A stretch of 64,000 nucleotides of DNA from an uncultured Olsenella sp. (GTDB taxonomy: Bacteria > Actinomycetota > Coriobacteriia > Coriobacteriales > Atopobiaceae). Both the position numbers and the translations under genes were made by a program. This document shows, in pieces, positions 1-64,000 of the stretch. The stretch is from the NCBI GenBank assembly GCA_900314535.1, contig OMVT01000008.1:1-64000 (forward strand), given 5' to 3'. The notes below the pieces were generated by a model. That model saw nothing but the letters and a program-made list of their open reading frames with translations, was not told the DNA's origin and did not search any database. How positions within the stretch are numbered: position 1 is the first letter of the stretch; each line of letters opens with the position of its first letter.

Positions 1-100
1 GGCCTGAACGAAGCGAAGGCCAGGGACTTGAGTCCCTGGCCGGCATTTATAGGGTTATACCCTTAGAGCAAACCACCCGCTACGCGGGTGGTCATGATTA
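1..100. repeat. Two strong hairpins at window edge, possible IS200/IS605 end
   Basis: Two near-perfect inverted repeats lie here. One pairs GGCCAGGGACT with AGTCCCTGGCC (about 18-41). The other pairs ACCACCCGC with GCGGGTGGT (about 72-92). Hairpins of the second kind are common at IS200/IS605 termini, so this may be the end of an element lying outside the window. The second hairpin could equally be the terminator of the minus-strand dioxygenase gene that ends at 113. No transposase is visible on this side. Confidence 0.35.
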
Positions 101-112
101 TATTCCCGATTC

Positions 113-910
113 TCAGAGCCCGAACGCGTAGCTTGTCATGCTGATCGAGCCAAGGTTCTGGATATGGTTGAAGACTTCTGCCCCCTCGCCCTGGGCTGCG
201 CCGAGGACGGTCACGAGCGGCAGGAAGTGGTCTGGCGTCGGCACGGCGTAGGCTGCCTCAGGGAGCTTCTCGAAGTCTATGACAGCGTCATCGTCGCGCT
301 TCTTCACAGCCGCGAGGATCGCATCGTCGAAGCGGAGGTTCTGGGGCGTGCCATGCGGGTTTTCCCAGTCGGCCTCACGCAGGTTGTGCACGACATTGCC
401 GGAACCCAGGACGACAAAGCCCTCATCGCGCAGGGCGCTGAGCTTCTGTCCGACCTCATAGGCGTACTTGGCATTCTGGAGGCCATTCACGGAGAGCTCG
501 ACCACCGGGATGTCTGCCTCGGGCAGCATGTGATGGAGCGGCGTCCAGACGCCGTGGTCGATGCCCCAGGTATCGTCGACAGCGACATCATCGCCCAGAA
601 GCTCGAGCACGCGCTCGGTGAGCTCCTTCGAGCCAGAGGGACGGTAGTGGATTGCGTAGAGCTCAGGCGGGAAGCCGTACATGTCGTTTACCTGGCGGGG
701 TGTCGGGTCTGACTGCACGAGCGTGCCGCGCGTGAACCAGTGGGCCGAGACGGCGAGGATTGCCTTCGGATGGTGTGCCTTGAGGCGCTCGCCGACAGAG
801 GCCAGGCCTTCCGAGATTGCGTCATGCCTGAGTGCCATCATCGGGTCGCCGTGGCCGATGAAGAGGGCGGGCTGGCGTGTTTCTGTGCTGGTCGTGCTCA
901 TAAGTACCAT
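113..910 (-). CDS. LigB/DODA-type extradiol ring-cleavage dioxygenase family protein
   Basis: About 265 aa, the usual length of the 4,5-DOPA dioxygenase (YgiD-like) branch of the class III extradiol dioxygenases. These are cytoplasmic non-haem iron or zinc enzymes that open catechol rings; the physiological substrate of bacterial members is often unknown. Visible family motifs are LFIGHGDP near the N-terminus (usually GHGSP), SAHW, the His-rich stretch WGIDHGVWTPLHHM, GSGNVVHNL, and PTPDHFLPL near the C-terminus. Several in-frame ATGs exist. 910 follows GGAAG at short spacing and is preferred over 928; 901 is also possible. Divergent from an HxlR-type regulator, a common pairing for redox- or quinone-responsive genes. 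Confidence 0.87.
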   Translation of the reverse strand: MVLMSTTSTETRQPALFIGHGDPMMALRHDAISEGLASVGERLKAHHPKAILAVSAHWFTRGTLVQSDPTPRQVNDMYGFPPELYAIHYRPSGSKELTERVLELLGDDVAVDDTWGIDHGVWTPLHHMLPEADIPVVELSVNGLQNAKYAYEVGQKLSALRDEGFVVLGSGNVVHNLREADWENPHGTPQNLRFDDAILAAVKKRDDDAVIDFEKLPEAAYAVPTPDHFLPLVTVLGAAQGEGAEVFNHIQNLGSISMTSYAFGL

Positions 911-952
911 CTCGCTTCCAGGTATCAATTCTAGACTTGCTTGTTGTCTTGT

Positions 953-980
953 ACTATAAATGACACGAAAGCGATAGCAA
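953..980 (-). promoter_or_regulatory. Candidate promoter of the dioxygenase gene
   Basis: Read on the minus strand, TTGCTA and TATAGT are separated by 16 nt and lie about 40 nt upstream of the dioxygenase start. They fit a sigma-70 -35/-10 pair. It lies in the divergent intergenic region, where the HxlR product could act on both genes. No regulator site was identified. Confidence 0.35.
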
Positions 981-1040
981 TAATGTTTTTTCTCGCTACC
1001 TGGTATGTTTTCGGATACCTATGGCAGAAAGGAGATGGAT

Positions 1041-1412
1041 ATGGCACGACAGAAGCCAGAGTATTTCGGCACCTGCCCCTTCGTGACGGCACAGTGGGTG
1101 CTCCAGGGGAAGTGGACGATCGTGATCCTGCATCATCTGAGCGAAGGGACGCTCCGGTTCTCGGAGCTCCAGAGCAGGATGCCGCAGCTTACGCACTCGA
1201 CGCTCTCTTCGCAGCTGAAGCAGCTCGAGGCAGAAGGGATGGTGAAGAGGACCGTCTATCCCGAGGTGCCTCCTCGTGTGGAGTATGAGCTCACGGAGCT
1301 TGGCCAGACCTTCCAGCCGGTGCTCGATGCGGTGGGCAGCTGGGGAGAGCGTTATATAGAATATCTTGATGCACAGGAGAAGAAGGAAGGCACGAAGGAG
1401 GACATGAAATGA
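1041..1412 (+). CDS. HxlR-family winged-helix transcriptional regulator
   Basis: 123 aa, typical of HxlR/YodB/HypR-like regulators, which bind DNA as dimers and often sense reactive electrophiles or disulfide stress through a cysteine near the N-terminus. The sequence has CPFVTAQWVLQGKW (one Cys just before the first helix), then RFSELQSRMPQLTHSTLSSQLKQLEAEGMVKR as the helix-turn-helix and wing entry, followed by YELTELG. AAAGGAG sits 6 nt before the ATG at 1041, so this start is preferred over ATG 1035. Divergent from the dioxygenase, and its ATGA stop/start overlaps the ZIP transporter gene, so regulator and transporter are likely co-translated. Confidence 0.88.
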   Translation: MARQKPEYFGTCPFVTAQWVLQGKWTIVILHHLSEGTLRFSELQSRMPQLTHSTLSSQLKQLEAEGMVKRTVYPEVPPRVEYELTELGQTFQPVLDAVGSWGERYIEYLDAQEKKEGTKEDMK

Positions 1413-2191
1413 CACCAGAGATGCTTGGCTATATCCTCATTCCGTTTGCTGGCACAAGCCTCGGCGCGGCGCTTGTCTTCTTCATGAAGGACGGGCTCTC
1501 CGAGAGGACGGAGCGCATCCTCGGGGGCTTTGCGGCGGGCGTCATGGTTGCAGCTTCGTTCTGGAGCCTCCTGGCCCCGGCACTCGAGCAGGCGGAAGAG
1601 GCGCTCGGGAGCCTTGCCTTCATTCCCTGCGCGATAGGCTTCCTTCTCGGCATGGCCCTGCTTCTCATCCTCGATACGCTGACACCTCACATGCATCTCG
1701 ATGGACAGGAGGAGGGCGTGAAATCTGGCCTTTCCCGCACGACGAAGCTCGTGCTTGCGGTCACGATCCACAACATCCCTGAAGGCATGGCGGTAGGTGT
1801 CGTCATGGCAGCGGTCCTCGAAGGCTCTGCCGGCGTCGGGCTTGCAGGCGCTGCTGCCTTGGCGCTGGGCATCGCTATCCAGAACTTCCCGGAAGGAGCC
1901 ATCGTCTCCATGCCGCTTCGTGCTGAAGGCATGAGCAAGGCAAAGACGTTTGCGCTCGGCGTCCTTTCCGGCGCGGTCGAGCCCATTGCCGCCATCATCA
2001 CCGTGGCAGCCTCTTCGGTCATCGTCTCGGCGATGCCGGTCCTTCTCTCCTTTGCGGCAGGCGCCATGATGTATGTCGTCGTGGAGGAGCTCATCCCGGA
2101 GATGAGCGAAGGGGAGCATTCGAACTGGGGGACCATCTCCTTTGCCCTTGGCTTTGTCGTCATGATGGTCCTCGATGTGGCGCTGGGATAG
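1409..2191 (+). CDS. ZIP-family divalent metal transporter
   Basis: 260 aa integral membrane protein of the ZIP (ZupT-like) family, importing zinc, iron or manganese across the cytoplasmic membrane. About eight hydrophobic segments are visible. The family's two metal-site helices carry HNIPEG (around residue 127) and QNFPEG (around residue 158), with EELIPE near the C-terminus. A short loop with HMHLDG is a possible additional metal ligand. The start codon overlaps the stop of the upstream HxlR gene by 4 nt, indicating translational coupling. Substrate cannot be told from sequence. Confidence 0.9.
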   Translation: MTPEMLGYILIPFAGTSLGAALVFFMKDGLSERTERILGGFAAGVMVAASFWSLLAPALEQAEEALGSLAFIPCAIGFLLGMALLLILDTLTPHMHLDGQEEGVKSGLSRTTKLVLAVTIHNIPEGMAVGVVMAAVLEGSAGVGLAGAAALALGIAIQNFPEGAIVSMPLRAEGMSKAKTFALGVLSGAVEPIAAIITVAASSVIVSAMPVLLSFAAGAMMYVVVEELIPEMSEGEHSNWGTISFALGFVVMMVLDVALG

Positions 2192-2354
2192 AAGGGGCGG
2201 AACAGCGAAGGCAGAAGCTCTGACTTCTTTTGTCAGCGGAGTGTAAGGTATCGGCGAGCGGCTTACGATGGATTTACGCAATGCGTACAATTCCATTACG
2301 TAAGCCGCTTTTGCACTTTTACATGCGGATGGATGAAGCCCGTGGAGGCAACCT

Positions 2355-3404
2355 TTGATTACCTTCTCGCAGTTCCTTGGCATGGTCTCGGCTAACCCCT
2401 TCCTCGCTCTCGTGATCATCCTCGTTCTCGGCACCATCTTCGTGAATGGCGCGACGGATGCCGCGAATGCGATTGCAGAGCCGGTGGGCACACGCTCGAT
2501 CACGGTCGAGCATGCCATTGCCATGTCCGTTGCCTGCAACTTCGTAGGCTTGGTAGCCATGACCATGATCTCGACAGCCGTGGCAGACACGATGTCCGAT
2601 ATGGTCGACTTCGGCGGCGATACCCATGCAGCGCTCATCGCCCTGGCTGCAGCCACGGTCGGCATCGTTGCCTGGGGTGTCGGTGCCTGGATCTTCGGCA
2701 TCCCCACTTCCGAATCCCATGCCCTGATTGCAGGACTCACCGGTGCTGCCATCGCTGTCTCGGGCGGCGTCGAAGGCGTCAATTTCTCTGAATGGGCGAA
2801 GGTCATCTACGGCCTCGTGCTCTCGACCGTGCTCGGCTATCTTGCAGGCTGGGCCATCGCGAAGATCATCCCCCATGCCTGCCGGCATGCAGACCGAAGA
2901 CGGGCCAACAACTTCTTTGGCACGATGCAGATTGCAGGTGCAGCGGGCGTTGCCCTCATGCACGGCGCACAGGATGGCCAGAAGTTCATGTCTACGGCAA
3001 TGCTTGCCATCGCCCTCTCTGCAGGCACGAGCATCTCGGACCTTGGCGGCTTCCCGCTCTGGATCGAGGTCCTCTGTGCCGGCGTCATGGCGCTCGGCAC
3101 GGCCGTGGGCGGCAAGCGCATCATCAAGAAGGTCGGCATGGAGATGGTGACGCTCGAGAAGTATCAGGGCTTTGCCGCTTCTGTCTCTGCAACGGCCTCG
3201 CTCTTCATTGCCACGGTCACCGGCCTTCCGGTCTCGACGACCCACACGAAGACCGCCGCAATCATGGGCGCCGGCGCTGCCAAGGACGTGCGCTCCGTGA
3301 ACTGGGCCATTGCGAAGGACATGGTCTACACCTGGCTCTTCACGTTCCCGGGCTGCGGCATCATCGGCTTTGTCCTCGCCAAGCTCTTCCTCCTGTGGTT
3401 CTAG
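2355..3404 (+). CDS. pit: PiT-family inorganic phosphate transporter
   Basis: 349 aa low-affinity phosphate permease of the PiT family (cation- or metal-phosphate symport). The duplicated PiT signatures are visible: GTIFVNGATDAANAIA near the N-terminus with GIPTSESHALIAG, and the second half with ALMHGAQDGQK and GLPVSTTHTKTAA. The start is a TTG codon. GGAGG ends 6 nt upstream (2344-2348) and no ATG fits as well. It is followed 34 nt later by its DUF47/PhoU-like partner gene, the standard Pit operon arrangement. Confidence 0.93.
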   Translation: MITFSQFLGMVSANPFLALVIILVLGTIFVNGATDAANAIAEPVGTRSITVEHAIAMSVACNFVGLVAMTMISTAVADTMSDMVDFGGDTHAALIALAAATVGIVAWGVGAWIFGIPTSESHALIAGLTGAAIAVSGGVEGVNFSEWAKVIYGLVLSTVLGYLAGWAIAKIIPHACRHADRRRANNFFGTMQIAGAAGVALMHGAQDGQKFMSTAMLAIALSAGTSISDLGGFPLWIEVLCAGVMALGTAVGGKRIIKKVGMEMVTLEKYQGFAASVSATASLFIATVTGLPVSTTHTKTAAIMGAGAAKDVRSVNWAIAKDMVYTWLFTFPGCGIIGFVLAKLFLLWF

Positions 3405-3438
3405 ACGCGAATCCCTATCTCGAAAGGAATGGTGGCCC

Positions 3439-4065
3439 ATGGCCCGCATGAAGAAAGAAGATCCGTTCTACACGAAGCTCAAGGACTTTGCGGCTGCAAT
3501 CGAGGAGTGCGCAGTCGACTACGAGAAACTGATACGCGGCTATCCCGAGACGGAGATCATGATTCCGCAGATGAAGCTCCATGAGTCGGAATGCGACCAG
3601 CGCGTCCAGGCCATCATGAAGGAGCTCTATACGTCCTTCATCACGCCGTTCGACAGAAACGATGTAATGGACCTTGCCCTCAAGATGGACGACGTCGTCG
3701 ACAACATGAAGGGCGTCTCGACGAGGCTCGATCTCTTCAACGTCTCCCATATGCGCTCAGAGGCTGTCCAGATGGCAGAGCTCACGCTCATCGCTGCCAA
3801 GCAGATGCATGAGATGATTAACCGGCTTCCGCACTACAAGGACGATCCGGAATGCATGCAGATCGCCATCTCGATGGGACACATCGAGGATGAGGGAGAT
3901 TCCGTATACGAGAACGGCGTGAGGAAGCTCTTCCAGGAAGAGAAGGAGTCGAGGCCAGGCCATATCGTGGGATGGCTCAGGATCTTCGACCGCATGGAGG
4001 AGTGCCTGGACTCCATCGATGCGGTGGCAGGCGTTGTCCGCTCCATTGTCATGAAGTCTGCCTGA
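3439..4065 (+). CDS. DUF47 (PhoU-like) Pit accessory protein
   Basis: 208 aa, all-helical, PhoU-like. DUF47 proteins are encoded next to PiT transporters and are thought to modulate phosphate uptake, possibly by binding metals through acidic (E/D)xxxD motifs. Here DLALKMDDVVDNMKG and HIEDEGDSVYENGVRKLF match those family motifs, and the C-terminus has the conserved DRMEECLDSIDAVAG. ATG 3439 follows AAAGGA at 10 nt. Cotranscribed with the upstream pit gene. A stem with a GGAA loop and a T-rich tail follows, probably the operon terminator. Confidence 0.9.
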   Translation: MARMKKEDPFYTKLKDFAAAIEECAVDYEKLIRGYPETEIMIPQMKLHESECDQRVQAIMKELYTSFITPFDRNDVMDLALKMDDVVDNMKGVSTRLDLFNVSHMRSEAVQMAELTLIAAKQMHEMINRLPHYKDDPECMQIAISMGHIEDEGDSVYENGVRKLFQEEKESRPGHIVGWLRIFDRMEECLDSIDAVAGVVRSIVMKSA

Positions 4066-4092
4066 TCTTCTGAGACATAGGAAACGTATCGA

Positions 4093-4118
4093 GGGGTGCC
4101 GGAAGGTGCCCCTTTCTC
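4093..4118 (+). terminator. Rho-independent terminator of pit-DUF47 operon
   Basis: GGGGTGCC and GGTGCCCC form an 8-bp stem with two G-U pairs closed by a GGAA tetraloop, followed by TTTCTC. Confidence 0.65.
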
Positions 4119-4172
4119 TGTCCCGGACATGCTTGGTATATGCTTGATGACCTATGGAGGCAAGGAGGGCAC

Positions 4173-4823
4173 ATGAGCCGCGTGGCAGACGAGATGGACG
4201 ATCTTTTCGACGAGGAAGAAGGGGAGAGCCTGGACGTTCTCCTCATGGCAGAGGATGCCGACATCTCCGGCTGCGTGTTTGCGTGCGAGACGCTTTCCGG
4301 ATCCTTTGGCCATGCAGAGTTCGAGCGCTGCACGTTCCGCCAGGTCTCGTTTGCAGATACCCGCTGGGCACGGGCAAGCTTCGATGGCTGCACGTTCTCG
4401 GCCTGCGACTTCACGGGTGCGCATATGGCAAGAAGCTTCCTGCGTGATTGCAGGCTTTCTGACTGCCGCTTCACGGGAGCAGACTTCCATGGGTCCTATA
4501 TCGAGCGCGTCTCGTTCAGATCGTGCCTTCTGGGCTATGCCAACCTCTCCGAGTCGAAGGCACAGCATGTGAAGTTCGTCTCTTCCGCACTCCGGGAGGC
4601 AAGCCTCGACCATATGAAGGCGAAAAGCCTCGCATTTGAAGATGCCGACCTCACGCGTGCCGAGCTCTTCGGCACGAGCCTCAAGGGCTGCGACCTCTCA
4701 TCCTCCACGATTGACGGCATCCGCATCTCCGATACGTTTGCAGAGCTCAAGGGAGCTTCTGTCTCGCTCGGCCAGGCGCCGCTTGTCCTTGCGATCCTGG
4801 GTGTGCGGGTGAAAGAGCTCTGA
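4173..4823 (+). CDS. Pentapeptide-repeat protein, Qnr/MfpA-like
   Basis: 216 aa, the same length class as Qnr proteins. Tandem pentapeptide units of the A(D/N)LXX type run from about residue 30 to 190 (for example SFGHAEFERCTF, ADFHGSYIERV, ADLTRAELFGTSLKGCDL) and should fold as a right-handed quadrilateral beta-helix. The non-repeat tail GASVSLGQAPLVLAILGV resembles the dimerisation tail of Qnr/MfpA, DNA mimics that protect gyrase. An acidic N-terminal segment (about residues 8-25) precedes the repeats. The ATG at 4173 has AAGGAGG 5 nt upstream and is preferred over ATG 4140. Whether it protects gyrase is inference. Confidence 0.85.
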   Translation: MSRVADEMDDLFDEEEGESLDVLLMAEDADISGCVFACETLSGSFGHAEFERCTFRQVSFADTRWARASFDGCTFSACDFTGAHMARSFLRDCRLSDCRFTGADFHGSYIERVSFRSCLLGYANLSESKAQHVKFVSSALREASLDHMKAKSLAFEDADLTRAELFGTSLKGCDLSSSTIDGIRISDTFAELKGASVSLGQAPLVLAILGVRVKEL

Positions 4824-4988
4824 TCTGGTAAGCGGAGAAATTTCCCGAAGGGCTGAATTAATCGGCAGACGGTTCTACGTGCGCATTTGCGTGAGGAAAC
4901 GCTTCCAGCGTGCTATCGTGGCCACGGTGGAAGCTATCTGTACAGGCGGCGATGCCTGCCTGTTTCTATCGGAAAGGGATGTTGCTCC

Positions 4989-5951
4989 ATGGAGAAGAAG
5001 ATGCATACCCGCAAGGTCGTGATTGTCGGCGCTGGCCGCGTCGGTTCGCACTGCGCGCTCTGCCTGATGTTCCGTCACCTCGTGAACCAGATCGTCCTCA
5101 TCGATGTGAACCGCGAGGCTGCGGAGGCCCAGGCCATGGACCTGCAGGATCTTGCAAGCGGCCTCGGCGAGTCGTTCGAGATTCGTGCCGGAGACTACTC
5201 CGACTGCGCCGATGCCCACTTTGTCATCATGACTGCTGGCAGGAGCAGGAAGCCGGGCCAGACCCGTCTCGAGATGCTCGGCGCCACGATGCAGGTCCTG
5301 GATGGCATCGTCCCCCAGATCCGCGACTCCGGATTCCAGGGCATCCTGATTTCCGTCTCGAACCCGTCCGACATCGTCGCAGAGTACCTGTACCGCACGA
5401 TGAAGCTGCCGCGCGGCCACGTGTTCGGCACGGGTACGGCACTCGACTCTGCCCGCCTGCGCGGCATCATCGGCCGCGAGATCGGCGTCGATTCGCGCCA
5501 GGTCAATGCGTTCTGCATGGGCGAGCACGGCGATTCGTCGTTCATCCCGACGTCGCACATCTCCGTCGGCGGCATCCAGCTCCGCGAGTACCTGTCGATG
5601 AGGAAAGGCGGGGAGAGCCAGCTCGACTTCGACGATATCAAGAAGCAGGTCAAGGAGGCCGGCAGCCGCATCGTGAAGGGCAAGGGCTGCACGGAGTTCG
5701 GCATCGCCTCCATCGTGAGCCAGATCATCATGTCGATCCTGCACAACGAGCGTGCTGTCATCCCTCTGTCGGCTCACCTCGAAGGCGAGTACGGCGAGTC
5801 CGGCATCTCCATCGGCGTGCCGTGCATCCTGTCCGACCAGGGCGTCGAGCAGGTGCTCGAGATCGACCTCACCTACGACGAGCGCCGTGCCATGAGGAGA
5901 AGCTGCGACATCGTCCGCGAGAATCTCGACAAGGTGTTCCCCGAAGCCTGA
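4989..5951 (+). CDS. L-lactate/malate dehydrogenase family protein
   Basis: 320 aa NAD(H)-dependent 2-hydroxyacid dehydrogenase of the LDH/MDH superfamily, cytoplasmic. Visible: the dinucleotide-binding GAGRVGSHCAL at residues 11-21, SVSNPSD, the catalytic-loop region with RKPGQTR, and the active-site GEHGDSS with the catalytic His. The substrate-discriminating position (Q102 in LDH numbering) appears to be Arg (SRKPGQTR rather than NQKPGETR), which is the malate-type residue. The rest resembles LDH or hydroxyisocaproate dehydrogenases. ATG 4989 follows an AAAGG stretch at about 11 nt. Substrate (pyruvate, oxaloacetate or a branched 2-oxo acid) is therefore uncertain. Confidence 0.85.
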   Translation: MEKKMHTRKVVIVGAGRVGSHCALCLMFRHLVNQIVLIDVNREAAEAQAMDLQDLASGLGESFEIRAGDYSDCADAHFVIMTAGRSRKPGQTRLEMLGATMQVLDGIVPQIRDSGFQGILISVSNPSDIVAEYLYRTMKLPRGHVFGTGTALDSARLRGIIGREIGVDSRQVNAFCMGEHGDSSFIPTSHISVGGIQLREYLSMRKGGESQLDFDDIKKQVKEAGSRIVKGKGCTEFGIASIVSQIIMSILHNERAVIPLSAHLEGEYGESGISIGVPCILSDQGVEQVLEIDLTYDERRAMRRSCDIVRENLDKVFPEA

Positions 5952-5972
5952 GGGAGGCACAAGGAAGAGCGG

Positions 5973-6006
5973 GAGGGCTTCCGGCATCTGCCGGGAGCCC
6001 TCTTCA
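5973..6006. terminator. Bidirectional terminator between LDH-like and EamA genes
   Basis: GAGGGCTTCCGG pairs with CCGGGAGCCCTC around a 6-nt loop, followed by TTC. It sits between two convergent genes. Confidence 0.7.
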
Positions 6007-6053
6007 TGATGTGGAGGAAGGCTTCCTGTTTGCGAGGATGATGCCTGCTGCAA

Positions 6054-6935
6054 TCAGGACAAGGGCAAGCGCCGTTGCGGGCCGACGGGCGTGCCTTCGC
6101 TGCCGATTGTCGCGAGCGAGAGCGCGACACCGAAGACAGGAATCAGGAACTGGTAGGGCGCGATGCGGGAGATATCGTTGTCCCTGAGAAGAAGGCTCCA
6201 CGAAGAGAAGCCGACAGCGGATACCACCGCAAGCCAGACAAGGACCCCAAGCTCTGCGAAGGTGGCTATCTCGAGCCTGCCGCCGAGGATGAGCCCCGCC
6301 GCCAGAAGGCAGGCTCCGCCCAGCATGAACTGGAGGCCGCAGAGCTTGAGGGGGTCCTCTGACTGTGCCTTTTTTCTCATGAGCGCGGTCGCTGCTGCAC
6401 CTGCGACGGAGGAGGCAAGCATCAGGGTCTCGCCCCAGCCGAAGCGGCTGGACTGCCCAATGCCTCCGGTCGCGACCAGGAGGCCAGCAAAGCCGCAGAG
6501 ACAGCCCAGGGCCTTGTTCAGGGTCATCTTCTCCAGACGGAAGACGAAGCAGGAGGCCAGAAGCATCATGAAGACACCTGCACCCGACGCGATGGAGCCC
6601 GAGACTCCTGTTGCATGGGCAAGGCCGACATATCCCAGAAGCTGCTGGGCGAAGACCTGGAAAAATCCGATCTGGGCAGCAGCGCGAAGCTCGGCCGGGG
6701 TGGCGTGCCAGCTGCCGGTCCTTGCGCCCTGGAGGACATAGACGATGATGCCGCCCAGGACAAAGCGCGGTCCGGCAAAGACGAGCTGGTCCGCAACGTC
6801 GGCAGAGGAGATACCGAGGAGCGCATAGCCGATGCGGATCGCAGGGATCGCAGATCCCCAGAGGGCACAGCTGAGGACTGCAAGGGCAGAGACGGCATAG
6901 GCAGAGGAGAGCCTCTTTCTGCCCGAGATGCTCAT
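6054..6935 (-). CDS. EamA/DMT-family transporter, frameshifted C-terminus
   Basis: 293 aa multi-pass membrane protein of the drug/metabolite transporter superfamily (two EamA repeats, about nine of the usual ten helices in this frame). The frame ends in GSEGTPVGPQRRLPLS. The alternative frame reads on as ATALALVLIAAGIILANR to a stop at 6004, exactly the missing last helix. A one-base deletion in the GGG run at 6079-6081 explains this; it may be a sequencing error or a real mutation. The start codon overlaps the stop of the threonine-aldolase-like gene by 4 nt, suggesting co-translation and perhaps amino-acid export (RhtA-like), which is inference. Confidence 0.82.
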   Translation of the reverse strand: MSISGRKRLSSAYAVSALAVLSCALWGSAIPAIRIGYALLGISSADVADQLVFAGPRFVLGGIIVYVLQGARTGSWHATPAELRAAAQIGFFQVFAQQLLGYVGLAHATGVSGSIASGAGVFMMLLASCFVFRLEKMTLNKALGCLCGFAGLLVATGGIGQSSRFGWGETLMLASSVAGAAATALMRKKAQSEDPLKLCGLQFMLGGACLLAAGLILGGRLEIATFAELGVLVWLAVVSAVGFSSWSLLLRDNDISRIAPYQFLIPVFGVALSLATIGSEGTPVGPQRRLPLS

Positions 6936-7990
6936 CCTCGGCTCCTGAGGGTGGAGGCGAAGGCGGAAAGCTCGTCTGCATCCTCCATCTTCGTAGCCCA
7001 GCTTGTGACGAAGCGGACGATCCTTCTGCCATCGGGCAGGACGGAGATGGTCTCGGCGCCGCAGGCGCCACGGAAGGCTTCCTCCTCCTTTTCGTTCACA
7101 TAGAAGAAGAGCTGGTTCGAGTCATGTCCGCCGAAGGGCTCGAAGCCAAGTACGGACAGACCTTCGAAGAGCCGTGCTGCGCTTCTGTTCGCCTGGCGTG
7201 CATAGCGGAGCCAGGGCAGGTCTCCATCTTTGTCCGGCGTGAAGGCGCGCTCGAACTGGACGCCCAGAAGCCTCCCTTTTGCCATGAGGCCGCCGCGCTC
7301 CTTCTGGACATAGGGGAACGCTTCCTTGAGGCGTTCGTCCGTGAAGACCAGCGCCTCTCCGAACAGGAGCCCATCTTTCGTGCCGCCAAGCGTGAAGGCG
7401 GCCGCGCGCTTCGCGATGTCTTCGAGCGCAAGGTCCGCGTCCCGGGCTTCGAGGGCGCTTGCAAGACGTGCGCCGTCCACATAGATCGGGATATCATGTG
7501 CGTCTGCCCAGTCTGCAAGTGCAAAGAAGCGCTCGCGCGACCAGACGCCGCCGATCTCTGTCGTATCGGCGATATAGATCAAGGCAGGCTTTGTCATGTG
7601 CCTGCCTCCTGCGCACTGGCGCTCCCAGACGCGCTCTGCAGCGTCGGGGGAGACGAAGCCATCGGCGTCATCCGTGAGAAGGATCGTCCTGCCTGCTGCT
7701 GCGACAGCTCCGGTCTCGTGCGTCGCGATGTGGGCAAGCGGGGTCGCAATGACGCCTTCCCAGTCGCGGAGCATGCCTGCGATCGCAATGAGGTTCACGG
7801 AAGTGCCGCCGGCACAGAACTCGACCGCAGCATCGGGAAGGCCGACCGCTTCGCGGATGAGCGCGCGGGCACGCTCGCAGTGGACATCTCCTTCCGTATA
7901 GCCGGGACACTGCTCCTCGTTCGTATCGATGAGGGCCTGGAGCACTTCGGGGGCAGCGCCTTCCGAATAGTCGTTCCTGAACATGCGCAT
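6932..7990 (-). CDS. Threonine aldolase family PLP-dependent enzyme
   Basis: 352 aa, the usual length of low-specificity threonine aldolase/beta-eliminating lyase family enzymes, which cleave L-threonine or L-allo-threonine to glycine and acetaldehyde. Visible: FRNDYSEGA at the N-terminus, ETGAVAAAGR, the PLP-aspartate motif YVDGARL, and the Schiff-base lysine in LGGTKDG. AAAGGA lies 6 nt before the ATG. It is first in a two-gene minus-strand operon with the EamA exporter, with ATGA overlap. The exact beta-hydroxy amino acid substrate is not determinable. Confidence 0.88.
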   Translation of the reverse strand: MRMFRNDYSEGAAPEVLQALIDTNEEQCPGYTEGDVHCERARALIREAVGLPDAAVEFCAGGTSVNLIAIAGMLRDWEGVIATPLAHIATHETGAVAAAGRTILLTDDADGFVSPDAAERVWERQCAGGRHMTKPALIYIADTTEIGGVWSRERFFALADWADAHDIPIYVDGARLASALEARDADLALEDIAKRAAAFTLGGTKDGLLFGEALVFTDERLKEAFPYVQKERGGLMAKGRLLGVQFERAFTPDKDGDLPWLRYARQANRSAARLFEGLSVLGFEPFGGHDSNQLFFYVNEKEEEAFRGACGAETISVLPDGRRIVRFVTSWATKMEDADELSAFASTLRSRG

Positions 7991-8214
7991 GGGAAATCCT
8001 TTCTGCCGTTCGGGCTATCGTAGCAGGCTTTTGACCTGCAAGTCTGCAAGGACAGAACCTTGAGTGCGGGGCGCTTAGATGAAGGTGACGTGCCGTCTTT
8101 GTTTCAGACCTGTTCCACAACCAGCATCGTTTTGTTGAGGGTTGTAGACTCTTCTGCACGATGGCGCAGGCAGAACCGCCTGTTCCAGGAGTCGATGTGC
8201 GTAAGGAGCGTGTC

Positions 8215-9249
8215 ATGGTTCAGAAGAAGGATATCGACTGGCAGAGCCTCGGCTTTGCATATCAGCCGACCGATTACAGCTATGTCTCGAACTACAAGGA
8301 TGGTGCCTGGGACGAGGGCGGCCTTACTCCTGACCACACCGTAACGCTCTCCGAGTGCGCAGGCCTGCTTCACTACTGCCAGGAGGTCTTCGAGGGCCTC
8401 AAGGCCTATACGACCAAGGATGGCCGTGTCGTCTGCTTCCGTCCGGACCAGAACGCGCACCGCATGCACGATTCCGCAAAGCGCATCGTGATGCCGCCGT
8501 TCCCCGAGGACCGCTTCGTCGAGGCAGTCGACGAGGTCGTCCGTGCCAACGCTGCCTGGGTGCCGCCTTTCGGCACGGGCGCTACGCTCTATATCCGCCC
8601 GCTCATGTTCGCCACGGGCAATGTCATCGGCGTCAAGCCTGCTGACGAGTATCAGTTCCGCATCCTCGTGACGCCGGTCGGCGCCTACTACAAGGGCGGC
8701 GTGAAGCCGGTCAAGGTCCAGGTTTCCCAGTACGACCGTGCAGCACCTCATGGCACCGGCAACATCAAGGCTGGCCTGAACTACGCTATGTCGCTCTATC
8801 CGTCTGTCCTTGCACACCAGGCAGGCTATGCGGACAACATGTTCCTGGATCCGCAGACCCGCACCTTTGTCGAGGAGTCCGGCGGCGCGAACTTCCTGTT
8901 CGTCGACAAGGAGGGCACGCTCGTCGTCCCGAAGAGCGCAACCGACTCCATCCTGCCGTCCATCACCCGCCGCTCGCTCGTCGATGTGGCTGAGCACTAC
9001 CTCGGCATGAAGGTTGTCCAGCGCCAGGTACGCTTCGACGAGATCGGCAACTTCGTCGAGTGCGGCATGTGCGGCACCGCAGCTGTCATCTCCCCGGTGG
9101 GCGAGGTCGACAACGGCGACGAGAAGGTTGTCTACGGTATGGACCACGTCGGCCCTGTCATGAAGAAGCTCCGCGAGACGCTCACCGGCATCCAGTCCGG
9201 CGAGATCGAGGACAAGTTCGGCTGGGTCCACGAGATCAAGGTCGACTAG
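8215..9249 (+). CDS. ilvE: Branched-chain amino acid aminotransferase
   Basis: 344 aa fold-type IV PLP enzyme, the cytoplasmic last step of valine, leucine and isoleucine synthesis using glutamate as donor. Visible: ECAGLLHYCQEVFEGLKAY, RPDQNAHRM, YIRPLMFATG, the PLP-lysine region GNIKAGLNYA, and EESGGANFLFV, SILPSITRRS and CGTAAVISPV, all typical of the BCAT II branch. AAGGAG sits 6 nt before ATG 8215, so upstream in-frame ATG 8161 is not used. No riboswitch or T-box consensus was found in the 8000-8214 leader. It stands alone and ends in a UUCG-loop terminator. Confidence 0.95.
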   Translation: MVQKKDIDWQSLGFAYQPTDYSYVSNYKDGAWDEGGLTPDHTVTLSECAGLLHYCQEVFEGLKAYTTKDGRVVCFRPDQNAHRMHDSAKRIVMPPFPEDRFVEAVDEVVRANAAWVPPFGTGATLYIRPLMFATGNVIGVKPADEYQFRILVTPVGAYYKGGVKPVKVQVSQYDRAAPHGTGNIKAGLNYAMSLYPSVLAHQAGYADNMFLDPQTRTFVEESGGANFLFVDKEGTLVVPKSATDSILPSITRRSLVDVAEHYLGMKVVQRQVRFDEIGNFVECGMCGTAAVISPVGEVDNGDEKVVYGMDHVGPVMKKLRETLTGIQSGEIEDKFGWVHEIKVD

Positions 9250-9270
9250 CTTCAGGATCCACGGACTTTC

Positions 9271-9301
9271 GGGCGCTCTGCTTCGGCAGGGCGCCTTTTT
9301 C
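9271..9301 (+). terminator. ilvE terminator with UUCG tetraloop
   Basis: A 10-bp stem GGCGCTCTGC/GCAGGGCGCC closed by TTCG is followed by TTTTT. Confidence 0.9.
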
Positions 9302-9423
9302 GTATGTGTCCAGGCCCTTTCTGTTCCGGTTATGCCAAACTGCCCTGATTTGTCGCGCTTCCAGGCTGAAAAGTGCCGTACAGTTGAGGGACGAAAGGAA
9401 CCCGAATCGAAGGGCAGGCAAGC

Positions 9424-9861
9424 ATGGGCAGCTTCATCAAGGAATTCAGGGAGTTCGTGTCCCGCGGCAATGTGATGGACATGGCAGTCGGCATCATCAT
9501 CGGCGGCGCGTTCACGAACATCGTGACATCGCTCTGCACGAACATCATCAATCCTCTGATCTCCTTCATCTCCGGCGGCGGCGCCGAGGTCACGGGCCTC
9601 GTCGTGCCGGGCACCTCCATCGACTTCGGTGCCTTCATCACGGCTGTCATCAACTTCTTCATCGTCGCCTTCATCGTCTTCTGCATGGTCAAGGCCATGA
9701 ACCGCTTCAAGGAGGCAGAGGACAAGCTCTTCCACACGAAGGAGGAGGAAGTCGAGAAGAAGGCACCGAAGTGCCCGCACTGCCTCGAAGAGGTCAAGGA
9801 AGGCGCCACGAGGTGCCCGCACTGCGGCGGCGAGATTCCGGGCGGCGCGCACGCCGAGTAA
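9424..9861 (+). CDS. mscL: Large-conductance mechanosensitive channel with C-terminal zinc ribbon
   Basis: 145 aa. Residues 1-95 are MscL: FIKEFREFVSRGNVMDMAVGIIIGGAFTNIV (TM1 gate helix) and the second TM FGAFITAVINFFIVAFIVF. It forms a homopentamer that releases solutes on osmotic downshock. After the cytoplasmic helix comes an extension with two CxxC pairs (KCPHCLEEVKEG and RCPHCGGEIPGG), a short zinc ribbon seen in some Gram-positive MscL proteins. AGGGCAGG precedes the ATG. Single-gene unit between ilvE and hisS. Confidence 0.95.
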   Translation: MGSFIKEFREFVSRGNVMDMAVGIIIGGAFTNIVTSLCTNIINPLISFISGGGAEVTGLVVPGTSIDFGAFITAVINFFIVAFIVFCMVKAMNRFKEAEDKLFHTKEEEVEKKAPKCPHCLEEVKEGATRCPHCGGEIPGGAHAE

Positions 9862-10043
9862 GGAAAGATACCTATCGAACCGGTCGATGCCTGTCTCCTC
9901 TGTGGGGCAGGCATCGTGCATGATGGGGGAATGAGGCGAAAGCGCTATACTTTCGCTCACGGCCGTGGAAGGCAGGAAGCAGGAGCTCCTCTGTTTGTGG
10001 CCACGGCTGAGAGCATGCTTCAGCATGCAGGAAGGAGCCTTTG

Positions 10044-11357
10044 ATGGCACAGAAGATTCAGGGTACCGAGGACCTCTATGGCGGATACATGCGCAGCTGG
10101 CAGCATATGCAGGATGTCGCACGCGACCTCTTCGGCACCTATGGCTTCGATATGATCGAGACGCCTGCCATCGAGCAGGTCGATACCTTTGTCCACGGCA
10201 TCGGCGAGTCGACGGATGTCGTGCGCAAGGAGATGTTCCGCGTCGTCTCGGGCGCCCTCTTCGAGAACCTGCTCGAGGCAGGCACGGAGAAGGGACTCAA
10301 GCCGAAGCAGCGCATGGCCATGAGGCCGGAAGGCACGGCAGGCGTCGTGCGTGCCGCGGTGGAGAACAACTTCGTGCCGCAGGGAGCGGCGCCTGCGAAG
10401 CTCTGGTATGCGGAAGCGATGTTCCGTGGCGAGCGTCCGCAGAAGGGACGCCTGCGCCAGTTCCACCAGGTCGGCGTCGAATGGCTCGGCGCGGCAGATC
10501 CTGCAGCCGATGCCGAGTGCATCATCATGCTCATGGAGTTCTACAAGCGTCTCGGCTTCGATCCTTCGAAGCTCAGGCTCTCGATCAACTCGATGGGCGA
10601 TGCAGCCTGCCGTCCTGCCTACCGCGAGAAGGTGCGGCAGTTCATCTATGACCACAAGGACGAGATGTGCGAGGACTGCCTCGAGCGTGCCGACATCAAC
10701 CCGCTCAGGAGCTTCGACTGCAAGAATGACCACTGCCGTGAGGTCATGAAGTCCGCACCGCTCGTGACAGACAACCTCTGCGACGACTGCCGCGAGCACT
10801 ACGAGAAGGTCAAGAAGTACCTCGACGAGGCAGGAGTTGCCTACGTCGAGGATCCGACGCTCGTGCGCGGCCTCGACTACTACACGCGCACGGTCTTCGA
10901 GGTCGAGGCGACCGATGCCGGCGTCGGCGCTATCGGCGGTGGCGGTCGCTACGATGGCCTCATGGAGCTCGAAGGCGGAAAGCCGACGCCGGGCATCGGC
11001 TTTGCCGTGGGCTTCGAGCGCATCGCGCTTGCGCTTGCCGCCCAGGGCGGCACGCTCGAGACGCCAGAGCCCGAGTGCGTCTATGTGGCAGGTACCTCAG
11101 CTGACGAGCGCGAGGCCGTGTTCAAGGCGACGCTGGCACTCCGCGAGGCTGGCATCCGCACCGAGGCCGACTACCAGGGCCGCTCCCTCAAGAGCCAGTT
11201 CAAGCAGGCAGACAAGCTCAATGCCCGCCTCTGCGTGGTGTTGGGGCCGGACGAGGTCGCAGCGGGCCAGGCGACGCTGCGCGACATGGATACCCACGAG
11301 CAGGTGCAGGTGGCAGCAGATGAGCTGGCGGAGCAGGTGAAGGCGCGCCTCGCGTAG
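10044..11357 (+). CDS. hisS: Histidyl-tRNA synthetase
   Basis: 437 aa class II aminoacyl-tRNA synthetase, charging tRNA-His in the cytoplasm. Visible: GTEDLYG at the N-terminus, motif 2 as FRGERPQKGRLRQFHQVGVE, the HisRS-specific RGLDYYTRTVFEV, motif 3 as GIGFAVGFERIALAL, and a C-terminal anticodon-binding domain (EADYQGRSLKSQFKQADK). GAAGGAG (10031-10037) lies 6 nt before ATG 10044; an in-frame TTG three bases earlier is too close. The usual hisS-aspS adjacency is broken here: aspS lies about 17 kb away. Confidence 0.96.
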   Translation: MAQKIQGTEDLYGGYMRSWQHMQDVARDLFGTYGFDMIETPAIEQVDTFVHGIGESTDVVRKEMFRVVSGALFENLLEAGTEKGLKPKQRMAMRPEGTAGVVRAAVENNFVPQGAAPAKLWYAEAMFRGERPQKGRLRQFHQVGVEWLGAADPAADAECIIMLMEFYKRLGFDPSKLRLSINSMGDAACRPAYREKVRQFIYDHKDEMCEDCLERADINPLRSFDCKNDHCREVMKSAPLVTDNLCDDCREHYEKVKKYLDEAGVAYVEDPTLVRGLDYYTRTVFEVEATDAGVGAIGGGGRYDGLMELEGGKPTPGIGFAVGFERIALALAAQGGTLETPEPECVYVAGTSADEREAVFKATLALREAGIRTEADYQGRSLKSQFKQADKLNARLCVVLGPDEVAAGQATLRDMDTHEQVQVAADELAEQVKARLA

Positions 11358-11378
11358 GTTGCATCCTCTGTACGGCAT

Positions 11379-11420
11379 GGGCCGCCCAAGGCATCTGCCC
11401 TGGGCGGCCCTGTCTTGTTC
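11379..11420 (+). terminator. hisS terminator
   Basis: GGGCCGCCC and GGGCGGCCC form a 9-bp stem, with an inner AAGGCA/TGCCCT extension, followed by TGTCTTGTT. Confidence 0.75.
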
Positions 11421-11500
11421 AGCCTTTCCTCCTCCATGGGGAGACGGGCTACGGCGTTCTGCGGATAAGAGCTTTCTACATTAGTCCAATGGGTGAAGGA

Positions 11501-12280
11501 CTATTTGCAAACAGAATAGCCAAAGTATATGGTTAGGGTGTCAACTGGAGTGATGCCATCCTCTGCATATACAGTAACCTTTTCCGTATGCGGAGATCCG
11601 TAAAGTTCGAGGGCTTCCTCTGCAGTATCAGGTTCTCTAAAAGCTATATCGCGATAATATACATATCCATCAATTCCATTGTTGCCAGTTGCGGTAATGA
11701 GATCTGGATAGTATCCATTTGCTTTTTCGGCGAGCAGAGAACCATATTTAAGTCCTGTAGCATTTGTCTTGTATACATCGGTATAGGGCGAGATGTCGTA
11801 AATTGCGATAGAGTTCTTCAGGGAAGAAGTGATGAGTGTCGCTGTTGGAAATTGAGTAGTGTACTTTCCGCTTGACCCTCCATTGAGAGAAAGATATGCA
11901 GATGTCCTGTATGCATAACCTGAAACTTTGCTTCCTGAAGCAGTAGCTAGGAAATATGTCGTTGCACTTGGATTGCTCGACGTGGAGCCTGCGACAAACT
12001 TTTCGTCTCGGGTAAATGCAATAGAAATAGTTGCGGATCCTGCACTGAATTCTTGTGAGCTGGATAGCACCGCATTGCCTTGGGCGCTGCTAGAAAACTC
12101 ATTTGCGCTTGTGCTTGCAGCGTATGAATTGCCCCATACTGAGAATCTCAAAACGCTGCTATTGGCAGAGGCGGCATACGCTAGCGTACTGCTCAAGAAG
12201 CAACTGGCGACCAATGAAAACAAGAGTGTTATCAGCGCCCTTTTCATGTTCTTGTTGAAGAATGCGTCGGAACTAGACAT
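11501..12280 (-). CDS. Secreted protein of unknown function, low-GC island
   Basis: 259 aa. An N-terminal signal peptide is clear (KR, then ALITLLFSLVASCFLSSTLAYA, cleavage near AYAASA). The middle is Ser/Ala/Thr-rich. The last about 85 residues hold a domain with YGS, YYPDLITATGNNGIDGYVYYRD and VYAEDGITPVDTL that is paralogous to the C-terminus of the adjacent lipoprotein gene. I have seen this YGS...PDLI..G.NG..GYV...DG pattern in secreted proteins of Gram-positive bacteria but know no function. GGGAGG lies 5 nt before the ATG. Base composition is visibly more AT-rich than the neighbours, suggesting acquisition. Confidence 0.75.
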   Translation of the reverse strand: MSSSDAFFNKNMKRALITLLFSLVASCFLSSTLAYAASANSSVLRFSVWGNSYAASTSANEFSSSAQGNAVLSSSQEFSAGSATISIAFTRDEKFVAGSTSSNPSATTYFLATASGSKVSGYAYRTSAYLSLNGGSSGKYTTQFPTATLITSSLKNSIAIYDISPYTDVYKTNATGLKYGSLLAEKANGYYPDLITATGNNGIDGYVYYRDIAFREPDTAEEALELYGSPHTEKVTVYAEDGITPVDTLTIYFGYSVCK

Positions 12281-12328
12281 ATAAACCTCCCATGAATACT
12301 GCTCGTCATCAAATCGTGTTTCTTATCC

Positions 12329-12862
12329 TTACCTGAGACTCGTCGTGAGCGTATCGACCATCGTCGTCCCGTCCTGAGCAAAGAGCGGCAGCGTACGTTC
12401 GCCAATCTCATTGAAGGCAGCGATGCGTGCCGTGTCCACATCGCCTGTGGTCGCATAGGCCGGCGGGAAGAGGTCGGTCTTGTACACGTAGCCTTCGGTG
12501 CCATTGTCCCCGACAGCTGAGATGAGATCTGGAAAGTAGGAGATGTACTCGTCGTAATAGCCTTCGGCATTGGGGACCGGCGGATAGATGCCATCGGCGC
12601 TTCCATAGGTGAGGCCGGCATCGTTTGCCGGGTAGCTCTGCTTCTCCGAGAATGGTCCCGTCATCGTGAGATTGCCGAAGACGAGCACTTCGTTGCCGTT
12701 GCTGTCGGTGTATGTCGAATCGGGCTGGACAGACGATGCGCCCGTGGCGGCATCTGCCGTGCTGGATGCGCCATTTTCGGCAGCAGTCCCTGCACCGCAT
12801 CCGGAAAGCCCCAAGATGAGGGCGCAAGCGCAGACAGCAAGACGCATTCTTCTTCGCTTCAT
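12329..12862 (-). CDS. Lipoprotein paralogous to adjacent secreted protein
   Basis: 177 aa. Signal peptide KRRRMRLAVCACALILGLSGC with lipobox LSGC, so a membrane-anchored lipoprotein, followed by an Ala/Ser/Thr-rich linker. Residues about 80-175 (LTYGSADG, FPDLISAVGDNGTEGYVYKTDL, LFAQDGTTMVDTL) align with the C-terminal domain of the downstream secreted protein. Both genes are on the minus strand, 48 nt apart, and are probably an operon arising by duplication. Function unknown. Confidence 0.75.
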   Translation of the reverse strand: MKRRRMRLAVCACALILGLSGCGAGTAAENGASSTADAATGASSVQPDSTYTDSNGNEVLVFGNLTMTGPFSEKQSYPANDAGLTYGSADGIYPPVPNAEGYYDEYISYFPDLISAVGDNGTEGYVYKTDLFPPAYATTGDVDTARIAAFNEIGERTLPLFAQDGTTMVDTLTTSLR

Positions 12863-13469
12863 CGCGGTTAGACCTCCTCCATACTTGAGCGGAAACTCAG
12901 TTAAGTGCTGACATGTCTACCTATGACCTGTACATTGGACTCACCCCTTCAATAGTGGAGGCGGGAGCTAATAGGAGATGGGGGATCAACCTAATTTATC
13001 AACAGCACGCGCAATGATTCCGGAAATAGAATATGACGTAGCGCCTTCATAGGGAGATATCTCAGGCCTGGGATTCGATGGGTGCTGCAAGTTCCATAGA
13101 TCGAATGAATTTCAGCGTCTTCTACTGTATTAAAAGATAAGACCTGCACGAAGTCTCTTGAAAGAGTCGTCTGCCTTTCTACAAACTAGACCTAATGGAG
13201 AACTCGGCCGTTGATTAAGAGAAGAGTGGGATGTTCTTGATTGGGTTCCAAGATAGCAATCAGAGCCAATGGACAAGGTACTTGGCATAAGTCGTAAGAT
13301 GCATTCCATCCACGACACTGACAACAGAATCCCCTTCATTCATGATGGAAATTCGTATAGCAGCGGAAGAGCCTACCTAGCCATTGGAATCGCCCTTTCC
13401 TCTTATGTTGACAGCAACACAATCAAGATGTGAACAATTAAGCATAGTGTATATGCAAATGGCGCATAG
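12863..13469. other. Intergenic AT-richer stretch without a supportable gene
   Basis: About 600 bp (900 bp to the nikM start). Minus-strand frames contain short protein-like pieces separated by stops, for example one ending GIIARAVDKLG near 13010 and one starting MNEGDSVVSVVDG near 13340. They do not join into one frame and I recognise no family. This may be a decayed gene. A TTGACA at about 13408 could be the -35 of a promoter for the nikM leader. Confidence 0.3.
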
Positions 13470-13535
13470 GTAAAGAGCCTTCTTGCTCTGGCTTCTCGAG
13501 ATGGATTGTGTGGCAATAGCTGTCATTCCAGACGA

Positions 13536-13712
13536 TGTGTAGGGAATGTCTATGGGGCGGGGAGCGAAGACAAAGTGGATACAGGAAGCCCGATGTGCCA
13601 ACACAAGCCCCATGCATTGCCCGGATGCGTTTCTGCACGCTGTTGCGTCGTTGTTTCTTTCGGGATAAGAGTGGGCTGGATCCATCAGCTGGGCGCCTGG
13701 GAGACTGGCTGC
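13536..13712 (+). promoter_or_regulatory. Possible degenerate cobalamin riboswitch in nikM leader
   Basis: Upstream of a cobalt/nickel ECF gene, the leader contains AGGAAGCCCGATGTG and, about 110 nt later, GCCTGGGAGACTGGCTGCC. The latter loosely resembles the B12 box (AGCCAGGAGACCTGCC) but has a 3-nt insertion. Match to the rest of the conserved core is poor. I would not assert this without a covariance-model hit. Confidence 0.25.
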
Positions 13713-13766
13713 CATGCTATAAGCTATATATACAAGTTCCTGCAGAGGCTGGAAAGGATCGCCACC

Positions 13767-14783
13767 ATGCATATCCCTGAGAACTATCTGAGCCCTTCGA
13801 CCTGTGGCGTGCTCACCGCTGCCATGGTCCCCGTCTGGGTCCATGCCACAAGGCGCGTGCGCGAGACTGTGCCGAAGGACAAGATGCCTCTTCTGGGCCT
13901 CGCTGCTGCCTTCAGCTTCCTCGCGATGATGTTCAATGTGCCGATTCCCGGAGGCACGACAGGGCACGCCGTCTGCGGCACCCTGATCGCGATACTCTTT
14001 GGCCCTTGGGCAGCGACGATTGCGCTCTCGGTTGCGCTCGCGCTCCAGGCCATCCTCTTCGGCGATGGCGGGATTCTGGCATTCGGCGCGAACTGCTTCA
14101 ACATGGCCTTCATCCTTCCGCAGGTGGGGTATGGCATCTATACCTGGCTCATGCACCGGAAGAAGAAGGGTGCGTCCTCGTTGAGATCCAAGCTTGTGGC
14201 TGCAGGCATTGCCTCCTACGTCGCAATCAATGCAGCAGCGCTCTGTGCTGGCATCGAGTTCGGCATCCAGCCCCTCCTCTTCACGGATGCTGCCGGCAAC
14301 GCGCTCTATTGTCCTTATCCGCTCTGGGTCTCGGTCCCTGCGATGCTTGTAGGGCACCTCACGGTGGCGGGCGCTGCCGAGGCAATCTTCACTGTTGGCA
14401 TCCTGGCCTATGTGAGGAAGGCTGCCCCTTCCTTCGGAATCGAGGGGCTCGGTGCGACGGACAAGGACGCCTCCCGCTCGAGCAGGGCGATGGCAGCCTT
14501 GATGTGTGCCCTCATCGTGCTTGTGCCGCTCGGCCTTCTGGCCGAAGGCGATGCGTGGGGAGAATGGGCGCCCGAGGACGTGAGCGCTGCGGTCGGCTAT
14601 GCACCTCAAGGCCTTTCCACTGGCTGGATGTGGGAGGCGCTCATTCCTGACTATTCGTTCGGGGCGCTTCCAGACTGGGCTGGCTATGTCCTTTCTGCCG
14701 TGATTGGCGCCGCCGTGCTCGTGATCGTGTTCCGGCTTCTCGCAGCAGGAGGAAAGCAGAAGGCCGATTTTGGCACGCGATAG
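13767..14783 (+). CDS. ECF nickel/cobalt transporter S component, NikM-NikN fusion
   Basis: 338 aa. Residues 1-210 are CbiM/NikM: the protein starts MHIPENYLSPSTCG, giving the N-terminal Met-His-Ile needed for metal coordination once the terminus is exposed, followed by about six membrane segments. The C-terminal part (VGYAPQGLSTGW, GALPDWAGY, last TM) is the NikN/PDGLE-like domain, so this is a NikMN fusion. Sequence alone does not settle Ni versus Co. The start at 13767 follows AAAGGATC. The cbiQ-type gene starts inside its last 14 nt. No ATPase (CbiO) gene is present in the window. Confidence 0.88.
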   Translation: MHIPENYLSPSTCGVLTAAMVPVWVHATRRVRETVPKDKMPLLGLAAAFSFLAMMFNVPIPGGTTGHAVCGTLIAILFGPWAATIALSVALALQAILFGDGGILAFGANCFNMAFILPQVGYGIYTWLMHRKKKGASSLRSKLVAAGIASYVAINAAALCAGIEFGIQPLLFTDAAGNALYCPYPLWVSVPAMLVGHLTVAGAAEAIFTVGILAYVRKAAPSFGIEGLGATDKDASRSSRAMAALMCALIVLVPLGLLAEGDAWGEWAPEDVSAAVGYAPQGLSTGWMWEALIPDYSFGALPDWAGYVLSAVIGAAVLVIVFRLLAAGGKQKADFGTR

Positions 14784-15594
14784 GGAAGAGGCACGGGAGC
14801 TGCCTGAGTGGCTGCTGACAGATGAGCGCTACGAGCCTGCAGCTGACAGGGATTCATTCATACGCAAGAGCATGGAGGCCGTGGCAGGGGTCCTGGCACG
14901 CCTGAGGCTTGATGGAGGCAGGCCCTGGGCGCTCTCTCCCTCTGCTCCCGTGAAGCTCGCGCTTGGCCTTCTTGCCATCATCCTCGGCTCCTGTGCCACG
15001 AACTTCGCGTTCACGCTTCTGCTTCTTGCTGTCACGCTCGTGCGCATGGCGCTGCTGCCGCAGAAGGCGCTTTCGCGCTGCTTGAAGACATCTGCGGGAG
15101 CAGCCATCCTGAGTGCCCTCCTGATGCTTCCGGCCATCCTTCTGGGACAGGCGAGCTCGGCGCTTCTTATCGGCACGAAGGTCTTCGTCTCGGTCTCGAT
15201 CGCAATGATCGTGGCGCTCTCGACGCCGCTCTCCGAGCTCGCCGGGGCACTTCGCGCCTTCCATGTGCCGAATGTCTTCATCCTGACTGTCGAGCTGGCA
15301 TTGAAGAGCATCTATGACCTCGGACAGACGGCGCTCGAGGTGCTCGGATCTTTGAAGATGCGAAGCGTCGGCAGGAACCACGAGAAGGGGAGCGCCCTGG
15401 GCGGCGTCGGCGGCGTCGTGCTCCTGAAGGCGCAGCGGGCAGCGAAGACGACCTCGGATGCCATGCGCTGCCGCGGCTTCGAGGGGGACTATATCGTGCC
15501 CGACACGCTCGCATTCCGTCCGGCCGATTCGCTCTGGGCGGCAGGCGCCATCCTGCTTGTGGTGGCTTTCCTTGTGCTCGAAGGCGTCCTCTAG
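14770..15594 (+). CDS. cbiQ: ECF transporter T component, CbiQ-like
   Basis: 274 aa membrane scaffold that couples the substrate-binding NikMN to the ATPase in energy-coupling-factor importers. Four to five hydrophobic segments are seen. The two coupling-helix motifs that contact the ATPase appear as LKMRSVGRN and AMRCRGFEG. The likely start is a TTG at 14770 with AGAAGG 6 nt upstream, overlapping nikM by 14 nt. The stop TAG (15592-15594) overlaps the stop of the convergent GntR gene. The cognate ATPase must be encoded elsewhere or shared. Confidence 0.87.
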   Translation: MARDREEARELPEWLLTDERYEPAADRDSFIRKSMEAVAGVLARLRLDGGRPWALSPSAPVKLALGLLAIILGSCATNFAFTLLLLAVTLVRMALLPQKALSRCLKTSAGAAILSALLMLPAILLGQASSALLIGTKVFVSVSIAMIVALSTPLSELAGALRAFHVPNVFILTVELALKSIYDLGQTALEVLGSLKMRSVGRNHEKGSALGGVGGVVLLKAQRAAKTTSDAMRCRGFEGDYIVPDTLAFRPADSLWAAGAILLVVAFLVLEGVL

Positions 15595-16319
15595 GCCGTC
15601 TGGTCCTCTGCGTTCTTGAAGTAGTCGGGGAAGGCAGAGAGGACCTCTTCCTTTTCGTCGAGCATCACATGGAGATGGTGTTCGACGAGGTAGGCTGCCT
15701 CTTCGGGATCGTGGTGCACGAGGGCGCCAAGGAGCTGCTCGTGCTCGTCCAGGATGGACTGCCAGCCGAGGCCGCGTGCCTTCACATGGAGCCAGCGGAA
15801 GCGGTCGAGGTCGACGGCGCCGCGCGCAAGCCAGGCCCACTCGTAGGTCCTGTCGGCAATCGTATAGATCGCTTCGTGCATCGCGTTGTCCGCATCGAAG
15901 AAGGCCCTCTGGTCATGGCTCCTGACGGCTGCCTTCTGCGCTTCGATCGTGGCGCGCATGTCCGAGAGGCTCTCTTCCGTGCAGCGTGCTGCTGCCTCGC
16001 GCACGACAGGACGCTCGATATTGAGGCGCAGGAAATGGGCGCTCTTGGCCGCGTCCATATCGATGAGAGAGACATAGCTGCCGCTCTTGGCCTTCGTATA
16101 GACAAGGCCTTCCTGCTGCAGGCGCACGATAGCCTCGCGTACCGGCGTCCTGCCGACGCCGAAGGTCTCGCGCACATCCTTGGCAGAGAGGCGCTGCCCG
16201 GGAAGATACTCGAACTCGATGATGCCGCGCTTCAGGCGCTCATATGCCTCGTCCTGCTGCTTGTCGGGAAGCTCGGCTGCTTCCTGGTGCTCTTCGACCT
16301 GCTCTGTCGTCCCTGCCAT
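15591..16319 (-). CDS. GntR-family (FadR/FCD subfamily) transcriptional regulator
   Basis: 242 aa. N-terminal winged helix with YERLKRGIIEFEYLPGQRLSAKDVRETFGVGRTPVREAIVRLQQEGLV at about residues 26-75. The C-terminal all-helical FCD ligand domain carries metal-ligand-type His residues (MHEAIY, EHEQLLGAL, HHLHVML). FCD regulators commonly sense sugar acids. It is divergent from kdgK-eda, so the likely role is control of 2-keto-3-deoxygluconate use, by inference from context. CTAGCAT repeats in the divergent region are candidate operators. GAGGAG precedes the ATG by 9 nt. Confidence 0.9.
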   Translation of the reverse strand: MAGTTEQVEEHQEAAELPDKQQDEAYERLKRGIIEFEYLPGQRLSAKDVRETFGVGRTPVREAIVRLQQEGLVYTKAKSGSYVSLIDMDAAKSAHFLRLNIERPVVREAAARCTEESLSDMRATIEAQKAAVRSHDQRAFFDADNAMHEAIYTIADRTYEWAWLARGAVDLDRFRWLHVKARGLGWQSILDEHEQLLGALVHHDPEEAAYLVEHHLHVMLDEKEEVLSAFPDYFKNAEDQTA

Positions 16320-16349
16320 GGATGGAATCTCCTCTCGTACCTTTCTCGG

Positions 16350-16373
16350 CTAGCATACCACGCAAACTAGCAT
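16350..16373. promoter_or_regulatory. Candidate GntR operator: direct CTAGCAT repeats
   Basis: CTAGCAT occurs at 16350-16356 and 16367-16373 (17-nt period), just upstream of the GntR gene. The reverse complement ATGCTAG occurs at 16540-16546, near a kdgK promoter-like TACAAT. Repetition on both sides of the divergent region suggests an autoregulating operator pair. Confidence 0.4.
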
Positions 16374-16522
16374 CCAAGAAATAGAGAGAGCTGCATCTGT
16401 CGGCCAAACGGCGGCATTCGGGCAATTTCTTGTGCGTCAGCAGGAAAGACGCGGGCTGCAGCTGAGGCAGCTCCTGAATATCCGTTCGCATAGATTTCCT
16501 CCATCTGGCAAGATTTCCTCTT

Positions 16523-16546
16523 TACAATGGATAACTAACATGCTAG
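16523..16546 (+). promoter_or_regulatory. Candidate kdgK promoter -10 with adjacent operator half-site
   Basis: TACAAT (16523-16528) resembles a -10 box, and ATGCTAG (16540-16546) immediately downstream matches the repeats near the GntR gene. A repressor bound here would block kdgK-eda transcription. No clear -35 is seen. Confidence 0.35.
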
Positions 16547-16621
16547 ATTTGGAATCGTTGAGAGAGACAGAACCGCAGGAGCCCAGAGGGGCAGGCGGAT
16601 CTGCGCCGGAAAGGATGGAGC

Positions 16622-17650
16622 ATGAAGCTTGAAGGCAAGGTTCTGACCTTCGGAGAGATCATGATGAGGCTGTCGCCTCCCGATCATCTGCGCCTTGAGC
16701 AGGCAAATTCGTTCGATGTGCGGTATGGCGGGGCAGAGGCGAACGTCGCGTTCTCTCTGGCATATCAGAAGGATGATGCAGCATTCGTCTCCATCGTGCC
16801 GGAAAGCCGCATCGGCGACTGCGCATTGAGGAGCCTTTCTGCCTACGGCGTCGACGTGAGCCGCGTCGTGCGCAAGGGCGACCGTCTCGGCAGCTACTTC
16901 TTCGAGATCGGCGCTTCCGAGCGCTCGAATGGCTGCGTCTATGACCGCAAGTACTCCGCGATGAATCTCGGATCCCACACGGACTTCGACTGGGACGAGA
17001 TCCTCGACGGCGTCAGCGTCTTCTATGTGAGCGGCGTCACGCCGGCTGTGTGCCCGGAGATGGCAGAGGCCGCCTATGAGGCACTGGCGGCTGCAAGGAA
17101 GCACGGCATCGTGACCGTCGCCGACCTCAACTACCGCAAGCTCTGGACGCCGGACGAGGCAAAGAAGTTCTGGAAGCGTGCCCTTCCGCTCGTCGATGTC
17201 TGCATCGCAAACGACGAGGATGCCCCTTCCTGCCTTGGCATCTCCTATGGCTCGGGCTCCCTTGCCACGGGCATCGAGGAGAAGGATGCCTACGTCCAGA
17301 TTGCAGACGAGCTTGTCCGCACCTACGGCGTCAAGATGGTCGCTTCCGTCATCCGCGACATCCGCTCCGTCGAGGACTCCGACTGGATGGGCATGATCTA
17401 TGCAGACGGGAAGGCGCACTTCTCTTCGGTGCATCACATGCATGTGCTCGAAGGGGTCGCTGGAGGCGATGCCTTCGCAGCAGGCCTCATCCACGCCCTG
17501 CTTCACGGGATGGACTACGATGCAGCTGCATCCTACGCGATTGCCGCATCCGTCCTGAAGCTCACGATCAAGGGCGATTCGAACTTCGCCACGGCAGAGG
17601 ATATCGCAGCGGTAGCTGCAAAGGGTGCAGGTCTCAGGGTCAGCCGCTAG
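16622..17650 (+). CDS. kdgK: 2-keto-3-deoxygluconate kinase, PfkB family
   Basis: 342 aa ribokinase-fold sugar kinase phosphorylating KDG to KDPG. Visible: FGEIMMRLSPP at the N-terminus, RYGGAEANVAFSLA, DLNYRKLW, ANDEDA, and the C-terminal PfkB signature VAGGDAFAAGLIH with the catalytic Asp (usually GAGD, here AGGD). GGATGGAGC lies just before ATG 16622. Followed 21 nt later by the KDPG aldolase gene, forming the classic KDG-to-pyruvate plus glyceraldehyde-3-phosphate pair. Upstream uronate genes are not in the window. Confidence 0.92.
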   Translation: MKLEGKVLTFGEIMMRLSPPDHLRLEQANSFDVRYGGAEANVAFSLAYQKDDAAFVSIVPESRIGDCALRSLSAYGVDVSRVVRKGDRLGSYFFEIGASERSNGCVYDRKYSAMNLGSHTDFDWDEILDGVSVFYVSGVTPAVCPEMAEAAYEALAAARKHGIVTVADLNYRKLWTPDEAKKFWKRALPLVDVCIANDEDAPSCLGISYGSGSLATGIEEKDAYVQIADELVRTYGVKMVASVIRDIRSVEDSDWMGMIYADGKAHFSSVHHMHVLEGVAGGDAFAAGLIHALLHGMDYDAAASYAIAASVLKLTIKGDSNFATAEDIAAVAAKGAGLRVSR

Positions 17651-17671
17651 AAAACAAGTGAGGAGACAGAT

Positions 17672-18319
17672 ATGTCTTACATGGATTCTTTCTACGAGAA
17701 TGTCGAGAAGATGGGTGTCGTGCCTGTCGTCGTGCTGGACAAGGCAGAGGACGCAAAGCCGCTTGCCGAGGTCCTCGTCGAGGGCGGCCTTCCTTCTGCC
17801 GAGGTGACGTTCCGCACGGACGCCGCCGCCGAGTCGATCAAGATCATGGCAGACGAGTGCCCTGACATCATGGCCGGTGCTGGCACCGTGCTCACCGTCG
17901 AGCAGGCAAAGCGTGCTGTCGATGCAGGTGCCAAGTTCATCGTCTCCCCGGGCTACAACATGGACGTCGTCGAGTGGTGTCTCGACAACAAGGTTCCGAT
18001 CATTCCGGCAGGCGTCACCCCGACCGAGGTCACCGCTCTTGTGAACAAGGGCCTCGAAGTCACGAAGTTCTTCCCGGCTGCCCAGTATGGCGGCCTTGCC
18101 ACGATCAAGGCGCTTGCCTCCGTCTTTGTGGGCCATAGGTTCATGCCGACGGGCGGCGTCAATGCACAGAACCTCGCAGCCTACCTTGCAGATCCTGCCA
18201 TCATCGCCTGCGGCGGCACCTGGATGGTGAAGCCCCAGATGATCCGCGAGCACCGCTTCGACGAGATGCTCGCCCTCACGAAGGAAGCGGCCGAGATCGT
18301 CCGCTCCACCCGCGCATAG
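17672..18319 (+). CDS. eda: KDPG/KHG aldolase
   Basis: 215 aa class I aldolase (TIM barrel) cleaving 2-keto-3-deoxy-6-phosphogluconate to pyruvate and glyceraldehyde-3-phosphate. Visible: VVPVVVLDKAED, the EVTFRT motif with the catalytic Glu, GAGTVL, PGYN, and the Schiff-base lysine in VTKFFPA, then MPTGGVN. GAGGAG precedes the ATG at 8 nt. Second gene of the kdgK-eda operon, closed by a long stem-loop at 18368. Confidence 0.94.
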   Translation: MSYMDSFYENVEKMGVVPVVVLDKAEDAKPLAEVLVEGGLPSAEVTFRTDAAAESIKIMADECPDIMAGAGTVLTVEQAKRAVDAGAKFIVSPGYNMDVVEWCLDNKVPIIPAGVTPTEVTALVNKGLEVTKFFPAAQYGGLATIKALASVFVGHRFMPTGGVNAQNLAAYLADPAIIACGGTWMVKPQMIREHRFDEMLALTKEAAEIVRSTRA

Positions 18320-18367
18320 CCTCTCTTCCTGGCTTCCTCCTTTCCCCCAGGAAGAGCCGTACAAGCA

Positions 18368-18412
18368 ATGAAGGCGCCCTCCGGACTGATTGCATCCGGA
18401 GGGCGCCTTCAT
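18368..18412 (+). terminator. Long stem-loop after eda
   Basis: An 18-bp perfect stem (ATGAAGGCGCCCTCCGGA with its complement) around a 9-nt loop. There is no long T run, so it may also serve as a 3' stabiliser. Confidence 0.65.
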
Positions 18413-18535
18413 GTGTAGAGGTAATCTTGATTGCATCGGAATCAGAATGGATAACAGATTGGCTTCTACGCTCGCCATAGCCGTTCCTGATTCATCCACT
18501 GGTGGATACAGCATTTCTTGGAAAGAAGAAGCAGC

Positions 18536-19960
18536 ATGACAAAACCGCGCAAGACGCATGATCAGTTCGCAGAAGAGCTGGCTGCTATCAATCCGGGAAT
18601 CGAACTGACTACGAGATATGTCATGAGCACCGAAAGAATTGGCTGCAGGTGCAAGCTATGCGGCTATGAGTGGAGTCCCAAGGCATATTCCCTGCTCTCC
18701 GGAAGAGGCTGTCCGGCATGTGCACGTACGAAAACATCCTTCATGGAGAAGATTTTCTTGTTTTCATTTCGAAAGCTGCTGGGAGATGAGAATGTACTCT
18801 CTGACGATTGCAACGCTATCGGTATGGAACTGGATGTATACGTGCCTTTGCTGAAGGTCGCTGTCGAACCGGGGAGCTGGGTATGGCATGGTAACTTGAA
18901 AGCACAGCAGCGCGATGAAGAAAGACGGGCCAGATGCCTTAGCCATGGCATCAGACTTGCGACTGTTTATGACAGCTTCCCCTCCAATCAGGCAATACCT
19001 TTCGAAGGGGAAGGACTATTTACATTCGACGAAGATTTCAATGTTGCTTCTCATCAGAAGCTGCATGCAGTCGTTAATGATGTCCTTGCCTACTTGGGTA
19101 TTGCGGATAGGATTGACGAATCCGAATGGACGGACATCGAATTAGAAGCCCATGAGGCTTGTCACCGTAAGACTACAGCAGAGTTCAAAAACGAACTTGA
19201 GGCTGTAGATTCGAGCATCGAGGTTATTGGAGAATATCTGGGAAGCAAGGATCGAATCAAATGCCGGTGCAAGAAATGCGGCTATGAATGGAGCCCAATT
19301 CCAAATTCACTGCTAAATGGTCATGGTTGTCCCAAGTGTGGTATCCAGGCTCGAGCAAGGAAAAAGACAGCAACTCATGCTGAATACGCTGCACGACTTG
19401 CCAAAATCAATCCAACAATTGAACTGCTTTCTACATACACAAAGGCAATGGAACCCATATTGTGCAGGTGCAGAGCTTGCGGATATGAGTGGCAATCTAC
19501 GCCTTCGGAGTTGCTTTCGTATGGTTGCCCAAAGTGTGGAGCGAAGAAAGCGCATCTTAAGACGACCAAGTCTCAGATGGAATTCGAGAAGGACATGTCC
19601 ATAGCGTGTCCAAAGCTAGAAGTCATAGGCGATTACATCAATCAATACACGAAGGTAAGAGTTCGCTGTCGCCAATGCGGGCGCGAATGGGAGGCTATGC
19701 CCAAGGTTCTTCTCAGAGGTACTAGCTGTCGTATTTGTTCGGAGAAGGAGAGACGCAGAGTTCGCAATGAGGAATTCAAGGTCAAGCTGCGAGAAAAGAA
19801 TCCCAATATCGAACCCATCGATGACTACGTCAACAATAAAACCAAGATGCATGTACGGTGTGCTCTCTGTGGTATGGAATGGATGGCTTGGCCACGGAAT
19901 CTGCTACTTGGCTATTCTCATGAGGGTGCTAAGACCATTCATGCGAAGATTAAACAGTAG
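18536..19960 (+). CDS. Zinc-knuckle repeat protein with embedded VSR/DUF559-like nuclease domain
   Basis: 474 aa. Five copies of a roughly 65-residue unit of the form F..L...NP.IE....Y......I.CRC..CGYEW...P..LL.G.GCP.C begin near residues 8, 213, 280, 344 and 410. The fifth lacks the closing CPxC. Between units 1 and 2 (about 68-175) is a domain with MELDVYVP (D100), VAVEPGSWVWHGN (E111, H118) and RDEERRARCLSHGIRLATVYD, resembling VSR/DUF559-type PD-(D/E)xK nucleases. Treble-clef units of this type occur in phage and bacterial nuclease-like proteins. Base composition is clearly more AT-rich than flanking genes, suggesting transfer. Substrate unknown. ATG 18536 follows GAAAGAAG. Confidence 0.8.
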   Translation: MTKPRKTHDQFAEELAAINPGIELTTRYVMSTERIGCRCKLCGYEWSPKAYSLLSGRGCPACARTKTSFMEKIFLFSFRKLLGDENVLSDDCNAIGMELDVYVPLLKVAVEPGSWVWHGNLKAQQRDEERRARCLSHGIRLATVYDSFPSNQAIPFEGEGLFTFDEDFNVASHQKLHAVVNDVLAYLGIADRIDESEWTDIELEAHEACHRKTTAEFKNELEAVDSSIEVIGEYLGSKDRIKCRCKKCGYEWSPIPNSLLNGHGCPKCGIQARARKKTATHAEYAARLAKINPTIELLSTYTKAMEPILCRCRACGYEWQSTPSELLSYGCPKCGAKKAHLKTTKSQMEFEKDMSIACPKLEVIGDYINQYTKVRVRCRQCGREWEAMPKVLLRGTSCRICSEKERRRVRNEEFKVKLREKNPNIEPIDDYVNNKTKMHVRCALCGMEWMAWPRNLLLGYSHEGAKTIHAKIKQ

Positions 19961-19994
19961 CTCCCAGAGCAAGACACAACACCATATCGACAAT

Positions 19995-20025
19995 GCAGCC
20001 TCCCCGGACGTACCGGAGAGGCTGC
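19995..20025. terminator. Terminator between zinc-knuckle gene and nhaC
   Basis: GCAGCCTCCCCGG pairs with CCGGAGAGGCTGC (one mismatch) around a 5-nt loop between two convergent genes. Confidence 0.65.
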
Positions 20026-20049
20026 AGAAATATCGTTGTTTTGGATGGA

Positions 20050-21435
20050 CTAGGCGGCAAGCGGAAGCTGTGCAGGCTGTGCCACATCGTCCGTCGTGAG
20101 GCCAAGTAGCTGGCCCGGCGTCTTCTTCACGAAGCTCTTGTCGTGGTGCACCGCATAGGAGATGAGGAGCGTCCAGAGCGGCAGGAGATAGAGGAAGCAG
20201 GCAAAGACGACCGAGGTGGAAGGGGCTCCGATGAAGGAGAGCACAGCTACGCAGGAGAGGCTCCAGGGAATGATGCCGGCAAGGACGACAGCGCTGTTCT
20301 CGAGGTCGAGGGCAAGTGCCGTGCCGGTGCCCTCGGTCGGACGGCAGATCTGGTCGGTCAGCATGATCGAGAGCGTCTGGTTGCATGCCATGCAGTTCGC
20401 GATGAAGCTCGTCACGAGGACGCCGAGGAAAGGCGTCGAGCGCTTCGAGAGCTCCCAGACCTTCGAGCAGACGCCACGCAGAAGCCCCGTGCCATCGAAG
20501 ATGCCCGAGTAGGTCGAGCTCACAAGGATGATCGAGGCCACGTTCATCATCGAGAGCACCCCTCCGCCGTCAAGCATCGAAGCGATCGTGCGGTCCGTCG
20601 ACGTATAGCCGAAGACGAGGAGTCCCGGCAGCGCCGCGGGAGAGACGCCCTGGACGGCGACGCAGATGATGCAGGCAAGCACGAGCGAGGCGAGCATCGT
20701 CTTCTTGACGGAAACACGCATGAGCGAGAGGACGACGATTGCAAGGGCAGGGATTGCAAGGACCCAGCCCATGTGGAACGAGCGGGCAAAGATGGATGCC
20801 ATCTGAGGCATCGAGGAGGCATGCTGCATCGTGAAGCCGAAGGCAGCATATATGAGGCAGGTGAGCGCGAACGGCACCGCTGCCGTCTTTGCCATCCTGA
20901 GCACGTTCTTCGTGACCTCGGTCTTCGTGAGACCGGCAACGAGGAGGGCAGAGCCGCTCATCGGGCTCATCCGGTCGCCGAAGAAGGAGCCGGCAAGAAT
21001 CGCGCCGCCCGTGAGGACCTTGTCTGCACCCATTGCCGATGCGATCGTCATGCAGATGACGCCCATCGTCGCAGCGGTGCCGGTCGAGGTGCCCATGAGG
21101 GTGGACATGAGGCAGCAGGCAAGGAAGGTCATGAGGATGAAGATGCCAGGGGTCATGAAGCCGGCGCAGACGCTCACGGTGTAGGGAATCGTGCCCGACG
21201 CGCGCCATGCTGCGCACATCATGCCGACGATGAGGTAGAGGATGAGGACATCGCGGACGGACTTCATGCCGCTTCCTGCCATGTGCGCAACCTCGCGCAA
21301 ACTATGTCCCTGCTTCAGCGCATAGCCAGAGAAGAGGGAAAAGCCCGCTACGAGGATCCAGACGATGGGCACGCCGGCGGCAATGCCTGCGACAAGCATC
21401 GCGGCAAAGACGGCGAGTACGATGGATTCTGTCAT
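20050..21435 (-). CDS. nhaC: Na+/H+ antiporter, NhaC family
   Basis: 461 aa integral membrane protein with about 11-12 hydrophobic segments. NhaC-family features include LMGTSTGTAATMGVICMTIA, GGAILAGSFFGDRMSPMSGSALLVAG, and SFIANCMACNQTLSIMLTDQ. Some members exchange organic substrates (malate/lactate) rather than protons, so the substrate is not certain. Divergent from a LysR-type regulator with operator-like dyads between them, so expression is probably under that regulator. Confidence 0.9.
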   Translation of the reverse strand: MTESIVLAVFAAMLVAGIAAGVPIVWILVAGFSLFSGYALKQGHSLREVAHMAGSGMKSVRDVLILYLIVGMMCAAWRASGTIPYTVSVCAGFMTPGIFILMTFLACCLMSTLMGTSTGTAATMGVICMTIASAMGADKVLTGGAILAGSFFGDRMSPMSGSALLVAGLTKTEVTKNVLRMAKTAAVPFALTCLIYAAFGFTMQHASSMPQMASIFARSFHMGWVLAIPALAIVVLSLMRVSVKKTMLASLVLACIICVAVQGVSPAALPGLLVFGYTSTDRTIASMLDGGGVLSMMNVASIILVSSTYSGIFDGTGLLRGVCSKVWELSKRSTPFLGVLVTSFIANCMACNQTLSIMLTDQICRPTEGTGTALALDLENSAVVLAGIIPWSLSCVAVLSFIGAPSTSVVFACFLYLLPLWTLLISYAVHHDKSFVKKTPGQLLGLTTDDVAQPAQLPLAA

Positions 21436-21495
21436 GGCGGACCTTCCTGGAATGCATTGGTTCTTCTCTGAGTGCGTTTTGCAGGATAGGGCCCT

Positions 21496-21571
21496 TGAAA
21501 CAATGAGTCCAACTGTTATATTCAGTTATGAATACAAAGAAATCTTGTAACTCGACAGTTCCTTTGTTTCA
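21496..21571. promoter_or_regulatory. Candidate LysR operators in nhaC-lysR divergent region
   Basis: A perfect dyad TATTCA-GTTA-TGAATA (21519-21534) fits the LysR T-N11-A pattern. A wider inverted repeat, TGAAACAA (21496-21503) and TTGTTTCA (21564-21571), flanks it. Both are centrally placed between the divergent starts. Confidence 0.45.
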
Positions 21572-21667
21572 GGCACGTTTCCGCAGGTCACAGACAGTAC
21601 GGATCGGGAATGTCGGAAACAGGACGCATGGAATGGGCTGCTGTCTGCATAGAGAGAAGGAGACTCT

Positions 21668-22609
21668 GTGAACTTCTCCACGATGAGCTATTTCATAGCG
21701 CTCGCCGAAGAGCGCAGCTTCACGAAGGCCTCCTCGCGTCTGGGCATCACCCAGCAGACGCTCTCGGCCCATATCGCAAATGTCGAGCATGAGCTTGGGG
21801 TCCGGCTCCTTGTCCGCAAGGTGCCGCTCGAGCTCACGTATGCAGGCGAGGTCTTCTTGGGATATGCCCGCAGGATGCAGGACCTCGAGCGCTCGATGCA
21901 GCAGGAGTTCCAGGACATCGCAGGAGATGAGCGTGGCCTTCTCCGTGTCGGCATCGCTTCGACCCGTTCCCATTTCATCATGCCCCGCTCGATCGCTGCC
22001 TACCAGCGCGTGCGCCCCGGCATCGAAGTGGACCTCGTCGAGGAGGAGAACGAGGAGCTCATCGAGAGCCTCCAGGCAGGCCAGCTTGACCTCATCGTCG
22101 CGACCGTGCCGAAGGATATCCCCGGCCTCGCGGTGCATGACCTGTACAAGGAGGAGGTCGTGCTCGTCGTCGCGAAGGAACTGCTCTCAAGGCTCTTCGG
22201 GGGACACGAGGATGAAGTCGTGGCCGAAGTGGAGCGCAAAGGCACGCTCGAGCCGCTCGCTGGCTGCCCCTTCCTGCTCCTCGGCAAGCGCGATATTCCG
22301 GGAGACCTGGCGCGCCAGGTCTTCAGGGAGTCGGGCATGACACCGACCGTGCAGGTCACCTCTTCCAACACGGAGACCCTGCTCGATCTCTGCGCGAAGG
22401 GAGCAGGTGCTTTCTTCTGTCCGAGAAGGCTCGTGTTCTCTGCCCTGAATGAGGAGGAGCAGACGCAGGTCCGTCTCATCCATCTCGGAGACAAGGCGCT
22501 CTACTGGATCAATGTTGCCTGGAGAGCGTCGGACCATGTCTGGAGCGCGACCGATGTCTTTTATCGGACGCTCGTGCGCGAAGTGGGGGAGATGCACCAT
22601 GAGGGATAA
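21668..22609 (+). CDS. LysR-family transcriptional regulator
   Basis: 313 aa. N-terminal helix-turn-helix FIALAEERSFTKASSRLGITQQTLSAHIANVEHELGVRL, then a two-lobed substrate-binding domain (GLLRVGIAS, LDLIVATVP, FLLLGKRDIPG). The start is GTG at 21668 with AAGGAG 6 nt upstream. It faces nhaC and its last 11 nt overlap the RluA gene, so the two are co-translated. The inducer is unknown. Confidence 0.92.
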   Translation: MNFSTMSYFIALAEERSFTKASSRLGITQQTLSAHIANVEHELGVRLLVRKVPLELTYAGEVFLGYARRMQDLERSMQQEFQDIAGDERGLLRVGIASTRSHFIMPRSIAAYQRVRPGIEVDLVEEENEELIESLQAGQLDLIVATVPKDIPGLAVHDLYKEEVVLVVAKELLSRLFGGHEDEVVAEVERKGTLEPLAGCPFLLLGKRDIPGDLARQVFRESGMTPTVQVTSSNTETLLDLCAKGAGAFFCPRRLVFSALNEEEQTQVRLIHLGDKALYWINVAWRASDHVWSATDVFYRTLVREVGEMHHEG

Positions 22610-23618
22610 GGACAGAGAGATGCGCCCGTACCATATCGTCGGAGCCGACGATGGCAGGGTCGTCTTTGCTGTGGATGCGGACGTGACGGCAGATGCGCTC
22701 CTTGAAGCTGCCGGCGTCTCGAAGACGCAGCGCAAGGTGATCTTTGAGGAGAAGCGCCTTGCAAGAGATGAGGCTCCGCTTGCGGCGGCAGATGGCCTTG
22801 ATACGGGCGATGCGGCAGAGCTTGGACTCAGGAAGGCTGCAGCGGAAGGGGCAGATCTCCCCGGTGCGGCAGCGTGCGCCGCAGATGTCCTCTTCGAGGA
22901 TGCCTTCCTGCTCTGTGCCGACAAGCCAGCGGGCATCCTCGTGCACTCTGATGGGACCGGAGGCAAGACAGATACGCTCACGGCACGCGTCAGGCGGCAC
23001 CTCGAGGACGAGGGCAGGAGCACCTCTGCCCAGGCCGTGCAGCGGCTCGATGAGGACACGACGGGGTGTGTCCTCTTCTCGCTTGCGCCAGAGTTCCAGG
23101 GAGGCCTGGATACGCTTGTTGCAGGACACGCGATGGAGAAGCTCTATCTTGCCTGCGTGAGGGGCTCTCTGCCTGAAGGGCCGCATGTGATCGCAGCGCC
23201 TTTGGGACGCGACCGCCACGATGCAAGGCGCATGCGCGTCTCTCCTTCCGGCAAGGATGCAAAGACCACGGTCTGGGGGCTCCTGCACAGAGGCGGCCTC
23301 ACGCTCGCTCTCGTCTCGCTCGGCACGGGCCGGAAGCACCAGATCCGCGTGCATCTGGCATCCGAGGGACACCCGATCCTGGGGGATGCGCTCTACGGGA
23401 TGAGGGGAGGGCCTGCTGTGCCTGGATACGACCTTCTGCCGAAGGGCGGGCATGAGCGCTACAGCCTCCAGCTCCACTGCTGGCGGGAGTCATTCGTGCA
23501 CCCCGTGACAGGGGAGAAAATCTCTGTCACGGCACCCGTGCCGGAGAGCTTCTGCCAGCTTTTCGGCGGGCGCGAGATCGAGCGTGCGCTTGCAGCCTGG
23601 GAGTCGCGGAAGCGCTGA
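22599..23618 (+). CDS. RluA-family pseudouridine synthase
   Basis: 339 aa. The catalytic motif is present as QRLDEDTTGCVLFS (family R-L-D-x-x-T-S-G with the catalytic Asp; Thr replaces Ser). LLCADKPAGILVHSDG, GRKHQIRVHLASEGHPILGDALYG and the C-terminal LQLHCW block are typical of RluC/RluD-type rRNA enzymes. The N-terminal about 80 residues may be a diverged S4-like domain. ATG 22599 has GGGGGAG 7 nt upstream and lies inside the lysR 3' end. The target uridine is not predictable. Confidence 0.88.
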   Translation: MRDKDREMRPYHIVGADDGRVVFAVDADVTADALLEAAGVSKTQRKVIFEEKRLARDEAPLAAADGLDTGDAAELGLRKAAAEGADLPGAAACAADVLFEDAFLLCADKPAGILVHSDGTGGKTDTLTARVRRHLEDEGRSTSAQAVQRLDEDTTGCVLFSLAPEFQGGLDTLVAGHAMEKLYLACVRGSLPEGPHVIAAPLGRDRHDARRMRVSPSGKDAKTTVWGLLHRGGLTLALVSLGTGRKHQIRVHLASEGHPILGDALYGMRGGPAVPGYDLLPKGGHERYSLQLHCWRESFVHPVTGEKISVTAPVPESFCQLFGGREIERALAAWESRKR

Positions 23619-23739
23619 GGCGCCAAGCTGGAAAGTGCAGGTTTTCGCACCCTCGAGCACGCCATATCTGCCAGAGTTCGGTAGACTTGGAAACAGGGAA
23701 GCAACGTAAATCTGTTCCAATGCTCGGAGAGGGGCATTC

Positions 23740-25347
23740 ATGGCTGACACCATGCGTGGCGTCTATACGAACCTGACGGCAATCCGCCGGTCCGTATTCC
23801 GCGAAGTAGCAAAAGTCATCTACGACAACGGCAGGAATCCGAACTGGACGCTTGCCGACTTCGACAAGGCATTCGAGGAGCTGCCGTACAAGATCATTCC
23901 GGGAGACGTGGCCACCTACCGCGAGTCCGTGTTCCTCGAGCGTGCCATCGTCTCGGAGCGCATCCGTCTGGCTGCTGGCCTCTCGCTTCAGGGCGTCGAC
24001 AAGCCGGCGCATATCTCGGATGGCCTTGCTGATGCTGCGGGCCCCGAGCACTACTACGAGCCGCCTCTGATCAACGTGATCAAGTTCGCCTGCAATGCCT
24101 GCAAGGACAATGTCTACGAGGTCACGAACATGTGCCAGGGCTGCCTTGCGCACCCCTGCCGCGAGATCTGCCCGAAGAAGGCCATCTCCTTCAAGGACAA
24201 GAAGGCCTTCATCGACCAGGACCTCTGCATCCATTGCGGCATGTGCGCCCGCACCTGCCCGTACCATGCCATCTACCACTACGTGCGTCCGTGCGCAGAT
24301 GCCTGCGGCATGCACGCTATCGGCTCCGATGCACAGGGACACGCAGAGATCGACCAGGACAAGTGCGTTGCCTGCGGCCAGTGCCTCATCAACTGCCCGT
24401 TCGGCGCCATCGCCGACAAGTCCCAGATCGTCCAGGTCGCCATGGCCATCCTGGCAGGCCAGGAGGTCATCGCAATCGTCGCCCCTGCCTTCGTCGGCCA
24501 GTTCGGCGGCAAGGGCAATGTCGGCAAGCTCCGTGAGGCATTCAAGCTCCTCGGCTTCTCCGGCGTCGAGGAGGTCGCACTCGGTGCCGACCTGTGCTCC
24601 GTCCAGGAGGCAGAGGACTTCCTCGAGGAGGTGCCTGACAAGCTGCCGTTCATGGGCACGTCGTGCTGCCCGGCCTGGAGCTCGATGGCAAAGAAGGAGT
24701 TCCCGAAGTATGCCGACTGCATCTCGATGGCACTGACGCCGATGACGCTGACGGCACGCATGGTGCGCTCCCAGCATCCGAAGGCAAGGATCGTCTTCGT
24801 GGGACCGTGCTCCGCAAAGAAGCTCGAGGCCATGCGCCGCTCCGTGCGCTCCGAGGTCGACTTCGTCCTCACGTTCGAGGAGATGGCCGGCATGATGGAG
24901 GCACGTGGCATCGACTACCTCGCACTTGCCGACGACAACAAGTCCGACTTCGATGTCGCATCCACGGATGGCAGGAACTTCGCTGTCGCAGGCGGCGTCG
25001 CGAATGCTGTTGTGAACGTGATCAAGCGCGACCGTCCTGATGCCGAGGTCAAGACGGCCCAGGCTGGCGGCCTCGAGGAATGCAGGAAGATGATGAAGGA
25101 CGCCGTCAAGGGCAAGTATCAGGGATACCTGCTCGAGGGCATGGCATGCCCGGGCGGCTGCGTCGCAGGCGCCGGCACCCTCGTCGCAATCAACAAGTCG
25201 GCAGCAGCCGTTCACCGCTATGCGGCCCGCTCGCCGCACAAGAACGCGGTCGACAACGCGTTCCGTGGCCTCATCCACGATCTCGAGTATGCAGATGACG
25301 GCGTGAAGTCGGAGGATCTGTCTGCTGCACCGGCAGAGCAGAAGTAG
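23740..25347 (+). CDS. Monomeric [FeFe] hydrogenase, group-B-like
   Basis: 535 aa. N-terminal half: an 8-Cys 4Fe-4S region (FACNACKDNVYEVTNMCQGC) plus two ferredoxin clusters (CIHCGMCARTCP and CVACGQCLINCP). C-terminal half: the three H-cluster signatures, TSCCPAW (near residue 306; group A has TSCSPGW), FVGPCSAKK (near 353) and MACPGGCVAGAG (near 468), so all four H-cluster cysteines are present. Catalyses reversible proton reduction with ferredoxin in anaerobes. TSCCPAW places it with group B, whose physiological role is poorly characterised. No maturases (HydEFG) are in the window. Confidence 0.9.
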   Translation: MADTMRGVYTNLTAIRRSVFREVAKVIYDNGRNPNWTLADFDKAFEELPYKIIPGDVATYRESVFLERAIVSERIRLAAGLSLQGVDKPAHISDGLADAAGPEHYYEPPLINVIKFACNACKDNVYEVTNMCQGCLAHPCREICPKKAISFKDKKAFIDQDLCIHCGMCARTCPYHAIYHYVRPCADACGMHAIGSDAQGHAEIDQDKCVACGQCLINCPFGAIADKSQIVQVAMAILAGQEVIAIVAPAFVGQFGGKGNVGKLREAFKLLGFSGVEEVALGADLCSVQEAEDFLEEVPDKLPFMGTSCCPAWSSMAKKEFPKYADCISMALTPMTLTARMVRSQHPKARIVFVGPCSAKKLEAMRRSVRSEVDFVLTFEEMAGMMEARGIDYLALADDNKSDFDVASTDGRNFAVAGGVANAVVNVIKRDRPDAEVKTAQAGGLEECRKMMKDAVKGKYQGYLLEGMACPGGCVAGAGTLVAINKSAAAVHRYAARSPHKNAVDNAFRGLIHDLEYADDGVKSEDLSAAPAEQK

Positions 25348-25360
25348 AGCCTGATGCTTC

Positions 25361-25398
25361 GAAGGGCGCTTTCCGGAAACGGAAGGCGCCCTTCTTCC
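25361..25398 (+). terminator. Hydrogenase gene terminator
   Basis: GAAGGGCGCTTTCCG pairs with CGGAAGGCGCCCTTC around GAAA, followed by TTCC. Confidence 0.8.
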
Positions 25399-25412
25399 AT
25401 ATGTGGAGGCAT

Positions 25413-25447
25413 GAAAAAAGCAGGGCCTGCCGTTTGGCAGGCCCTGC
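25413..25447 (-). terminator. Terminator of the 101-aa hypothetical gene
   Basis: On the minus strand, GCAGGGCCTGCC and GGCAGGCCCTGC form a 12-bp stem followed by six T residues. Confidence 0.9.
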
Positions 25448-25470
25448 AGCATGTCTTGGGTCTGGAGTGT

Positions 25471-25776
25471 CTACTCCTTGTCTCCCTTGATGGAGGCATA
25501 GAACGTAGCGCCGTCGAAGACGTCCTTGATCGTCTTTCCGCCGACGAACGGAAGCGCCAGGAACTCGTCCACGGTGTTCACGAGATCGGAGCAGTCGATG
25601 TAGTGCCCCTTCTCGTTGCGCTGGCTGGTGTCCTGCGCGCGCCATGCTTCGTAGTTCACGTCGGTCAGGTAGTAGACCTTGCTATCGATCTTCATGTAGA
25701 CGGAGTGATGGCTGTGGAGGTAGTCAGCCAGCTGATCGTAATTGATATCGAGTGCCTCGGATGCTCTCTTTCCCAT
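25471..25776 (-). CDS. Conserved-looking hypothetical protein, 101 aa
   Basis: Short soluble protein, no signal peptide or TM segment. It contains INYDQLADYLHSHHSVYMKIDSKVYYLTDVNYEAWRAQD and a C-terminal FDGATFYASIKGDKE. I do not recognise the family. Start ATG 25776 with AAAGGAC 5 nt upstream is preferred over the earlier in-frame ATGs at 25896 and 25842. Monocistronic, with its own strong terminator; lies between the hydrogenase gene and the IS element. Confidence 0.7.
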   Translation of the reverse strand: MGKRASEALDINYDQLADYLHSHHSVYMKIDSKVYYLTDVNYEAWRAQDTSQRNEKGHYIDCSDLVNTVDEFLALPFVGGKTIKDVFDGATFYASIKGDKE

Positions 25777-25889
25777 GGCATGTCCTTTCGTCGAAGGGCC
25801 AGACCCAACGTGCTTGCACTCACTATACCGTTCCTTGAACAAACTCATACATCCGCTTGGGCCAGTGACGGAAATAGCGCCCTCACCGA

Positions 25890-25968
25890 TTGACACTCCC
25901 CATGGCTAAAGCCAGGGGATTCTCGCTTCACAGCAGATAGCCTTTCCCCGCTTTCGCGGGGATGGGTC
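25890..25968 (-). ncRNA. Likely omega RNA (reRNA) region at the tnpB 3' end
   Basis: Between the tnpB stop and the right end lies a GC hairpin (CCCCGC/GCGGGG, about 25946-25961) and the end hairpin. In IS200/IS605 elements this segment gives the TnpB guide RNA, whose 3' end reads into flanking DNA. Presence is inferred from family knowledge; no transcript is known here. Confidence 0.4.
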
Positions 25969-27138
25969 TTACGCCTGCTCCACGAGCGTTCGGGGCGCTT
26001 GCGCGCCCCCGGTTCCCGCAAGCCCTGCGGTACCGTTTCCTTCCGCCAGCAGCCTCGCGCCCTCGGCGGCGATGTTCTTCGCCGCGTTGAGGTCTCGGTC
26101 GTGGCGGGCCCCGCACTCGGGGCATGTCCAGCTCTCGACCCCAAGCACGACGTTCTTGTTCACGTAGCCGCAGCACGAGCACGTCTTGCTGGACGGGTAG
26201 AACCTCCCCACCTTCACGAAGGCACGCCCGTACCAGGCGCACTTGTACTGGAGCTGGCGGATTATCTCTGACATGCTTGCGTCCGCCACGGCCCTGGCAA
26301 GGCGGCGGTTCTTCTCCATGCCCTTCACGTTCAGGTCCTCGACGGCGATGGCTTGGCTCTCGCGCACCGCTTCCGTCGTGGCCTTGTGGATGGCGTCCTT
26401 CCTCTGGTTCGCGATCTTCTCATGGATGCGGGCCACCCGGACCCGCTGCCTGCTCCGCCTCTTCGAACCCTTCTTCTTCCTGGAGAGCCTCCTCTGCTCG
26501 CGGGCCAATCTCTTCTCTGACTTGGTGAGGCTCTTGGGGCTGGCAACCACCTCGCCGTCCGAGCGGGCCATCAGGCAGCGGATGCCGGCGTCTATGCCCA
26601 TGACCTCGACGTCACCCTGCGGCATATCCGGTTCTGGGCAGTCCGTGCAGCAGACGGCCACGAAATATTCGCCGGAGGGTACCTTCTTGACGGTTGCGGA
26701 GAGGATCCGCCCCCGGACGGGCCGGGTGATTCTCGCCCTGACGCTCCCCAGTTTCGGAAGCTTCACATGGCGGGCGTCCACGATCGAGATGCTGTTGGTG
26801 CGGTAGCTCTGTCTTGCACCTGATTTCGACTTGAACCGGGGGAACCCTACCCTTCCAGGGCTTCTGAAGAAGTTCTTGTACGCCTTGTCGAGATCGCGCA
26901 GGGATTGCTGCAGGGCCATGGAGTCCGCTTCGGCAAGCCAAGGGGCCTCGTCCTTCTTCCAGATGGGTATCTGCGTGATATAGGAATTGATGGATCGGGT
27001 CTTCTTGTCCCGCTCGTATTCCTCTTTCCGCATCTGGAGCACTCGGTTGTAGACCCACCGGCAGCATCCGAAGGTCCTGGCAAGCTGCACGCGTTGGGCA
27101 GCGCTCGGGTAGATCCTGTATTCAAACGTCATGTCCAT
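25969..27138 (-). CDS. tnpB: TnpB, RNA-guided RuvC-type nuclease of IS200/IS605
   Basis: 389 aa. N-terminal helix-turn-helix-like segment (EYRIYPSAAQRVQLARTFGCCRWVYN). RuvC residues are all visible: D in VMGIDAG, E in IAVEDLNVKGM, and D in HDRDLNAAKNIA. A CxxC...CxxC zinc ribbon (CSCCGYVNKNVV and CPECGARH) precedes the last motif. The protein looks intact. It starts 6 nt downstream of the tnpA stop, so the pair is cotranscribed. Codon use is GC-rich like the host, so the element is not visibly foreign. Confidence 0.93.
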   Translation of the reverse strand: MDMTFEYRIYPSAAQRVQLARTFGCCRWVYNRVLQMRKEEYERDKKTRSINSYITQIPIWKKDEAPWLAEADSMALQQSLRDLDKAYKNFFRSPGRVGFPRFKSKSGARQSYRTNSISIVDARHVKLPKLGSVRARITRPVRGRILSATVKKVPSGEYFVAVCCTDCPEPDMPQGDVEVMGIDAGIRCLMARSDGEVVASPKSLTKSEKRLAREQRRLSRKKKGSKRRSRQRVRVARIHEKIANQRKDAIHKATTEAVRESQAIAVEDLNVKGMEKNRRLARAVADASMSEIIRQLQYKCAWYGRAFVKVGRFYPSSKTCSCCGYVNKNVVLGVESWTCPECGARHDRDLNAAKNIAAEGARLLAEGNGTAGLAGTGGAQAPRTLVEQA

Positions 27139-27144
27139 GATGGG

Positions 27145-27537
27145 TCACACGTTCTTCTGGCTCTCGATGTACCGCCTGACGGCCGCAAGCGGGGCGCCGC
27201 CCACGGTGGAGACGAAGTAGCTGTTCGTCCAGAGCGAGGGCAGCCTCTTCCTGAGCCAGGGGAACTCCTCCCTCAGGTCGTGGCTGGTCCTGCCCTTGAG
27301 GCGCTTCACGGCCCTGTGGATGCCGAGCTGCGGGTCCACCTCAAGGAGCATGTGGACGTGGTCGGGCATGACCTCCATCTCTATGATCTCGAAGGAGAGC
27401 TCGTCCGCGACCTGCCGCGCTATCTGCCTGAAGCGCTCGTCCACGCCGTCCACGAGCACGGGGCGGCGGTACTTCGGGCAGAAGACCACGTGGTACCTGC
27501 AGCTGTAGACGACGTTGTTGTTGCTCTTGTAGTCCAT
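27145..27537 (-). CDS. tnpA: TnpA, HUH-Tyr transposase of IS200/IS605
   Basis: 130 aa, the typical length for Y1 transposases. The HUH motif is MPDHVHMLLEV (H-x-H), and the catalytic tyrosine lies in RRYIESQKNV near the C-terminus. It excises and inserts single-stranded element DNA. The start ATG at 27537 has no ribosome binding site. Instead a perfect TATAAT (27549-27544 on the minus strand) ends 6 nt before the ATG, so the mRNA is probably leaderless. Confidence 0.93.
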   Translation of the reverse strand: MDYKSNNNVVYSCRYHVVFCPKYRRPVLVDGVDERFRQIARQVADELSFEIIEMEVMPDHVHMLLEVDPQLGIHRAVKRLKGRTSHDLREEFPWLRKRLPSLWTNSYFVSTVGGAPLAAVRRYIESQKNV

Positions 27538-27687
27538 GGAAGGATTATACCATGGATCCCTATCTAATATCGTCTGCGGCGATGCGCCTTATATCCCCAT
27601 GCCTAAAGACAGGGGTTTTACGGCGCTTTTGATAATCGCCAAAGGCGCTACGCGAAATGCAAGAGAATCTGAATGGATGCGGCCAGA

Positions 27688-28371
27688 TCAGGCAGCGGCC
27701 GTGCCGTCGAGCCCCTCTCCGGTGATGAGGTGCTCGAGCTGCTCCGGCGTCTCGGCAAGCACGGGCGCCCCCTTGTCCTCGAGGAATTCGCGGGTGCGGA
27801 AGCCCCAGGTCACGGCAATGCAGTCGCACTGGGCGTTTGCGGCAGTCTCGATATCGACCTCGGAGTCGCCGATATAGACGACATCCTTCTTCTTCATGCC
27901 GAGGACGCGCATGACCTCGTTCACGGTATCGGGTGCCGGCTTCTTGCGGATGCCTTCTGCCTCGCGCTCGCCGACAATCGCATCGAACTCGCCGGGGAAG
28001 AAGTGGTCGATCAAGGTCTGCACAGCTGCGTCAGCCTTGTTCGAGACGACGGCGCAGCGGATGCCGCGGGTGCGGAGGTGCCTGAGCACAGCTGCGATGC
28101 CAGGGTAGGGGCGGGTCTTGTCCATCGAGTGCTCGCGGTAGTAGCTCTTGAAGGCGACGAAGACCTCTTCGAACGTGCCTTCATCGGCATCCTTTGGCAG
28201 GCAGGTGCGCACGAGATTGCGGATGCCATTGCCGATGGCCCACCTGACCTCGTCTGTGCTCCTGAGCGGAAGCTCATAGAGGCCAAGCGCATAGTTCACT
28301 GCGTCATAGAGGTCATCGAGCGTATCGAGGAGCGTCCCATCGAGATCGAATATCGCTGCTGCGTATGCCAT
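27688..28371 (-). CDS. HAD-family hydrolase, phosphoglycolate phosphatase-like
   Basis: 227 aa. HAD motif I AIFDLDGTLLDT at residues 6-17, motif II VVSNK, motif III K in IRKKPAPDT, motif IV YIGDSEVDIETA, and an alpha-helical cap between motifs I and II. This is the Gph/PGMB-like subgroup. The substrate could be 2-phosphoglycolate or another small phosphate ester. GGGAGG lies 6 nt before the ATG. Confidence 0.88.
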   Translation of the reverse strand: MAYAAAIFDLDGTLLDTLDDLYDAVNYALGLYELPLRSTDEVRWAIGNGIRNLVRTCLPKDADEGTFEEVFVAFKSYYREHSMDKTRPYPGIAAVLRHLRTRGIRCAVVSNKADAAVQTLIDHFFPGEFDAIVGEREAEGIRKKPAPDTVNEVMRVLGMKKKDVVYIGDSEVDIETAANAQCDCIAVTWGFRTREFLEDKGAPVLAETPEQLEHLITGEGLDGTAAA

Positions 28372-28763
28372 GGACTGCCTCCCTGGACCTGTGGCCTCGT
28401 ATGGTCTCAGTCCTTATCCACAAGAAAATCTACGCAACTAGGCTAGCATTTTCCCCACTCATGCGCAAAAAGGCAGGCAGACGGTAGTGTCTGGACGCAT
28501 GAGCGCATCCTGGTGGAGCAGCTTCCTGAATGAATCTCCCAGCTTATGCATGAGAGGGGAGCGCCGGAGGAGCATCGGGCAGCCATGCGCTCTCTGGAGT
28601 TTCGTGGCAGGCTGGTAACGTTCCGTGAGGCTTGCCGCGGCCGCCCTGCCTTCTGGAGTACAATGGCCGACGCGTGTGCGGGGACGCTGTCTACGCACCC
28701 CGCGCCATCTGTCGGGAGCCGTCCGTTACGGCACGGGACGGCACAGATGAGAGGATATCTCAT
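28372..28763 (+). other. aspS leader region, no gene seen
   Basis: About 390 bp of divergent intergenic DNA. There is a GC-rich stem near 28720-28745 (CCGTCC/GGGACGG). I looked for a T-box (AGGGTGGNACCGCG core) and found none. No coding sequence is supported on either strand. Confidence 0.4.
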
Positions 28764-30533
28764 ATGGACCAGCACAGCATGCATACCCGCACCTGCGGGG
28801 AGCTGCGCAAATCAGACATCGGCCAGGAAGTCACGCTTGCAGGATGGGTGTGGCACAGAAGGGACCACGGCGGTCTCATCTTCGTCGACCTGCGCGACCG
28901 CGAGGGCATGACGCAGATTTCGTTTGACCCTGAGCACTCCGGCGGCACGGCCTTCCATACGGCCGAGACCATCCGTACCGAGTGGCCGATCCTTGTTACG
29001 GGCACCGTGCGCGAGCGTCCTGAGGGCATGGCAAACGAGAAGCTCGCAACGGGCGAGATCGAGGTGCTCGTCTCCACGATCGAGGTCCTGAACACTTCGA
29101 AGACGACCCCGTTCCAGATCGAGGACCACGTGGATACAGCCGAGGATGTGCGCCTGCGCTACCGCTACCTCGACCTGCGCCGTCCGAAGATGATGCACAA
29201 CCTGAAGCTGCGCTCCGACTTCACGTTCGCGATCCGCGAGGCACTGCACAAGCATGAGTTCATGGAGGTCGAGACTCCGGCCCTCTTCAAGTCCACGCCG
29301 GAAGGCGCCCGCGACTTCCTCGTGCCGAGCCGCACGCAGCCGGGCCACTTCTATGCCCTGCCGCAGTCTCCGCAGCTCCTGAAGCAGCTCCTCATGGTCG
29401 GCGGCGTCGAGCGCTACTGCCAGGTCGCCAAGTGCTTCCGCGACGAGGACCTTCGTGCAGACCGCCAGCCTGAGTTCACCCAGGTCGACGTCGAGATGAG
29501 CTTCGTCACCCAGGACGATGTGATGGGCGAGCTCGAAGAGGTGCTGAAGGATGCCTTCGGCGCCATGGGCGTCGAGATGCAGCTGCCGCTTCGCCGCATC
29601 GAGTACTGGGATGCGATGGATACCTACGGCATCGACAAGCCGGATACCCGTTTCGGCATGACGCTGCACGACGTGACGCCTATCTTCGGCCAGTCGAAGT
29701 TCAAGCTCTTCGCGTCTGCTGCCCAGACCGAGGGCCAGTATGTCAAGGCCATCAACGCCAAGGGTGCCGGCAAGTGGCCCCGCGCCAAGATCGACCGTCT
29801 CGCCGATGTGGCAGCGACCTTCGGTGCCAAGGGCCTTGCCTACATCGCCTTCCGCGAGGATGGCTCCGTCACGAGCCCGATCGTGAAGTTCTTCTCCGAT
29901 GAGGAGATGGCAGCACTCCGCAAGGAGATGGACGTCGAGCCGGGCGACCTCGTGATGTTCGCCGTGGCAGACCGTCTCCATGCAGACGAGATCCTGGGCG
30001 GCATGCGCAACCACATGGCTGATGCCCTCGATATCAAGCGCGAAGGCCATGACTTCCTCTGGGTCGTGAACTTCCCGCTGTTCCACTGGGACGAGGACAG
30101 GAAGTGCCTCGACTCCGAGCACCAGCCGTTCACGCAGCCGAATGAGGACCAGATCGACCTGCTCGACACCGATCCTCTTGCAATCGGCTCGCACACCTAT
30201 GACTTCGTAATGGATGGCTACGAGGCGGGCGGCGGTGGCATGCGTATCCACAACGCCCAGCTCCAGGAGAAGATCCTCGAGAAGCTCGGCTTTACGCCTG
30301 AGCGCGCGAAGGCCCAGTTCGGCTTCCTGATGGAGGCACTCACCTATGGTGCGCCTCCTATGGGCGGCTTCGCACTCGGTCTCGACCGTGTCTGCATGCT
30401 GCTCACGGGCTCTGACTCCATCAGGGAAGTCATGGCATTCCCGAAGACGAGCTCCGGCTCCGACCTCATGAGCGACGCTCCATCTGAGGTCTCCATGGCA
30501 CAGCTCAAGGAAGTCTCCCTGCGCCTCATGTAG
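28764..30533 (+). CDS. aspS: Aspartyl-tRNA synthetase
   Basis: 589 aa class II synthetase of the bacterial type with a GAD insertion domain, matching the usual bacterial length (about 590). Visible: N-terminal OB-fold anticodon domain (VTLAGWVWHRRDHGGLIFVDLRDREG), motif 2 YCQVAKCFRDEDLRADRQPEFTQVDVEMSF, and motif 3 GAPPMGGFALGLDRVCMLLTG. Start ATG 28764 follows GAGAGGAT at about 10 nt. Whether it is discriminating or also charges tRNA-Asn depends on gatCAB elsewhere. Ends at a clear terminator. Confidence 0.96.
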   Translation: MDQHSMHTRTCGELRKSDIGQEVTLAGWVWHRRDHGGLIFVDLRDREGMTQISFDPEHSGGTAFHTAETIRTEWPILVTGTVRERPEGMANEKLATGEIEVLVSTIEVLNTSKTTPFQIEDHVDTAEDVRLRYRYLDLRRPKMMHNLKLRSDFTFAIREALHKHEFMEVETPALFKSTPEGARDFLVPSRTQPGHFYALPQSPQLLKQLLMVGGVERYCQVAKCFRDEDLRADRQPEFTQVDVEMSFVTQDDVMGELEEVLKDAFGAMGVEMQLPLRRIEYWDAMDTYGIDKPDTRFGMTLHDVTPIFGQSKFKLFASAAQTEGQYVKAINAKGAGKWPRAKIDRLADVAATFGAKGLAYIAFREDGSVTSPIVKFFSDEEMAALRKEMDVEPGDLVMFAVADRLHADEILGGMRNHMADALDIKREGHDFLWVVNFPLFHWDEDRKCLDSEHQPFTQPNEDQIDLLDTDPLAIGSHTYDFVMDGYEAGGGGMRIHNAQLQEKILEKLGFTPERAKAQFGFLMEALTYGAPPMGGFALGLDRVCMLLTGSDSIREVMAFPKTSSGSDLMSDAPSEVSMAQLKEVSLRLM

Positions 30534-30555
30534 GAGCAAGACAGAAGATGTATGC

Positions 30556-30592
30556 AAAGCCGGCTGGGACACCTGTCCTGGCCGGCTTTTTC
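30556..30592 (+). terminator. aspS terminator
   Basis: AAAGCCGGC and GCCGGCTTTT flank a loop, followed by TTTTTCC. Confidence 0.88.
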
Positions 30593-30708
30593 CGTGCAAT
30601 GTGTCGGCCTTGTCAGGAGTCTGTGGGGTGCGGCACGAAATAATTCTGGAATGTTCTGGTGATAGAATTTTCCGTGAACGGCGTGAATCTCTACGTGGGA
30701 GGTAGTAC

Positions 30709-33447
30709 ATGCCCCAATTTGATTCCCATTGGGAAGCGCAGGCACAGAGGAACGCTTCGAATGAGCGTGCTGCTGCCGCTTCCGCCCTGTCCGAGGTCCG
30801 CATTCCCCAGGAGCTCCGCCACAACATGGAGCTGTTCCTGCGTCTGACGAGGCGTGTCCTCAAGGAGTACGATCCCAAGCTCTGCAGCAGCTTCGATCTT
30901 CTGCTCGAGTACATGGTCCATGCAAATGACGAAGACATCTCCGAGACAGACAAGGACGAAGCCTATACGCAGGCTGTGCGCCTCATCGACAAGCTGACGC
31001 TCGAGGAGGAGCAGTATCTGACGCGTGCCTTCGCGACGTATTTCCATCTCGCGAATATCGCTGAGGAAGACTACCGTGTGAGCTCGCTCCGTCGCCGCGA
31101 GCGTGTCGTACCGACGGACTCTGCCGAAGACCCCGTGAACGAGATCACGGTTTCCTACCACCGCCTGATCGAAGAGGTCGGCAAGGACAAGGCAGACTCC
31201 TTCCTGAACCGTCTCGAGTTCCACCCGGTCTTCACGGCGCACCCGACCGAGGCACGCCGCAAGGCTGTGACCGCAAAGATCCGCCGCATCGCAGACCTTC
31301 TTGCAGAGAGGCCATCTCTGGGCGGCACGGAGCTTGCGGAGAACGAGCGCCGCATGCTCCAGGAGATCGACTCGCTCTTCCGCACGTCTCCCATCGCTGC
31401 GAAGAAGCCGACGCCGGTCGAAGAGGCTGACACCATCATCGATATCTTCGATTCGACGCTCTTCGAGATGATCCCGAAGGTCTACCGCCGCTTCGATGAC
31501 TGGGAGCTCGGTGCCCAGGCCGGTACCGTGAAGCCGGTCTGCCCAGCCTTCTTCCGTCTGGGCTCCTGGATCGGGTCTGACCGCGATGGCAACCCGAATG
31601 TCACGGCAAAGGTCTCGCGCAAGGTCGCAGAGAAGTTCCGCGTGCATATGCTCACGAAGCTTGCCGACGCGACGGAATATGTCGGACGCTCGCTCACGAT
31701 GGAGTCGGGCTCGACGAAGCCCTCTGCAGCGCTTCAGAATCTCTGGAGCCACCAGCTCGAGATGAACGAAGAGCTCTGCAACCGTGTGATGCTGATCTCT
31801 GTCTCGGAGCTCCATCGTGCTGTCATGCTCGTCATGGCAGAGCGCCTGCGTGCAACGATTGCCCGCACGGCAGACCTCATGTATGCAGATGCAGATGAGT
31901 TCCTGGGAGACCTGCGCGTCGTGCAGGACTCGCTTGTCGAGGCAGGCGCTGTCCGTGAGGCATATGGCCTTCTCCAGACGCTCATCTGGCAGACCGAGAC
32001 CTTCGGCTTCAACATGGTGCAGATGGAGTTCCGCCAGCACTCGGTCGTGCACTCCCGCGCCCTTGCCGACCTCAAGGAGCATGGCCGCACAGGCCAGCTG
32101 CAGCCGATGACGCGCGAAGTCGTGGACACGTTCCGCGCTATCGGTGCCATCCAGCGCAAGAACGGCGTCGAGGCTGCACGTCGCTACATCATCTCGTTCA
32201 CGAAGAGCGCCCAGAACGTGGCAGATGTCTATGAGCTGGCATGCCTCTCCTTCGCCCATGAGAAGGATGTTCCGACGCTCGATGTGATTCCGCTCTTCGA
32301 GCAGGTCGAGGACCTCGAGAACGCCGTCACGACGCTCTCCCAGATCATCGAGCTCCCCGACGTGAAGAAGCGCCTTGCCCAGACGAACCGCCGTCTCGAG
32401 GTCATGCTCGGCTACTCCGACTCCTCGAAGGATGCAGGCCCGACTTCGGCTACCCTCGTGCTCCACAAGGCACAGAAGGAGATTGCCGACTGGGCCCAGG
32501 CCAACAACATCGACCTTGTCCTCATGCATGGCCGTGGCGGTGCTGTCGGCCGTGGCGGCGGCCCGGCAAACCACGCCGTGCTCGCGCAGCCGAGAGGCTC
32601 TGTCAACTGCTGCTTCAAGCTCACGGAGCAGGGCGAGGTCATCTTTGCCCGCTACGGCAACCCGGTGCTTGCCCGCCGCCATGTCGAGTCTGTCGCAGCA
32701 GCAACGCTCATGCACTCCTCGCCTGAAATCGGCAAGATCAATACGATCTACACCGAGAAGTACCACGATATGGCCGCAGAGCTCGAGAAGGAATCGCGCG
32801 AGACCTACCTCAAGCTCCTGAACCAGGATGGCTTTGCCGAGTGGTTCAGCTGTGTCACGCCGCTTGCCGAGATTGGTCTTCTGCCTATCGGCTCACGTCC
32901 TGCCAAGCGTGGCCTCGGCGCAAAGTCCTTGGACGACCTGCGCACGATCCCCTGGATCTTCAGCTGGAGCCAGGCACGCATCAACCTCGCTGCCTGGTAC
33001 GGCCTGGGAAGCGCCTGCGAGGCCTTCGGGGACCTCGATGCTCTCCGCCATGCCTATGCGGAGTGGCCGCTCTTCCAGACCTTCATCGACAACATCGAGA
33101 TGTCTCTTGCGAAGACCGACGAGCGCATCGCCTGGATGTACATGGGCCTCGGCAACAGGCCCGAGCTCTCCGAGATGGTCATGGACGAGCTCGCGCTCAC
33201 GAAGAAGTGGGTCTTTGCCATCCTCAACGAGGATGAGCCGCTCCAGCACCGCCGCGTCCTCGGCCCGGTTGTCCGTGCACGTCTGCCGTTCGTGAATGCG
33301 CTTTCGATCATGCAGATGAAGGCGCTTGACCGCCTGAGGCGCGAGGACGAGTCCGAGAAGCTCACACCCGAGGAGAAGGAGCGCTTCATCTTCCTTATCC
33401 TCTGTACTGTCTCCGGAGTTGCCGCAGGCCTCCAGAACACCGGGTGA
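30709..33447 (+). CDS. ppc: Phosphoenolpyruvate carboxylase
   Basis: 912 aa, in the bacterial PEPC size range. It carboxylates PEP to oxaloacetate, the anaplerotic step feeding aspartate and reductive-TCA succinate. Visible: the first catalytic His in FTAHPTEARRKAV, GSWIGSDRDGNPNVT, the second active-site block VMLGYSDSSKDAGPTSA, and the glycine-rich MHGRGGAVGRGGGP with the PEP-binding residues. The C-terminus ends NTG, as in the family. GGGAGG is 7 nt before the ATG. Monocistronic. Confidence 0.96.
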   Translation: MPQFDSHWEAQAQRNASNERAAAASALSEVRIPQELRHNMELFLRLTRRVLKEYDPKLCSSFDLLLEYMVHANDEDISETDKDEAYTQAVRLIDKLTLEEEQYLTRAFATYFHLANIAEEDYRVSSLRRRERVVPTDSAEDPVNEITVSYHRLIEEVGKDKADSFLNRLEFHPVFTAHPTEARRKAVTAKIRRIADLLAERPSLGGTELAENERRMLQEIDSLFRTSPIAAKKPTPVEEADTIIDIFDSTLFEMIPKVYRRFDDWELGAQAGTVKPVCPAFFRLGSWIGSDRDGNPNVTAKVSRKVAEKFRVHMLTKLADATEYVGRSLTMESGSTKPSAALQNLWSHQLEMNEELCNRVMLISVSELHRAVMLVMAERLRATIARTADLMYADADEFLGDLRVVQDSLVEAGAVREAYGLLQTLIWQTETFGFNMVQMEFRQHSVVHSRALADLKEHGRTGQLQPMTREVVDTFRAIGAIQRKNGVEAARRYIISFTKSAQNVADVYELACLSFAHEKDVPTLDVIPLFEQVEDLENAVTTLSQIIELPDVKKRLAQTNRRLEVMLGYSDSSKDAGPTSATLVLHKAQKEIADWAQANNIDLVLMHGRGGAVGRGGGPANHAVLAQPRGSVNCCFKLTEQGEVIFARYGNPVLARRHVESVAAATLMHSSPEIGKINTIYTEKYHDMAAELEKESRETYLKLLNQDGFAEWFSCVTPLAEIGLLPIGSRPAKRGLGAKSLDDLRTIPWIFSWSQARINLAAWYGLGSACEAFGDLDALRHAYAEWPLFQTFIDNIEMSLAKTDERIAWMYMGLGNRPELSEMVMDELALTKKWVFAILNEDEPLQHRRVLGPVVRARLPFVNALSIMQMKALDRLRREDESEKLTPEEKERFIFLILCTVSGVAAGLQNTG

Positions 33448-33472
33448 GGTTTTCCCAGACATATACTTCATC

Positions 33473-33506
33473 AGCGCTCCTCTTCCTCCGGGAGGGGGAG
33501 CGCTTC
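33473..33506 (+). terminator. ppc terminator
   Basis: AGCGCTCC pairs with GGAGCGCT across a pyrimidine/purine-rich stem and loop, followed by TCC. Confidence 0.65.
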
Positions 33507-33580
33507 CTTGTGCGCCATGCCTGCCAGCACGCAAGAGGACGATGCCCGAGGATGAACGAGAGCATGGCTGCCAGCATGTG

Positions 33581-34009
33581 CTATCTCTCAGCCATCCTGA
33601 TGCCCAGGATCGCTCCTATGAAGACGGGAGCAAAGCGCAGGAACACCTGCATATACCCCATGAAGGCCACGAGCAGCTCGTATGCCATCGCTGTCCCGAA
33701 CGCTATGACCGCACCGAGGCAGACGATATAGACGGCAACCAGGAGCAGGCAGACGGTCTTGGCTGCATGGAGCGTTGATGCTTTGGCTGTGATGCGTGCA
33801 TGGAGATGACTTGCGAAGAAGAATGCAGCCGACCCCAGCATCACAGGCTCGATGAGGTAGCGATGCAGGGCATCGGGAAAGGCGTTGTACGTGTATGCTG
33901 CCTGGCCGGCAAGGAAGAACCAGTAGACAATTGAGGCAGCTGTCGAGATGAGCATGACTGTCAGGGATAGAGCATCGCGTCTGTCGAAGGTGCGTATCTG
34001 TGGCCTCAT
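33581..34009 (-). CDS. Small integral membrane protein of unknown function
   Basis: 142 aa with four predicted membrane helices (SLTVMLISTAASIVYWFFLA; LIEPVMLGSAAFFFASHL; KTVCLLLVAVYIVCLGAVIAF; FMGYMQVFLRFAPVFIGAILGI). No catalytic motif is recognised. AAGGAGG lies 6 nt before ATG 34009, so the in-frame ATG at 34030 is not preferred. Monocistronic, convergent with ppc. Confidence 0.72.
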   Translation of the reverse strand: MRPQIRTFDRRDALSLTVMLISTAASIVYWFFLAGQAAYTYNAFPDALHRYLIEPVMLGSAAFFFASHLHARITAKASTLHAAKTVCLLLVAVYIVCLGAVIAFGTAMAYELLVAFMGYMQVFLRFAPVFIGAILGIRMAER

Positions 34010-34592
34010 GGCTGTCCTCCTTTTCTGCAAGGGCTGGGGGCTGATAAGGCAGGCGTCTGAGCTCCTTTGGAAAAGATGTCCTCTATCTCCGGGCAGCCAT
34101 TGATGGCTTCCGCCGGAGCTGCTGCCTAAGCTGAGTTTGGAATCATTTCAGCCTGGCAGCTCGATCCATCGGAGAACGCAAGAATTCGTCGGCAAGCGAA
34201 GCCGCACCTTCCGCTGTGCCACCTTCTTGCCGGGAAGCTGTCCTGCATCTTCGCTGGACCTGAGGCATATGGCCAGAAATGTATCCGGATGTCTATGTGT
34301 GCGTCCTCCAGGGCGCACCTGCAACGTGTGGGCGTCGTTCTGGAGAGGTGGCCAAAAGGAAAGAGTTTTCTGCCTGCGGCATATTCTGGCAGGCAGACGG
34401 CCATATTTGGTTTCATGGAGTGGCCCATCTGGCAGGATATGTGGCTTATTGGAGCAAAAAAGTTCGACCAATCTCACAATTTATCCCTTCCAGATGAGTT
34501 TGCAGCGGTATACTCTTTGCGTAAATCAACGCCGTATAACTTTGGGGACCGCAGGACCAGACTCATCCTGCTGCGACCAAGAAAGGACACGC
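34010..34592. other. Long feoA leader/intergenic region, no gene seen
   Basis: About 580 bp, lower in GC than surrounding genes. Open frames here lack ribosome binding sites and recognisable motifs. At 34460-34478 AAGTTCGACCAATCTCACA matches the 19-bp iron-gene element at its ends but is degenerate. A TATACT (about 34509) is a possible -10 for feoA. Confidence 0.4.
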
Positions 34593-34871
34593 ATGGAGGT
34601 AGATATGGCACGGATAGGTGCAGGCCAGAACATGGCATCCCATGTCTCCGCGGCAAACCTGCCGCTGTCCATGGTGGAAGCGGGACAGACGGCCGTGGTT
34701 TCCAAGGTCCGTGGCTCGAAGGAGCTCAGGCAGCATCTTGCCGAGATGGGCTTCATCGAGGGAGCTGAAGTCAAGGTCGTGAGCCGCGTGAACGGCGACT
34801 GCATCGTCTCTGTCAAGGGTGCGACGTTCGGCCTCAACAGGACGATGACATCACATATCTCTGTGTATTAA
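34593..34871 (+). CDS. feoA: FeoA-family ferrous iron transport protein (first copy)
   Basis: 92 aa SH3-like FeoA domain protein: LSMVEAGQTAVVSKVRGSKELRQHLAEMGFIEGAEVKVVSRVNG, then FGLNRTMTSHISV. FeoA is a small cytosolic partner of FeoB. Two starts are possible: ATG 34593 with AAAGGA 5 nt upstream, or ATG 34605 with GGAGGT 4 nt upstream. First gene of feoA-feoA-feoB. The two FeoA copies are dissimilar, suggesting old duplication and distinct roles. Confidence 0.9.
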   Translation: MEVDMARIGAGQNMASHVSAANLPLSMVEAGQTAVVSKVRGSKELRQHLAEMGFIEGAEVKVVSRVNGDCIVSVKGATFGLNRTMTSHISVY

Positions 34872-34911
34872 GGGCAGCAGGATTTTTCTGCAGCTTGATG
34901 GAAGGAGCATA

Positions 34912-35154
34912 ATGCCAACTCTGAGAGACGTGAAGGTAGGGCAGAGCGCAACGGTCGCGAAGCTCACGGGCACCGGTGCAATCAAGCGCCGCATCATGGA
35001 CATGGGCCTCACCAAGGGCACCGATGTCTATGTGAAGAAGGTGGCACCTCTCGGCGACCCGATTGAGCTCACCGTGCGCGGCTACGAGCTTTCCGTCCGC
35101 AAGGATGAGGCTGCCTGCGTCGAGGTCGAGGACGTCGCAGACGGAGAGCGCTAG
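34912..35154 (+). CDS. feoA: FeoA-family ferrous iron transport protein (second copy)
   Basis: 80 aa FeoA domain: LRDVKVGQSATVAKLTGTGAIKRRIMDMGLTKGTDVYVKKVAPLGDPIELTVRGYELSVRKDEA, the canonical core. AAGGAG precedes the ATG. Lies between the first feoA and feoB. The 126-nt gap to feoB contains two copies of the recurrent iron-gene element, so feoB probably also has its own regulated promoter. Confidence 0.94.
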   Translation: MPTLRDVKVGQSATVAKLTGTGAIKRRIMDMGLTKGTDVYVKKVAPLGDPIELTVRGYELSVRKDEAACVEVEDVADGER

Positions 35155-35182
35155 GGGGAGACCCCCTTTTTATTTGCCCAAC

Positions 35183-35201
35183 AAGTAAGCCATAACTAAC
35201 A
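35183..35201 (+). promoter_or_regulatory. Iron-gene 19-bp element, feoB site 1
   Basis: AAGTAAGCCATAACTAACA. Same 19-bp layout (AAGTA near one end, CTAACA at the other) as the sites before both flavodoxin genes and the FeoB-associated gene. A TAGCAT 16 nt downstream could be the -10, placing the element over the -35 region. Confidence 0.6.
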
Positions 35202-35214
35202 ATTGTTTCCAACA

Positions 35215-35233
35215 AAGTAGCATTTGGCTAACA
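35215..35233 (+). promoter_or_regulatory. Iron-gene 19-bp element, feoB site 2
   Basis: AAGTAGCATTTGGCTAACA, second copy 32 nt after site 1, still upstream of feoB and overlapping its putative -10. Confidence 0.55.
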
Positions 35234-35280
35234 GGTGGGCACAGCGTGGCACCATATTCGCTCCACAAGGAAGGCAGGAA

Positions 35281-37950
35281 ATGGCGGATAGCATCTATAT
35301 CGGTCTTGCAGGAAACCCGAACTGCGGCAAGACCACGCTCTTCAACGAGCTGACCGGATCGAACGGCTTTGTCGGCAACTGGCCGGGCGTTACGGTCGAG
35401 AAGAAGATGGCAGACTGGCGAGAAGACAAGAACGTGACGTTTGTCGACCTGCCGGGCATCTACTCCCTCTCCCCGTACTCTCCTGAGGAGGTCGTCTCCC
35501 GCGACTATCTTCTCGGAGATCGTCCTGATGCCGTGATCGACCTCATCGACGTCACGAACCTCGAGCGCAACCTCTACCTCACGACCCAGGTCCTGGAGAC
35601 AGGACGTCCGGTCGTCGTCGGCCTCAACATGTGCGACCTTCTGAAGGAGCGCGGCGACGTCGTCGACACGAAGAAGCTTGCCGAGATGCTCGGCGTGCCT
35701 GTGGTCGAGGTCTCCGCTCTCCACGACAAGAACCTCGACGAGCTCGTGAAGCAGGCCATCGCTGCAGCCAAGGCTGGCAAGGCGACTGCGGGCACGAAGT
35801 GCTTCTCTCCTGAGGTCGAAGAGGCCTTGGGCAAGATCTCGAAGACGATCGAGCGCAAGGCACAGCCTGAAGAGCTCCGCTGGTACACAATCAAGGTCTT
35901 CGAGCGCGATGCCCAGGCCATCAAGCCCCTTGGCCTCTCCAAGGCCGATCTCGATGCCTGCGAGAAGGTCATCTCTGCACTCGAGAAGGAGCGTGACGAC
36001 GACGCCGAGTCCATCATCACGTCCGACCGCTATGACTGGATCGCCGATGTGATGGCGTCCTGCGTCAAGAAGGCACCGAAGAAGCTCTCGACGTCCGAGA
36101 AGATTGACCGCATCGTCACGAACCGCTGGCTCGGCATCCCGATCTTCGTCGCTGTCATCTGCCTTGTCTATTACATCGCAATCGGCACGGTCGGCACGGC
36201 TGCCACGGACTGGGTCAATGACCAGCTCTTCGGCGACGGCTTCTTCGTGAGCGCCACGGGCCAGGATGCCTACGACGAGGACAACGAGGCGTGGACCGAC
36301 AACCACTACGCCGACCAGATCTCTGGCTACATCGCAGCAGCTGACGCTGCCGGCGTCGACACCGATGGTGTCCAGGAGGCCATCGACGCCGAGGATCCGA
36401 CGGACGAGGATGCAGTCACGATTGCTGACTTCGAGGAAGCGGCAGATGCAGCAGGTGTCGTTGCCACGGACGTCCCGACGACGGACGAGGATGGCAACTA
36501 CACCGATACCGACGGCAATGTGATCACGACGCTCGACTCTGATGGCAGCCCTGTTGCAGCTGCCGGCCAGACGATCGATGCAATCGATACGGTCACGCTC
36601 GAGGACTTCGAGACGGCAGTCGACGGCATGGCAGACGAGCCCGATCCTGCCGACTACGATGGCTTCGTTCCTTCCATCCCTGACGCTGTGACGGATGCCC
36701 TCACGGCAGCCGGCGCATCCGACATCGTGATCTCCCTTGTGGTCGAGGGCGTCATCGGCGGCGTGGGCTCGGTCCTTGGCTTCATCCCGCAGATGTTCGT
36801 GCTCTTCGTGCTTCTCTGCTTCCTTGAGGACTGCGGCTACATGTCCCGTGTCGCCTTTGTCATGGACCGCGTGTTCCGCCGCTTCGGCCTCTCCGGCAAG
36901 TCCTTCATCCCGATGATTGTCTCCTCTGGCTGCGGCGTTCCGGGCGTCCTCTCGACGAAGACGATCGAGAACGAGAAGGACCGTCGCATGACGGCCATGC
37001 TCACGACCATGATTCCGTGCTCCGCAAAGACCCCGATCATCGCCCTTGTGATGGGCGTCCTCGCCGGCGGCTCCACGATGTGGTGGGTCGCGCCTATGTT
37101 CTACTTCATGGGCCTTGCTGCCATCATCATCTCCGCCATCATGCTCAAGAAGACGAAGCCGTTTGCAGGCGAGCCTGCTCCCTTCGTTATGGAGCTTCCC
37201 AACTACCACTTCCCGTCCATACGCTCCTGGTGGCTGCATGTGTGGGAGCGTGTGAGCGCCTACATCAAGAAGGCAGGTACGATCATCTTCGCTGCAGCTG
37301 TCGGCATCTGGGTGCTCTCGCGCTTCGGCTTCGCTTCCTGGGAAGGCGGCTCCGGCTCCTTCGGTTTCCTCGAGGGCATGGAAGGCGCTGGCGACGACTA
37401 CATGGACTACTCGCTGCTCGCCGCTGTGGGCAATGCTCTCGGCTTCATCTTCGCGCCGCTCGGCTGCGACTACTGGCAGGCAACCGCTGCTTCCATCTCT
37501 GCCCTCATCGCAAAGGAGAACCTCGTCGGCACGTTCGGCTCGCTTTACGGCCTCGGCGATGCCACGGAGAACTCCGTCACGATGTGGAATGGCTTCGCTG
37601 CCATGTTCACCGATCCTGCTGGCGTCCTTCACGCCGGTGCCATGTGCGCCTTCGTCGCCTTCAACATGCTCGACGCTCCGTGCTTCGCAGCCATGGGCAC
37701 GATCCGTTCCCAGATGAACGACCCCAAGTGGTTTTGGTTCGCAATCGGCTATGAGTGCGGCTTCGCCTGGGTTGTCGGCTGCATCATCAACCAGCTCTGG
37801 GAGCTCTTCGTCCTCGGCAACTTCGGCTTCTGGACCGTCGTCGCCTTCGTGCTGCTTGCCCTCATCCTGTTCCAGCTCTTCAGGCCGATGCCGAAGTGGG
37901 ACAAGGAAGACGACAAGATCCTGACGACGCTGGATGCAGACGTCGCCTAG
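35281..37950 (+). CDS. feoB: Ferrous iron transporter FeoB with large acidic insertion
   Basis: 889 aa, longer than typical FeoB (about 650-780). N-terminal G domain: GNPNCGKTTLFNELTG (G1), DLPGIYSLSP (G3), NMCDLL (G4 region). The membrane part has VGSVLGFIPQMFVLFVLLCFLEDCGYMSRVAFVMDRVFRRFGLSGKSFIPMI, SSGCGVPG and the second Gate repeat. Between the first TM (to about residue 320) and the second gate helix (from about 469) lies a roughly 140-residue Asp/Glu-rich insertion with DEDGN and DTDGN loops, predicted extracytoplasmic. Start ATG 35281 after AAGGCAGGAA. Fe2+ import; terminal gene of the feoAAB cluster. Confidence 0.95.
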   Translation: MADSIYIGLAGNPNCGKTTLFNELTGSNGFVGNWPGVTVEKKMADWREDKNVTFVDLPGIYSLSPYSPEEVVSRDYLLGDRPDAVIDLIDVTNLERNLYLTTQVLETGRPVVVGLNMCDLLKERGDVVDTKKLAEMLGVPVVEVSALHDKNLDELVKQAIAAAKAGKATAGTKCFSPEVEEALGKISKTIERKAQPEELRWYTIKVFERDAQAIKPLGLSKADLDACEKVISALEKERDDDAESIITSDRYDWIADVMASCVKKAPKKLSTSEKIDRIVTNRWLGIPIFVAVICLVYYIAIGTVGTAATDWVNDQLFGDGFFVSATGQDAYDEDNEAWTDNHYADQISGYIAAADAAGVDTDGVQEAIDAEDPTDEDAVTIADFEEAADAAGVVATDVPTTDEDGNYTDTDGNVITTLDSDGSPVAAAGQTIDAIDTVTLEDFETAVDGMADEPDPADYDGFVPSIPDAVTDALTAAGASDIVISLVVEGVIGGVGSVLGFIPQMFVLFVLLCFLEDCGYMSRVAFVMDRVFRRFGLSGKSFIPMIVSSGCGVPGVLSTKTIENEKDRRMTAMLTTMIPCSAKTPIIALVMGVLAGGSTMWWVAPMFYFMGLAAIIISAIMLKKTKPFAGEPAPFVMELPNYHFPSIRSWWLHVWERVSAYIKKAGTIIFAAAVGIWVLSRFGFASWEGGSGSFGFLEGMEGAGDDYMDYSLLAAVGNALGFIFAPLGCDYWQATAASISALIAKENLVGTFGSLYGLGDATENSVTMWNGFAAMFTDPAGVLHAGAMCAFVAFNMLDAPCFAAMGTIRSQMNDPKWFWFAIGYECGFAWVVGCIINQLWELFVLGNFGFWTVVAFVLLALILFQLFRPMPKWDKEDDKILTTLDADVA

Positions 37951-37969
37951 TCACCGTGCGTGTTTGGCA

Positions 37970-38000
37970 AAGCGCTGCTGCACCACAGCGGCAGCGCTTC
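37970..38000 (+). terminator. Stem-loop after feoB
   Basis: AAGCGCTGC and GCAGCGCTT pair perfectly, followed by TCTG. A weak T tract leaves some read-through possible into the following small ORF and AraC gene. Confidence 0.55.
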
Positions 38001-38022
38001 TGCTATGTTGGGAGCACACCTT

Positions 38023-38109
38023 ATGGAACTTCTCGATGCAGTCTTTTTCGCCTCTGCGGTGAGCCTTGCCTGCGTCAAGATCCGCGACCGGCTGGAAAGG
38101 AGCCTGTGA
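38023..38109 (+). CDS. Possible 28-aa small protein coupled to AraC gene
   Basis: ATG at 38023 opens a 28-codon frame (starts MELLDAVFFASAVSL and ends RDRLERSL). GGGAG lies 8 nt upstream, and its TGA overlaps the next gene's ATG (TGATG). The hydrophobic first half and basic end suggest a small membrane peptide or a translational-coupling leader. Such short frames can be chance, but the stop/start overlap is suggestive. Confidence 0.4.
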   Translation: MELLDAVFFASAVSLACVKIRDRLERSL

Positions 38110-39137
38110 TGGACGATACGAACCAGCCACGTGCCTGGAACAGCGCTCAGCCTGTCACGAGCTTCTCGCTCACGAACGAGGCACATCGTGCCGCGAGCAC
38201 GGTCCACTACCAGGTCGCAGCAGATGACGGCACGCGTGGAGAAGCGACGATCGTCGAGCTCTTCCCCGGCATCTCGCTTGTGCAGTTCGAGCTCAAGAGC
38301 AAGGTTCTGGGCGAGTTCTATGAGGTGCCAGCGCGCCTGAACCTCCATGATACGATCGATATCGTCTACATCAAGCAGGGTTCGGTCGAGTTCGACCGCG
38401 AGGACGAGCTGTCTTCTGTCATCCAGATCGGCGAGGTCGGCATCGCGGCATCGGATGCGCGCCGGCTCGTGCTTAGGTGCCCGGTCGGCTATGTGCGCGG
38501 ATGTGCGATCGTGCTGGCACGTGCGATGCGTGCAGAGGCACGGCGTGTGCTCATGACCTTCGGGGTGGATCCTGCGGCCGTGCGCTCGCTTGCGCATGAG
38601 AAGGAGAAGCTCCATGTGGTGCCGGCTCGCCCCGAGCTCGTCGGCACGTTCGAGCTTCTGTGCTTCGGCCATGCCGAGGCATCGAAGAGCATGTACCGGC
38701 TCAAGGTGGTTGAGGCGCTCCAGCTGCTCACGAAGGCAGACCCGAAGGCTGCACAGCCCCAGGACATGGGCCACAGAAGGACGACGAGGCTCTCGCACGT
38801 CGAGCTGGCTTCAAGGGCGCAGCAGATCATGATGGGGAACCTCGCATCGCCGATTACGATCACGACCTTGGCAACGATGTGCGGTACCTCGCCGACCGTG
38901 CTCAAGGAAGCGTTCCGCGAGACCTTCGGCCAGCCGATCTATCAGTGGTACCGTGCCTACCGCATCAAGCAGGCGGCAGAGACCCTGAAGACGACCGATC
39001 TCACGATTGCAGAGGTCGCCTCCTCGGTGGGCTATGCGAATCCCTCGAAGTTCACGAAGGCCTTCTCTGACACGATGGGGGAGACGCCCCATGCCTGGAG
39101 GAGCAGGACCTTGGCAGAAAGAGGCGTTGCAGGCTGA
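38109..39137 (+). CDS. AraC-family transcriptional regulator
   Basis: 342 aa. The C-terminal two-HTH AraC domain occupies about residues 235-335: IMMGNLASPITITTLATMCGTSPTVLKEAFRETFGQPIYQWYRAYRIKQAAETLKTTDLTIAEVASSVGYANPSKFTKAFSDTMGETP. The N-terminal about 200 residues form a sensor domain without a recognised motif, of the style seen in siderophore/PchR-like AraC regulators. GGAAAGGAG precedes ATG 38109. Its position right after feoAAB suggests an iron-related role, which is inference. Confidence 0.88.
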   Translation: MDDTNQPRAWNSAQPVTSFSLTNEAHRAASTVHYQVAADDGTRGEATIVELFPGISLVQFELKSKVLGEFYEVPARLNLHDTIDIVYIKQGSVEFDREDELSSVIQIGEVGIAASDARRLVLRCPVGYVRGCAIVLARAMRAEARRVLMTFGVDPAAVRSLAHEKEKLHVVPARPELVGTFELLCFGHAEASKSMYRLKVVEALQLLTKADPKAAQPQDMGHRRTTRLSHVELASRAQQIMMGNLASPITITTLATMCGTSPTVLKEAFRETFGQPIYQWYRAYRIKQAAETLKTTDLTIAEVASSVGYANPSKFTKAFSDTMGETPHAWRSRTLAERGVAG

Positions 39138-39346
39138 AGGGAAGCTCCTGTCCTGCCCTCTGGAGACATAGGACATTTCGCGAGGCTGTCTGGAGACAAT
39201 CTGGACAGCCTCTCCGGTATGGGCATAAAAGACATGTACAGAAATAAAGAAGACATGTGCAATATGCTTGCATAGCAGCGGCAAGCTCCTTACGCTTATG
39301 CAGGCAGGATGCAGTGGCATCCAATTGCGGAACAAGGGAGAGTCGC

Positions 39347-40324
39347 ATGGCAGAATATACCGGGGCGCCTGTGGGCGTCGTCTTCATGAAGCCGATCTTC
39401 GTGCCGAAGATCTGGGGTGGCAGGAAGCTCGAGACCGAGTTCGGCTACAAGATTCCGGATGGGAAGATCGGCGAATGCTGGGCCATCAGCGCCCATCCGG
39501 CAGGGGACTGCACGATCACCGGCGGCCCCTTTGACGGCATGCGCCTCTCCGAGCTCTGGGATCAGCACCGCGAGCTCTTCGCGAACTGCGAAGGCGACCA
39601 GGGACGCTTCCCTCTCCTCATCAAGATCCTCGATGCCTCCGACAGCCTCTCCGTCCAGGTGCACCCGGATGATGCCTATGCCGGAGCGCACGAGAACGGC
39701 TCGCTCGGCAAGCGCGAGTGCTGGTATGTCGTGCATGCAGACGAGGGTGCCCAGATCATCATCGGCCAGCATGCGAAGAATGCCGAAGAGTTCCGTGGCA
39801 TGGTCGAGGCAGGGGAGTGGGACAGGCTCCTCAACAAGGTCCCCATCCACACCGGAGACTTCTTCGAGGTGCTGCCGGGCACGATCCATGCCCTCTGCGC
39901 TGGCACGCTCGTGATCGAGACGCAGCAGTCGTCCGATGTCACCTATAGGGTCTATGACTACGACCGTGTGCAGCCGGATGGCACGAAGCGCCAGCTCCAT
40001 ATTGACCAGTCCTGCGATGTCGTGGACTACGCCCAGGTGCCGCCGAAGGACGGCAAGGTCCGCGCTCCCGAGGTGGACGGCGTCACTGAACTCATGGACT
40101 GCCCGAAGTTCGTTGTCGATCGCGTGCGCATCGACGGGAAGAAGGCAATCGAGCAGAAGTGGCCGTTTATGTGCGTGAGCGTCTATGCAGGTGAGGGCGC
40201 TGTCACCGTATGCGGCACGCGCTACCCGCTCAGGAAGGGCTCCCACTTCCTTGCGCTCTCCGATGCCAGCACGATGGAGTTCGAGGGGACGCTTTCCCTC
40301 ATCACCTCGCATCTGCCCGAGTAG
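39347..40324 (+). CDS. manA: Mannose-6-phosphate isomerase, class I
   Basis: 325 aa zinc-dependent cupin enzyme interconverting mannose-6-P and fructose-6-P. Visible: KPIFVPKIWGGRKLE, ECWAISAHPAGD, the zinc-site motif LSVQVHPDD, KRECWYVV, and GDFFEVLPGTIHALCAGTLVIETQQSSDVTYRVYDYDR with the second set of ligands. Short form, typical of Gram-positive ManA/Pmi. AAGGGAG lies 6 nt before ATG 39347. Monocistronic. Confidence 0.93.
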   Translation: MAEYTGAPVGVVFMKPIFVPKIWGGRKLETEFGYKIPDGKIGECWAISAHPAGDCTITGGPFDGMRLSELWDQHRELFANCEGDQGRFPLLIKILDASDSLSVQVHPDDAYAGAHENGSLGKRECWYVVHADEGAQIIIGQHAKNAEEFRGMVEAGEWDRLLNKVPIHTGDFFEVLPGTIHALCAGTLVIETQQSSDVTYRVYDYDRVQPDGTKRQLHIDQSCDVVDYAQVPPKDGKVRAPEVDGVTELMDCPKFVVDRVRIDGKKAIEQKWPFMCVSVYAGEGAVTVCGTRYPLRKGSHFLALSDASTMEFEGTLSLITSHLPE

Positions 40325-40351
40325 GGAAGAGCCTCATACGTTTGAGCCAGG

Positions 40352-40386
40352 AGGGCTGGATGGGCTTCCATCCAGCCTTCTTTCCA
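40352..40386 (+). terminator. manA terminator
   Basis: AGGGCTGGATGG and CCATCCAGCCTT form a 12-bp stem with a GCTT loop, followed by TCTTT. Confidence 0.88.
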
Positions 40387-40408
40387 TTTGTGGACAGTCT
40401 ATGGAGAC

Positions 40409-40427
40409 AAGTAAACCAGAGCTAACA
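40409..40427 (+). promoter_or_regulatory. Iron-gene 19-bp element before flavodoxin 1
   Basis: AAGTAAACCAGAGCTAACA. Fifteen nt downstream lies TAAGTT (40443-40448), a candidate -10. The same spacing and hexamer occur before the second flavodoxin gene. Confidence 0.65.
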
Positions 40428-40469
40428 CATTGGCATCTCTGCTAAGTTAGTCACAGCAAACAAATCGAC

Positions 40470-40486
40470 GCGGAGCAGCGCTCCGC
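40470..40486 (+). promoter_or_regulatory. 5' UTR hairpin of flavodoxin 1
   Basis: GCGGAGC-AGC-GCTCCGC, a 7-bp stem conserved exactly before the second flavodoxin gene. It is about 15 nt upstream of the ribosome binding site and may stabilise or attenuate the mRNA. Confidence 0.5.
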
Positions 40487-40503
40487 TTCCCGAGGAGGAT
40501 TCC

Positions 40504-40911
40504 ATGAGCAAGGTGGCAGTGGTCTTCTGGTCCCAGAGCGGCAATACGCAGAGCATGGCAGAAGCCGTAGCAGAAGGTGCCGGCACGGAAGCCATCGAGG
40601 TATCCTCCTTCTCCGCAGCAGATGTGGCGAACTACGATGCCTTTGCCTTCGGCTGCCCTGCCATGGGTGCCGAGGAGCTCGAGTCCGATGAGTTCGAGCC
40701 GGTCTGGGATGAGTGCGTCCCTGAGCTCAAGGGCAAGACAGTCGCACTCTTCGGCTCCTATGGCTGGGGCGACGGCGAATGGATGGAGACCTGGAAGTCC
40801 GAGGCAGAAGATGCCGGAATCAAGGTCGTCTCCACCGTCATATGCAATGACGCACCGGACGACGATGCGCTCTCGCAGCTCAAGGATCTTGGCGAAGAGC
40901 TCGCCCAGTAA
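40504..40911 (+). CDS. Flavodoxin (copy 1)
   Basis: 135 aa short-chain flavodoxin. FMN phosphate loop SQSGNTQSMAEAV (residues 10-22), and FGSYGWGDGEWMETW as the isoalloxazine-contacting 90s loop. Low-potential electron carrier that substitutes for ferredoxin, typically under iron limitation. GAGGAGG precedes the ATG. It shares gene, 5' UTR and 3' UTR with copy 2, 728 bp downstream. Confidence 0.94.
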   Translation: MSKVAVVFWSQSGNTQSMAEAVAEGAGTEAIEVSSFSAADVANYDAFAFGCPAMGAEELESDEFEPVWDECVPELKGKTVALFGSYGWGDGEWMETWKSEAEDAGIKVVSTVICNDAPDDDALSQLKDLGEELAQ

Positions 40912-40984
40912 TACCTGATTCGTTTTTACGCAGTCCTCCAGACACCGGACCCCTCTCCCCGGCTGTCACAGAGGGCAATCTTCA

Positions 40985-41016
40985 AGCCGCCGGCGACCCC
41001 CTATCGCCGGCGGCTG
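40985..41016 (+). terminator. Flavodoxin 1 terminator
   Basis: AGCCGCCGGCGA and TCGCCGGCGGCT form a 12-bp stem with a 7-nt loop. A near-identical structure follows copy 2. Confidence 0.75.
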
Positions 41017-41132
41017 CTTTGCATTGCGATGCGGCGGATCCTCAACCTCGGCTTTTCCACCATCTGCCTTCAGCTCGATAGGGGAGCAAGGCTAACAGGA
41101 ATATATCCTGATTGTGAATAGATTGTGGATGC

Positions 41133-41151
41133 AAGTAAAACCAAGCTAACA
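41133..41151 (+). promoter_or_regulatory. Iron-gene 19-bp element before flavodoxin 2
   Basis: AAGTAAAACCAAGCTAACA, with TAAGTT (41167-41172) 15 nt downstream as for copy 1. A further half-site GGCTAACAGG lies at 41090-41099. Confidence 0.65.
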
Positions 41152-41195
41152 GCCAGGAATATCCGGTAAGTTAAACGCATCAAACAAAACGATCT

Positions 41196-41212
41196 GCGGA
41201 GCAGCGCTCCGC
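41196..41212 (+). promoter_or_regulatory. 5' UTR hairpin of flavodoxin 2
   Basis: GCGGAGC-AGC-GCTCCGC followed by CTTTTCC. Identical stem to copy 1; the T run here makes an attenuator possible. Confidence 0.5.
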
Positions 41213-41231
41213 CTTTTCCTAGGGGGTTTCC

Positions 41232-41639
41232 ATGAGCAAGGTCGCAGTTGTCTATTGGTCCCAGAGCGGCAATACCCAGGCCATGGCAGAAGCGGTGGCA
41301 GAAGGGGCGGGAACCGAGGCCATCGAAGTCTCTTCGTTCTCTGCTGCAGATGCAAAGAACTACGATGCCTTTGCCTTCGGCTGTCCGGCAACGGGTTCCG
41401 AGGAGATCGAGCCCGACGAGTTCGAGCCGGTCTGGAACGAGTGCGTGCCTGAGCTTGGCTCGAAGCCTGTCGCGCTCTTCGGCTCCTATGGCTGGGGCGG
41501 CGGCGAGTATCTGGATACCTGGAAGTCCCAGGCTGAAGATGCCGGCGTCAACGTCGTCTCCGCCGTTGCTGTGAACGTCGAGCCTGAAGACGATGCGCTC
41601 GGGGAGCTCAAGGCTCTCGGCCAGAAGCTTGCCCAGTAG
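41232..41639 (+). CDS. Flavodoxin (copy 2)
   Basis: 135 aa flavodoxin with SQSGNTQAMAEAV and FGSYGWGGGEYLDTW, clearly paralogous to copy 1 (same length, most residues identical). Differences cluster in the second half (YLDTWKSQAEDAGVNVVSAVAV), near the FMN ring and partner surface, so the two may differ in potential or partner. AGGGGG precedes the ATG. Own promoter element and terminator. Confidence 0.94.
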   Translation: MSKVAVVYWSQSGNTQAMAEAVAEGAGTEAIEVSSFSAADAKNYDAFAFGCPATGSEEIEPDEFEPVWNECVPELGSKPVALFGSYGWGGGEYLDTWKSQAEDAGVNVVSAVAVNVEPEDDALGELKALGQKLAQ

Positions 41640-41708
41640 CATCCGATCCGTTGATACGGCCCTTGTGGCAGCGGACCCTCTCCCCGATGCCATGAAGGGC
41701 AGACATCA

Positions 41709-41740
41709 AGCCGCCGGCGACTCCCTATCGCCGGCGGCTG
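41709..41740 (+). terminator. Flavodoxin 2 terminator
   Basis: Same 12-bp AGCCGCCGGCGA/TCGCCGGCGGCT stem as after copy 1, part of the duplicated unit. Confidence 0.75.
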
Positions 41741-41842
41741 CCTTGTGTTCTGAAAAAGCGCCTGAAGATGCTATATATATCGGCATCCATCTGCACGCCC
41801 TGCACCAGCAGTGTAGAAGAAGACGCGCGATAGGAGGCTGCC

Positions 41843-41986
41843 ATGCCCGGTCCTGCGGAAGTCTTTGTCATGTTCTGGATCTTCGGAATGTTTGCCCTTG
41901 CAGCCCTTGCCATCTTTGCCGTGAAGCGGCTCTTCGAGAGGCATGGGAAGAAAGGCGAGAAGAAGGATGGCGGGAACGGGGAATAG
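41843..41986 (+). CDS. Small membrane protein, 47 aa
   Basis: ATG 41843 with TAGGAGG 6 nt upstream opens MPGPAEVFVMFWIFGMF, a single hydrophobic helix, followed by a highly charged tail (KRLFERHGKKGEKKDGG). One-pass membrane protein with a cytoplasmic basic tail; function unknown. A strong stem-loop follows 90 nt after the stop. It lies just upstream of a histidine-kinase remnant. Confidence 0.6.
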   Translation: MPGPAEVFVMFWIFGMFALAALAIFAVKRLFERHGKKGEKKDGGNGE

Positions 41987-42077
41987 GCGCTGCTTCGGGC
42001 GGCTGCGCCTGAGCATCGCCCGGGCGGGATATGGACCTGCACCCGAGATGACCTCCAGCCTGGAATACGACAGGAAT

Positions 42078-42108
42078 GGAGCTGGAAGGCACAGGCCTTC
42101 CAGCTCCT
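42078..42108 (+). terminator. Terminator after 47-aa membrane protein gene
   Basis: GGAGCTGGAAGGC and GCCTTCCAGCTCC form a perfect 13-bp stem with a 3-nt loop. Confidence 0.6.
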
Positions 42109-42114
42109 CGTGTC

Positions 42115-42401
42115 CTGATGGGAGGATATCGATCGGGATGCATGAGGAGCCTGAAGGCAGGGCCATGGTCACGGTCGCAGACACGGGCTGCGGCATGGAC
42201 GAGGAGACGAAGCGGCGCGTCTTCGAGAAGTTCTATCAGGGCGACCCATCGCATGCGACAAAGGGCAATGGCCTCGGCATGGCACTGGCGAAGAGGGCAG
42301 CAGATGTGACGGGCGCCACGATTGGTCTTGAAAGCGAAGCGGGCCATGGGACAATGTTCACAATCACGCTGCCTGCTGCCTCTCAGGACAAAACGGTCTG
42401 A
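42115..42401 (+). pseudogene. Histidine kinase remnant (ATPase domain only)
   Basis: About 90 codons encode the C-terminal part of a HATPase_c domain: VTVADTGCGMDEE (G1 box), KRRVFEKFYQGDPSHATKGNGLGMALAKRAADVTG (F and G2 boxes) and SEAGHGTMFTITLP. The N box, the DHp domain with the phosphoacceptor His, and any sensor are absent; a terminator lies directly upstream. This is what remains of a sensor kinase gene; no response regulator is adjacent. It may conceivably be expressed as a fragment, but nothing supports that. Confidence 0.75.
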
Positions 42402-42430
42402 TGCAGCATTCGACACGATAGAGAGATAGA

Positions 42431-42463
42431 AAAGGAGCCGGAAGCGTGCAAGCTTCCGGCTCC
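42431..42463 (-). terminator. gpmA terminator
   Basis: On the minus strand, GGAGCCGGAAGC and GCTTCCGGCTCC form a 12-bp stem followed by TTTTC. Confidence 0.85.
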
Positions 42464-42486
42464 TGGCATCTCTTTGAGAGATTGAA

Positions 42487-43251
42487 CTACTTCTTGGCCT
42501 TGCCCTGGTTGGCAACAGCGTTGATCTTTGCCTCGATCGTGGCAGGATCGCCGATGTAGTGCTTGTCGAGGATGTTCCAGTCCTTATCGAAGGTGTAGGA
42601 GCAAGGAACGCCCGTCGGGATGTTGACCTTGAGAATCTCTTCCGGCGTGAGGTGCTCGAGCTGCATGACAAGAGCACGCAGGGAGTTGCCGTGAGCAGCG
42701 ATGAGGACACGCTTGCCGCTCTCGAGCTGCGGCTTGATCTCCTGCTCGAAGTACGGCCATGCGCGGGCGATGGTGTCCTTCAGGCACTCGGTGTAGGGGA
42801 GGTCCTCCTGCGGGACGTCACGGAACATCGGCTGGACGTGCGGGTCGCGCTCGTCGCCCGGCGTCAGTGCAGGCGGCTGGACGTCGAAGGAACGACGCCA
42901 GATGAGGACCTGCTCCTCGCCGTGCTCCTCGGCAGCCTTTGCCTTGTTGAGGCCCTGGAGAGCGCCGTAGTGACGCTCGTTGAGACGCCAGGTCTTGTGG
43001 ACAGGCAGCCATGCGCGGTCCATCTCGTCGAGGACGATGTTCAGCGTGTGGATGGCGCGCTTCAGAAGCGAGGTGTAGCACACGTCGAAGTCATAGCCCT
43101 GCTCCTTGAGGGCCTTGCCGCCAGCTGCAGCCTCAGCGCGGCCGGTGTCGGTGAGGTCGACGTCCGTCCAGCCGGTGAAGAGGTTGAGCTTGTTCCACTC
43201 AGACTCACCGTGACGAATGATGACAAGATGCATGTTCTGATCGTCTGCCAT
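42487..43251 (-). CDS. gpmA: 2,3-bisphosphoglycerate-dependent phosphoglycerate mutase
   Basis: 254 aa glycolytic enzyme interconverting 3- and 2-phosphoglycerate. Visible: the phosphohistidine motif [18 protein letters not shown], the [23 protein letters not shown] segment, [23 protein letters not shown] and the second catalytic His in [22 protein letters not shown] lies before ATG 43251. Divergent from the FeoB-associated gene, whose iron-type element lies between the two starts and could affect gpmA too. Confidence 0.95.
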
Positions 43252-43332
43252 AGCGTTCCTTTCCTCGTTGCGCCAATGCGAACTTTTGCCGGACCCGGGC
43301 CATACCCCGTCCGGGAACTGCCTAGAAGGGTA

Positions 43333-43351
43333 TAGTAACCCGTAGCTAACA
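43333..43351 (+). promoter_or_regulatory. Iron-gene 19-bp element before FeoB-associated gene
   Basis: TAGTAACCCGTAGCTAACA. It directly overlaps a TATAGT (-10-like, 43331-43336), so a bound protein would block transcription initiation. Confidence 0.6.
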
Positions 43352-43383
43352 GATGCCATTTCGGCTCCATCAGGAGGGTTGCT

Positions 43384-43611
43384 ATGAATATTCTAGACGT
43401 CCTTATCATACTTGCGGTCGTCTTTGCATTTGTCCTTGCTGTGCGTTCGCTCATCAAAGGCTCAAAGAACGGCTGCGCCGAGTGCGGAAGCAGGGGTTCC
43501 TGCACTGCTGCCGCGACCGGAAGCCCCTGCCCTGCGGCAGAAGATATGCTTGCGCGTGCTGAGAAGGCGGTCGATGAGGGAAAGCTCCCGAAGGTCCAGA
43601 ACAGGCGCTGA
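43384..43611 (+). CDS. FeoB-associated Cys-rich membrane protein
   Basis: 75 aa: one N-terminal TM helix ([23 protein letters not shown]) followed by a Lys/Cys-rich tail with [10 protein letters not shown] and C further on, the layout of the FeoB_associated family. Members are normally encoded beside feoB; here the gene is about 5.4 kb away from feoB. The C-terminal [17 protein letters not shown] is an extra helix. AGGAGG precedes the ATG. The upstream 19-bp element matches those of feoB and the flavodoxins, supporting a common iron response. Confidence 0.82.
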
Positions 43612-43754
43612 TGCGCAGATTCGCTGTCGCTTCAAAATCTGATGTATGATGGCCGTCCGTGTGGATTCTGTACGCTCGGCGAGCGGTAGACGTATGAGCC
43701 TGAATGGCAGCTTTGAGCTGGCCTTTGTTTCGGTTCCGCGTAGCTTCTTGCCAT

Positions 43755-43770
43755 GAAACATGGATGAAAC
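43755..43770 (+). promoter_or_regulatory. Candidate GlnR-type box upstream of glnA
   Basis: GAAAC-ATGGAT-GAAAC, two pentamers with a 6-nt spacer, about 90 nt before glnA. The actinobacterial GlnR consensus is GTnAC-n6-GAAAC repeats. A GlnR-like gene lies about 6 kb downstream. Confidence 0.4.
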
Positions 43771-43859
43771 ACGTGTATGCCAGAGTTTCAGAACGGATAC
43801 GAGATTCGGTGGCGGAAGCATGCGTATAGGAGCATGGCTGCTTGACCGGGGGGTTCATA

Positions 43860-45200
43860 ATGTCAAACGATAGGAATGTCGACTTCGTCCTGCGTACCGT
43901 AGAGGAGCGCGATATCCGCTTCATCCGTCTTTGGTTCTCCGATGTGCTCGGAAACCTGAAGTCCTTCGCGATCTCTCCCGAAGACCTCGAAGAGGCCTTC
44001 GATGAGGGCGTCGGCTTCGATGGATCGGCCGTCGATGGCTTCGCGCAGCTCGAGGAGTCCGACATGCTCGCCTTCCCGGCGCCCGATACCTTCCAGGTGC
44101 TGCCGTGGCGTCCGAGCCAGAATGGTGCCGCCCGCATGTTCTGCGACATCAAGACGCCGGGCCGCCGGCCGTTCGAGGGAGATCCGCGTGCCGTGCTGAC
44201 GCGTGTCTTCGAGGATCTCGACAAGAAGGGCTATGTGCCGTGCGCAGCTCCTCGCATCGAGTACTTCTACTTCGGCGATTCCGTGAAGCCGATTCCGCAG
44301 GACAAGGCAGGATACTTCGACCTCACGCCGTGGGACTCTGCCCGCGATCTGCGCCGCGACACGACGCTCATGCTCGAGCGCATGTCCATCCCTGTGGAGT
44401 ACTCCTTCCACGCCCAGGCACCGTCCCAGAACGGCATCGAGCTCCGCTGGTCCGAGGCCAGGAGCTGCGCCGACAACATCATGACCGCCCGCCTGGTAAT
44501 CAAGCAGGAGGCCTTCGCGAATGACATGTTCGCGTCGTTCATGCCGAAGCCGTTCTCGGAGACCGAGGGCTCTGCCATGTTCCTCTATGAGTCTCTCATG
44601 GACCACGATGGCAACAACCTGTTCTGGGGCCCGAGCTCGAAGTACCCCGACCATCTCTCCGAGCTTGCCAACCACTTCATCGCAGGCGTGCTCCGCTATG
44701 CACCGGAGTACACCCTCATCACGAACCCGACCGTCAATTCCTACAAGCGCATGCGCCCGATGGGGGAGGTGCCCTGCTACACGACGTGGGGACACCGCAA
44801 CCGCTCTGCTCTTGTCCGCGTGCCCATGCACAAGCCGGGCAAGCACCAGTCCACGAGAATCGAGCTCCGCGGGCCCGATCCTACGGCGAACCCCTACCTC
44901 GCGCTTGCTGTCACGTTCGCAGCCGGCGTGCGTGGCATCGAGGAGGAGCTCAAGCTCCAGGATGAGGCGACGCAGGAAGACATCACGGCGACCGAGGCCG
45001 AGCTTGCAAAGAAGGGCGTGAAGCGCCTGCCGCGAGATCTGCGCGAGGCATGCGACAACTTCGAGAAGTCCGACTTCTGCCGCGAGGTCCTGGGCGACCA
45101 TATCTGCGACTACCTCGTCCAGGAGAAGCGTCGCGAGTGGGACGAGTACAACACGACCGTCACGGACTGGGAGCGCGAGCACTACTACGCAGGCTTCTAG
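43860..45200 (+). CDS. glnA: Glutamine synthetase, type I
   Basis: 446 aa dodecameric GSI, ATP-dependent assimilation of ammonia into glutamine. Visible: FDGSAVDGFAQLEESDM, GYFDLTPWDSARDLRRD, the ATP-binding region with NPTVNSYKRMRP (conserved Arg) and the GHRNRSALVRVP segment, then RIELRGPDPTANPYLALAV. The adenylylation-site Tyr region of GSI-beta is not obvious, and length fits the short GSI-alpha-like type. ATG 43860 follows GGGGGG. A terminator follows, so glnA is monocistronic. Confidence 0.94.
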   Translation: MSNDRNVDFVLRTVEERDIRFIRLWFSDVLGNLKSFAISPEDLEEAFDEGVGFDGSAVDGFAQLEESDMLAFPAPDTFQVLPWRPSQNGAARMFCDIKTPGRRPFEGDPRAVLTRVFEDLDKKGYVPCAAPRIEYFYFGDSVKPIPQDKAGYFDLTPWDSARDLRRDTTLMLERMSIPVEYSFHAQAPSQNGIELRWSEARSCADNIMTARLVIKQEAFANDMFASFMPKPFSETEGSAMFLYESLMDHDGNNLFWGPSSKYPDHLSELANHFIAGVLRYAPEYTLITNPTVNSYKRMRPMGEVPCYTTWGHRNRSALVRVPMHKPGKHQSTRIELRGPDPTANPYLALAVTFAAGVRGIEEELKLQDEATQEDITATEAELAKKGVKRLPRDLREACDNFEKSDFCREVLGDHICDYLVQEKRREWDEYNTTVTDWEREHYYAGF

Positions 45201-45223
45201 GATCTGGAATATATGAACCTTGG

Positions 45224-45258
45224 AGAGGGCAGACGCTTCGGCGCCTGCCTCTTTTCTT
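45224..45258 (+). terminator. glnA terminator
   Basis: AGAGGGCAGACGC pairs with GCGCCTGCCTCT (one bulge) around TTCG, followed by TTTTC. Confidence 0.85.
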
Positions 45259-45628
45259 GATGCCGAAATAGCTCAATTCTTGATAAGGAGCTGGCAGAAT
45301 CGGGACAGAGAGCCGAAGAGACGCTTCGTGCGCCTTCATCCAACATGCTTTCAGAAACGGGATGGAAAAACTCTCGCCTGACGTGCGGATACGGAATGCT
45401 CGGCAGAGATCGCTTCAGATGGGCTGTGTATACATATGCGAAAATATAAGGAAAAATGCCTGTTACATTCGAAGAATCCGCAGGTCGCTTAATGAAGATT
45501 GAGTTAAAGGATGATAGTTCTGCCAGCATCCGGGACGGAAACGCCGAAACTCTAGCTCATGGACAAAAAGTCCGGGATAGGCTTTCTCCCACGGTCACAC
45601 TCGCTATAAAAGGAAGGTCGTATACATC
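45259..45628 (+). other. Long leader of the amino-acid ABC operon
   Basis: About 370 bp, AT-richer, no gene. It includes GAAAC-GGGATG-GAAAA (45354-45369), matching the GlnR-type spacing seen before glnA, and a GC-rich segment at 45525-45600 with several short complementary stretches (for example ATGGAC/GTCC) that could be structured RNA. I could not assign it to a riboswitch class. Confidence 0.35.
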
Positions 45629-46474
45629 ATGAGCAGTCTGTCGCGCAGGGAATTCTTCAAGGTCTCCACAGCCATCGGGGGTGGAATGGCGGCAGCTGGC
45701 ATGCTTGCCGGATGCGGGAACTCTTCGAGCTCCTCGTCTTCTTCTTCGAGCTCCTCTTCTGACGATGGTTCCTACAAGCTCGTCACGGACGGCAAGCTGA
45801 CGTGCGTCTGTAATGCAGCATTCCCGCCGTTCGAGTCCATGGATGAGAACACGGGCGAGATCAAGGGCTTCGATGTCGATCTCGCAGCTGCTCTTGCCGA
45901 CAAGATGGGCCTCGAGTCCACCTGGCTGCCCTCCCAGCAGTTCGATACGATCGTCCCTCTCATCAAGCAGGGCGGCAAGGCCGACGTCGCTATCACGGGC
46001 ATGACGATCACGGACGAGCGCAAGAAGGAGATTGACTTCACCGATCCCTACCTCGACTCCAACCAGGCTATCGTCGTCTCGAAGACCGCTACGGCCACGA
46101 CGAAGGACGAGCTCGATGTCGCAGGCAAGCAGATCTGCGCACAGTCCGGCACGACCGGTGGCGACTGGGCACAGGAGAACCTCACGAAGGCAACCTATGT
46201 GCCGCTCGATGACTTCGTCCAGTGCTTCACGGGCGTCTCGACCGGACTCTATGACGCAGCTGTCTGCGACCTGCCGGTCTCCGAGAACATGATTACCAAC
46301 TCCTATACCGATCTGCAGATCTCTCAGCAGATCGCAACGGGCGAGCAGTACGGCATTGCCGTCTCGAAGGACAACCCGAACCTCACGAAGGCGCTGAATG
46401 AGGCGCTTGCCGCCATCAAGGATGATGGCACGCTCGACAACCTCGAGATTACCTGGTTCGGAACCACGATCTAG
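45629..46474 (+). CDS. Amino-acid ABC transporter substrate-binding lipoprotein 1
   Basis: 281 aa family-3 solute-binding protein. The signal peptide has a twin-arginine motif (SRREFFKVS) and a lipobox (LAGC), so a Tat-exported lipoprotein is likely; a Ser-rich linker follows. The core shows GEIKGFDVDLAAALADKMG, DTIVPLIKQGGKADVAITGMTITDERKKEIDFTDPYLDSNQ and ATGEQYGIAVSKDNPNL, typical of GlnH/ArtJ/FliY-type proteins. First gene of a four-gene operon; paralogous to the fourth. Substrate not determinable, probably a polar amino acid. Confidence 0.93.
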   Translation: MSSLSRREFFKVSTAIGGGMAAAGMLAGCGNSSSSSSSSSSSSSDDGSYKLVTDGKLTCVCNAAFPPFESMDENTGEIKGFDVDLAAALADKMGLESTWLPSQQFDTIVPLIKQGGKADVAITGMTITDERKKEIDFTDPYLDSNQAIVVSKTATATTKDELDVAGKQICAQSGTTGGDWAQENLTKATYVPLDDFVQCFTGVSTGLYDAAVCDLPVSENMITNSYTDLQISQQIATGEQYGIAVSKDNPNLTKALNEALAAIKDDGTLDNLEITWFGTTI

Positions 46475-46550
46475 GTTCGATAGACGTAGGAATCCGATGG
46501 GGTCTTTGCGGGAGCGAAGGCCCCATCGAGCATTAGAGGAGCTTCATTCC

Positions 46551-47990
46551 ATGGATCTGACACTGAGAGAGAAGACAGGCGGAAGGCGGCTTGTGGCGCT
46601 TCTTGCTGCCATCATGGCAGCTGTGGCGCTTGCCTTCGCCTGCCTGCCCATGACCGCCGAGGCGCTGACTGTCTCGAATGCGACTGCACGTCCGAACGAG
46701 GATGGCGGATCTTCTGTCATCGGCGGCATCGCGACGCGCCTTACCTGGGAGGCTACCGTCGACGACGGAGAGGAGGTCTCCTCGATCACGCTCCAGCTGC
46801 CGGATGATGGCACATTCAATGGCTCGTCCACGAAGGTCACGGTGCTCGAGGGACTCAAGCGCATCTCGACCGATGCCACGGCCACGCCTTCCGGCAACAC
46901 GATCAAGATCGACTTCGCAGAGTCTGTCGCTTCCGGCTCGCTTCTGCGTCTCGAGATCGAGGATATGAAGTTCCCGACCGAGGGCGGAGACGTCCAGGTC
47001 ACGGGCACCTATACCAATGATACAGGCGAGCAGCAGCTTGCCGCATCGCCTGCCATCACGACGATCGCGAATACGCCGCTCCAGGCAGCCGTGAACTGGC
47101 TCGACAACCAGGCGTGGGTCCAGGCATGGAACTCTGTGCCGTTCCTCAACATGTTCCTGAAGCCGCAGATCATGCTCGAATCCTTCTCGTCGCTCTTCTC
47201 CGGCTGGCTCGTCTGCCTCACGATCGTCATCCTCTGCTACCCGTTCGCAATCGTGCTCGGCCTGCTCTTCGCGTTCATGAAGATCTCGAAGCACACGGTC
47301 GTGCGTGCCATCGCTGTCGTCTACATCAACATCCTGCGCGGCACGCCGCTGTTCCTGCAGATTTACATCCTCTTCTTCGGCCTGCCGATGCTCAACATCA
47401 ACGTGAACAACTATCTTCTCGGCGGCATTGCCATGGCTGTGAACTCCTCTGCCTACCTGGCCGAGATCTTCCGTGCTGGCATCCAGTCCATCCCGAAGGG
47501 ACAGTATGAGGCAGCGTCGTCTCTCGGCATGAACTACAGCCAGACGATGCTTTCCATCATCCTGCCGCAGACGATCCGCCGTGTCCTTCCGACCGTCACC
47601 TCCGACTTCATCACGGCCTACAAGGACACCTCGCTTCTGTCCTCCGTCGGCGTCATGGAGCTCATGATGTACTCGAAGAACCTGACGACCGTCACCGGCA
47701 ACATCACACCGTACATGACGGCAGCGATCTACTACCTGATCGTCACGCTGCCGCTCATCAAGGTCGTCTCCATCGTCGAGAAGCGCCTTGCCCGCTCGGA
47801 AGCGGGCGGAGGTCCCCGTCCGAAGGGCGGAGCTGTCCGCGCTGCCTCTGATGCATCCGGGGACGAAGCTGTGGTGGACGCAGGGGCGAGCCACATGGAG
47901 GCAAAGGACGAGGACTCTTCCTCCATCCTCGATGCACTTTCTGCCCCCTTCCGCTCCCACTCCCTGAAAGAAGGTCTCGACAATGCCTAA
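46551..47990 (+). CDS. Amino-acid ABC permease with N-terminal extracytoplasmic domain
   Basis: 479 aa. Residues 1-38 look like a signal peptide or first TM ([25 protein letters not shown]). Residues about 40-195 form a beta-rich domain ([49 protein letters not shown]). From about 215 on is a HisM/GlnP permease with the ABC-contacting EAA loop [31 protein letters not shown]. The fused domain is unusual and may help receive the binding protein. A charged cytoplasmic tail closes the protein. ATG 46551 follows GAGGAG; the ATPase gene overlaps its end by 8 nt. Confidence 0.9.
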
Positions 47991-48840
47991 GCACCACCAC
48001 ATCCAGGCACCCCAGGTGCCGGCGGCTCTCCCGGCAGACGAGGCAGCAGAGCTTGCCTTCGAGCATGACCTGCCTCTTTCGCATCATGCCTTCAAGAAGG
48101 GCGAGCACCCGATCGTGCGCATCGAGCATCTGAACAAGACGTTCGACGGCGAGACGCAGGTCCTGCGCGATGTCAATCTCGATGTCTGGCCCGGCGAGGT
48201 CGTCGTCGTGCTCGGACCTTCCGGTTCCGGCAAGTCCACGATGCTCCGCTGCATCAACCTGCTCGAGACTCCGACGGCAGGACACATCCTCATCGAGGAC
48301 AAGGAGATTACGGCCAAGGGCACCGATGTCTGCAAGCTCCGCCAGAACCTCGGCATGGTGTTCCAGCAGTTCAATCTCTTCCCGCACCTGACGGCCAAGC
48401 AGAATGTCATGATCGGCCAGACGAAGGTGCTCAAGAAGTCGAAGGAGGAGGCAGAGAAGGAGGCCTTGAAGCAGCTTGAGGCTGTCGGCCTTGCCGATCG
48501 TGCAGACTTCAAGCCAGCCCAGCTCTCCGGCGGCCAGCAGCAGCGTGTCGCAATCGCCCGAGCTGTTGCCATGCACCCGGATGTGCTGCTCTTCGACGAG
48601 CCGACGAGTGCCCTCGATCCCGAGCTCGTCCGCGGCGTCCTCGATGTCATGCGCGACCTCGCCGAGAACTCGGGCATGACCATGATCGTCGTGACGCACG
48701 AGATGGGCTTTGCCCGCGAAGTCGCCGACCGTGTCGTCTTCATGGAAGGCGGCGTCGTCGTCGAGCAGGGCAAGCCTGAAGAGGTCTTCGACCACCCGAA
48801 GAACGAGCGTACGGCAGCCTTCATCGGCAATATCAAGTAA
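47983..48840 (+). CDS. Amino-acid ABC transporter ATP-binding protein
   Basis: 285 aa GlnQ-type ATPase energising the upstream permease from the cytoplasmic face. Walker [10 protein letters not shown] (about residues 78-86), Q loop [14 protein letters not shown], signature [14 protein letters not shown], Walker [16 protein letters not shown] loop VVTHEMGFA. An unusual about 40-residue His/Ala-rich N-terminal extension (starting [14 protein letters not shown]) precedes the domain. The start overlaps the permease end. Confidence 0.95.
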
Positions 48841-48867
48841 AGAATTCTCTGAGACAAGGATCTATAT

Positions 48868-49713
48868 ATGAATACGAATCTGACACGGCGCGGCTTTGTC
48901 GCAAGCGCCGGACTCGCGCTTTTTGGCCTCGCAGCCTGCTCTTCTTCGAACGGCTCCTCGAGCACGTCTTCGAGCGCTTCTGCCGATACGTCCACGAGCG
49001 CAAACAGCTCGCTCAACCTCGTGACCGAGGGCAAGCTCACCTCGGTCTCCGATATGGCAAACCCGCCCTTCAGCTACTATGACACGGGCTCGACGGAGCC
49101 CAAGGGCTTCGAGGTCGACCTTATGGCTGCAGTTGCCGAGGAGATGGGCCTTGAGTCCGTATGGCTGCCTGCCACGAAGTTCGACACGATCATTCCGCTC
49201 ATCAAGCAGGGAGGCAAGGCAGACCTCGGTGTCGCGAACATCACGATCACGGACGAGCGCAAGCAGGAGATCAACTTCTCCGATCCCTACATCGACTCGA
49301 ACCTCGGCGTCGTCACGAAGGCGGACAGCACCGAGACGACCAAGGAAGCGCTCAATGTCTCGGGCAAGAAGATTGCTGCCCAGGCAGGCACGACGGGCGA
49401 GGCGTGGGCCCAGGAGAATCTCTCGAATGCCACGGTCGTCTCCCTCGATGACCCCGTCCAGGCGCTCACGGGCGTCCAGACTGGCCTCTACGATGCAGCC
49501 TGCGCAGACCTGCCGGTCGTGAAGTACCTCTGCACGACGTCCTATACGGACCTCTCGGTCGCGATCGAGGTGCCGACGGGCGACCAGTACGGCATGGCAG
49601 TGTCGAAGGGCAACAAGGCGCTGCTCGATGCGGTGAACGAAGCGCTCCAAGCCGTCATCGACTCCGGCAAGCGCGACGAGATCGAGATGAAGTGGTTCGG
49701 AAGCACGCTCTGA
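48868..49713 (+). CDS. Amino-acid ABC transporter substrate-binding lipoprotein 2
   Basis: 281 aa, paralogous to the operon's first gene. Twin-arginine-like LTRRGFVAS and lipobox LAAC, then a Ser/Thr-rich linker. Core: TEPKGFEVDLMAAVAEEMG, DTIIPLIKQGGKADLGVANITITDERKQEINFSDPYIDSN, PTGDQYGMAVSKGNKAL. Two binding proteins for one permease/ATPase imply broader substrate range or different affinities. 27 nt after the ATPase gene; a hairpin follows at 49747. Confidence 0.93.
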   Translation: MNTNLTRRGFVASAGLALFGLAACSSSNGSSSTSSSASADTSTSANSSLNLVTEGKLTSVSDMANPPFSYYDTGSTEPKGFEVDLMAAVAEEMGLESVWLPATKFDTIIPLIKQGGKADLGVANITITDERKQEINFSDPYIDSNLGVVTKADSTETTKEALNVSGKKIAAQAGTTGEAWAQENLSNATVVSLDDPVQALTGVQTGLYDAACADLPVVKYLCTTSYTDLSVAIEVPTGDQYGMAVSKGNKALLDAVNEALQAVIDSGKRDEIEMKWFGSTL

Positions 49714-49746
49714 TCGTATGAGCGAAGCTGCATAAAAGCTGAATAT

Positions 49747-49776
49747 GGTGCAGCTCCTTTGCAGGTAGCTGCACCC
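49747..49776 (+). terminator. Stem-loop ending the amino-acid ABC operon
   Basis: GGTGCAGCT and AGCTGCACC form a 9-bp stem with an 11-nt loop; the T tract is poor. Confidence 0.55.
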
Positions 49777-49898
49777 ATTCACCATAATTGCGCCTATATT
49801 CGGGGCATTGGGAGCTCGTGGGAAACCATTGGCCGATGAGTGTGCTATTCTCTGACTACTGTCAGATTGTTCTTAATATCGATGATTGGTGAGTCTCG

Positions 49899-50573
49899 AT
49901 GCATCACAAGAACATACTCCTCATCGCGCGTACCACTCGCCATCACGACCGCATGCGCGAACTTTCCCACGCGCTGGATGTCTCGACGCTTCTGGCTACG
50001 CCCGATACGTTCAACCAGGCAATTACCTCGGGCCATGAGTTCGATCTTGTCATCCTCGACGTCGTCGGCGCCTCCCAGGACATCCTGAATGCTGTCGATG
50101 CCTACGTCGTGGACAACGGCTTCATCCCCATCCTCTTCATCACCGACGAAGACAAGCTTGCACAGCTCCACATGCCTGTCCAGGGCAAGGCGGACTTCAT
50201 CCTCTCCACGGCAGGAGAGGCGGAGTTCGAGGTCCGCTGCTCGCAGCTTCTGTGGCCGGGCGAGGAGAGCGCTCCTGCCGATATCGTGACGATCGACAAC
50301 ATGACGATCAACCTTGCGACGTACCAGGTCCACATCGACGACAAGCCGGTCGACCTGACGCTCATGGAGTACTCGCTGCTGTCGTTCCTCGCGACTCATC
50401 CGTCGCGTGCCTACTCGAGGGAGACGCTGCTCCACCGCGTCTGGGGCTTCGAATACTGCGGCGGCACCCGTACGGTCGATGTTCACATCCGTCGTGTCCG
50501 CTCGAAGGTGGGCCCGCAGGTCGCAAACCACATCGTGACCGTCCGTGGCGTCGGATACCTCTTCAAGATTTAG
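49899..50573 (+). CDS. GlnR-like OmpR-family orphan response regulator
   Basis: 224 aa. The receiver-like domain (1-110) keeps Asp54 (FDLVILDVV) but lacks the acidic pair at the start of the fold (KNILLIARTT instead of the usual DD/E) and so is unlikely to be classically phosphorylated, as known for GlnR of Streptomyces. The region PILFITDEDKLAQ...ADFILSTAGEAEFEVR and the winged helix (VDLTLMEYSLLSFLATHPSRAYSRETLLHRVWGFEYCGGTRTVDVHIRRVRSKVG) closely resemble GlnR. No kinase gene is adjacent. Context (glnA, amino-acid transport) fits nitrogen control. Confidence 0.85.
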   Translation: MHHKNILLIARTTRHHDRMRELSHALDVSTLLATPDTFNQAITSGHEFDLVILDVVGASQDILNAVDAYVVDNGFIPILFITDEDKLAQLHMPVQGKADFILSTAGEAEFEVRCSQLLWPGEESAPADIVTIDNMTINLATYQVHIDDKPVDLTLMEYSLLSFLATHPSRAYSRETLLHRVWGFEYCGGTRTVDVHIRRVRSKVGPQVANHIVTVRGVGYLFKI

Positions 50574-50600
50574 AGGATAGATACATATTCTCAGGTACAG

Positions 50601-50625
50601 AGCCGGCCTCGTGGCCGGCTTTTTC
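50601..50625 (+). terminator. Terminator of the GlnR-like gene
   Basis: AGCCGGC and GCCGGCT around a short loop, followed by TTTTTCG. Confidence 0.88.
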
Positions 50626-50798
50626 GTAGCGATTCTCAGCTTTCAGAATTCTTGAAGTATGGTGCCGCTCAGATGTTGGATGCGGGCGAGGCTTTCATGT
50701 GCGCCCTGAAGAAGGCTGTTTGGGTACAAAGTGCCTTGAAGTAAAACCTTCGGAGCCGTCTGCTCTGGGTGAGAGGCGGCATCCAGAAAGGAAGCCTT

Positions 50799-52133
50799 AT
50801 GAGCGAAGAAAATGACGGAAGGCCTCCCGTGCCAGGCTACGACGAGACCCAGGTGCAGGAAACGAAGCATATGGCGCCCTCTCCCGTCGGGACGGGCGAG
50901 GGCGGCACAGGCGACGAGAAGCCGCCCAAGAAGGGCAGCGGACGTGTCGTCCTGGCTTCTGTCCTCGGCGGCGTCATCGGCGCTGTCGCAATCGTTGCAA
51001 TCCTCTTCGGATTCGGCCTTGTGAAGACAGGCTTGAAGACTTCGACCTCAGGCACGAGCCCGGCCCAGAACATCACGATCAACGCCGATACCGAGGATGC
51101 CACGGTTGCCGAGGCAGTCGCTGCCAAGACGGTGCCGTCTGTCGTCTCTGTCTATGTGACGACATCCTCCTCTTCGAGCCTCGGCTCTGGCGTCATCCTC
51201 GACACGGATGGCAACATCCTCACGAACTACCACGTGATCGACGGCGCCGAGGAGATCTCCGTCACGATCGAGGGCCAGAGCTATACGGCTACGGTCGTCG
51301 GTTCCGATGAGTCCTCCGACCTCGCTGTCATCAGGGCAGACCTCGAAGGCGCAACCGTCACCCCGATCGAGGTCGGCGACTCCTCCTCCCTTGTCATGGG
51401 CCAGTGGGTCATGGCAATAGGCTCGCCGTACGGCCTTGAGCAGTCCGTCTCCACAGGCATCGTCTCTGCCCTCTACCGCTCCACGATGATGCAGTCCACG
51501 AGCGGCAACACGATCTATACGAACCTCATCCAGACCGATGCTGCCATCAACCCGGGCAACTCCGGCGGCGCTCTTGTCGACTCCGAGGGCAAGCTTGTCG
51601 GCATCAACACCCTGATCGAGTCCGAGTCCGGCTCCTCTGCCGGCATCGGCTTCGCCATTCCTTCGAACTACGCTATCGAGGTCGCGAATACGATCATCTC
51701 TGGCAAGAAGGTCGTGCACCCCTATATCGGCCTCACGATGCAGACGGTCACCTCGTCTCTTGCCCAGCGCTACAGCCTCGGTGCCTCGAGCGGCGCCTAC
51801 GTCGTCGAAGTCACGTCGGGCAGCCCTGCTGATACCGCAGGCATCAAGTCGGGCGACATCATCACTGCGGTCGACGGCGAGTCCATCACCTCTGCTGATG
51901 GCATGATCCTCGCAATCCGCTCGAAGAATGTCGGCGATACCGTGAGCGTCACGTTCGTCCGCGATGGCAAGGAGCAGACGGTCCAGGTCACGCTCGGCTC
52001 GGATGAGAGCCTCCAGGCAGAACAGCAGCGGGACCAGAACTCCAATTCCGGCTCCAGCATCTTCGGCTTCGGCCTCGGCAATGGGCTTGGTGGCAATGGC
52101 TCGAGCTCGAATGGCCTTGGCAGCAGCAGGTAG
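50799..52133 (+). CDS. HtrA/DegP-like membrane-anchored serine protease
   Basis: 444 aa. A Pro/Gly-rich cytoplasmic N-terminus, a single TM anchor ([26 protein letters not shown], about residues 49-75), a trypsin-like domain with the triad His in LTNYHVIDG, Asp in SSDLAVIR and Ser in [12 protein letters not shown], then one PDZ domain ([33 protein letters not shown]). The Gly/Ser/Asn-rich tail ends the protein. Envelope quality-control protease acting outside the membrane. ATG 50799 follows AGAAAGGAAG. Confidence 0.94.
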
Positions 52134-52153
52134 CGCTCCTGCATAGGCGCATG

Positions 52154-52188
52154 GGATGCCCCATCCTCTCCGGAGGGTGGGGCATCTT
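52154..52188 (+). terminator. htrA terminator
   Basis: GATGCCCCA and TGGGGCATC pair, with extra CCTC/GAGG pairs inside, followed by TTC. Confidence 0.75.
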
Positions 52189-52261
52189 CTATGTGGCCCA
52201 TTTCTGTCAGATGCATTTGCTACGCTCTAAGGGAGAGAACAAGGGCGATAGGAGGCCTTCC

Positions 52262-53938
52262 ATGCAGGAAATCAGGTGCCCGCACTGCGGCAAGGTGTTC
52301 AAGGTCGATGAGGCAAGCTACGCCGATATCGTGAAGCAGGTACGCGACCGGGAGTTCGCCGCAGAGATACAGAAGCAGGAGCAGATGCTCAGGCGCGAGC
52401 GCGAGCGGGCGGTCCAGCATGCAGAAGACGAGCTCAAGGCAAAGCTTCTGAAGGAGACCTCCGCGCGTGACAGCCAGATTGCGCTTCTCAAGAATGAGCT
52501 CGAGGCGCAGAAGAAGGCCGCAGACCAGAGCCTCGCTGCCAAGGATGCAGAAGCCGAGCGCTCGCTTGCCGCCCAGAAGCGTGAGAGCGACCTTGCGCAT
52601 GAGGCAGGCCTCGGCGAGCTCAAGGCAAAGATCTCAGAGCTCGAGAGCGCCCTTGCTGCTGCCAAGGATGCCCAGAGCCGCCAGGAGGCAGAGCAGAAGG
52701 CAGCGCTTGCCGAGGCGCTCTCCGGACGCGACCAGAAGATAGCGACGCTCGAGGCGGAGGCAAAGGCCAAAGAGCAGGCATACGAGGCCGAAACCAAGGC
52801 AAAGGAGCAGGCCTATCAGGACCAGAAGGCGCTTGCGCTCTCTGACCGCGACCAGAAGATTGCAGCGCTCGAAGCTGCAGCAAAGGAGCGCGAAGAGGCC
52901 TTCGCAAGCCAGAAGGCGCTGGCCTTGACCGAGGCGACCTCGCCTCTCGAGCAGAAGATTGCCGGGCTCGAAGGGGAGGTCAAGCAGGCCAAGGCAGAAC
53001 GCGAGCAGGCCGAGGCGACGCTCAGGCAGGAGATGGTGGAGAAGCTCCGCGACAAGGATGTCCTCATCCAGGACAAGCAGGATGAGATAGAGAGGCTCAG
53101 GAACCAGCGTGCCCGCCTCTCGACGAAGCTCATCGGCGAGACGCTCGAGCAGCACTGCGAGATGGAGTTCAACAAGTGGCGCATGATGGGCTTCCGGAAC
53201 GCCGAGTTCCACAAGGACAACGACGTCGTGGGAGGCTCCAAGGGCGACTATGTCTTCCGCGAGAACGACCCCTCGGGCACAGAGATCGTCTCGATCATGT
53301 TCGAGATGAAGAACGAGGATGAGGCTTCTGCCAAGGCCAACCGCCACAAGAATGCGGACTTCTTCAAGAAGCTCGACCAGGACCGAAAGAACAAGCACTG
53401 TGAATATGCCGTGCTCGTCACGATGCTCGAGCCGGACAACGAGTTCTACAACCAGGGCATCGTCGATGTGAGCTACGAGTATCCGAAGATGTACGCGATC
53501 AGACCCCAGTTCTTCATCCCGATGATCACGCTGCTTCGGAATGCGGGGCTCAATGCGGTGGATGCCCGCCGCGAGCTTGCCGAGACCAGGCAGCAGAACA
53601 TCGATATCACGAACTTCGAGGAGGCGCTCGGCGACTTCAAGCAGAAGTTCGGGAAGAACTATGCTGCTGCCTCGAACAAGTTCCAGAACGCTATCAAGGA
53701 GATCGACTCGACGATCGACCACCTGAACAAGGTGAAGGAGAACCTCCTCTCCTCCGAGCGCCAGCTCCGGCTTGCGAATGACAAGGCAGAAGGGCTCACG
53801 ATCAGGAAGCTCACCTACAAGAACCCGACCATGAAGGAGAAGTTCGAAGAGGCGAGGGCGGCCAATGAGAAGGCCCGGAAGGAGAGCCTGCCGCTTGCTG
53901 AGGGGGATGTGCCCCTGGATCCGGACGAGGTCGAATAG
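52262..53938 (+). CDS. DUF2130 coiled-coil protein
   Basis: 558 aa. An N-terminal zinc-ribbon start ([29 protein letters not shown]) leads into a long Ala/Lys/Glu/Gln coiled coil (about residues 25-285), then the DUF2130 domain ([72 protein letters not shown]), which has PD-(D/E)xK-like spacing (D..., E-M-K). Function unknown; a nuclease-like fold has been suggested for this family. AGGAGG lies 6 nt before ATG 52262. Confidence 0.88.
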
Positions 53939-53996
53939 GCACATCAGAGAGCCTTTCAGAGCTTTTGGCAACGAGAGACATAAGCGCAGCATGAGA

Positions 53997-54030
53997 AGAG
54001 CGGAGTCCGTCTTGCGACGAGCTCCGCTCT
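53997..54030. terminator. Bidirectional terminator between DUF2130 and MetE-like genes
   Basis: AGAGCGGAG and CTCCGCTCT form a 9-bp stem between convergent genes. Confidence 0.7.
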
Positions 54031-54060
54031 GCTTGTGGCTATGGGTCTGTCTCTTGTAGC

Positions 54061-55176
54061 CTACGCGCCCCAGACACGCTCTGCGATGCGCTTGATGAGG
54101 GTGCACTTCGCCCACTGGTCGTCCTCGGTGAGGACGTTTCCTTCCTCGGTGGAGGAGAAACCGCACTGCGGAGAGAGGCGGAGCTGCTCCAAGGGCACGT
54201 ACTTCTCTGCCTCGTGGATCCTCTCGATCACGGCATCCTCATCCTCAAGCTCCGGGAACTTCGACGTGACGAGGCCGAGGACGACAATCCTGTCCTTCGC
54301 ATAGCGGAGCGGCTCGAAGTCGCCGGCACGGTCGGAGTCGTACTCGAGGAAGAAGCCATCATAGTTCGCCTCGAAGCGGGTCTTTGCGACTGGCTCATAG
54401 CCGCCGGAGCTGAACCAGGTGCTCCTGAAGTTGCCGCGGCAGATGTGCGTCGTGATGGCCATGTCCTCGGGCTTTGCCTCGAGGATGCGGTTGATCGTCG
54501 TGACGTAGTGCTTTGCCACCTCGGCCAGATCGATGCCTTCCGCCTCGTAGGCAGCACGCTTCTTTGCATCGCAGAACTCGCCCCAGGCCGTGTCATCGAA
54601 CTGGAGATAGCGGCAGCCGAGGTCGTAGAAGGCCTTCACGGCGTCCTGGTAGGTGGTGACGATATCGTCGAAGAGGGCCTGCTCGTCCTTATAGCGGTCA
54701 ATCGGCTCATACGTAGCCTTGCCACGGACACAGGGGATGAGGTGGAGCATCGACGGCGACGGTATCGTCATCTTCGTCGGGCAGTCGCCTGCAATCTCCC
54801 TGAGCTTTGCGTAGTGCTTCAAGAACGGGTGGTCGCCGAAGCCGATCTTGCCTGTGAAGCGGAGCTGGGCGCCCTTGGGCTTCGGGCCCTTGAACTCGAC
54901 GGACCAGTTGGCAGCATCCACATGCTCGACGCCCTCGAGCTCCTCGAGGAAGTCGAGGTGCCACATGGCACGGCGGAACTCGCCGTCGGTCACGGCCTTG
55001 AGGCCGACCTTCTTCTCGCTTTCCACAAGCTCCGTGATGCACCCATCTTCGACGGCGGTGAGCTCATCTCGGGAGATCTTGCCGGCGGCAAAGGCTGCAC
55101 GGGCACGTTTGAGGCGCTGGGGGCGCAGGAAGCTTCCCACGATATCAAAGGTATAGGGCGGCTGCTTGATGGTCAT
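54061..55176 (-). CDS. Cobalamin-independent methionine synthase family protein (MetE C-terminal type)
   Basis: 371 aa single-domain protein related to the MetE catalytic half and YxjG/YxjH. Zinc-site residues are seen: HICRGN (His and Cys) and the C-terminal SPQCGFSS. Other blocks are DIVGSFLRPQRLK, AVTDGEFRRAMWHLDFLE and YLQFDDTAWGEFC. These short homologues transfer methyl groups to homocysteine from varied donors, or have other methylthiol roles. Two close starts exist: 55176 (AGGAGG at 8 nt) is better placed than 55182. No SAM riboswitch or T-box consensus was seen in the leader. Confidence 0.87.
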   Translation of the reverse strand: MTIKQPPYTFDIVGSFLRPQRLKRARAAFAAGKISRDELTAVEDGCITELVESEKKVGLKAVTDGEFRRAMWHLDFLEELEGVEHVDAANWSVEFKGPKPKGAQLRFTGKIGFGDHPFLKHYAKLREIAGDCPTKMTIPSPSMLHLIPCVRGKATYEPIDRYKDEQALFDDIVTTYQDAVKAFYDLGCRYLQFDDTAWGEFCDAKKRAAYEAEGIDLAEVAKHYVTTINRILEAKPEDMAITTHICRGNFRSTWFSSGGYEPVAKTRFEANYDGFFLEYDSDRAGDFEPLRYAKDRIVVLGLVTSKFPELEDEDAVIERIHEAEKYVPLEQLRLSPQCGFSSTEEGNVLTEDDQWAKCTLIKRIAERVWGA

Positions 55177-55297
55177 GCGCATCTCCTCCTGGATGGCGGG
55201 CACCCGTCTGCTGCCGTGCCCTGAACGGTTCTCTGGTGTACGGACAGAAATGGTGCCAGATAGGTGCTTCATAGAAAACTATCTATTAGCGAGCGAT

Positions 55298-55320
55298 ATC
55301 CATAGCATGAAGCTATGGAT
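55298..55320 (-). terminator. Stem-loop after DUF2891 gene
   Basis: ATCCATAGC and GCTATGGAT form a 9-bp perfect stem with a 5-nt loop between two minus-strand genes, followed on that strand by ATCGCTCG. The T run is weak. Confidence 0.45.
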
Positions 55321-55357
55321 GCAGGAGAAGCACGGCTGAAGCTCCGACGCAATCGGC

Positions 55358-56446
55358 TCAGTCGGCAAGCGCTGCGCAGACGAAGCTGCCGACCCAGTGG
55401 TCGGCGAGATATCCCGAAAGCTCGACATCCTGGACGCCCTGGACGAGCCAGCGCGTAGCCTCTGCTGCGAAGCGGTCACGTGCTGCGCCGGCAGGAAGCG
55501 CCGAGGCGGCATCGCGGGCAGCAAGGGCACGGGAGGTGGGAAGAGCCACGGTATGCACCTCGAGATACCCTGTGCCATCCCACTTGCCAGGGAGGTCCTG
55601 GATGAGGGGAGAGCTGAAGCTCTCGGAGAAGAGGGGAGGCAGGAAGCCTTCCATCCAGGAGGCATAGGCATCTTCGGGGAGGACCCTTGCCATGAGGGCG
55701 GCTTCATTCAGGATTGCCGAGGTGAAGGTATCGGCCTCGGGCTCATAGGCAAGAGGTGCCTCCACGTCATTTCCAAAGAGACGGACGGCTGCCATGCAGA
55801 CGGACTCCAGGAGCTCCTGGTCCTGTGTCGCCTCTGCGTAGTCTGCTGCCATCGCAAGCGACCAGGCGGTGTCCGAATGCAGGCCGGTGCGGGCAGGAAG
55901 CGAGAGATGCGCTATCCAGTCCGCAACGCGCCGGTGCATCTCCTCGGTGAGTGGGGAAAGCGCTGCCCTCCAGTCTTCAGCCTCTTCTGCATGCGGATTT
56001 CCTGCCAGCTCCGCGAGGTGTGCGAGCTCTTCGTCGAGGGCAAGCTCCCAGGTCCAGCCGTAGGGCTTCTCCTCCCACTGGGGCACCTTCTCCTTCCAGC
56101 TCCTGGCTTCGGCTGCCATGAGATCGGGAGCGAAGGTGCGGGAGAGCTGGGCGGCTGCCTGCTCCTCGAGCTCGGGCGTATCTGCAAGGACATTGTCCTT
56201 GAGCAGGCGCACGAGCGTCCAGTGAGAGTGGACGCAGGAATGCCAGTCGAAGGAGCCATAGAACGCCGGGAAGCGTCTGCGGGGCAGCTCGAGGTCCTCG
56301 GCACAGGTGAGCGTCTGGCGCTCAGAGCAGGGATAGGGACGCTCTATCTGGGAGAGCACGCATGTCGCGACGCCTGCAAGCGCAGCATGCGTCCCCTCCT
56401 GCGTGAATGCATCCTCTGTGAGCCTGAAGCCGAGATCTCCTATCAT
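55358..56446 (-). CDS. DUF2891 family protein
   Basis: 362 aa cytoplasmic, helical. The DUF2891 hallmark FPAFYGSFDWHSCVHSHWTLVRLL is near residue 60, followed by RPYGW-like EKPYGWTWELALDEELAHLA and LHSDTAWSLAMAADYA. The arrangement of aromatic and His residues resembles an alpha/alpha-toroid, but no activity is established. GGGAGG lies 5 nt before ATG 56446; the much longer upstream frame overlaps the AlaX gene and is not coding. Confidence 0.87.
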   Translation of the reverse strand: MIGDLGFRLTEDAFTQEGTHAALAGVATCVLSQIERPYPCSERQTLTCAEDLELPRRRFPAFYGSFDWHSCVHSHWTLVRLLKDNVLADTPELEEQAAAQLSRTFAPDLMAAEARSWKEKVPQWEEKPYGWTWELALDEELAHLAELAGNPHAEEAEDWRAALSPLTEEMHRRVADWIAHLSLPARTGLHSDTAWSLAMAADYAEATQDQELLESVCMAAVRLFGNDVEAPLAYEPEADTFTSAILNEAALMARVLPEDAYASWMEGFLPPLFSESFSSPLIQDLPGKWDGTGYLEVHTVALPTSRALAARDAASALPAGAARDRFAAEATRWLVQGVQDVELSGYLADHWVGSFVCAALAD

Positions 56447-56665
56447 GCGTGCCTCCCATCCCTGGCCCGGGCCTTCTGGCCGAGCTGAATCTCCTGCATC
56501 CATTGTGCGTGCAGAAGGCAGGGACCAGCGAATGCGTCCCCGCTTTTTAGCATGCCGGTTACAACGTGCCCCGTGGTTTGCATGGGCCGGCCGAGCAGGC
56601 CTATCATGTCCCGTTGGAGAATTCGGAGCGCTCAGGACGAGCGCAGCCAGGAGGCAGGCATATCC

Positions 56666-57880
56666 ATGGAGACATTCGATGAGCTGTACTATCGGGAGCC
56701 CTATGCGAAGGAGTTCGATGCGACGGTCGTCGCATGCGAGCCGGCGGAGGGCGGCTATGCGGTCACGCTCGACGAGTCGGCCTTCTATCCCGAAGGCGGC
56801 GGCCAGCCGGGAGACCGTGGCACGCTCGTGCTCGGCGAAGGCGAGGATGCGACGACCGTGCATGTGACGAATACCGTGCCGGGCAAGGGAGCAGATGGCG
56901 CAGAGGAAGGCGCCGTGCATCTCTGCGATGCTCCGCTTCCCCAGGGAGCATCTGTCCACGGCGTTCTCGACTGGACGTGGCGCCGCGACAATATGGAAGC
57001 CCATACCGGCGAGCATATCGTCTCGGGCATCGTTCATGCGCTCTTCGGCTACGACAACATCGGCTTCCATATGGGAGAGCGCGCCATCGAGGTGGATTTC
57101 GACGGCGTGCTCACGGCAGAAGATGCCCTTGATGTGGAGCGCCGCGCCAATGCGGCGGTCCGTGCCGATGTGCCGGTGCATGTGCTTCTGCCGACGCCAG
57201 AAGAGCTCGAGCACATGGACTACCGCAGCAAGAAGGATCATGAGGGCCAGATCCGCATCGTCGAGATCGAAGGCGTCGACACGTGCGCCTGCTGCGGCAC
57301 GCATACAGCCACATCCGGCCAGGTCGGCCTCATCAAGATCGTGCGCATGAGCACGAAAAAGAAGAAGACCCGTCTCGAGCTTCTGTGCGGCAGGCGCGCG
57401 CTCGAGCTCGTAGAAGAGCGCATGGATCAGCTCCGCGATGCGAGCAACTTCCTCTCCGTTGCAGATGAAGAGGTGCCGGAAGCCGTGAGGCGCCTCTCTG
57501 CCGAGAAGGACGGCTACAAGCACCAGCTCAAGCAGGCGGTGCGCGAGAAGCTTGCGCAGGATGTGGCAGCAGCCGCACCGGAAGGCGGCCTCCTTCTGTG
57601 GTTCCAGGAAGGGCTCGAGATAGACGAGCTGCGCTTCGTCTGCGAGACGGCACTTGCACGCGACGATGTGGAGAAGGTGGCAGCGCTTTCCGATGTGCCG
57701 GGAGATGCAGCACGCATCGCCTATGTGCTGGCAGCGAAGGAAGAAGATCTGCGTCCTGCCTGCAAGGAGCTCAACAAGAGGCTTCAGGGACGTGGCGGCG
57801 GCAAGCCCCAGATGGTCCAGGGCAGCTGGGCAGCAACGCGCGAAGAGGCAGAGGCTGCTGCAAAGGAGCTTCTCGGATAG
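56666..57880 (+). CDS. Alanyl-tRNA editing protein, AlaX-L type
   Basis: 404 aa. An N-terminal beta-barrel (SAFYPEGGGQPGDRGTL) is followed by the AlaRS/ThrRS editing domain with zinc ligands HTGEHIVSG (HxxxH) and CACCGTHTATSGQV (Cys, His). The C-terminal about 150 residues resemble the DHHA1/C-Ala region (GGLLLWFQEGLEIDELR, GRGGGKPQMVQGSW). It deacylates Ser- or Gly-tRNA-Ala in trans. AGGAGG lies about 11 nt before ATG 56666. Monocistronic. Confidence 0.92.
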   Translation: METFDELYYREPYAKEFDATVVACEPAEGGYAVTLDESAFYPEGGGQPGDRGTLVLGEGEDATTVHVTNTVPGKGADGAEEGAVHLCDAPLPQGASVHGVLDWTWRRDNMEAHTGEHIVSGIVHALFGYDNIGFHMGERAIEVDFDGVLTAEDALDVERRANAAVRADVPVHVLLPTPEELEHMDYRSKKDHEGQIRIVEIEGVDTCACCGTHTATSGQVGLIKIVRMSTKKKKTRLELLCGRRALELVEERMDQLRDASNFLSVADEEVPEAVRRLSAEKDGYKHQLKQAVREKLAQDVAAAAPEGGLLLWFQEGLEIDELRFVCETALARDDVEKVAALSDVPGDAARIAYVLAAKEEDLRPACKELNKRLQGRGGGKPQMVQGSWAATREEAEAAAKELLG

Positions 57881-58001
57881 GCAGAGAAGCATCTGCTGGA
57901 TGAGGTCCGGGTGCGCCCCTTCCGCCTTCTGCGTGGGCGGGAGGGGCGCAGTGCGTTGCATGCAATGTGTCGGCTCTGTGAAGCGCTGCCCTCTGTTTGC
58001 T

Positions 58002-58054
58002 ATATACCCCCATGGGGCATATAGTAGGCAGCAGAAAGAACCCCTTGGGGGTAT
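58002..58054 (+). promoter_or_regulatory. Two CsoR-type operator palindromes before csoR
   Basis: ATATACCCCCATGGGGCATAT (58002-58022) and AACCCCTTGGGGGTATGA (58039-58056) share the TATACCCC/GGGGTAT-type dyad of CsoR operators. They lie just upstream of csoR, implying autoregulation by copper. Confidence 0.8.
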
Positions 58055-58071
58055 GACAGGAGGGACCGACG

Positions 58072-58404
58072 ATGGCAGAAGAGAAGAAGGAAGCCACAGA
58101 GCAGGAGAGCTGCCCGGCATGCGGAAGCCAGAAGCATACGCCGCGCTCCGAGAAGCTCAAGCATGATGTGGACCGGCGCATCAACCGTGCCATCGGCCAG
58201 CTCAATGGCATCAAGAACATGGTCGATTCCGACCGCTACTGCGGCGATGTGCTGACACAGCTCGCCGCCGTCGAGAGCGCCGTCAAGGCAATCTCGCGCG
58301 AAGTGATGCGCGACCACCTCGAGACCTGCGTCGTGGAACAGGTGCAGGAAGGAAACGTCGAGGTCGTCGACGAGGTCATGGACCTCTTCAAGAAGTTCTA
58401 CTAG
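58072..58404 (+). CDS. csoR: Copper-sensing repressor CsoR
   Basis: 110 aa DUF156/CsoR protein. The Cu(I) ligand set C-H-C is visible: Cys in SDRYCGDVLTQLAAV, then His and Cys in MRDHLETCVV. An extra N-terminal CPACGS knuckle precedes the helical core (HDVDRRINRAIGQLNGIKNMV). Copper binding releases the repressor from GC-rich dyads; three such dyads flank it. First gene of the csoR-copA unit. Confidence 0.94.
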   Translation: MAEEKKEATEQESCPACGSQKHTPRSEKLKHDVDRRINRAIGQLNGIKNMVDSDRYCGDVLTQLAAVESAVKAISREVMRDHLETCVVEQVQEGNVEVVDEVMDLFKKFY

Positions 58405-58461
58405 GAGCCTTGCCTCCTGCAGGCCCTTCTGCAGGAGAGCTGAGGCATATCTGTCACTGCG

Positions 58462-58481
58462 ATATACCCCATATGGGTATT
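58462..58481 (+). promoter_or_regulatory. CsoR-type operator before copA
   Basis: ATATACCCCATATGGGTATT, a third copy of the dyad, 13 nt before the copA start, suggesting copA has its own copper-regulated promoter. Confidence 0.75.
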
Positions 58482-58494
58482 GAAAGGAGGCAGC

Positions 58495-61086
58495 ATGGCT
58501 GATGCGAAGGAGACCTTCGATATCACGGGCATGACATGCGCGGCGTGCGAAGCGCGTGTGCAGCGTGCCGCATCAGGCGTCAAAGGCGTGAGCCAGGCCC
58601 AAGTCAACCTGCTGAAGAATTCGATGGAGCTCGTCTACGACGGAAAGCCGAAGACGCTCGATGCGGTCGTTGCCGCTATCGACAAGGCAGGCTACGGCGC
58701 TGCCCCGCGTTCCCGTGCAAACACATCCGAGAAGGCAGCTGCCTTCGTCGATCCCAAGATCGCGGCAGACAAGGCGATTGCCGCGAAGCAGAAGCAGCTC
58801 ATCTGGTCGCTTGTGTTCGGCGTGCCGCTCTTCTATATCGCAATGGGCCCCATGCTCGGCTGGCCTGAGGTTCCGGGCCTTGCTGGCATGGAAGGGATGA
58901 TGGCAAGCGCGGTGACGCAGCTCCTTCTGGCGACGCTTGTGCTCTTTGTCAACAGAAGCTACTTCCAGATGGGCTTCAAGACGCTCTTCCATCTCTCGCC
59001 CAACATGGACTCGCTCATCGCCGTAGGCTCGGCAGCGTCCTACCTCTACTCGCTTGTCGGCGTCTACCAGATGGCAGAGGCCTTCGGCGCCCTCGATATC
59101 GAGAGTGCCCACTATGCGATGATGCATAGCCTCTACTTCGACTCTGCCGGCACGATCCTCGTCCTCATCACGCTCGGCAAGTACTTCGAGGCCAGGGCCA
59201 AGGGCAAGACGACAAGCGCACTCTCTGCCCTCATGGACCTGGCGCCCAAGACCGCGACGGTCGTGCGCGATGGGGAAGAGCAGAAGATAGCTGCTGACGA
59301 TGTGCGCGAAGGCGACATCCTTGTCGTCCGCACAGGCGAGTCTGTGCCGGTTGACGGCGTCTTGACCGAAGGCACGGCATCGGTCGACGAGTCTGCCATC
59401 ACGGGCGAGCCTGTGCCGGCAGAGAAGGCAGCAGGCGACAAGGTGACGGGCGCCACGGTCGTCCAGGCTGGCTGGTTCCAGATGCGTGCCACCGCTGTAG
59501 GTGCCGATACGACGCTTTCCCACATCATCAGGCTCGTCGACGAAGCCACGAACTCGAAGGCTCCGATCGAGCGCACGGCTGACCGCATTGCCGGCGTCTT
59601 CGTCCCCGTCGTTATGGCCATCGCCGCTGCGACCTTCGTGCTCTGGCTTGCTGTCCTGGCACCGGGAGACTTCGCCGTTGCCTTCAACCACGCCGTCTCT
59701 GTCCTTGTCATCTCCTGCCCCTGCGCGCTTGGCTTGGCCACCCCTACCGCCATCATGGTCGGCACGGAGCGTGGCGCCAAGGTCGGCATCCTGATCAAGA
59801 GCGCAGAATCGCTCGAGTGCGCAGGAGACCTCGATACGGTCGTCCTCGACAAGACAGGCACGATCACGGAGGGCAAGCCCCGCGTGACATCGTTCGTGCC
59901 GGCAGCTTCTGCTAGAAAGGATGTCCTTTCCCTTGCGGCAGCGCTCGAGAGCAGAAGCGAGCACCCGCTTGCCCAGGCTGTCGTGAGCTACGCAGAGGAC
60001 GAGAAGGCAGCAGCTGACGCAGACGTCTCAGACTTCACCCAGATTCCGGGTGGCGGCCTTGCCGGCACTGTCTCGGGCGTGAAGCTCCTGATCGGCAACG
60101 CCCGCCTCATGAAGGAGTGCGGTGTCGATGTCTCCGAGCTCGTGTCTGCAGCAGATGCAGCAGCAGCCAAGGCTGAGACCCCGCTCTTCATTGCTGCTGA
60201 CGGCAAGCTTTCCGCCCTTGTCGCAATCGCCGACGTCGTGAAGCCGACATCTGCCTCTGCAATCGCCCGCCTCCACCAGATGGGCATACATGCCATCATG
60301 CTCACGGGCGACCAGCCGAAGACCGCCTCTGTCATCGCCTCTGAGGTTGGTGTCGACGAGGTCGTGGCAGGCGTCCTCCCCGACCAGAAGGAGAAGAAGG
60401 TCCACGATCTCGAGCGCCAGGGCCACAAGGTCGCAATGGTCGGTGACGGCATCAACGATGCGCCGGCCCTTGCCCGCGCCGATGTGGGCATCGCGATCGG
60501 TGCCGGTACGGATGTGGCGATCGGCTCTGCCGATATCGTCCTCATGCACTCCGATCCGGCCGATATCGCAACGGCGATCGAGCTCTCCCGTGCGACGATG
60601 AGGGACATCCGCCAGAACCTGTTCTGGGCGCTCTTCTACAATGCAATCTGCATCCCGGTCGCAATCGGCGTGCTCGCCCCGTGGGGCATCACGCTGAACC
60701 CGATGGTGGGCGCAGCGGCAATGGGCTTCTCGTCCGTGTTCGTCGTCTCGAACGCGCTCAGGCTCTTTGCCTGGAAGCCTTCCAAAGCCAAGGCAGATGC
60801 TTCGGCAAAGGAAACGAAAGTCAGCGTATCGGAGGGGACGGATGAGAATCCGTCCGGAGAGGAAGGAAAAGATATGGCAGCAAAGACGCTTTCTATCGAT
60901 GGCATGATGTGCGAGCACTGCGTCCAGCACGTGACCGAGGCGCTCGAGGGTGTCCGCGGCGTGAAGAACGTCCACGTCTCGCTCGAGAACAAGAACGCGA
61001 CGCTCGACGCCGGGTTTCTCGTGTCTGACGACAAGCTCAAGAAGGCCGTCGCAGACGCCGGCTACACGGTGACCGCAATCAAGTAG
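58495..61086 (+). CDS. copA: Cu(I)-exporting P1B-type ATPase fused to C-terminal CopZ-like domain
   Basis: 863 aa. N-terminal HMA domain with [10 protein letters not shown] (residues 12-21), actuator TGEP, CPC metal site in ISCPCALG (about residue 410), phosphorylation DKTGTITEG (about 453), HP motif [15 protein letters not shown] hinge. After the last TM pair and a charged linker, a second HMA domain ([12 protein letters not shown], from about 801) ends the protein. An internal ATG (60874), preceded by AGGAAGGAAAA, would give a free 70-aa CopZ chaperone. Exports Cu+ across the membrane. AAAGGAGG before ATG 58495. Confidence 0.95.
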
Positions 61087-61109
61087 CTCTTGCATACAAG
61101 GCAGAATGG

Positions 61110-61153
61110 CAGGACGGGCAGGCCCTTCGGGACCTGCCCGTCCTGCTGTTTCT
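61110..61153 (+). terminator. copA terminator
   Basis: CAGGACGGGCAGG and CCTGCCCGTCCTG form a 13-bp stem, followed by CTGTTTC. Confidence 0.85.
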
Positions 61154-61346
61154 GTATGCCGATGAGATGAGGCTTCAGCCTAGGCAGAGATGCGGAGCCT
61201 GGCGGAGAACTCGGAATCTGCGGGCACGAAGCCTACTGTGACGGTGCTCTGGGACTCTTCGCTCTGGCCAGCCTCAGGTTCATTGCGGCTCTGCGGCTCT
61301 TCCTGCTGCTCGCTTGTGGCCGTGCCTGCAGCTCCTGTCTCGGCGC

Positions 61347-61652
61347 TCATCCCTGCACTTGCGGCAAAGGCGACCATGAGGGAAGCGGCAAGGCGCAGCA
61401 GAGCAGCGCTGCCATGATCTTTCGTGCGATCGGCGCGAACTGCAGGCCCCACTGCACGAAGGAAGCATCGGGGCGCTGCTGGACGTATTGCCGCCAGATG
61501 TAGCGCATGAGGAAATAGAGACCGACTCCTGCCGCCACCGCTCCCACATAGGGAAGGACTGCAATGAGGAGCGCGGCCACGATGAGGATGGCCAATGTCG
61601 TGAAGCAGCCGTAGCCGCAGCCCCGGTGCTCGACGATCACTCTCCGTACCAT
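61347..61652 (-). CDS. Small membrane protein, apparent frameshift
   Basis: 101 aa in this frame: Cys-containing start (VEHRGCGYGCFTTLAILIVAALLIAVLPYVGAVAAGVGLYFLMRYIW) with one or two TM segments, then QQRPDASFVQWGLQFAPIARKIMAALL. The frame then degenerates. The other frame continues RLAASLMVAFAASAGMSAETG and an acidic EEPQSRNEPEAGQSEESQ tail to a stop at 61180. A one-base shift near 61394-61410 would join them into a product of about 157 aa. Unknown function. Lies after the ClC gene on the same strand. Confidence 0.6.
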   Translation of the reverse strand: MVRRVIVEHRGCGYGCFTTLAILIVAALLIAVLPYVGAVAAGVGLYFLMRYIWRQYVQQRPDASFVQWGLQFAPIARKIMAALLCCALPLPSWSPLPQVQG

Positions 61653-61781
61653 GGATATGCATCTCCAAGACTGAAGGTACCAGGCATGTCCAGTGCAGGC
61701 TCTGCAGGTGACAGGATTCGGCTGCAGAAAAGCGGGCAGGCGTGGTGCCTGCCCGCTTGCTGGAAGCCATATCTTTCTGGC

Positions 61782-63041
61782 TCATGCTGCCTTCTTCTGG
61801 GGGTGGGGAAGCTCTGCGGCAATCCAGGAGGCTGCAAGCACTACGGGCAATGCGATCGGCGGAAAGCACAGTGCCAGGACAGCAGTCGAGAGGATCGGCT
61901 TTCTTGTCCAGCCGCCGACCGCAGCTCCTGAAGCAACAGCAACCGGCAGGAGCGGGTCTGCACCCATGAGCGATGCCACGGCGTAGCCAAGCGCGACGCC
62001 GCAGAAGATCGTCGGGAAGAACTCGCCGCCCGTCCAGTCGAGCGCCACGCACATCTTTGTCATGCATATCTTCACGAAGGCAACGAGGATGAGAAGTGCC
62101 GGTGCCCAGCTCTGCCAGGTATCGATGAGGTCCACAATATCGTCCTGGCCGGAGAACGTGAGGTCGGGAAGAATGCAGGCAAGGCCGCCGAGCACAAGGC
62201 CGGCAAGGAGCGCCTTCTTCAAGGGGTCGGGGCCTATGGCAGAAGAGATGCTCGCGGCCACCTTCTGGGCGGCAAGCGCGAAGAGTGCAAACGCGTAGCC
62301 AAGCAGGAGCGCCACGATGCCTGCACCCCAGTCGGCCGTGGCGTAGTCGATGCCCTCGAAGCGCGGCATCTCGCCGGCAGAGCCGAGGACATGCGATACG
62401 CAAGCCCAGCCGAGCACGAAGAAGATGGCAGCAAGGATCCAGAGGAGGACCTTCCAGAGCTTTCTGAGCGGCAGCTCCTGAAGCGTCTCCTTTGCCTCCT
62501 TCGAGGCCTGTGCTTCGTCGTCTGTATCGAGGAGCGTCCTGATGGCGCGGCGGAAGGGATGGGTGTCGGCACTCAGGGCGCCAGTGCCACCGATTCTCGT
62601 CTTGTCGAGCACCGCCGTGAATCCTGCTGCGGCAAAGCCTGCGATGCCTGCCTCGGGGCCGATGGCGCCGCCGAAGACGATCGGTGCGAAGAAGAGGCCC
62701 AGGGTCTTTCCGAGGTGCGGGATATGGTAGCCGCCCTCCTTACGGCAGATGCCGAAGACCTGGTGCATCGTGTCGAGCTTGAAGCCGCAGCGCCTCGTCC
62801 AGAGGCCGATGATGAGACCGCCTGCAAGGCAGAGCAGAAGCGGGGAGAGCTGGGAGAGGACAGGTGGCAGCTGCTCTGCCGCTGCGTCCCAGACGCTATC
62901 GCGCAGCTTGTCGACAGCCCAGAGCGCAGCGAAGGTGCTGATGCCGGCGACGAAGGCAGGGATGGTCGAAAGCAGGAGGAAGGCGAGGAAGGTCTCTGCC
63001 TTCTGCGTGGGGGTATGTCAGGGTGTTTCAGGCTGGGGCAT
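61782..63041 (-). pseudogene. ClC-family chloride channel, in-frame TGA at codon 8
   Basis: 419 codons in one frame. The ATG at 63041 (AAGGAG at 7 nt) begins MPQPETP, then an in-frame TGA (63020-63018), then continues uninterrupted HTPTQKAETFLAFLLLSTIPAFVAG...LCLAGGLIIGLWTRRCGFKLD and on through GGAIGPEAGIAGF (the GREGP-like filter; here GPEAG), WTGGEFFPTIFCGVALGYA and ASGAAVGGW. No alternative start lies between the TGA and M at 62768, which would remove the first about 85 residues. Either a nonsense mutation, a base-call error or reinitiation. ClC proteins are Cl- channels or Cl-/H+ antiporters. Confidence 0.8.
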
Positions 63042-63179
63042 CGATGAGCTCCTTCAAGGTCGCATGGACACAGGGCTGACTATACCCGCTCCTGCGTACA
63101 GGGCGCTTCGGGTTTCGCCGTGGGGATGGGCTTTGGGCGGCACCGTGCGTTCCTGGTGCGCTACCCTGTCAGAGGATGA

Positions 63180-64000
<821 letters not shown>

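Follow-up and report, generated by a model that had tools for sequence, protein, structure and literature searches.

The 64,000-nucleotide stretch of the genome of an uncultured, gut-type Olsenella sp. analysed here (the window) carries, at positions 18536–19960 of the forward strand, an ATG-initiated open reading frame of 474 amino acids. With a probability that we set near 0.7, it is a free-standing gene for an EDxHD/Vsr-like homing endonuclease of variant architecture. The open reading frame, Pfam, PHROG and a repeat HMM together describe a protein with five CapR/DUF4379 zinc units and an internal EDxHD/Vsr-like nuclease. The homing reading rests on these domains, a conserved active site, fold similarity, solitary mobility, empty sites, purifying selection and broken copies; from them we infer cleavage, the target and homing itself. 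Homing endonucleases have mostly been studied in phages, organelles and introns.

Genomic context of the nuclease gene

The nuclease gene sits alone between convergent genes for a KDPG aldolase (eda) and a Na+/H+ antiporter (nhaC), in an interval spanning positions 18320–20049, and a PfkB-type sugar kinase and a LysR regulator are encoded nearby. The initial annotation had remarked on a composition sharply different from that of the neighbours and on the lack of an adjacent methylase or partner gene, and both remarks hold. The GC content of the gene is 47.9% against 61–64% in the neighbours, and its GC3 is 49% against 72–82%; no methylase or defence gene was found among these neighbours, whose products are metabolic enzymes, a transporter and the LysR regulator. 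Acquisition of the gene is supported. A perfect 18-bp inverted repeat to its left (18368–18412) is the probable eda terminator, and a 14-bp inverted repeat (19994–20026) is a probable terminator between the nuclease and antiporter genes. Since no group I or II intron was detectable at the window locus with Rfam, the enzyme was classed as a free-standing, not an intron-encoded, EDxHD/Vsr-like enzyme. No second copy was found elsewhere in its own genome.

Elsewhere in the window, two adjacent lower-GC frames on the reverse strand (11501–12862) have signal-peptide-like starts and no Pfam match, and both contain a similar 'YxPDLIxAxGxNGxxGYVY'-like stretch. The same genome encodes another DUF4379 protein, unrelated and of a different kind (locus L050, contig G000:C43, 3965–7190), which adjoins a MazG-like protein and a Schlafen-group-3 helicase with a GIY-YIG match, possibly as a defence operon.

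The zinc-unit array

The zinc units, each of about 57–65 residues, are arranged 1 + 4 around the nuclease. According to the repeat HMM built in this analysis, which placed their boundaries, unit 1 (residues 7–63, 18554–18724) lies upstream of the nuclease and is followed, beyond it, by unit 2 (residues 213–269, 19172–19342), unit 3 (residues 280–335, 19373–19540), unit 4 (residues 346–402, 19571–19741) and unit 5 (residues 411–461, 19766–19918), all on the forward strand. Pfam recognised DUF4379 in five stretches (E 3.4e-19) as well as CapR (E 4e-16), in agreement with the five zinc-knuckle units around a nuclease-like domain described initially. The PHROG families 'HNH endonuclease' (E 4e-86) and 'endonuclease' (E 4e-48) matched mainly over the zinc units. 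Pfam matches such as HypA were taken as zinc-ribbon cross-hits.

Two CxxC pairs serve as the zinc ligands. In a set of 110 units from the bacterial lineage, three of the four positions always hold a cysteine wherever the alignment column is occupied, and the remaining position does so in 105. In the window protein, unit 4 closes with CRIC, without the proline, and unit 5 lacks the closing CxxC pair altogether, as the initial annotation had seen. Unit 5 probably does not hold zinc normally, and the loss of these two ligands suggests that the window copy may be starting to decay. An origin of the units by tandem duplication was rejected, because the nearest match lies in the same protein for only 10 of the 110 units and unit identity is alike within proteins (38%) and between them (36%).

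Between the two CxxC pairs, unit positions 41, 43, 45, 46, 49 and 51 are highly variable in the same set of 110, beside the conserved P44, L47, L48, G50 and G52. By analogy with studied CapR and homing-endonuclease relatives, the CapR/DUF4379 units most likely bind DNA, and the variable positions may be those that read bases. AlphaFold modelled the full-length protein as beads on a string (pLDDT 87, pTM 0.45); a full-length fold search returned no match for the unit array, and the nuclease matched the homing endonuclease structure 3r3p.

The nuclease domain and its active site

The nuclease domain, delimited by alignment, AlphaFold and fold search, is a 149-residue insert between units 1 and 2 (residues 64–212, 18725–19171, forward strand), and pLDDT is 92 across residues 62–215. 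The residues E71, E98, D100, P104, E111, H118 and D127 are invariant in the window domain and in 18 relatives, that of phage AR9 included. Among them, E71 (18746–18748), D100 (18833–18835), E111 (18866–18868), H118 (18887–18889) and D127 (18914–18916) fit the E-D-x-H-D signature. The initial annotation had correctly singled out D100, E111 and H118 but had overlooked E71 and D127, with which the active site is complete; it had also considered a loss of catalytic residues across the family, and the alignment shows them conserved.

When the nuclease profile was compared with the whole PDB, the top match was I-Bth0305I, the type enzyme of the EDxHD homing endonucleases (3r3p, E 0.0016). An aspartate of this structure aligns nine residues past the H118-aligned position, the same spacing as between H118 and D127, which supports the assignment of D127. 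The deposited 3r3p chain carries an alanine at the H118-aligned position; a catalytic mutant of I-Bth0305I was reportedly crystallised. Foldseek ranked the Vsr-DNA complex 1cw0 first in the PDB (probability 0.99, with an E-value of 0.02 that is weak and the best obtained), and 1vsr (probability 0.96) and 3r3p (probability 0.92) were among the top five. These matches bear out the Vsr-like core proposed initially. Among viral models (BFVD), phage treble-clef/endonuclease proteins led the fold search (E 1e-7), and several annotated homing endonucleases followed lower down.

Fold matches to the nuclease in BFVD also comprised giant-virus zinc-ribbon proteins (Terrestrivirus, Barrevirus) and uncharacterised proteins of Mimivirus and Klosneuvirus. 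According to these models, the combination of units and nuclease may occur in giant viruses too.

Relation to known homing endonucleases

The window protein shares with EDxHD homing endonucleases the E, D, H and D residues in a Vsr-like fold. Those enzymes also have separate tethered DNA-binding domains, to which the five CapR/DUF4379 units, predicted to bind DNA, would correspond, and their gene is absent from the cognate allele, as is the case for the window gene in one genome of the genus (G002) and for a Bacteroides cellulosilyticus relative in two genomes (G231 and G216). The characterised enzyme of the EDxHD type is intron-borne, whereas the window gene has no intron; free-standing forms are nevertheless common among homing genes generally (PMC12350094), and an intron is not strictly required.

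In homing endonucleases borne on group II introns of phages, CapR/DUF4379/DUF723 is joined to an EDxHD/Vsr-like nuclease, with three to five units of about 60 residues and a nuclease of about 100 residues (PMC12350094). Both building blocks are common to these enzymes and the window protein. However, the phage enzymes are intron-borne with a C-terminal nuclease, while the window protein is chromosomally encoded without an intron and has a longer nuclease domain of 150 residues within the array. With one unit before the nuclease and four after it, the window protein is a variant that does not share their exact layout. I-Bth0305I, the top PDB profile match with equal active-site spacing, is a phage-encoded mobile-intron enzyme reported to contact a long DNA target through multiple domains, and its comparison with the window protein concerns the catalytic domain only. 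The homing endonucleases of ICP1 with CapR and T5orf172 show the same zinc units in variable numbers together with domain shuffling (PMC10448857). They differ from the window protein in their T5orf172 nuclease and in having the DNA-binding part and the nuclease at opposite ends; Pfam found T5orf172 with the same zinc units in one phage relative (L058) and not in the window protein.

Similar proteins were found in 633 phage records. Those phage proteins that were examined have the nuclease core behind N-terminal units and no units beyond it. Two surveys describe phage enzymes in which the DNA-binding units and the nuclease occupy opposite ends (PMC12350094; PMC10448857). The AR9 proteins g146 and g188 and similar phage enzymes have the same nuclease core as the window protein, but their three or four units all precede it at the N-terminal end, and the C-terminal region is free of zinc units. 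The genes of phage relatives occupy homing positions: g146, annotated as a homing endonuclease, lies inside the split virion RNA polymerase (RNAP) beta' gene, g188 adjoins the split RNAP beta gene, and the terminase gene of an Enterococcus phage is split around repeat-bearing endonucleases.

Distribution of the bacterial lineage

The lineage of the window protein was found on chromosomes of Bacillota, Bacteroidota, Actinomycetota, Spirochaetota and Saccharibacteria, and is nearly absent from 2.9 million viral contigs with the patterns used. The window protein and 15 relatives with an unbroken frame have units both before and after the nuclease, and the unit numbers range from 1 + 4 in the window to 5 + 6 in an eleven-unit relative (L078). 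A limited literature search found no description of this embedded-nuclease form. A Saccharibacteria relative ends in a NUMOD1 domain, known from homing endonucleases (E 2e-8, above cut-off), and NUMOD1-like tails were judged by eye to be present in four more bacterial relatives. Presence is sporadic: the gene was found in one of three genomes of the genus, that of the window, and strong nuclease matches in about 10 of 398 genomes of the class, a count that leaves aside weak profile matches in some 80 class genomes (E about 1e-10 or higher, mostly frames of 320–400 residues), which by length and matched part look like DUF559-type proteins. Support in a nuclease tree of 18 sequences was too weak to place the window copy.

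Plasmid carriage was seen in one distant match, pWW1 of L. kefiranofaciens (L137, 1484–3507), where units precede the nuclease and two more lie in an overlapping second frame, beside a tyrosine recombinase. A 1117-residue open frame (L142, G458:C133:20740-21171) bears the same nuclease.

The initial annotation had taken the protein for a solitary defence effector, whose zinc units would recognise phage or plasmid DNA for destruction by the nuclease. Such a role would suit the sporadic, chromosomal and largely non-viral distribution, the intact active site and the purifying selection described below. It is nonetheless unlikely. No recurrent partner gene or defence island emerged across 16 loci, so that the solitary character suggested at the outset was retained and the defensive one was not, and PADLOC gave trivial matches only. 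A self-cutting nuclease would moreover need an immunity protein or methylase, none of which was found, unless its own site is absent. The initial annotation had named homologues embedded in prophages with an established homing role as evidence against its own proposal, and this is largely what was found: the phage relatives stand in homing positions and the bacterial NUMOD1 tail points the same way.

Mobility, empty sites and selection

In another genome of the same genus (G002, contig C46), the aldolase and antiporter genes are adjacent and in the same order, with about 180 bp between the aligned parts and no nuclease gene. This intergenic DNA is not alignable to the window, which prevents the exact insertion ends from being fixed there. 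An empty site was also found for B. cellulosilyticus: its copy, which follows an intact hipBA (L074, 6505–9740), is flanked by hipA and by a downstream segment common to related genomes, and in G231 and G216 this insertion site holds just 31 bp. A Parabacteroides copy is 81% identical to that of B. cellulosilyticus over the gene only, in unrelated surroundings; it is one unit shorter and is frameshifted. Between two Clostridia copies, identity is 79.5% over a segment that runs from 16–25 bp ahead of the start codon to where the frame ends, in contigs that leave short flanks for comparison. As close copies are alike over the gene alone, the mobile unit appears, from these sequences, to be the open reading frame itself.

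Close intact pairs gave dN/dS values of 0.12 and 0.135, with 0.09 in the nuclease, which indicates that the enzymes have been kept working. Other copies are broken: that of G072 is frame-broken, and that of B. oleiciplenus is cut by an IS30-like element. Gain followed by decay is typical of homing genes. In B. oleiciplenus (L075, 7796–9682), the gene directly abuts a truncated hipB, with no hipA present, and the IS30-like element sets the C-terminal tail apart.

A former homing endonuclease could also have been retained as a DNA-binding regulator or for another host function, like CapR of phage satellites, a zinc-finger repressor reported to have arisen from the DNA-binding domains of homing endonucleases (PMC10448857). 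The degenerate unit 5 would be compatible with this fate, which we consider distinctly unlikely: all five active-site residues are intact, the nuclease has the lowest dN/dS in close pairs, and sporadic presence is not expected of a generally useful host gene.

Transport as cargo of a transposon or integrative element, and not by its own nuclease, is very improbable, even though recombinases lie near a few relatives (L068, L072 and L137). No terminal inverted repeats of a transposon were found around the window gene and no transposase or integrase at its locus, most loci have no adjacent mobile gene, and the similarity of close copies ends with the frame. That the protein is a Vsr-type mismatch repair endonuclease with extra domains is hardly credible: Vsr shares the nuclease fold and gave the top PDB fold match, but it is a small enzyme to which the repeats and the embedded architecture are foreign, the Pfam Vsr family was unmatched, no cytosine methylase is nearby and the gene behaves as a mobile one.

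Proposed mode of action and implications

As a homing endonuclease, the protein would use its array of zinc treble-clef units, one ahead of the nuclease and four behind it, to bind a long stretch of target DNA, and the intervening Vsr-like domain would make a metal-dependent cut. Recombinational repair of a cut allele lacking the gene would then copy the gene in, and the inserted gene would interrupt or displace the target. Relatives with other unit numbers and sequences would have other targets. Against homing stands the host locus, an ordinary chromosome, where occupied and empty alleles meet less often than in phages.

The lineage is unusual in being mostly chromosomal over five phyla and in holding its nuclease inside the repeat array. 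We tentatively propose, with clearly less than even confidence, that it is a distinct, mainly chromosomal homing-endonuclease lineage of gut and rumen bacteria. With its cutting domain embedded among as many as eleven exchangeable zinc units, the enzyme would read long DNA to either side of its cut and be retargeted by unit gain and loss, as a natural modular meganuclease. If this is true, a bare gene moving between chromosomes of five phyla would offer a tractable case of selfish-nuclease retargeting, and small zinc units varying at set positions would be a possible scaffold for unit-wise DNA recognition.

Follow-up and report, generated by a model that had tools for sequence, protein, structure and literature searches.

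The 19-bp element that recurs upstream of feoB, of two flavodoxin genes and of the gene for a FeoB-associated protein in the window (the whole stretch of 64,000 nucleotides that was analysed, from an uncultured Olsenella sp.) is very probably, as predicted from sequence comparisons, an operator that a DtxR-family iron repressor binds. Many related gut bacteria, belonging to two phyla, carry the same palindromic box ahead of their genes for ferrous-iron transporters. A DtxR-family operator is well supported by this conservation at feo loci, by the adjacency of DtxR genes and by the absence of Fur or AraC proteins from genomes that carry sites.

Sites in the feo-flavodoxin locus

The five 19-mers of the original prediction were confirmed on the + strand at positions 35183, 35215, 40409, 41133 and 43333, and a search of both strands of the window for AGTA-N8-CTAACA returned exactly five matches, so that the same arrangement indeed occurs nowhere else in it (mean of 0.01 and maximum of 1 in 100 dinucleotide shuffles of the window). 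The identities assigned to the genes, namely two FeoA, FeoB, two flavodoxins and FeoB_associated, were backed by Pfam (Table 1). The hexamer TAAGTT does start exactly 15 nt after the 19-mer at both flavodoxin genes, where it makes up the left half of a further, weaker copy of the element, 35 nt from the first.

Table 1. Genes and predicted regulatory features of the locus, together with the small DtxR gene of the same genome
Feature	Position	Strand	Details
Weak candidate site AGTTTGCAGCGGTATACT, upstream of feoA1	34497..34514	.	90 nt before feoA1 start (34605); matrix score 12.1
feoA1	34605..34871	+	PF04023, 60.9 bits
feoA2	34912..35154	+	PF04023, 76.3 bits
Terminator-like hairpin between feoA2 and feoB	35153..35169	+	predicted from sequence
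Predicted operator copy 1 at feoB, AGTAAGCCATAACTAACA	35184..35201	+	score 18.7
Predicted operator copy 2 at feoB, AGTAGCATTTGGCTAACA	35216..35233	+	score 14.9; 32 nt after copy 1
feoB, ferrous iron transporter	35281..37950	+	TIGR00437, 490.9 bits (cut-off 315.65); Pfam FeoB domains
AraC-family regulator gene, downstream of feoB	38109..39137	+	PF12833
Predicted operator copy 1 at flavodoxin 1, AGTAAACCAGAGCTAACA	40410..40427	+	score 17.5
Predicted operator copy 2 at flavodoxin 1, AGTTAGTCACAGCAAACA	40445..40462	+	score 16.4; contains TAAGTT
Flavodoxin 1	40504..40911	+	PF00258
Predicted operator copy 1 at flavodoxin 2, AGTAAAACCAAGCTAACA	41134..41151	+	score 15.5
Predicted operator copy 2 at flavodoxin 2, AGTTAAACGCATCAAACA	41169..41186	+	score 13.9
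Flavodoxin 2	41232..41639	+	PF00258
Predicted operator at FeoB-associated gene, AGTAACCCGTAGCTAACA	43334..43351	+	score 17.5
FeoB-associated Cys-rich membrane protein	43384..43611	+	PF12669, 32.5 bits (cut-off 27)
Small DtxR protein gene, own genome	contig C84:54039-54458		140 aa, no SH3 domain

AGTA-N8-CTAACA occurred seven times in the whole genome (2.41 Mb), as against one match for the reversed-pattern control. An association of such matches with iron genes was found for five of the seven; the other two precede a CydD-like ABC-exporter gene by 31 nt (contig C85) and a small membrane-protein gene by 36 nt (contig C32). Genomes G000, G051 and G052 contained 14 matches versus four for the control. 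Over 140 family genomes the pattern was unenriched (109 matches versus 196 for the reversed control); it was present in 73 of them, with many matches scattered or intragenic. Some of the family matches were seen upstream of enolase genes. AGTA-N8-CTAACA represents a local, genus-level form; with a total below that of its control it was dropped as a family-wide definition and, being too local, was replaced by a matrix. A looser pattern, AGTWA-N8-TWACW, was found at eight places (10 rows) in the same genome versus five control matches; one of these (C46:12806, score 19.4) is followed 72 nt further on by a methyltransferase gene, and those on contigs C30 and C62 look like chance.

The training set of the matrix consisted of the 30 best-matching feo loci among the 121 family genomes that encode FeoB. 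At a cut of 9 the window held nine matches, eight of which fell within the feo-flavodoxin locus, compared with a mean of 2.48 and a maximum of 6 in block-shuffled windows. Because so lax a cut also yields matches in shuffled windows, the candidate site before feoA1 is uncertain; in relatives, a cluster of sites is located upstream of feoA.

A palindromic box at feo loci of two phyla

In relatives the element is an 18-bp palindrome, AGTTAGCC-AT-GGCTAACT (TTAG-N6-CTAA), with the half-site AGTTAG, and the imperfect, asymmetric dyad initially described (AGTA/CTAACA) turned out to be a local variant of it. The training loci (n = 30) had 106 sites in 45 kb of upstream sequence and a single match within feoB coding regions totalling 78 kb, a comparison that is not independent. 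Among held-out feoB loci from other families of the order, 45 of 47 carried a site (score ≥12, 400 nt), the shuffled value being 0.1; each of four held-out loci of genus g33 had one match (12.4-14.6) inside feoB. A site of the same score was present within 1000 nt at 48 of 65 Bacillota feo loci, with no match in 152 kb of feoB coding sequence, and at 47 loci of a 61-locus subset versus 1.75 after shuffling (site count, spacing and DtxR adjacency refer to all 65 loci, shuffles to the 61 only and the copy-distance count to 57). Two of the 17 Bacillota loci that lacked a site ≥12 have less than 400 nt of upstream sequence, which was short in the Bacillota loci L387, L410, L418 and L441. Feo loci L290 and L422 had no site and L313 and L286 weak ones only; among 42 of 80 loci, eight of the nine of Coriobacteriia type had a site ≥12, L422 being the exception. 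The box was present at loci of Collinsella aerofaciens, Enteroscipio rubneri, two Olsenella strains and many uncultured Clostridia, and upstream of feoB in none of six Treponema and Lentisphaerota-type loci. As to randomness relative to iron genes over the family, the palindrome stood above its control at feo loci, whereas the exact pattern did not exceed its own. Sites directly before a flavodoxin gene were seen only in this genus (the window and locus L141), the flavodoxins of relatives having been looked at unsystematically.

Half-site spacing was examined with GTTAG-Nk-CTAAC, allowing at most one mismatch and spacings from N2 to N11. The 77 family and order loci gave 109 matches at N6, 17 at N10 and 0-4 at each of the other eight spacings, and the 65 Bacillota loci 159 at N6, 29 at N10, 18 at N2 and 0-2 at the others. 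Operators at which a single dimer of IdeR or MntR binds have this N6 spacing, too. This fixed dyad, occurring in several copies per locus and in two phyla, argues against the view that the sites are promoter elements or remnants of duplicated promoters and not operators. CTAACA does resemble a -35 hexamer by eye, and the two flavodoxin promoters look duplicated; a promoter scan nevertheless gave no sigma-70-like match at the sites, and we regard a promoter origin as highly improbable.

Candidate binding proteins

An AraC-family regulator was considered initially because its gene lies between feoB, which it adjoins, and the flavodoxins, and because the window sites are asymmetric. Such a protein could bind the 19-mer as a monomer with its two helix-turn-helix motifs, in keeping with the single orientation of all window sites, which a symmetric dimer would not need and which counts against a DtxR operator; a homologue is also found behind feoB in G051 and other relatives. 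A search for related loci with the AraC protein as query found nothing. The idea of a directional AraC-type site was dropped in view of the palindromes in relatives and of the lack of an AraC match at 1e-10 in 12 of 30 site-bearing family genomes; in addition, G128 has the same 18-mer before its feo operon on the opposite strand. Binding by AraC is thus very unlikely.

The regulator had been proposed to be of DtxR/Fur type, of which the DtxR half is favoured by feo conservation in the order and Bacillota and by gene adjacency, and the Fur half is contradicted by Fur-less genomes that keep their sites. Fur genes do adjoin feoB in genera g34 and g26. Yet 50 of the 140 family genomes and 34 of the 120 from the order had no Fur match, including near-complete ones with strong feo sites: G045 (98% complete) has four sites and no Fur candidate, and this genome together with G028, G163 and G171 (98-99% complete), also with sites and without Fur, excludes Fur as general binder. 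The box does not, in general, represent a Fur site, given that near-complete genomes without Fur carry it, and a Fur-family protein is an extremely improbable ligand.

A DtxR domain was found in 139 of 140 family genomes and a match to the small DtxR protein of contig C84 in 116 of 120 order genomes; G160, an assembly of 240 contigs, has sites and no DtxR match. In family f2 a DtxR match lies at most 3 kb from feoB in 20 of 25 genomes, 19 of these being downstream on the same strand (coordinates compared by eye), and in genus g18 the DtxR gene is head-to-head with feo in three of five genomes. The same head-to-head arrangement upstream of feo was observed at 21 of 65 Bacillota loci, with a site in between in 18 of the 21. 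The DtxR gene is itself preceded by a site in three of 30 genomes. It speaks against the DtxR model that in the genome under study the C84 gene lies away from feo and that no site was found in the surrounding 12 kb. An internal negative speaks for it: a second feoB-DtxR pair, on contig C29, encodes a DtxR without Cys102 and has no site ≥10.5 in 14 kb.

The metal-binding site of the DtxR homologue

The binder is most likely the C84 protein, which comprises an N-terminal winged-helix domain (PF01325, 46.5 bits, cut-off 26) and a metal-binding and dimerisation domain (PF02742, 56 bits, cut-off 27), soon after which the chain ends with no further domain, the C-terminal SH3-like domain being absent. 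Upon alignment to 1bi0, its primary-site ligands at positions 10, 102, 105 and 106 are Asp, Cys, Glu and His, which are kept in the aligned order proteins; Asp at position 10 is MntR-like and Cys at 102 DtxR-like (PMC10317159). All 30 aligned order proteins, and likewise 12 of 12 from named records, have Cys where DtxR has Cys102, together with Glu and His; four of 10 aligned Bacillota proteins share the Met that DtxR carries at position 10.

Because Asp occupies the Met10 position (PMC10317159) and the nearest NCBIfam model is MntR, albeit below cut-off, manganese stays a candidate metal. The same DtxR-family protein would then bind as an MntR with manganese as its signal, and feoB and flavodoxin would be part of a manganese/iron balance. 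This would fit the missing SH3 domain, the recognition-helix Lys, aligned with that of E. coli MntR, and the sites of B. subtilis MntR, which are likewise 18 bp long with two 9-bp repeats and one dimer each (PMC11275975). Against it stand Cys, and in no case the MntR-type Glu, at 102 in all aligned proteins, the combination of Met10 with Cys102 in several Bacillota members, and the targets themselves, ferrous transport and flavodoxins. Manganese as the signal therefore appears rather unlikely; for the C84 protein we infer binding to the box, iron as the metal and repression as the effect.

Discussion

According to the favoured DtxR model, one dimer would bind each copy of the 18-bp palindrome, and promoters often have two or more such copies. 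Loaded with Fe2+, DtxR would block the promoter, repressing feoB, the two flavodoxins, the FeoB-associated protein and probably also feoA, with the CydDC-like exporter and the small membrane protein as probable further targets; when iron is short, DtxR would leave the promoters and the genes would be released. In a broader sense, we lean towards the view that the whole order, and many anaerobic Bacillota with it, regulate ferrous iron mainly through a DtxR clade whose metal site mixes MntR and DtxR features and which has its own box, AGTTAG-N6-CTAACT. Fur would then play a secondary part, or none, in the iron control of these gut anaerobes, whereas low-GC Gram-positives are usually described as relying on Fur for iron. 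Low-GC Gram-positives are also said to use DtxR proteins only for manganese (PMC10317159), a rule that would need qualifying if the model is right. For a large share of gut anaerobes, one matrix would then predict which genes respond to iron, and the clade, with Asp or Met at position 10 beside Cys102 and with Ala and Lys in the recognition helix, would offer a natural test of how the DtxR family changes metal selectivity and operator choice. Among the titles and abstract openings retrieved from the open-access literature, none points to the box or the regulator in the groups concerned, and either may be in print elsewhere.

Several known systems resemble the one proposed here. The site had been held to be unlike classic Fur and IdeR boxes; for IdeR this did not wholly hold, since the TTAG-N6-CTAA spacing equals that of the 14-bp single-dimer IdeR consensus TTAGGNNNNCCTAA (PMC8464063), although TTAG is followed mostly by C (0.51) in the box and not by G. 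The 19-bp IdeR/DtxR iron box TTAGGTTAGSCTAACCTAA (PMC8464063), with its four CCTAA repeats, was not matched, the matrix consensus being one TTAG-N6-CTAA pair with outer AG/CT. Both systems share spacing, iron genes as targets and a DtxR-family protein with equivalents of Cys102, Glu105 and His106, whereas the present box has the extra conserved outer AG/CT, lacks GG after TTAG and, where the iron box has two overlapping half-boxes, occurs in distinct copies that commonly lie 20-40 nt from one another, and the C84 protein lacks SH3 and has Ala and Lys as equivalents of Pro39 and Gln43. Bacillus subtilis MntR, as described in a preprint (PMC11275975), is similar in being a short protein without SH3 and in its inverted repeats, arranged as copies in a row; its mneP copies, separated by 1 bp, govern manganese efflux, unlike the iron-gene targets and Cys102 seen here. 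Treponema TroR is also a DtxR-like repressor with an 18-bp dyad operator, although operator and targets are different, and that of T. denticola responds to both Mn and Fe (PMC2628430). The delta-proteobacterial Fur box, equally found by a comparative method, shares feoAB and flavodoxin (fld) as targets but has another sequence, WTGAAAATNATTTTCAW, and a regulator of another family (PMC545781).

Results

All five 19-mers of the original prediction were found where it had placed them. The shared pattern, AGTA-N8-CTAACA, was confined to these sites in the 64 kb window when both strands were checked (0.01 expected from shuffles), and Pfam confirmed iron-related genes behind them, namely feoB, two flavodoxins and an FeoB-associated Cys-rich membrane protein. 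A scan of the whole 2.41 Mb genome gave seven exact matches, against one for a reversed-pattern control; five of them precede iron genes, and the other two lie 31 nt upstream of a CydD-like ABC-exporter gene that has a CydC-like gene after it, and 36 nt upstream of a gene for a small membrane protein without confident family. As the exact pattern was not enriched across 140 genomes of the family Atopobiaceae (109 matches versus 196 for the reversed control), it is a genus-local form. It was also seen upstream of an enolase gene in two relatives (loci L147 and L184; genomes G044 and G117).

FeoB was detected in 121 of the 140 family genomes, and a symmetric matrix was trained on the 1.5 kb upstream of the best-matching 30 of these 121 loci, oriented to the feoB strand. 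Its consensus is a palindrome, AGTTAGCC-AT-GGCTAACT, and the dyad originally called imperfect (AGTA/CTAACA) is a variant of it. Sites scoring at least 10 were present at all 30 training loci, usually as one cluster upstream of feoA and one upstream of feoB, with 106 sites in 45 kb of upstream sequence, whereas the coding part of feoB (78 kb in total) gave a single match at this threshold. In the window genome, a strong box, AGTTAGCCGTATTTTACT (score 19.4), lies 72 nt upstream of a methyltransferase gene, a possible further regulon member.

The TAAGTT reported at both flavodoxins is present, and proved to be the left half of a second element copy (AGTTAGTCACAGCAAACA and AGTTAAACGCATCAAACA), each 35 nt past the first. 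The two copies at feoB are spaced by 32 nt; the commonest distances between tandem copies were 20-23, 25, 32 or 37-38 nt. The preceding hairpin makes it probable that feoB is served by a separate promoter, under the two copies. From promoter through gene to terminator, the two flavodoxin units resemble a tandem duplication.

Features of the window and of other contigs of the same genome
Feature	Sequence	Position	Remark
Weaker candidate site	window	34497	upstream of feoA1; found by matrix
Terminator-like hairpin	window	35153-35169	between feoA2 and feoB
Terminator-like hairpins	window	40985-41015, 41709-41739	3' of the two flavodoxin genes; 12 pairs, nearly identical
Open frame	window	41943-42401	resembles C-terminal ATPase part of histidine kinase (recognised by eye); apparently a remnant, lying between the genes for flavodoxin 2 and phosphoglycerate mutase
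Second feoB, then second DtxR	contig C29	L450:7061-10265	
Strong box	contig C46	L451:3807-3824	

Outside the training set, 45 of 47 feoB loci from other families of the order Coriobacteriales had a site scoring at least 12 within 400 nt upstream, compared with 0.1 per shuffled set, and at score 17 the figures were 38 of 47 and 0. Another 14 own-family loci, also outside training, all had an upstream site of at least 10, and no best score was below 11.7; in four, from genus g33, there was an extra match (12.4-14.6) inside feoB at an identical place. In the same genus, L158, L164 and other loci carry the variant AGTAAACCATAGCTAACA and, 31 nt ahead of it, a second copy; the variant lies at the 3' terminus of a pair of ABC-exporter genes, which are oriented divergently from an AraC gene some 3.7 kb distant. 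Among 65 Bacillota loci, likewise unused in training, 48 had a site of at least 12 within 1000 nt upstream and 17 did not, with 0 matches in 152 kb of their feoB coding sequence; shuffling 61 of these loci gave 1.75 versus 47. All six Treponema and Lentisphaerota-type loci examined were without a site.

GTTAG-Nk-CTAAC was counted for N2 to N11, allowing up to one mismatch. Across the 77 loci of the family and order there were 109 occurrences at N6 and 17 at N10, each of the eight remaining spacings giving 0-4; the Bacillota loci gave 159 at N6, 29 at N10, 18 at N2 and 0-2 at the rest. The N10 and N2 excess may reflect overlapping copies.

Three candidate binders, Fur, the AraC protein of the window and DtxR, were compared by gene presence. 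Fur (PF01475) was found in 90/140 family and 86/120 order genomes, and was rejected on account of clear sites in Fur-less genomes (G045, G028, G029, G163, G171, G144 and others), of which G045 is 98% complete in two contigs. A Fur-family gene does adjoin feoB in genera g34 and g26 (G114, G116-G119, G053, G054), with an AraC gene in between in G117 and G118; DtxR-type boxes are present at these loci too. The AraC protein was rejected since 12 of the 30 site-bearing training genomes (G033, G039, G040, G042, G048, G053-G055, G114-G116, G119) had no match at 1e-10. A DtxR domain was present in 139/140 family genomes, and the small DtxR protein of the window genome (contig C84) had a match at 1e-5 in 116/120 order genomes, a few weak ones of which may be paralogues. 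The four genomes without a match (G160, G210, G228, G231) are each in at least 170 contigs; G160 has sites nevertheless.

In family f2, which contains Enteroscipio, a DtxR match lay within 3 kb of feoB in 20/25 genomes, 19 downstream on the same strand (read by eye from coordinates; the 20 include G218, whose match is weaker and has an internal stop). Three genomes of genus g18 (G033, G034, G035) have a head-to-head arrangement of a DtxR gene and feo, which G031 and G032 lack. In Bacillota, a DtxR homologue was head-to-head upstream at 21/65 loci, with a site of at least 11 in between at 18 and none at three, and downstream at two more. A site upstream of the DtxR gene itself was found in 3 of 30 examined from families f1 and f10 (G050, G058, G059). 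In the window genome this gene is unlinked to feo and has no site upstream. The second DtxR, on C29, has His for the Cys at the Cys102 position, and no site of at least 10.5 occurred in its 14 kb stretch, an internal negative that agrees with DtxR as binder; this pair possibly serves another metal.

Discussion

Beyond the observed sites, their conservation and the gene context of the regulator, we infer binding, metal and sign of control: most likely, Fe2+-loaded DtxR dimers would bind the copies overlying the promoter and shut it off, and iron loss would release them and raise ferrous uptake. Flavodoxin can stand in for ferredoxin, and would do so under iron loss. Repression rather than activation is suggested by the usual behaviour of the DtxR family and by site position. 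All window sites have the same orientation relative to their genes, and in the own family 24/30 feoB-proximal sites having A first carried A at the gene-proximal end. A symmetric dimer does not need such one-way orientation, which counts against this reading; the bias could come from overlap with a promoter element, and no consensus promoter match was found at the window sites. Also unfavourable are loci L290 and L422, which had no site, L313 and L286, which had weak sites only, the 17 Bacillota loci without a site of at least 12, the three head-to-head loci with no site in between, and the lack of linkage between the regulator gene and feo in the window genome. No open-access title or abstract opening was found for the box or regulator in Coriobacteriia or Clostridia, and the system is best called a predicted operator and regulon of the DtxR family that has a box of its own and spans two phyla.

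The C84 protein has 140 residues, with PF01325 and PF02742 and no SH3 domain. An alignment with DtxR (1bi0) puts Asp in place of Met10, with Cys102, Glu105 and His106 conserved. According to PMC10317159, Met10 and Cys102 increase Fe selectivity, and MntR carries Asp or Asn at the first of these positions and Glu at the second; the metal site is thus mixed, as in MntR at Asp10 and as in DtxR at Cys102. Manganese is a less likely alternative signal, suggested by Asp10 and by MntR as the nearest NCBIfam model (below cut-off), whereas the Cys is conserved in 30/30 order proteins and in 12/12 of a second alignment set, whose 10 Bacillota proteins have Met (4), Asn (4) or Asp (2) at position 10. The recognition helix, VSKASVNKA(L/V) throughout the 30 order proteins (VTKASVNKA in two genomes), is different (KPSV) in most of these Bacillota proteins. 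MntR sites are described as 18 bp long and built of two 9-bp repeats, with one dimer per site (PMC11275975, preprint). With the proposed single-dimer IdeR consensus, TTAGGNNNNCCTAA (PMC8464063), the element shares an identical spacing, TTAG-N6-CTAA.
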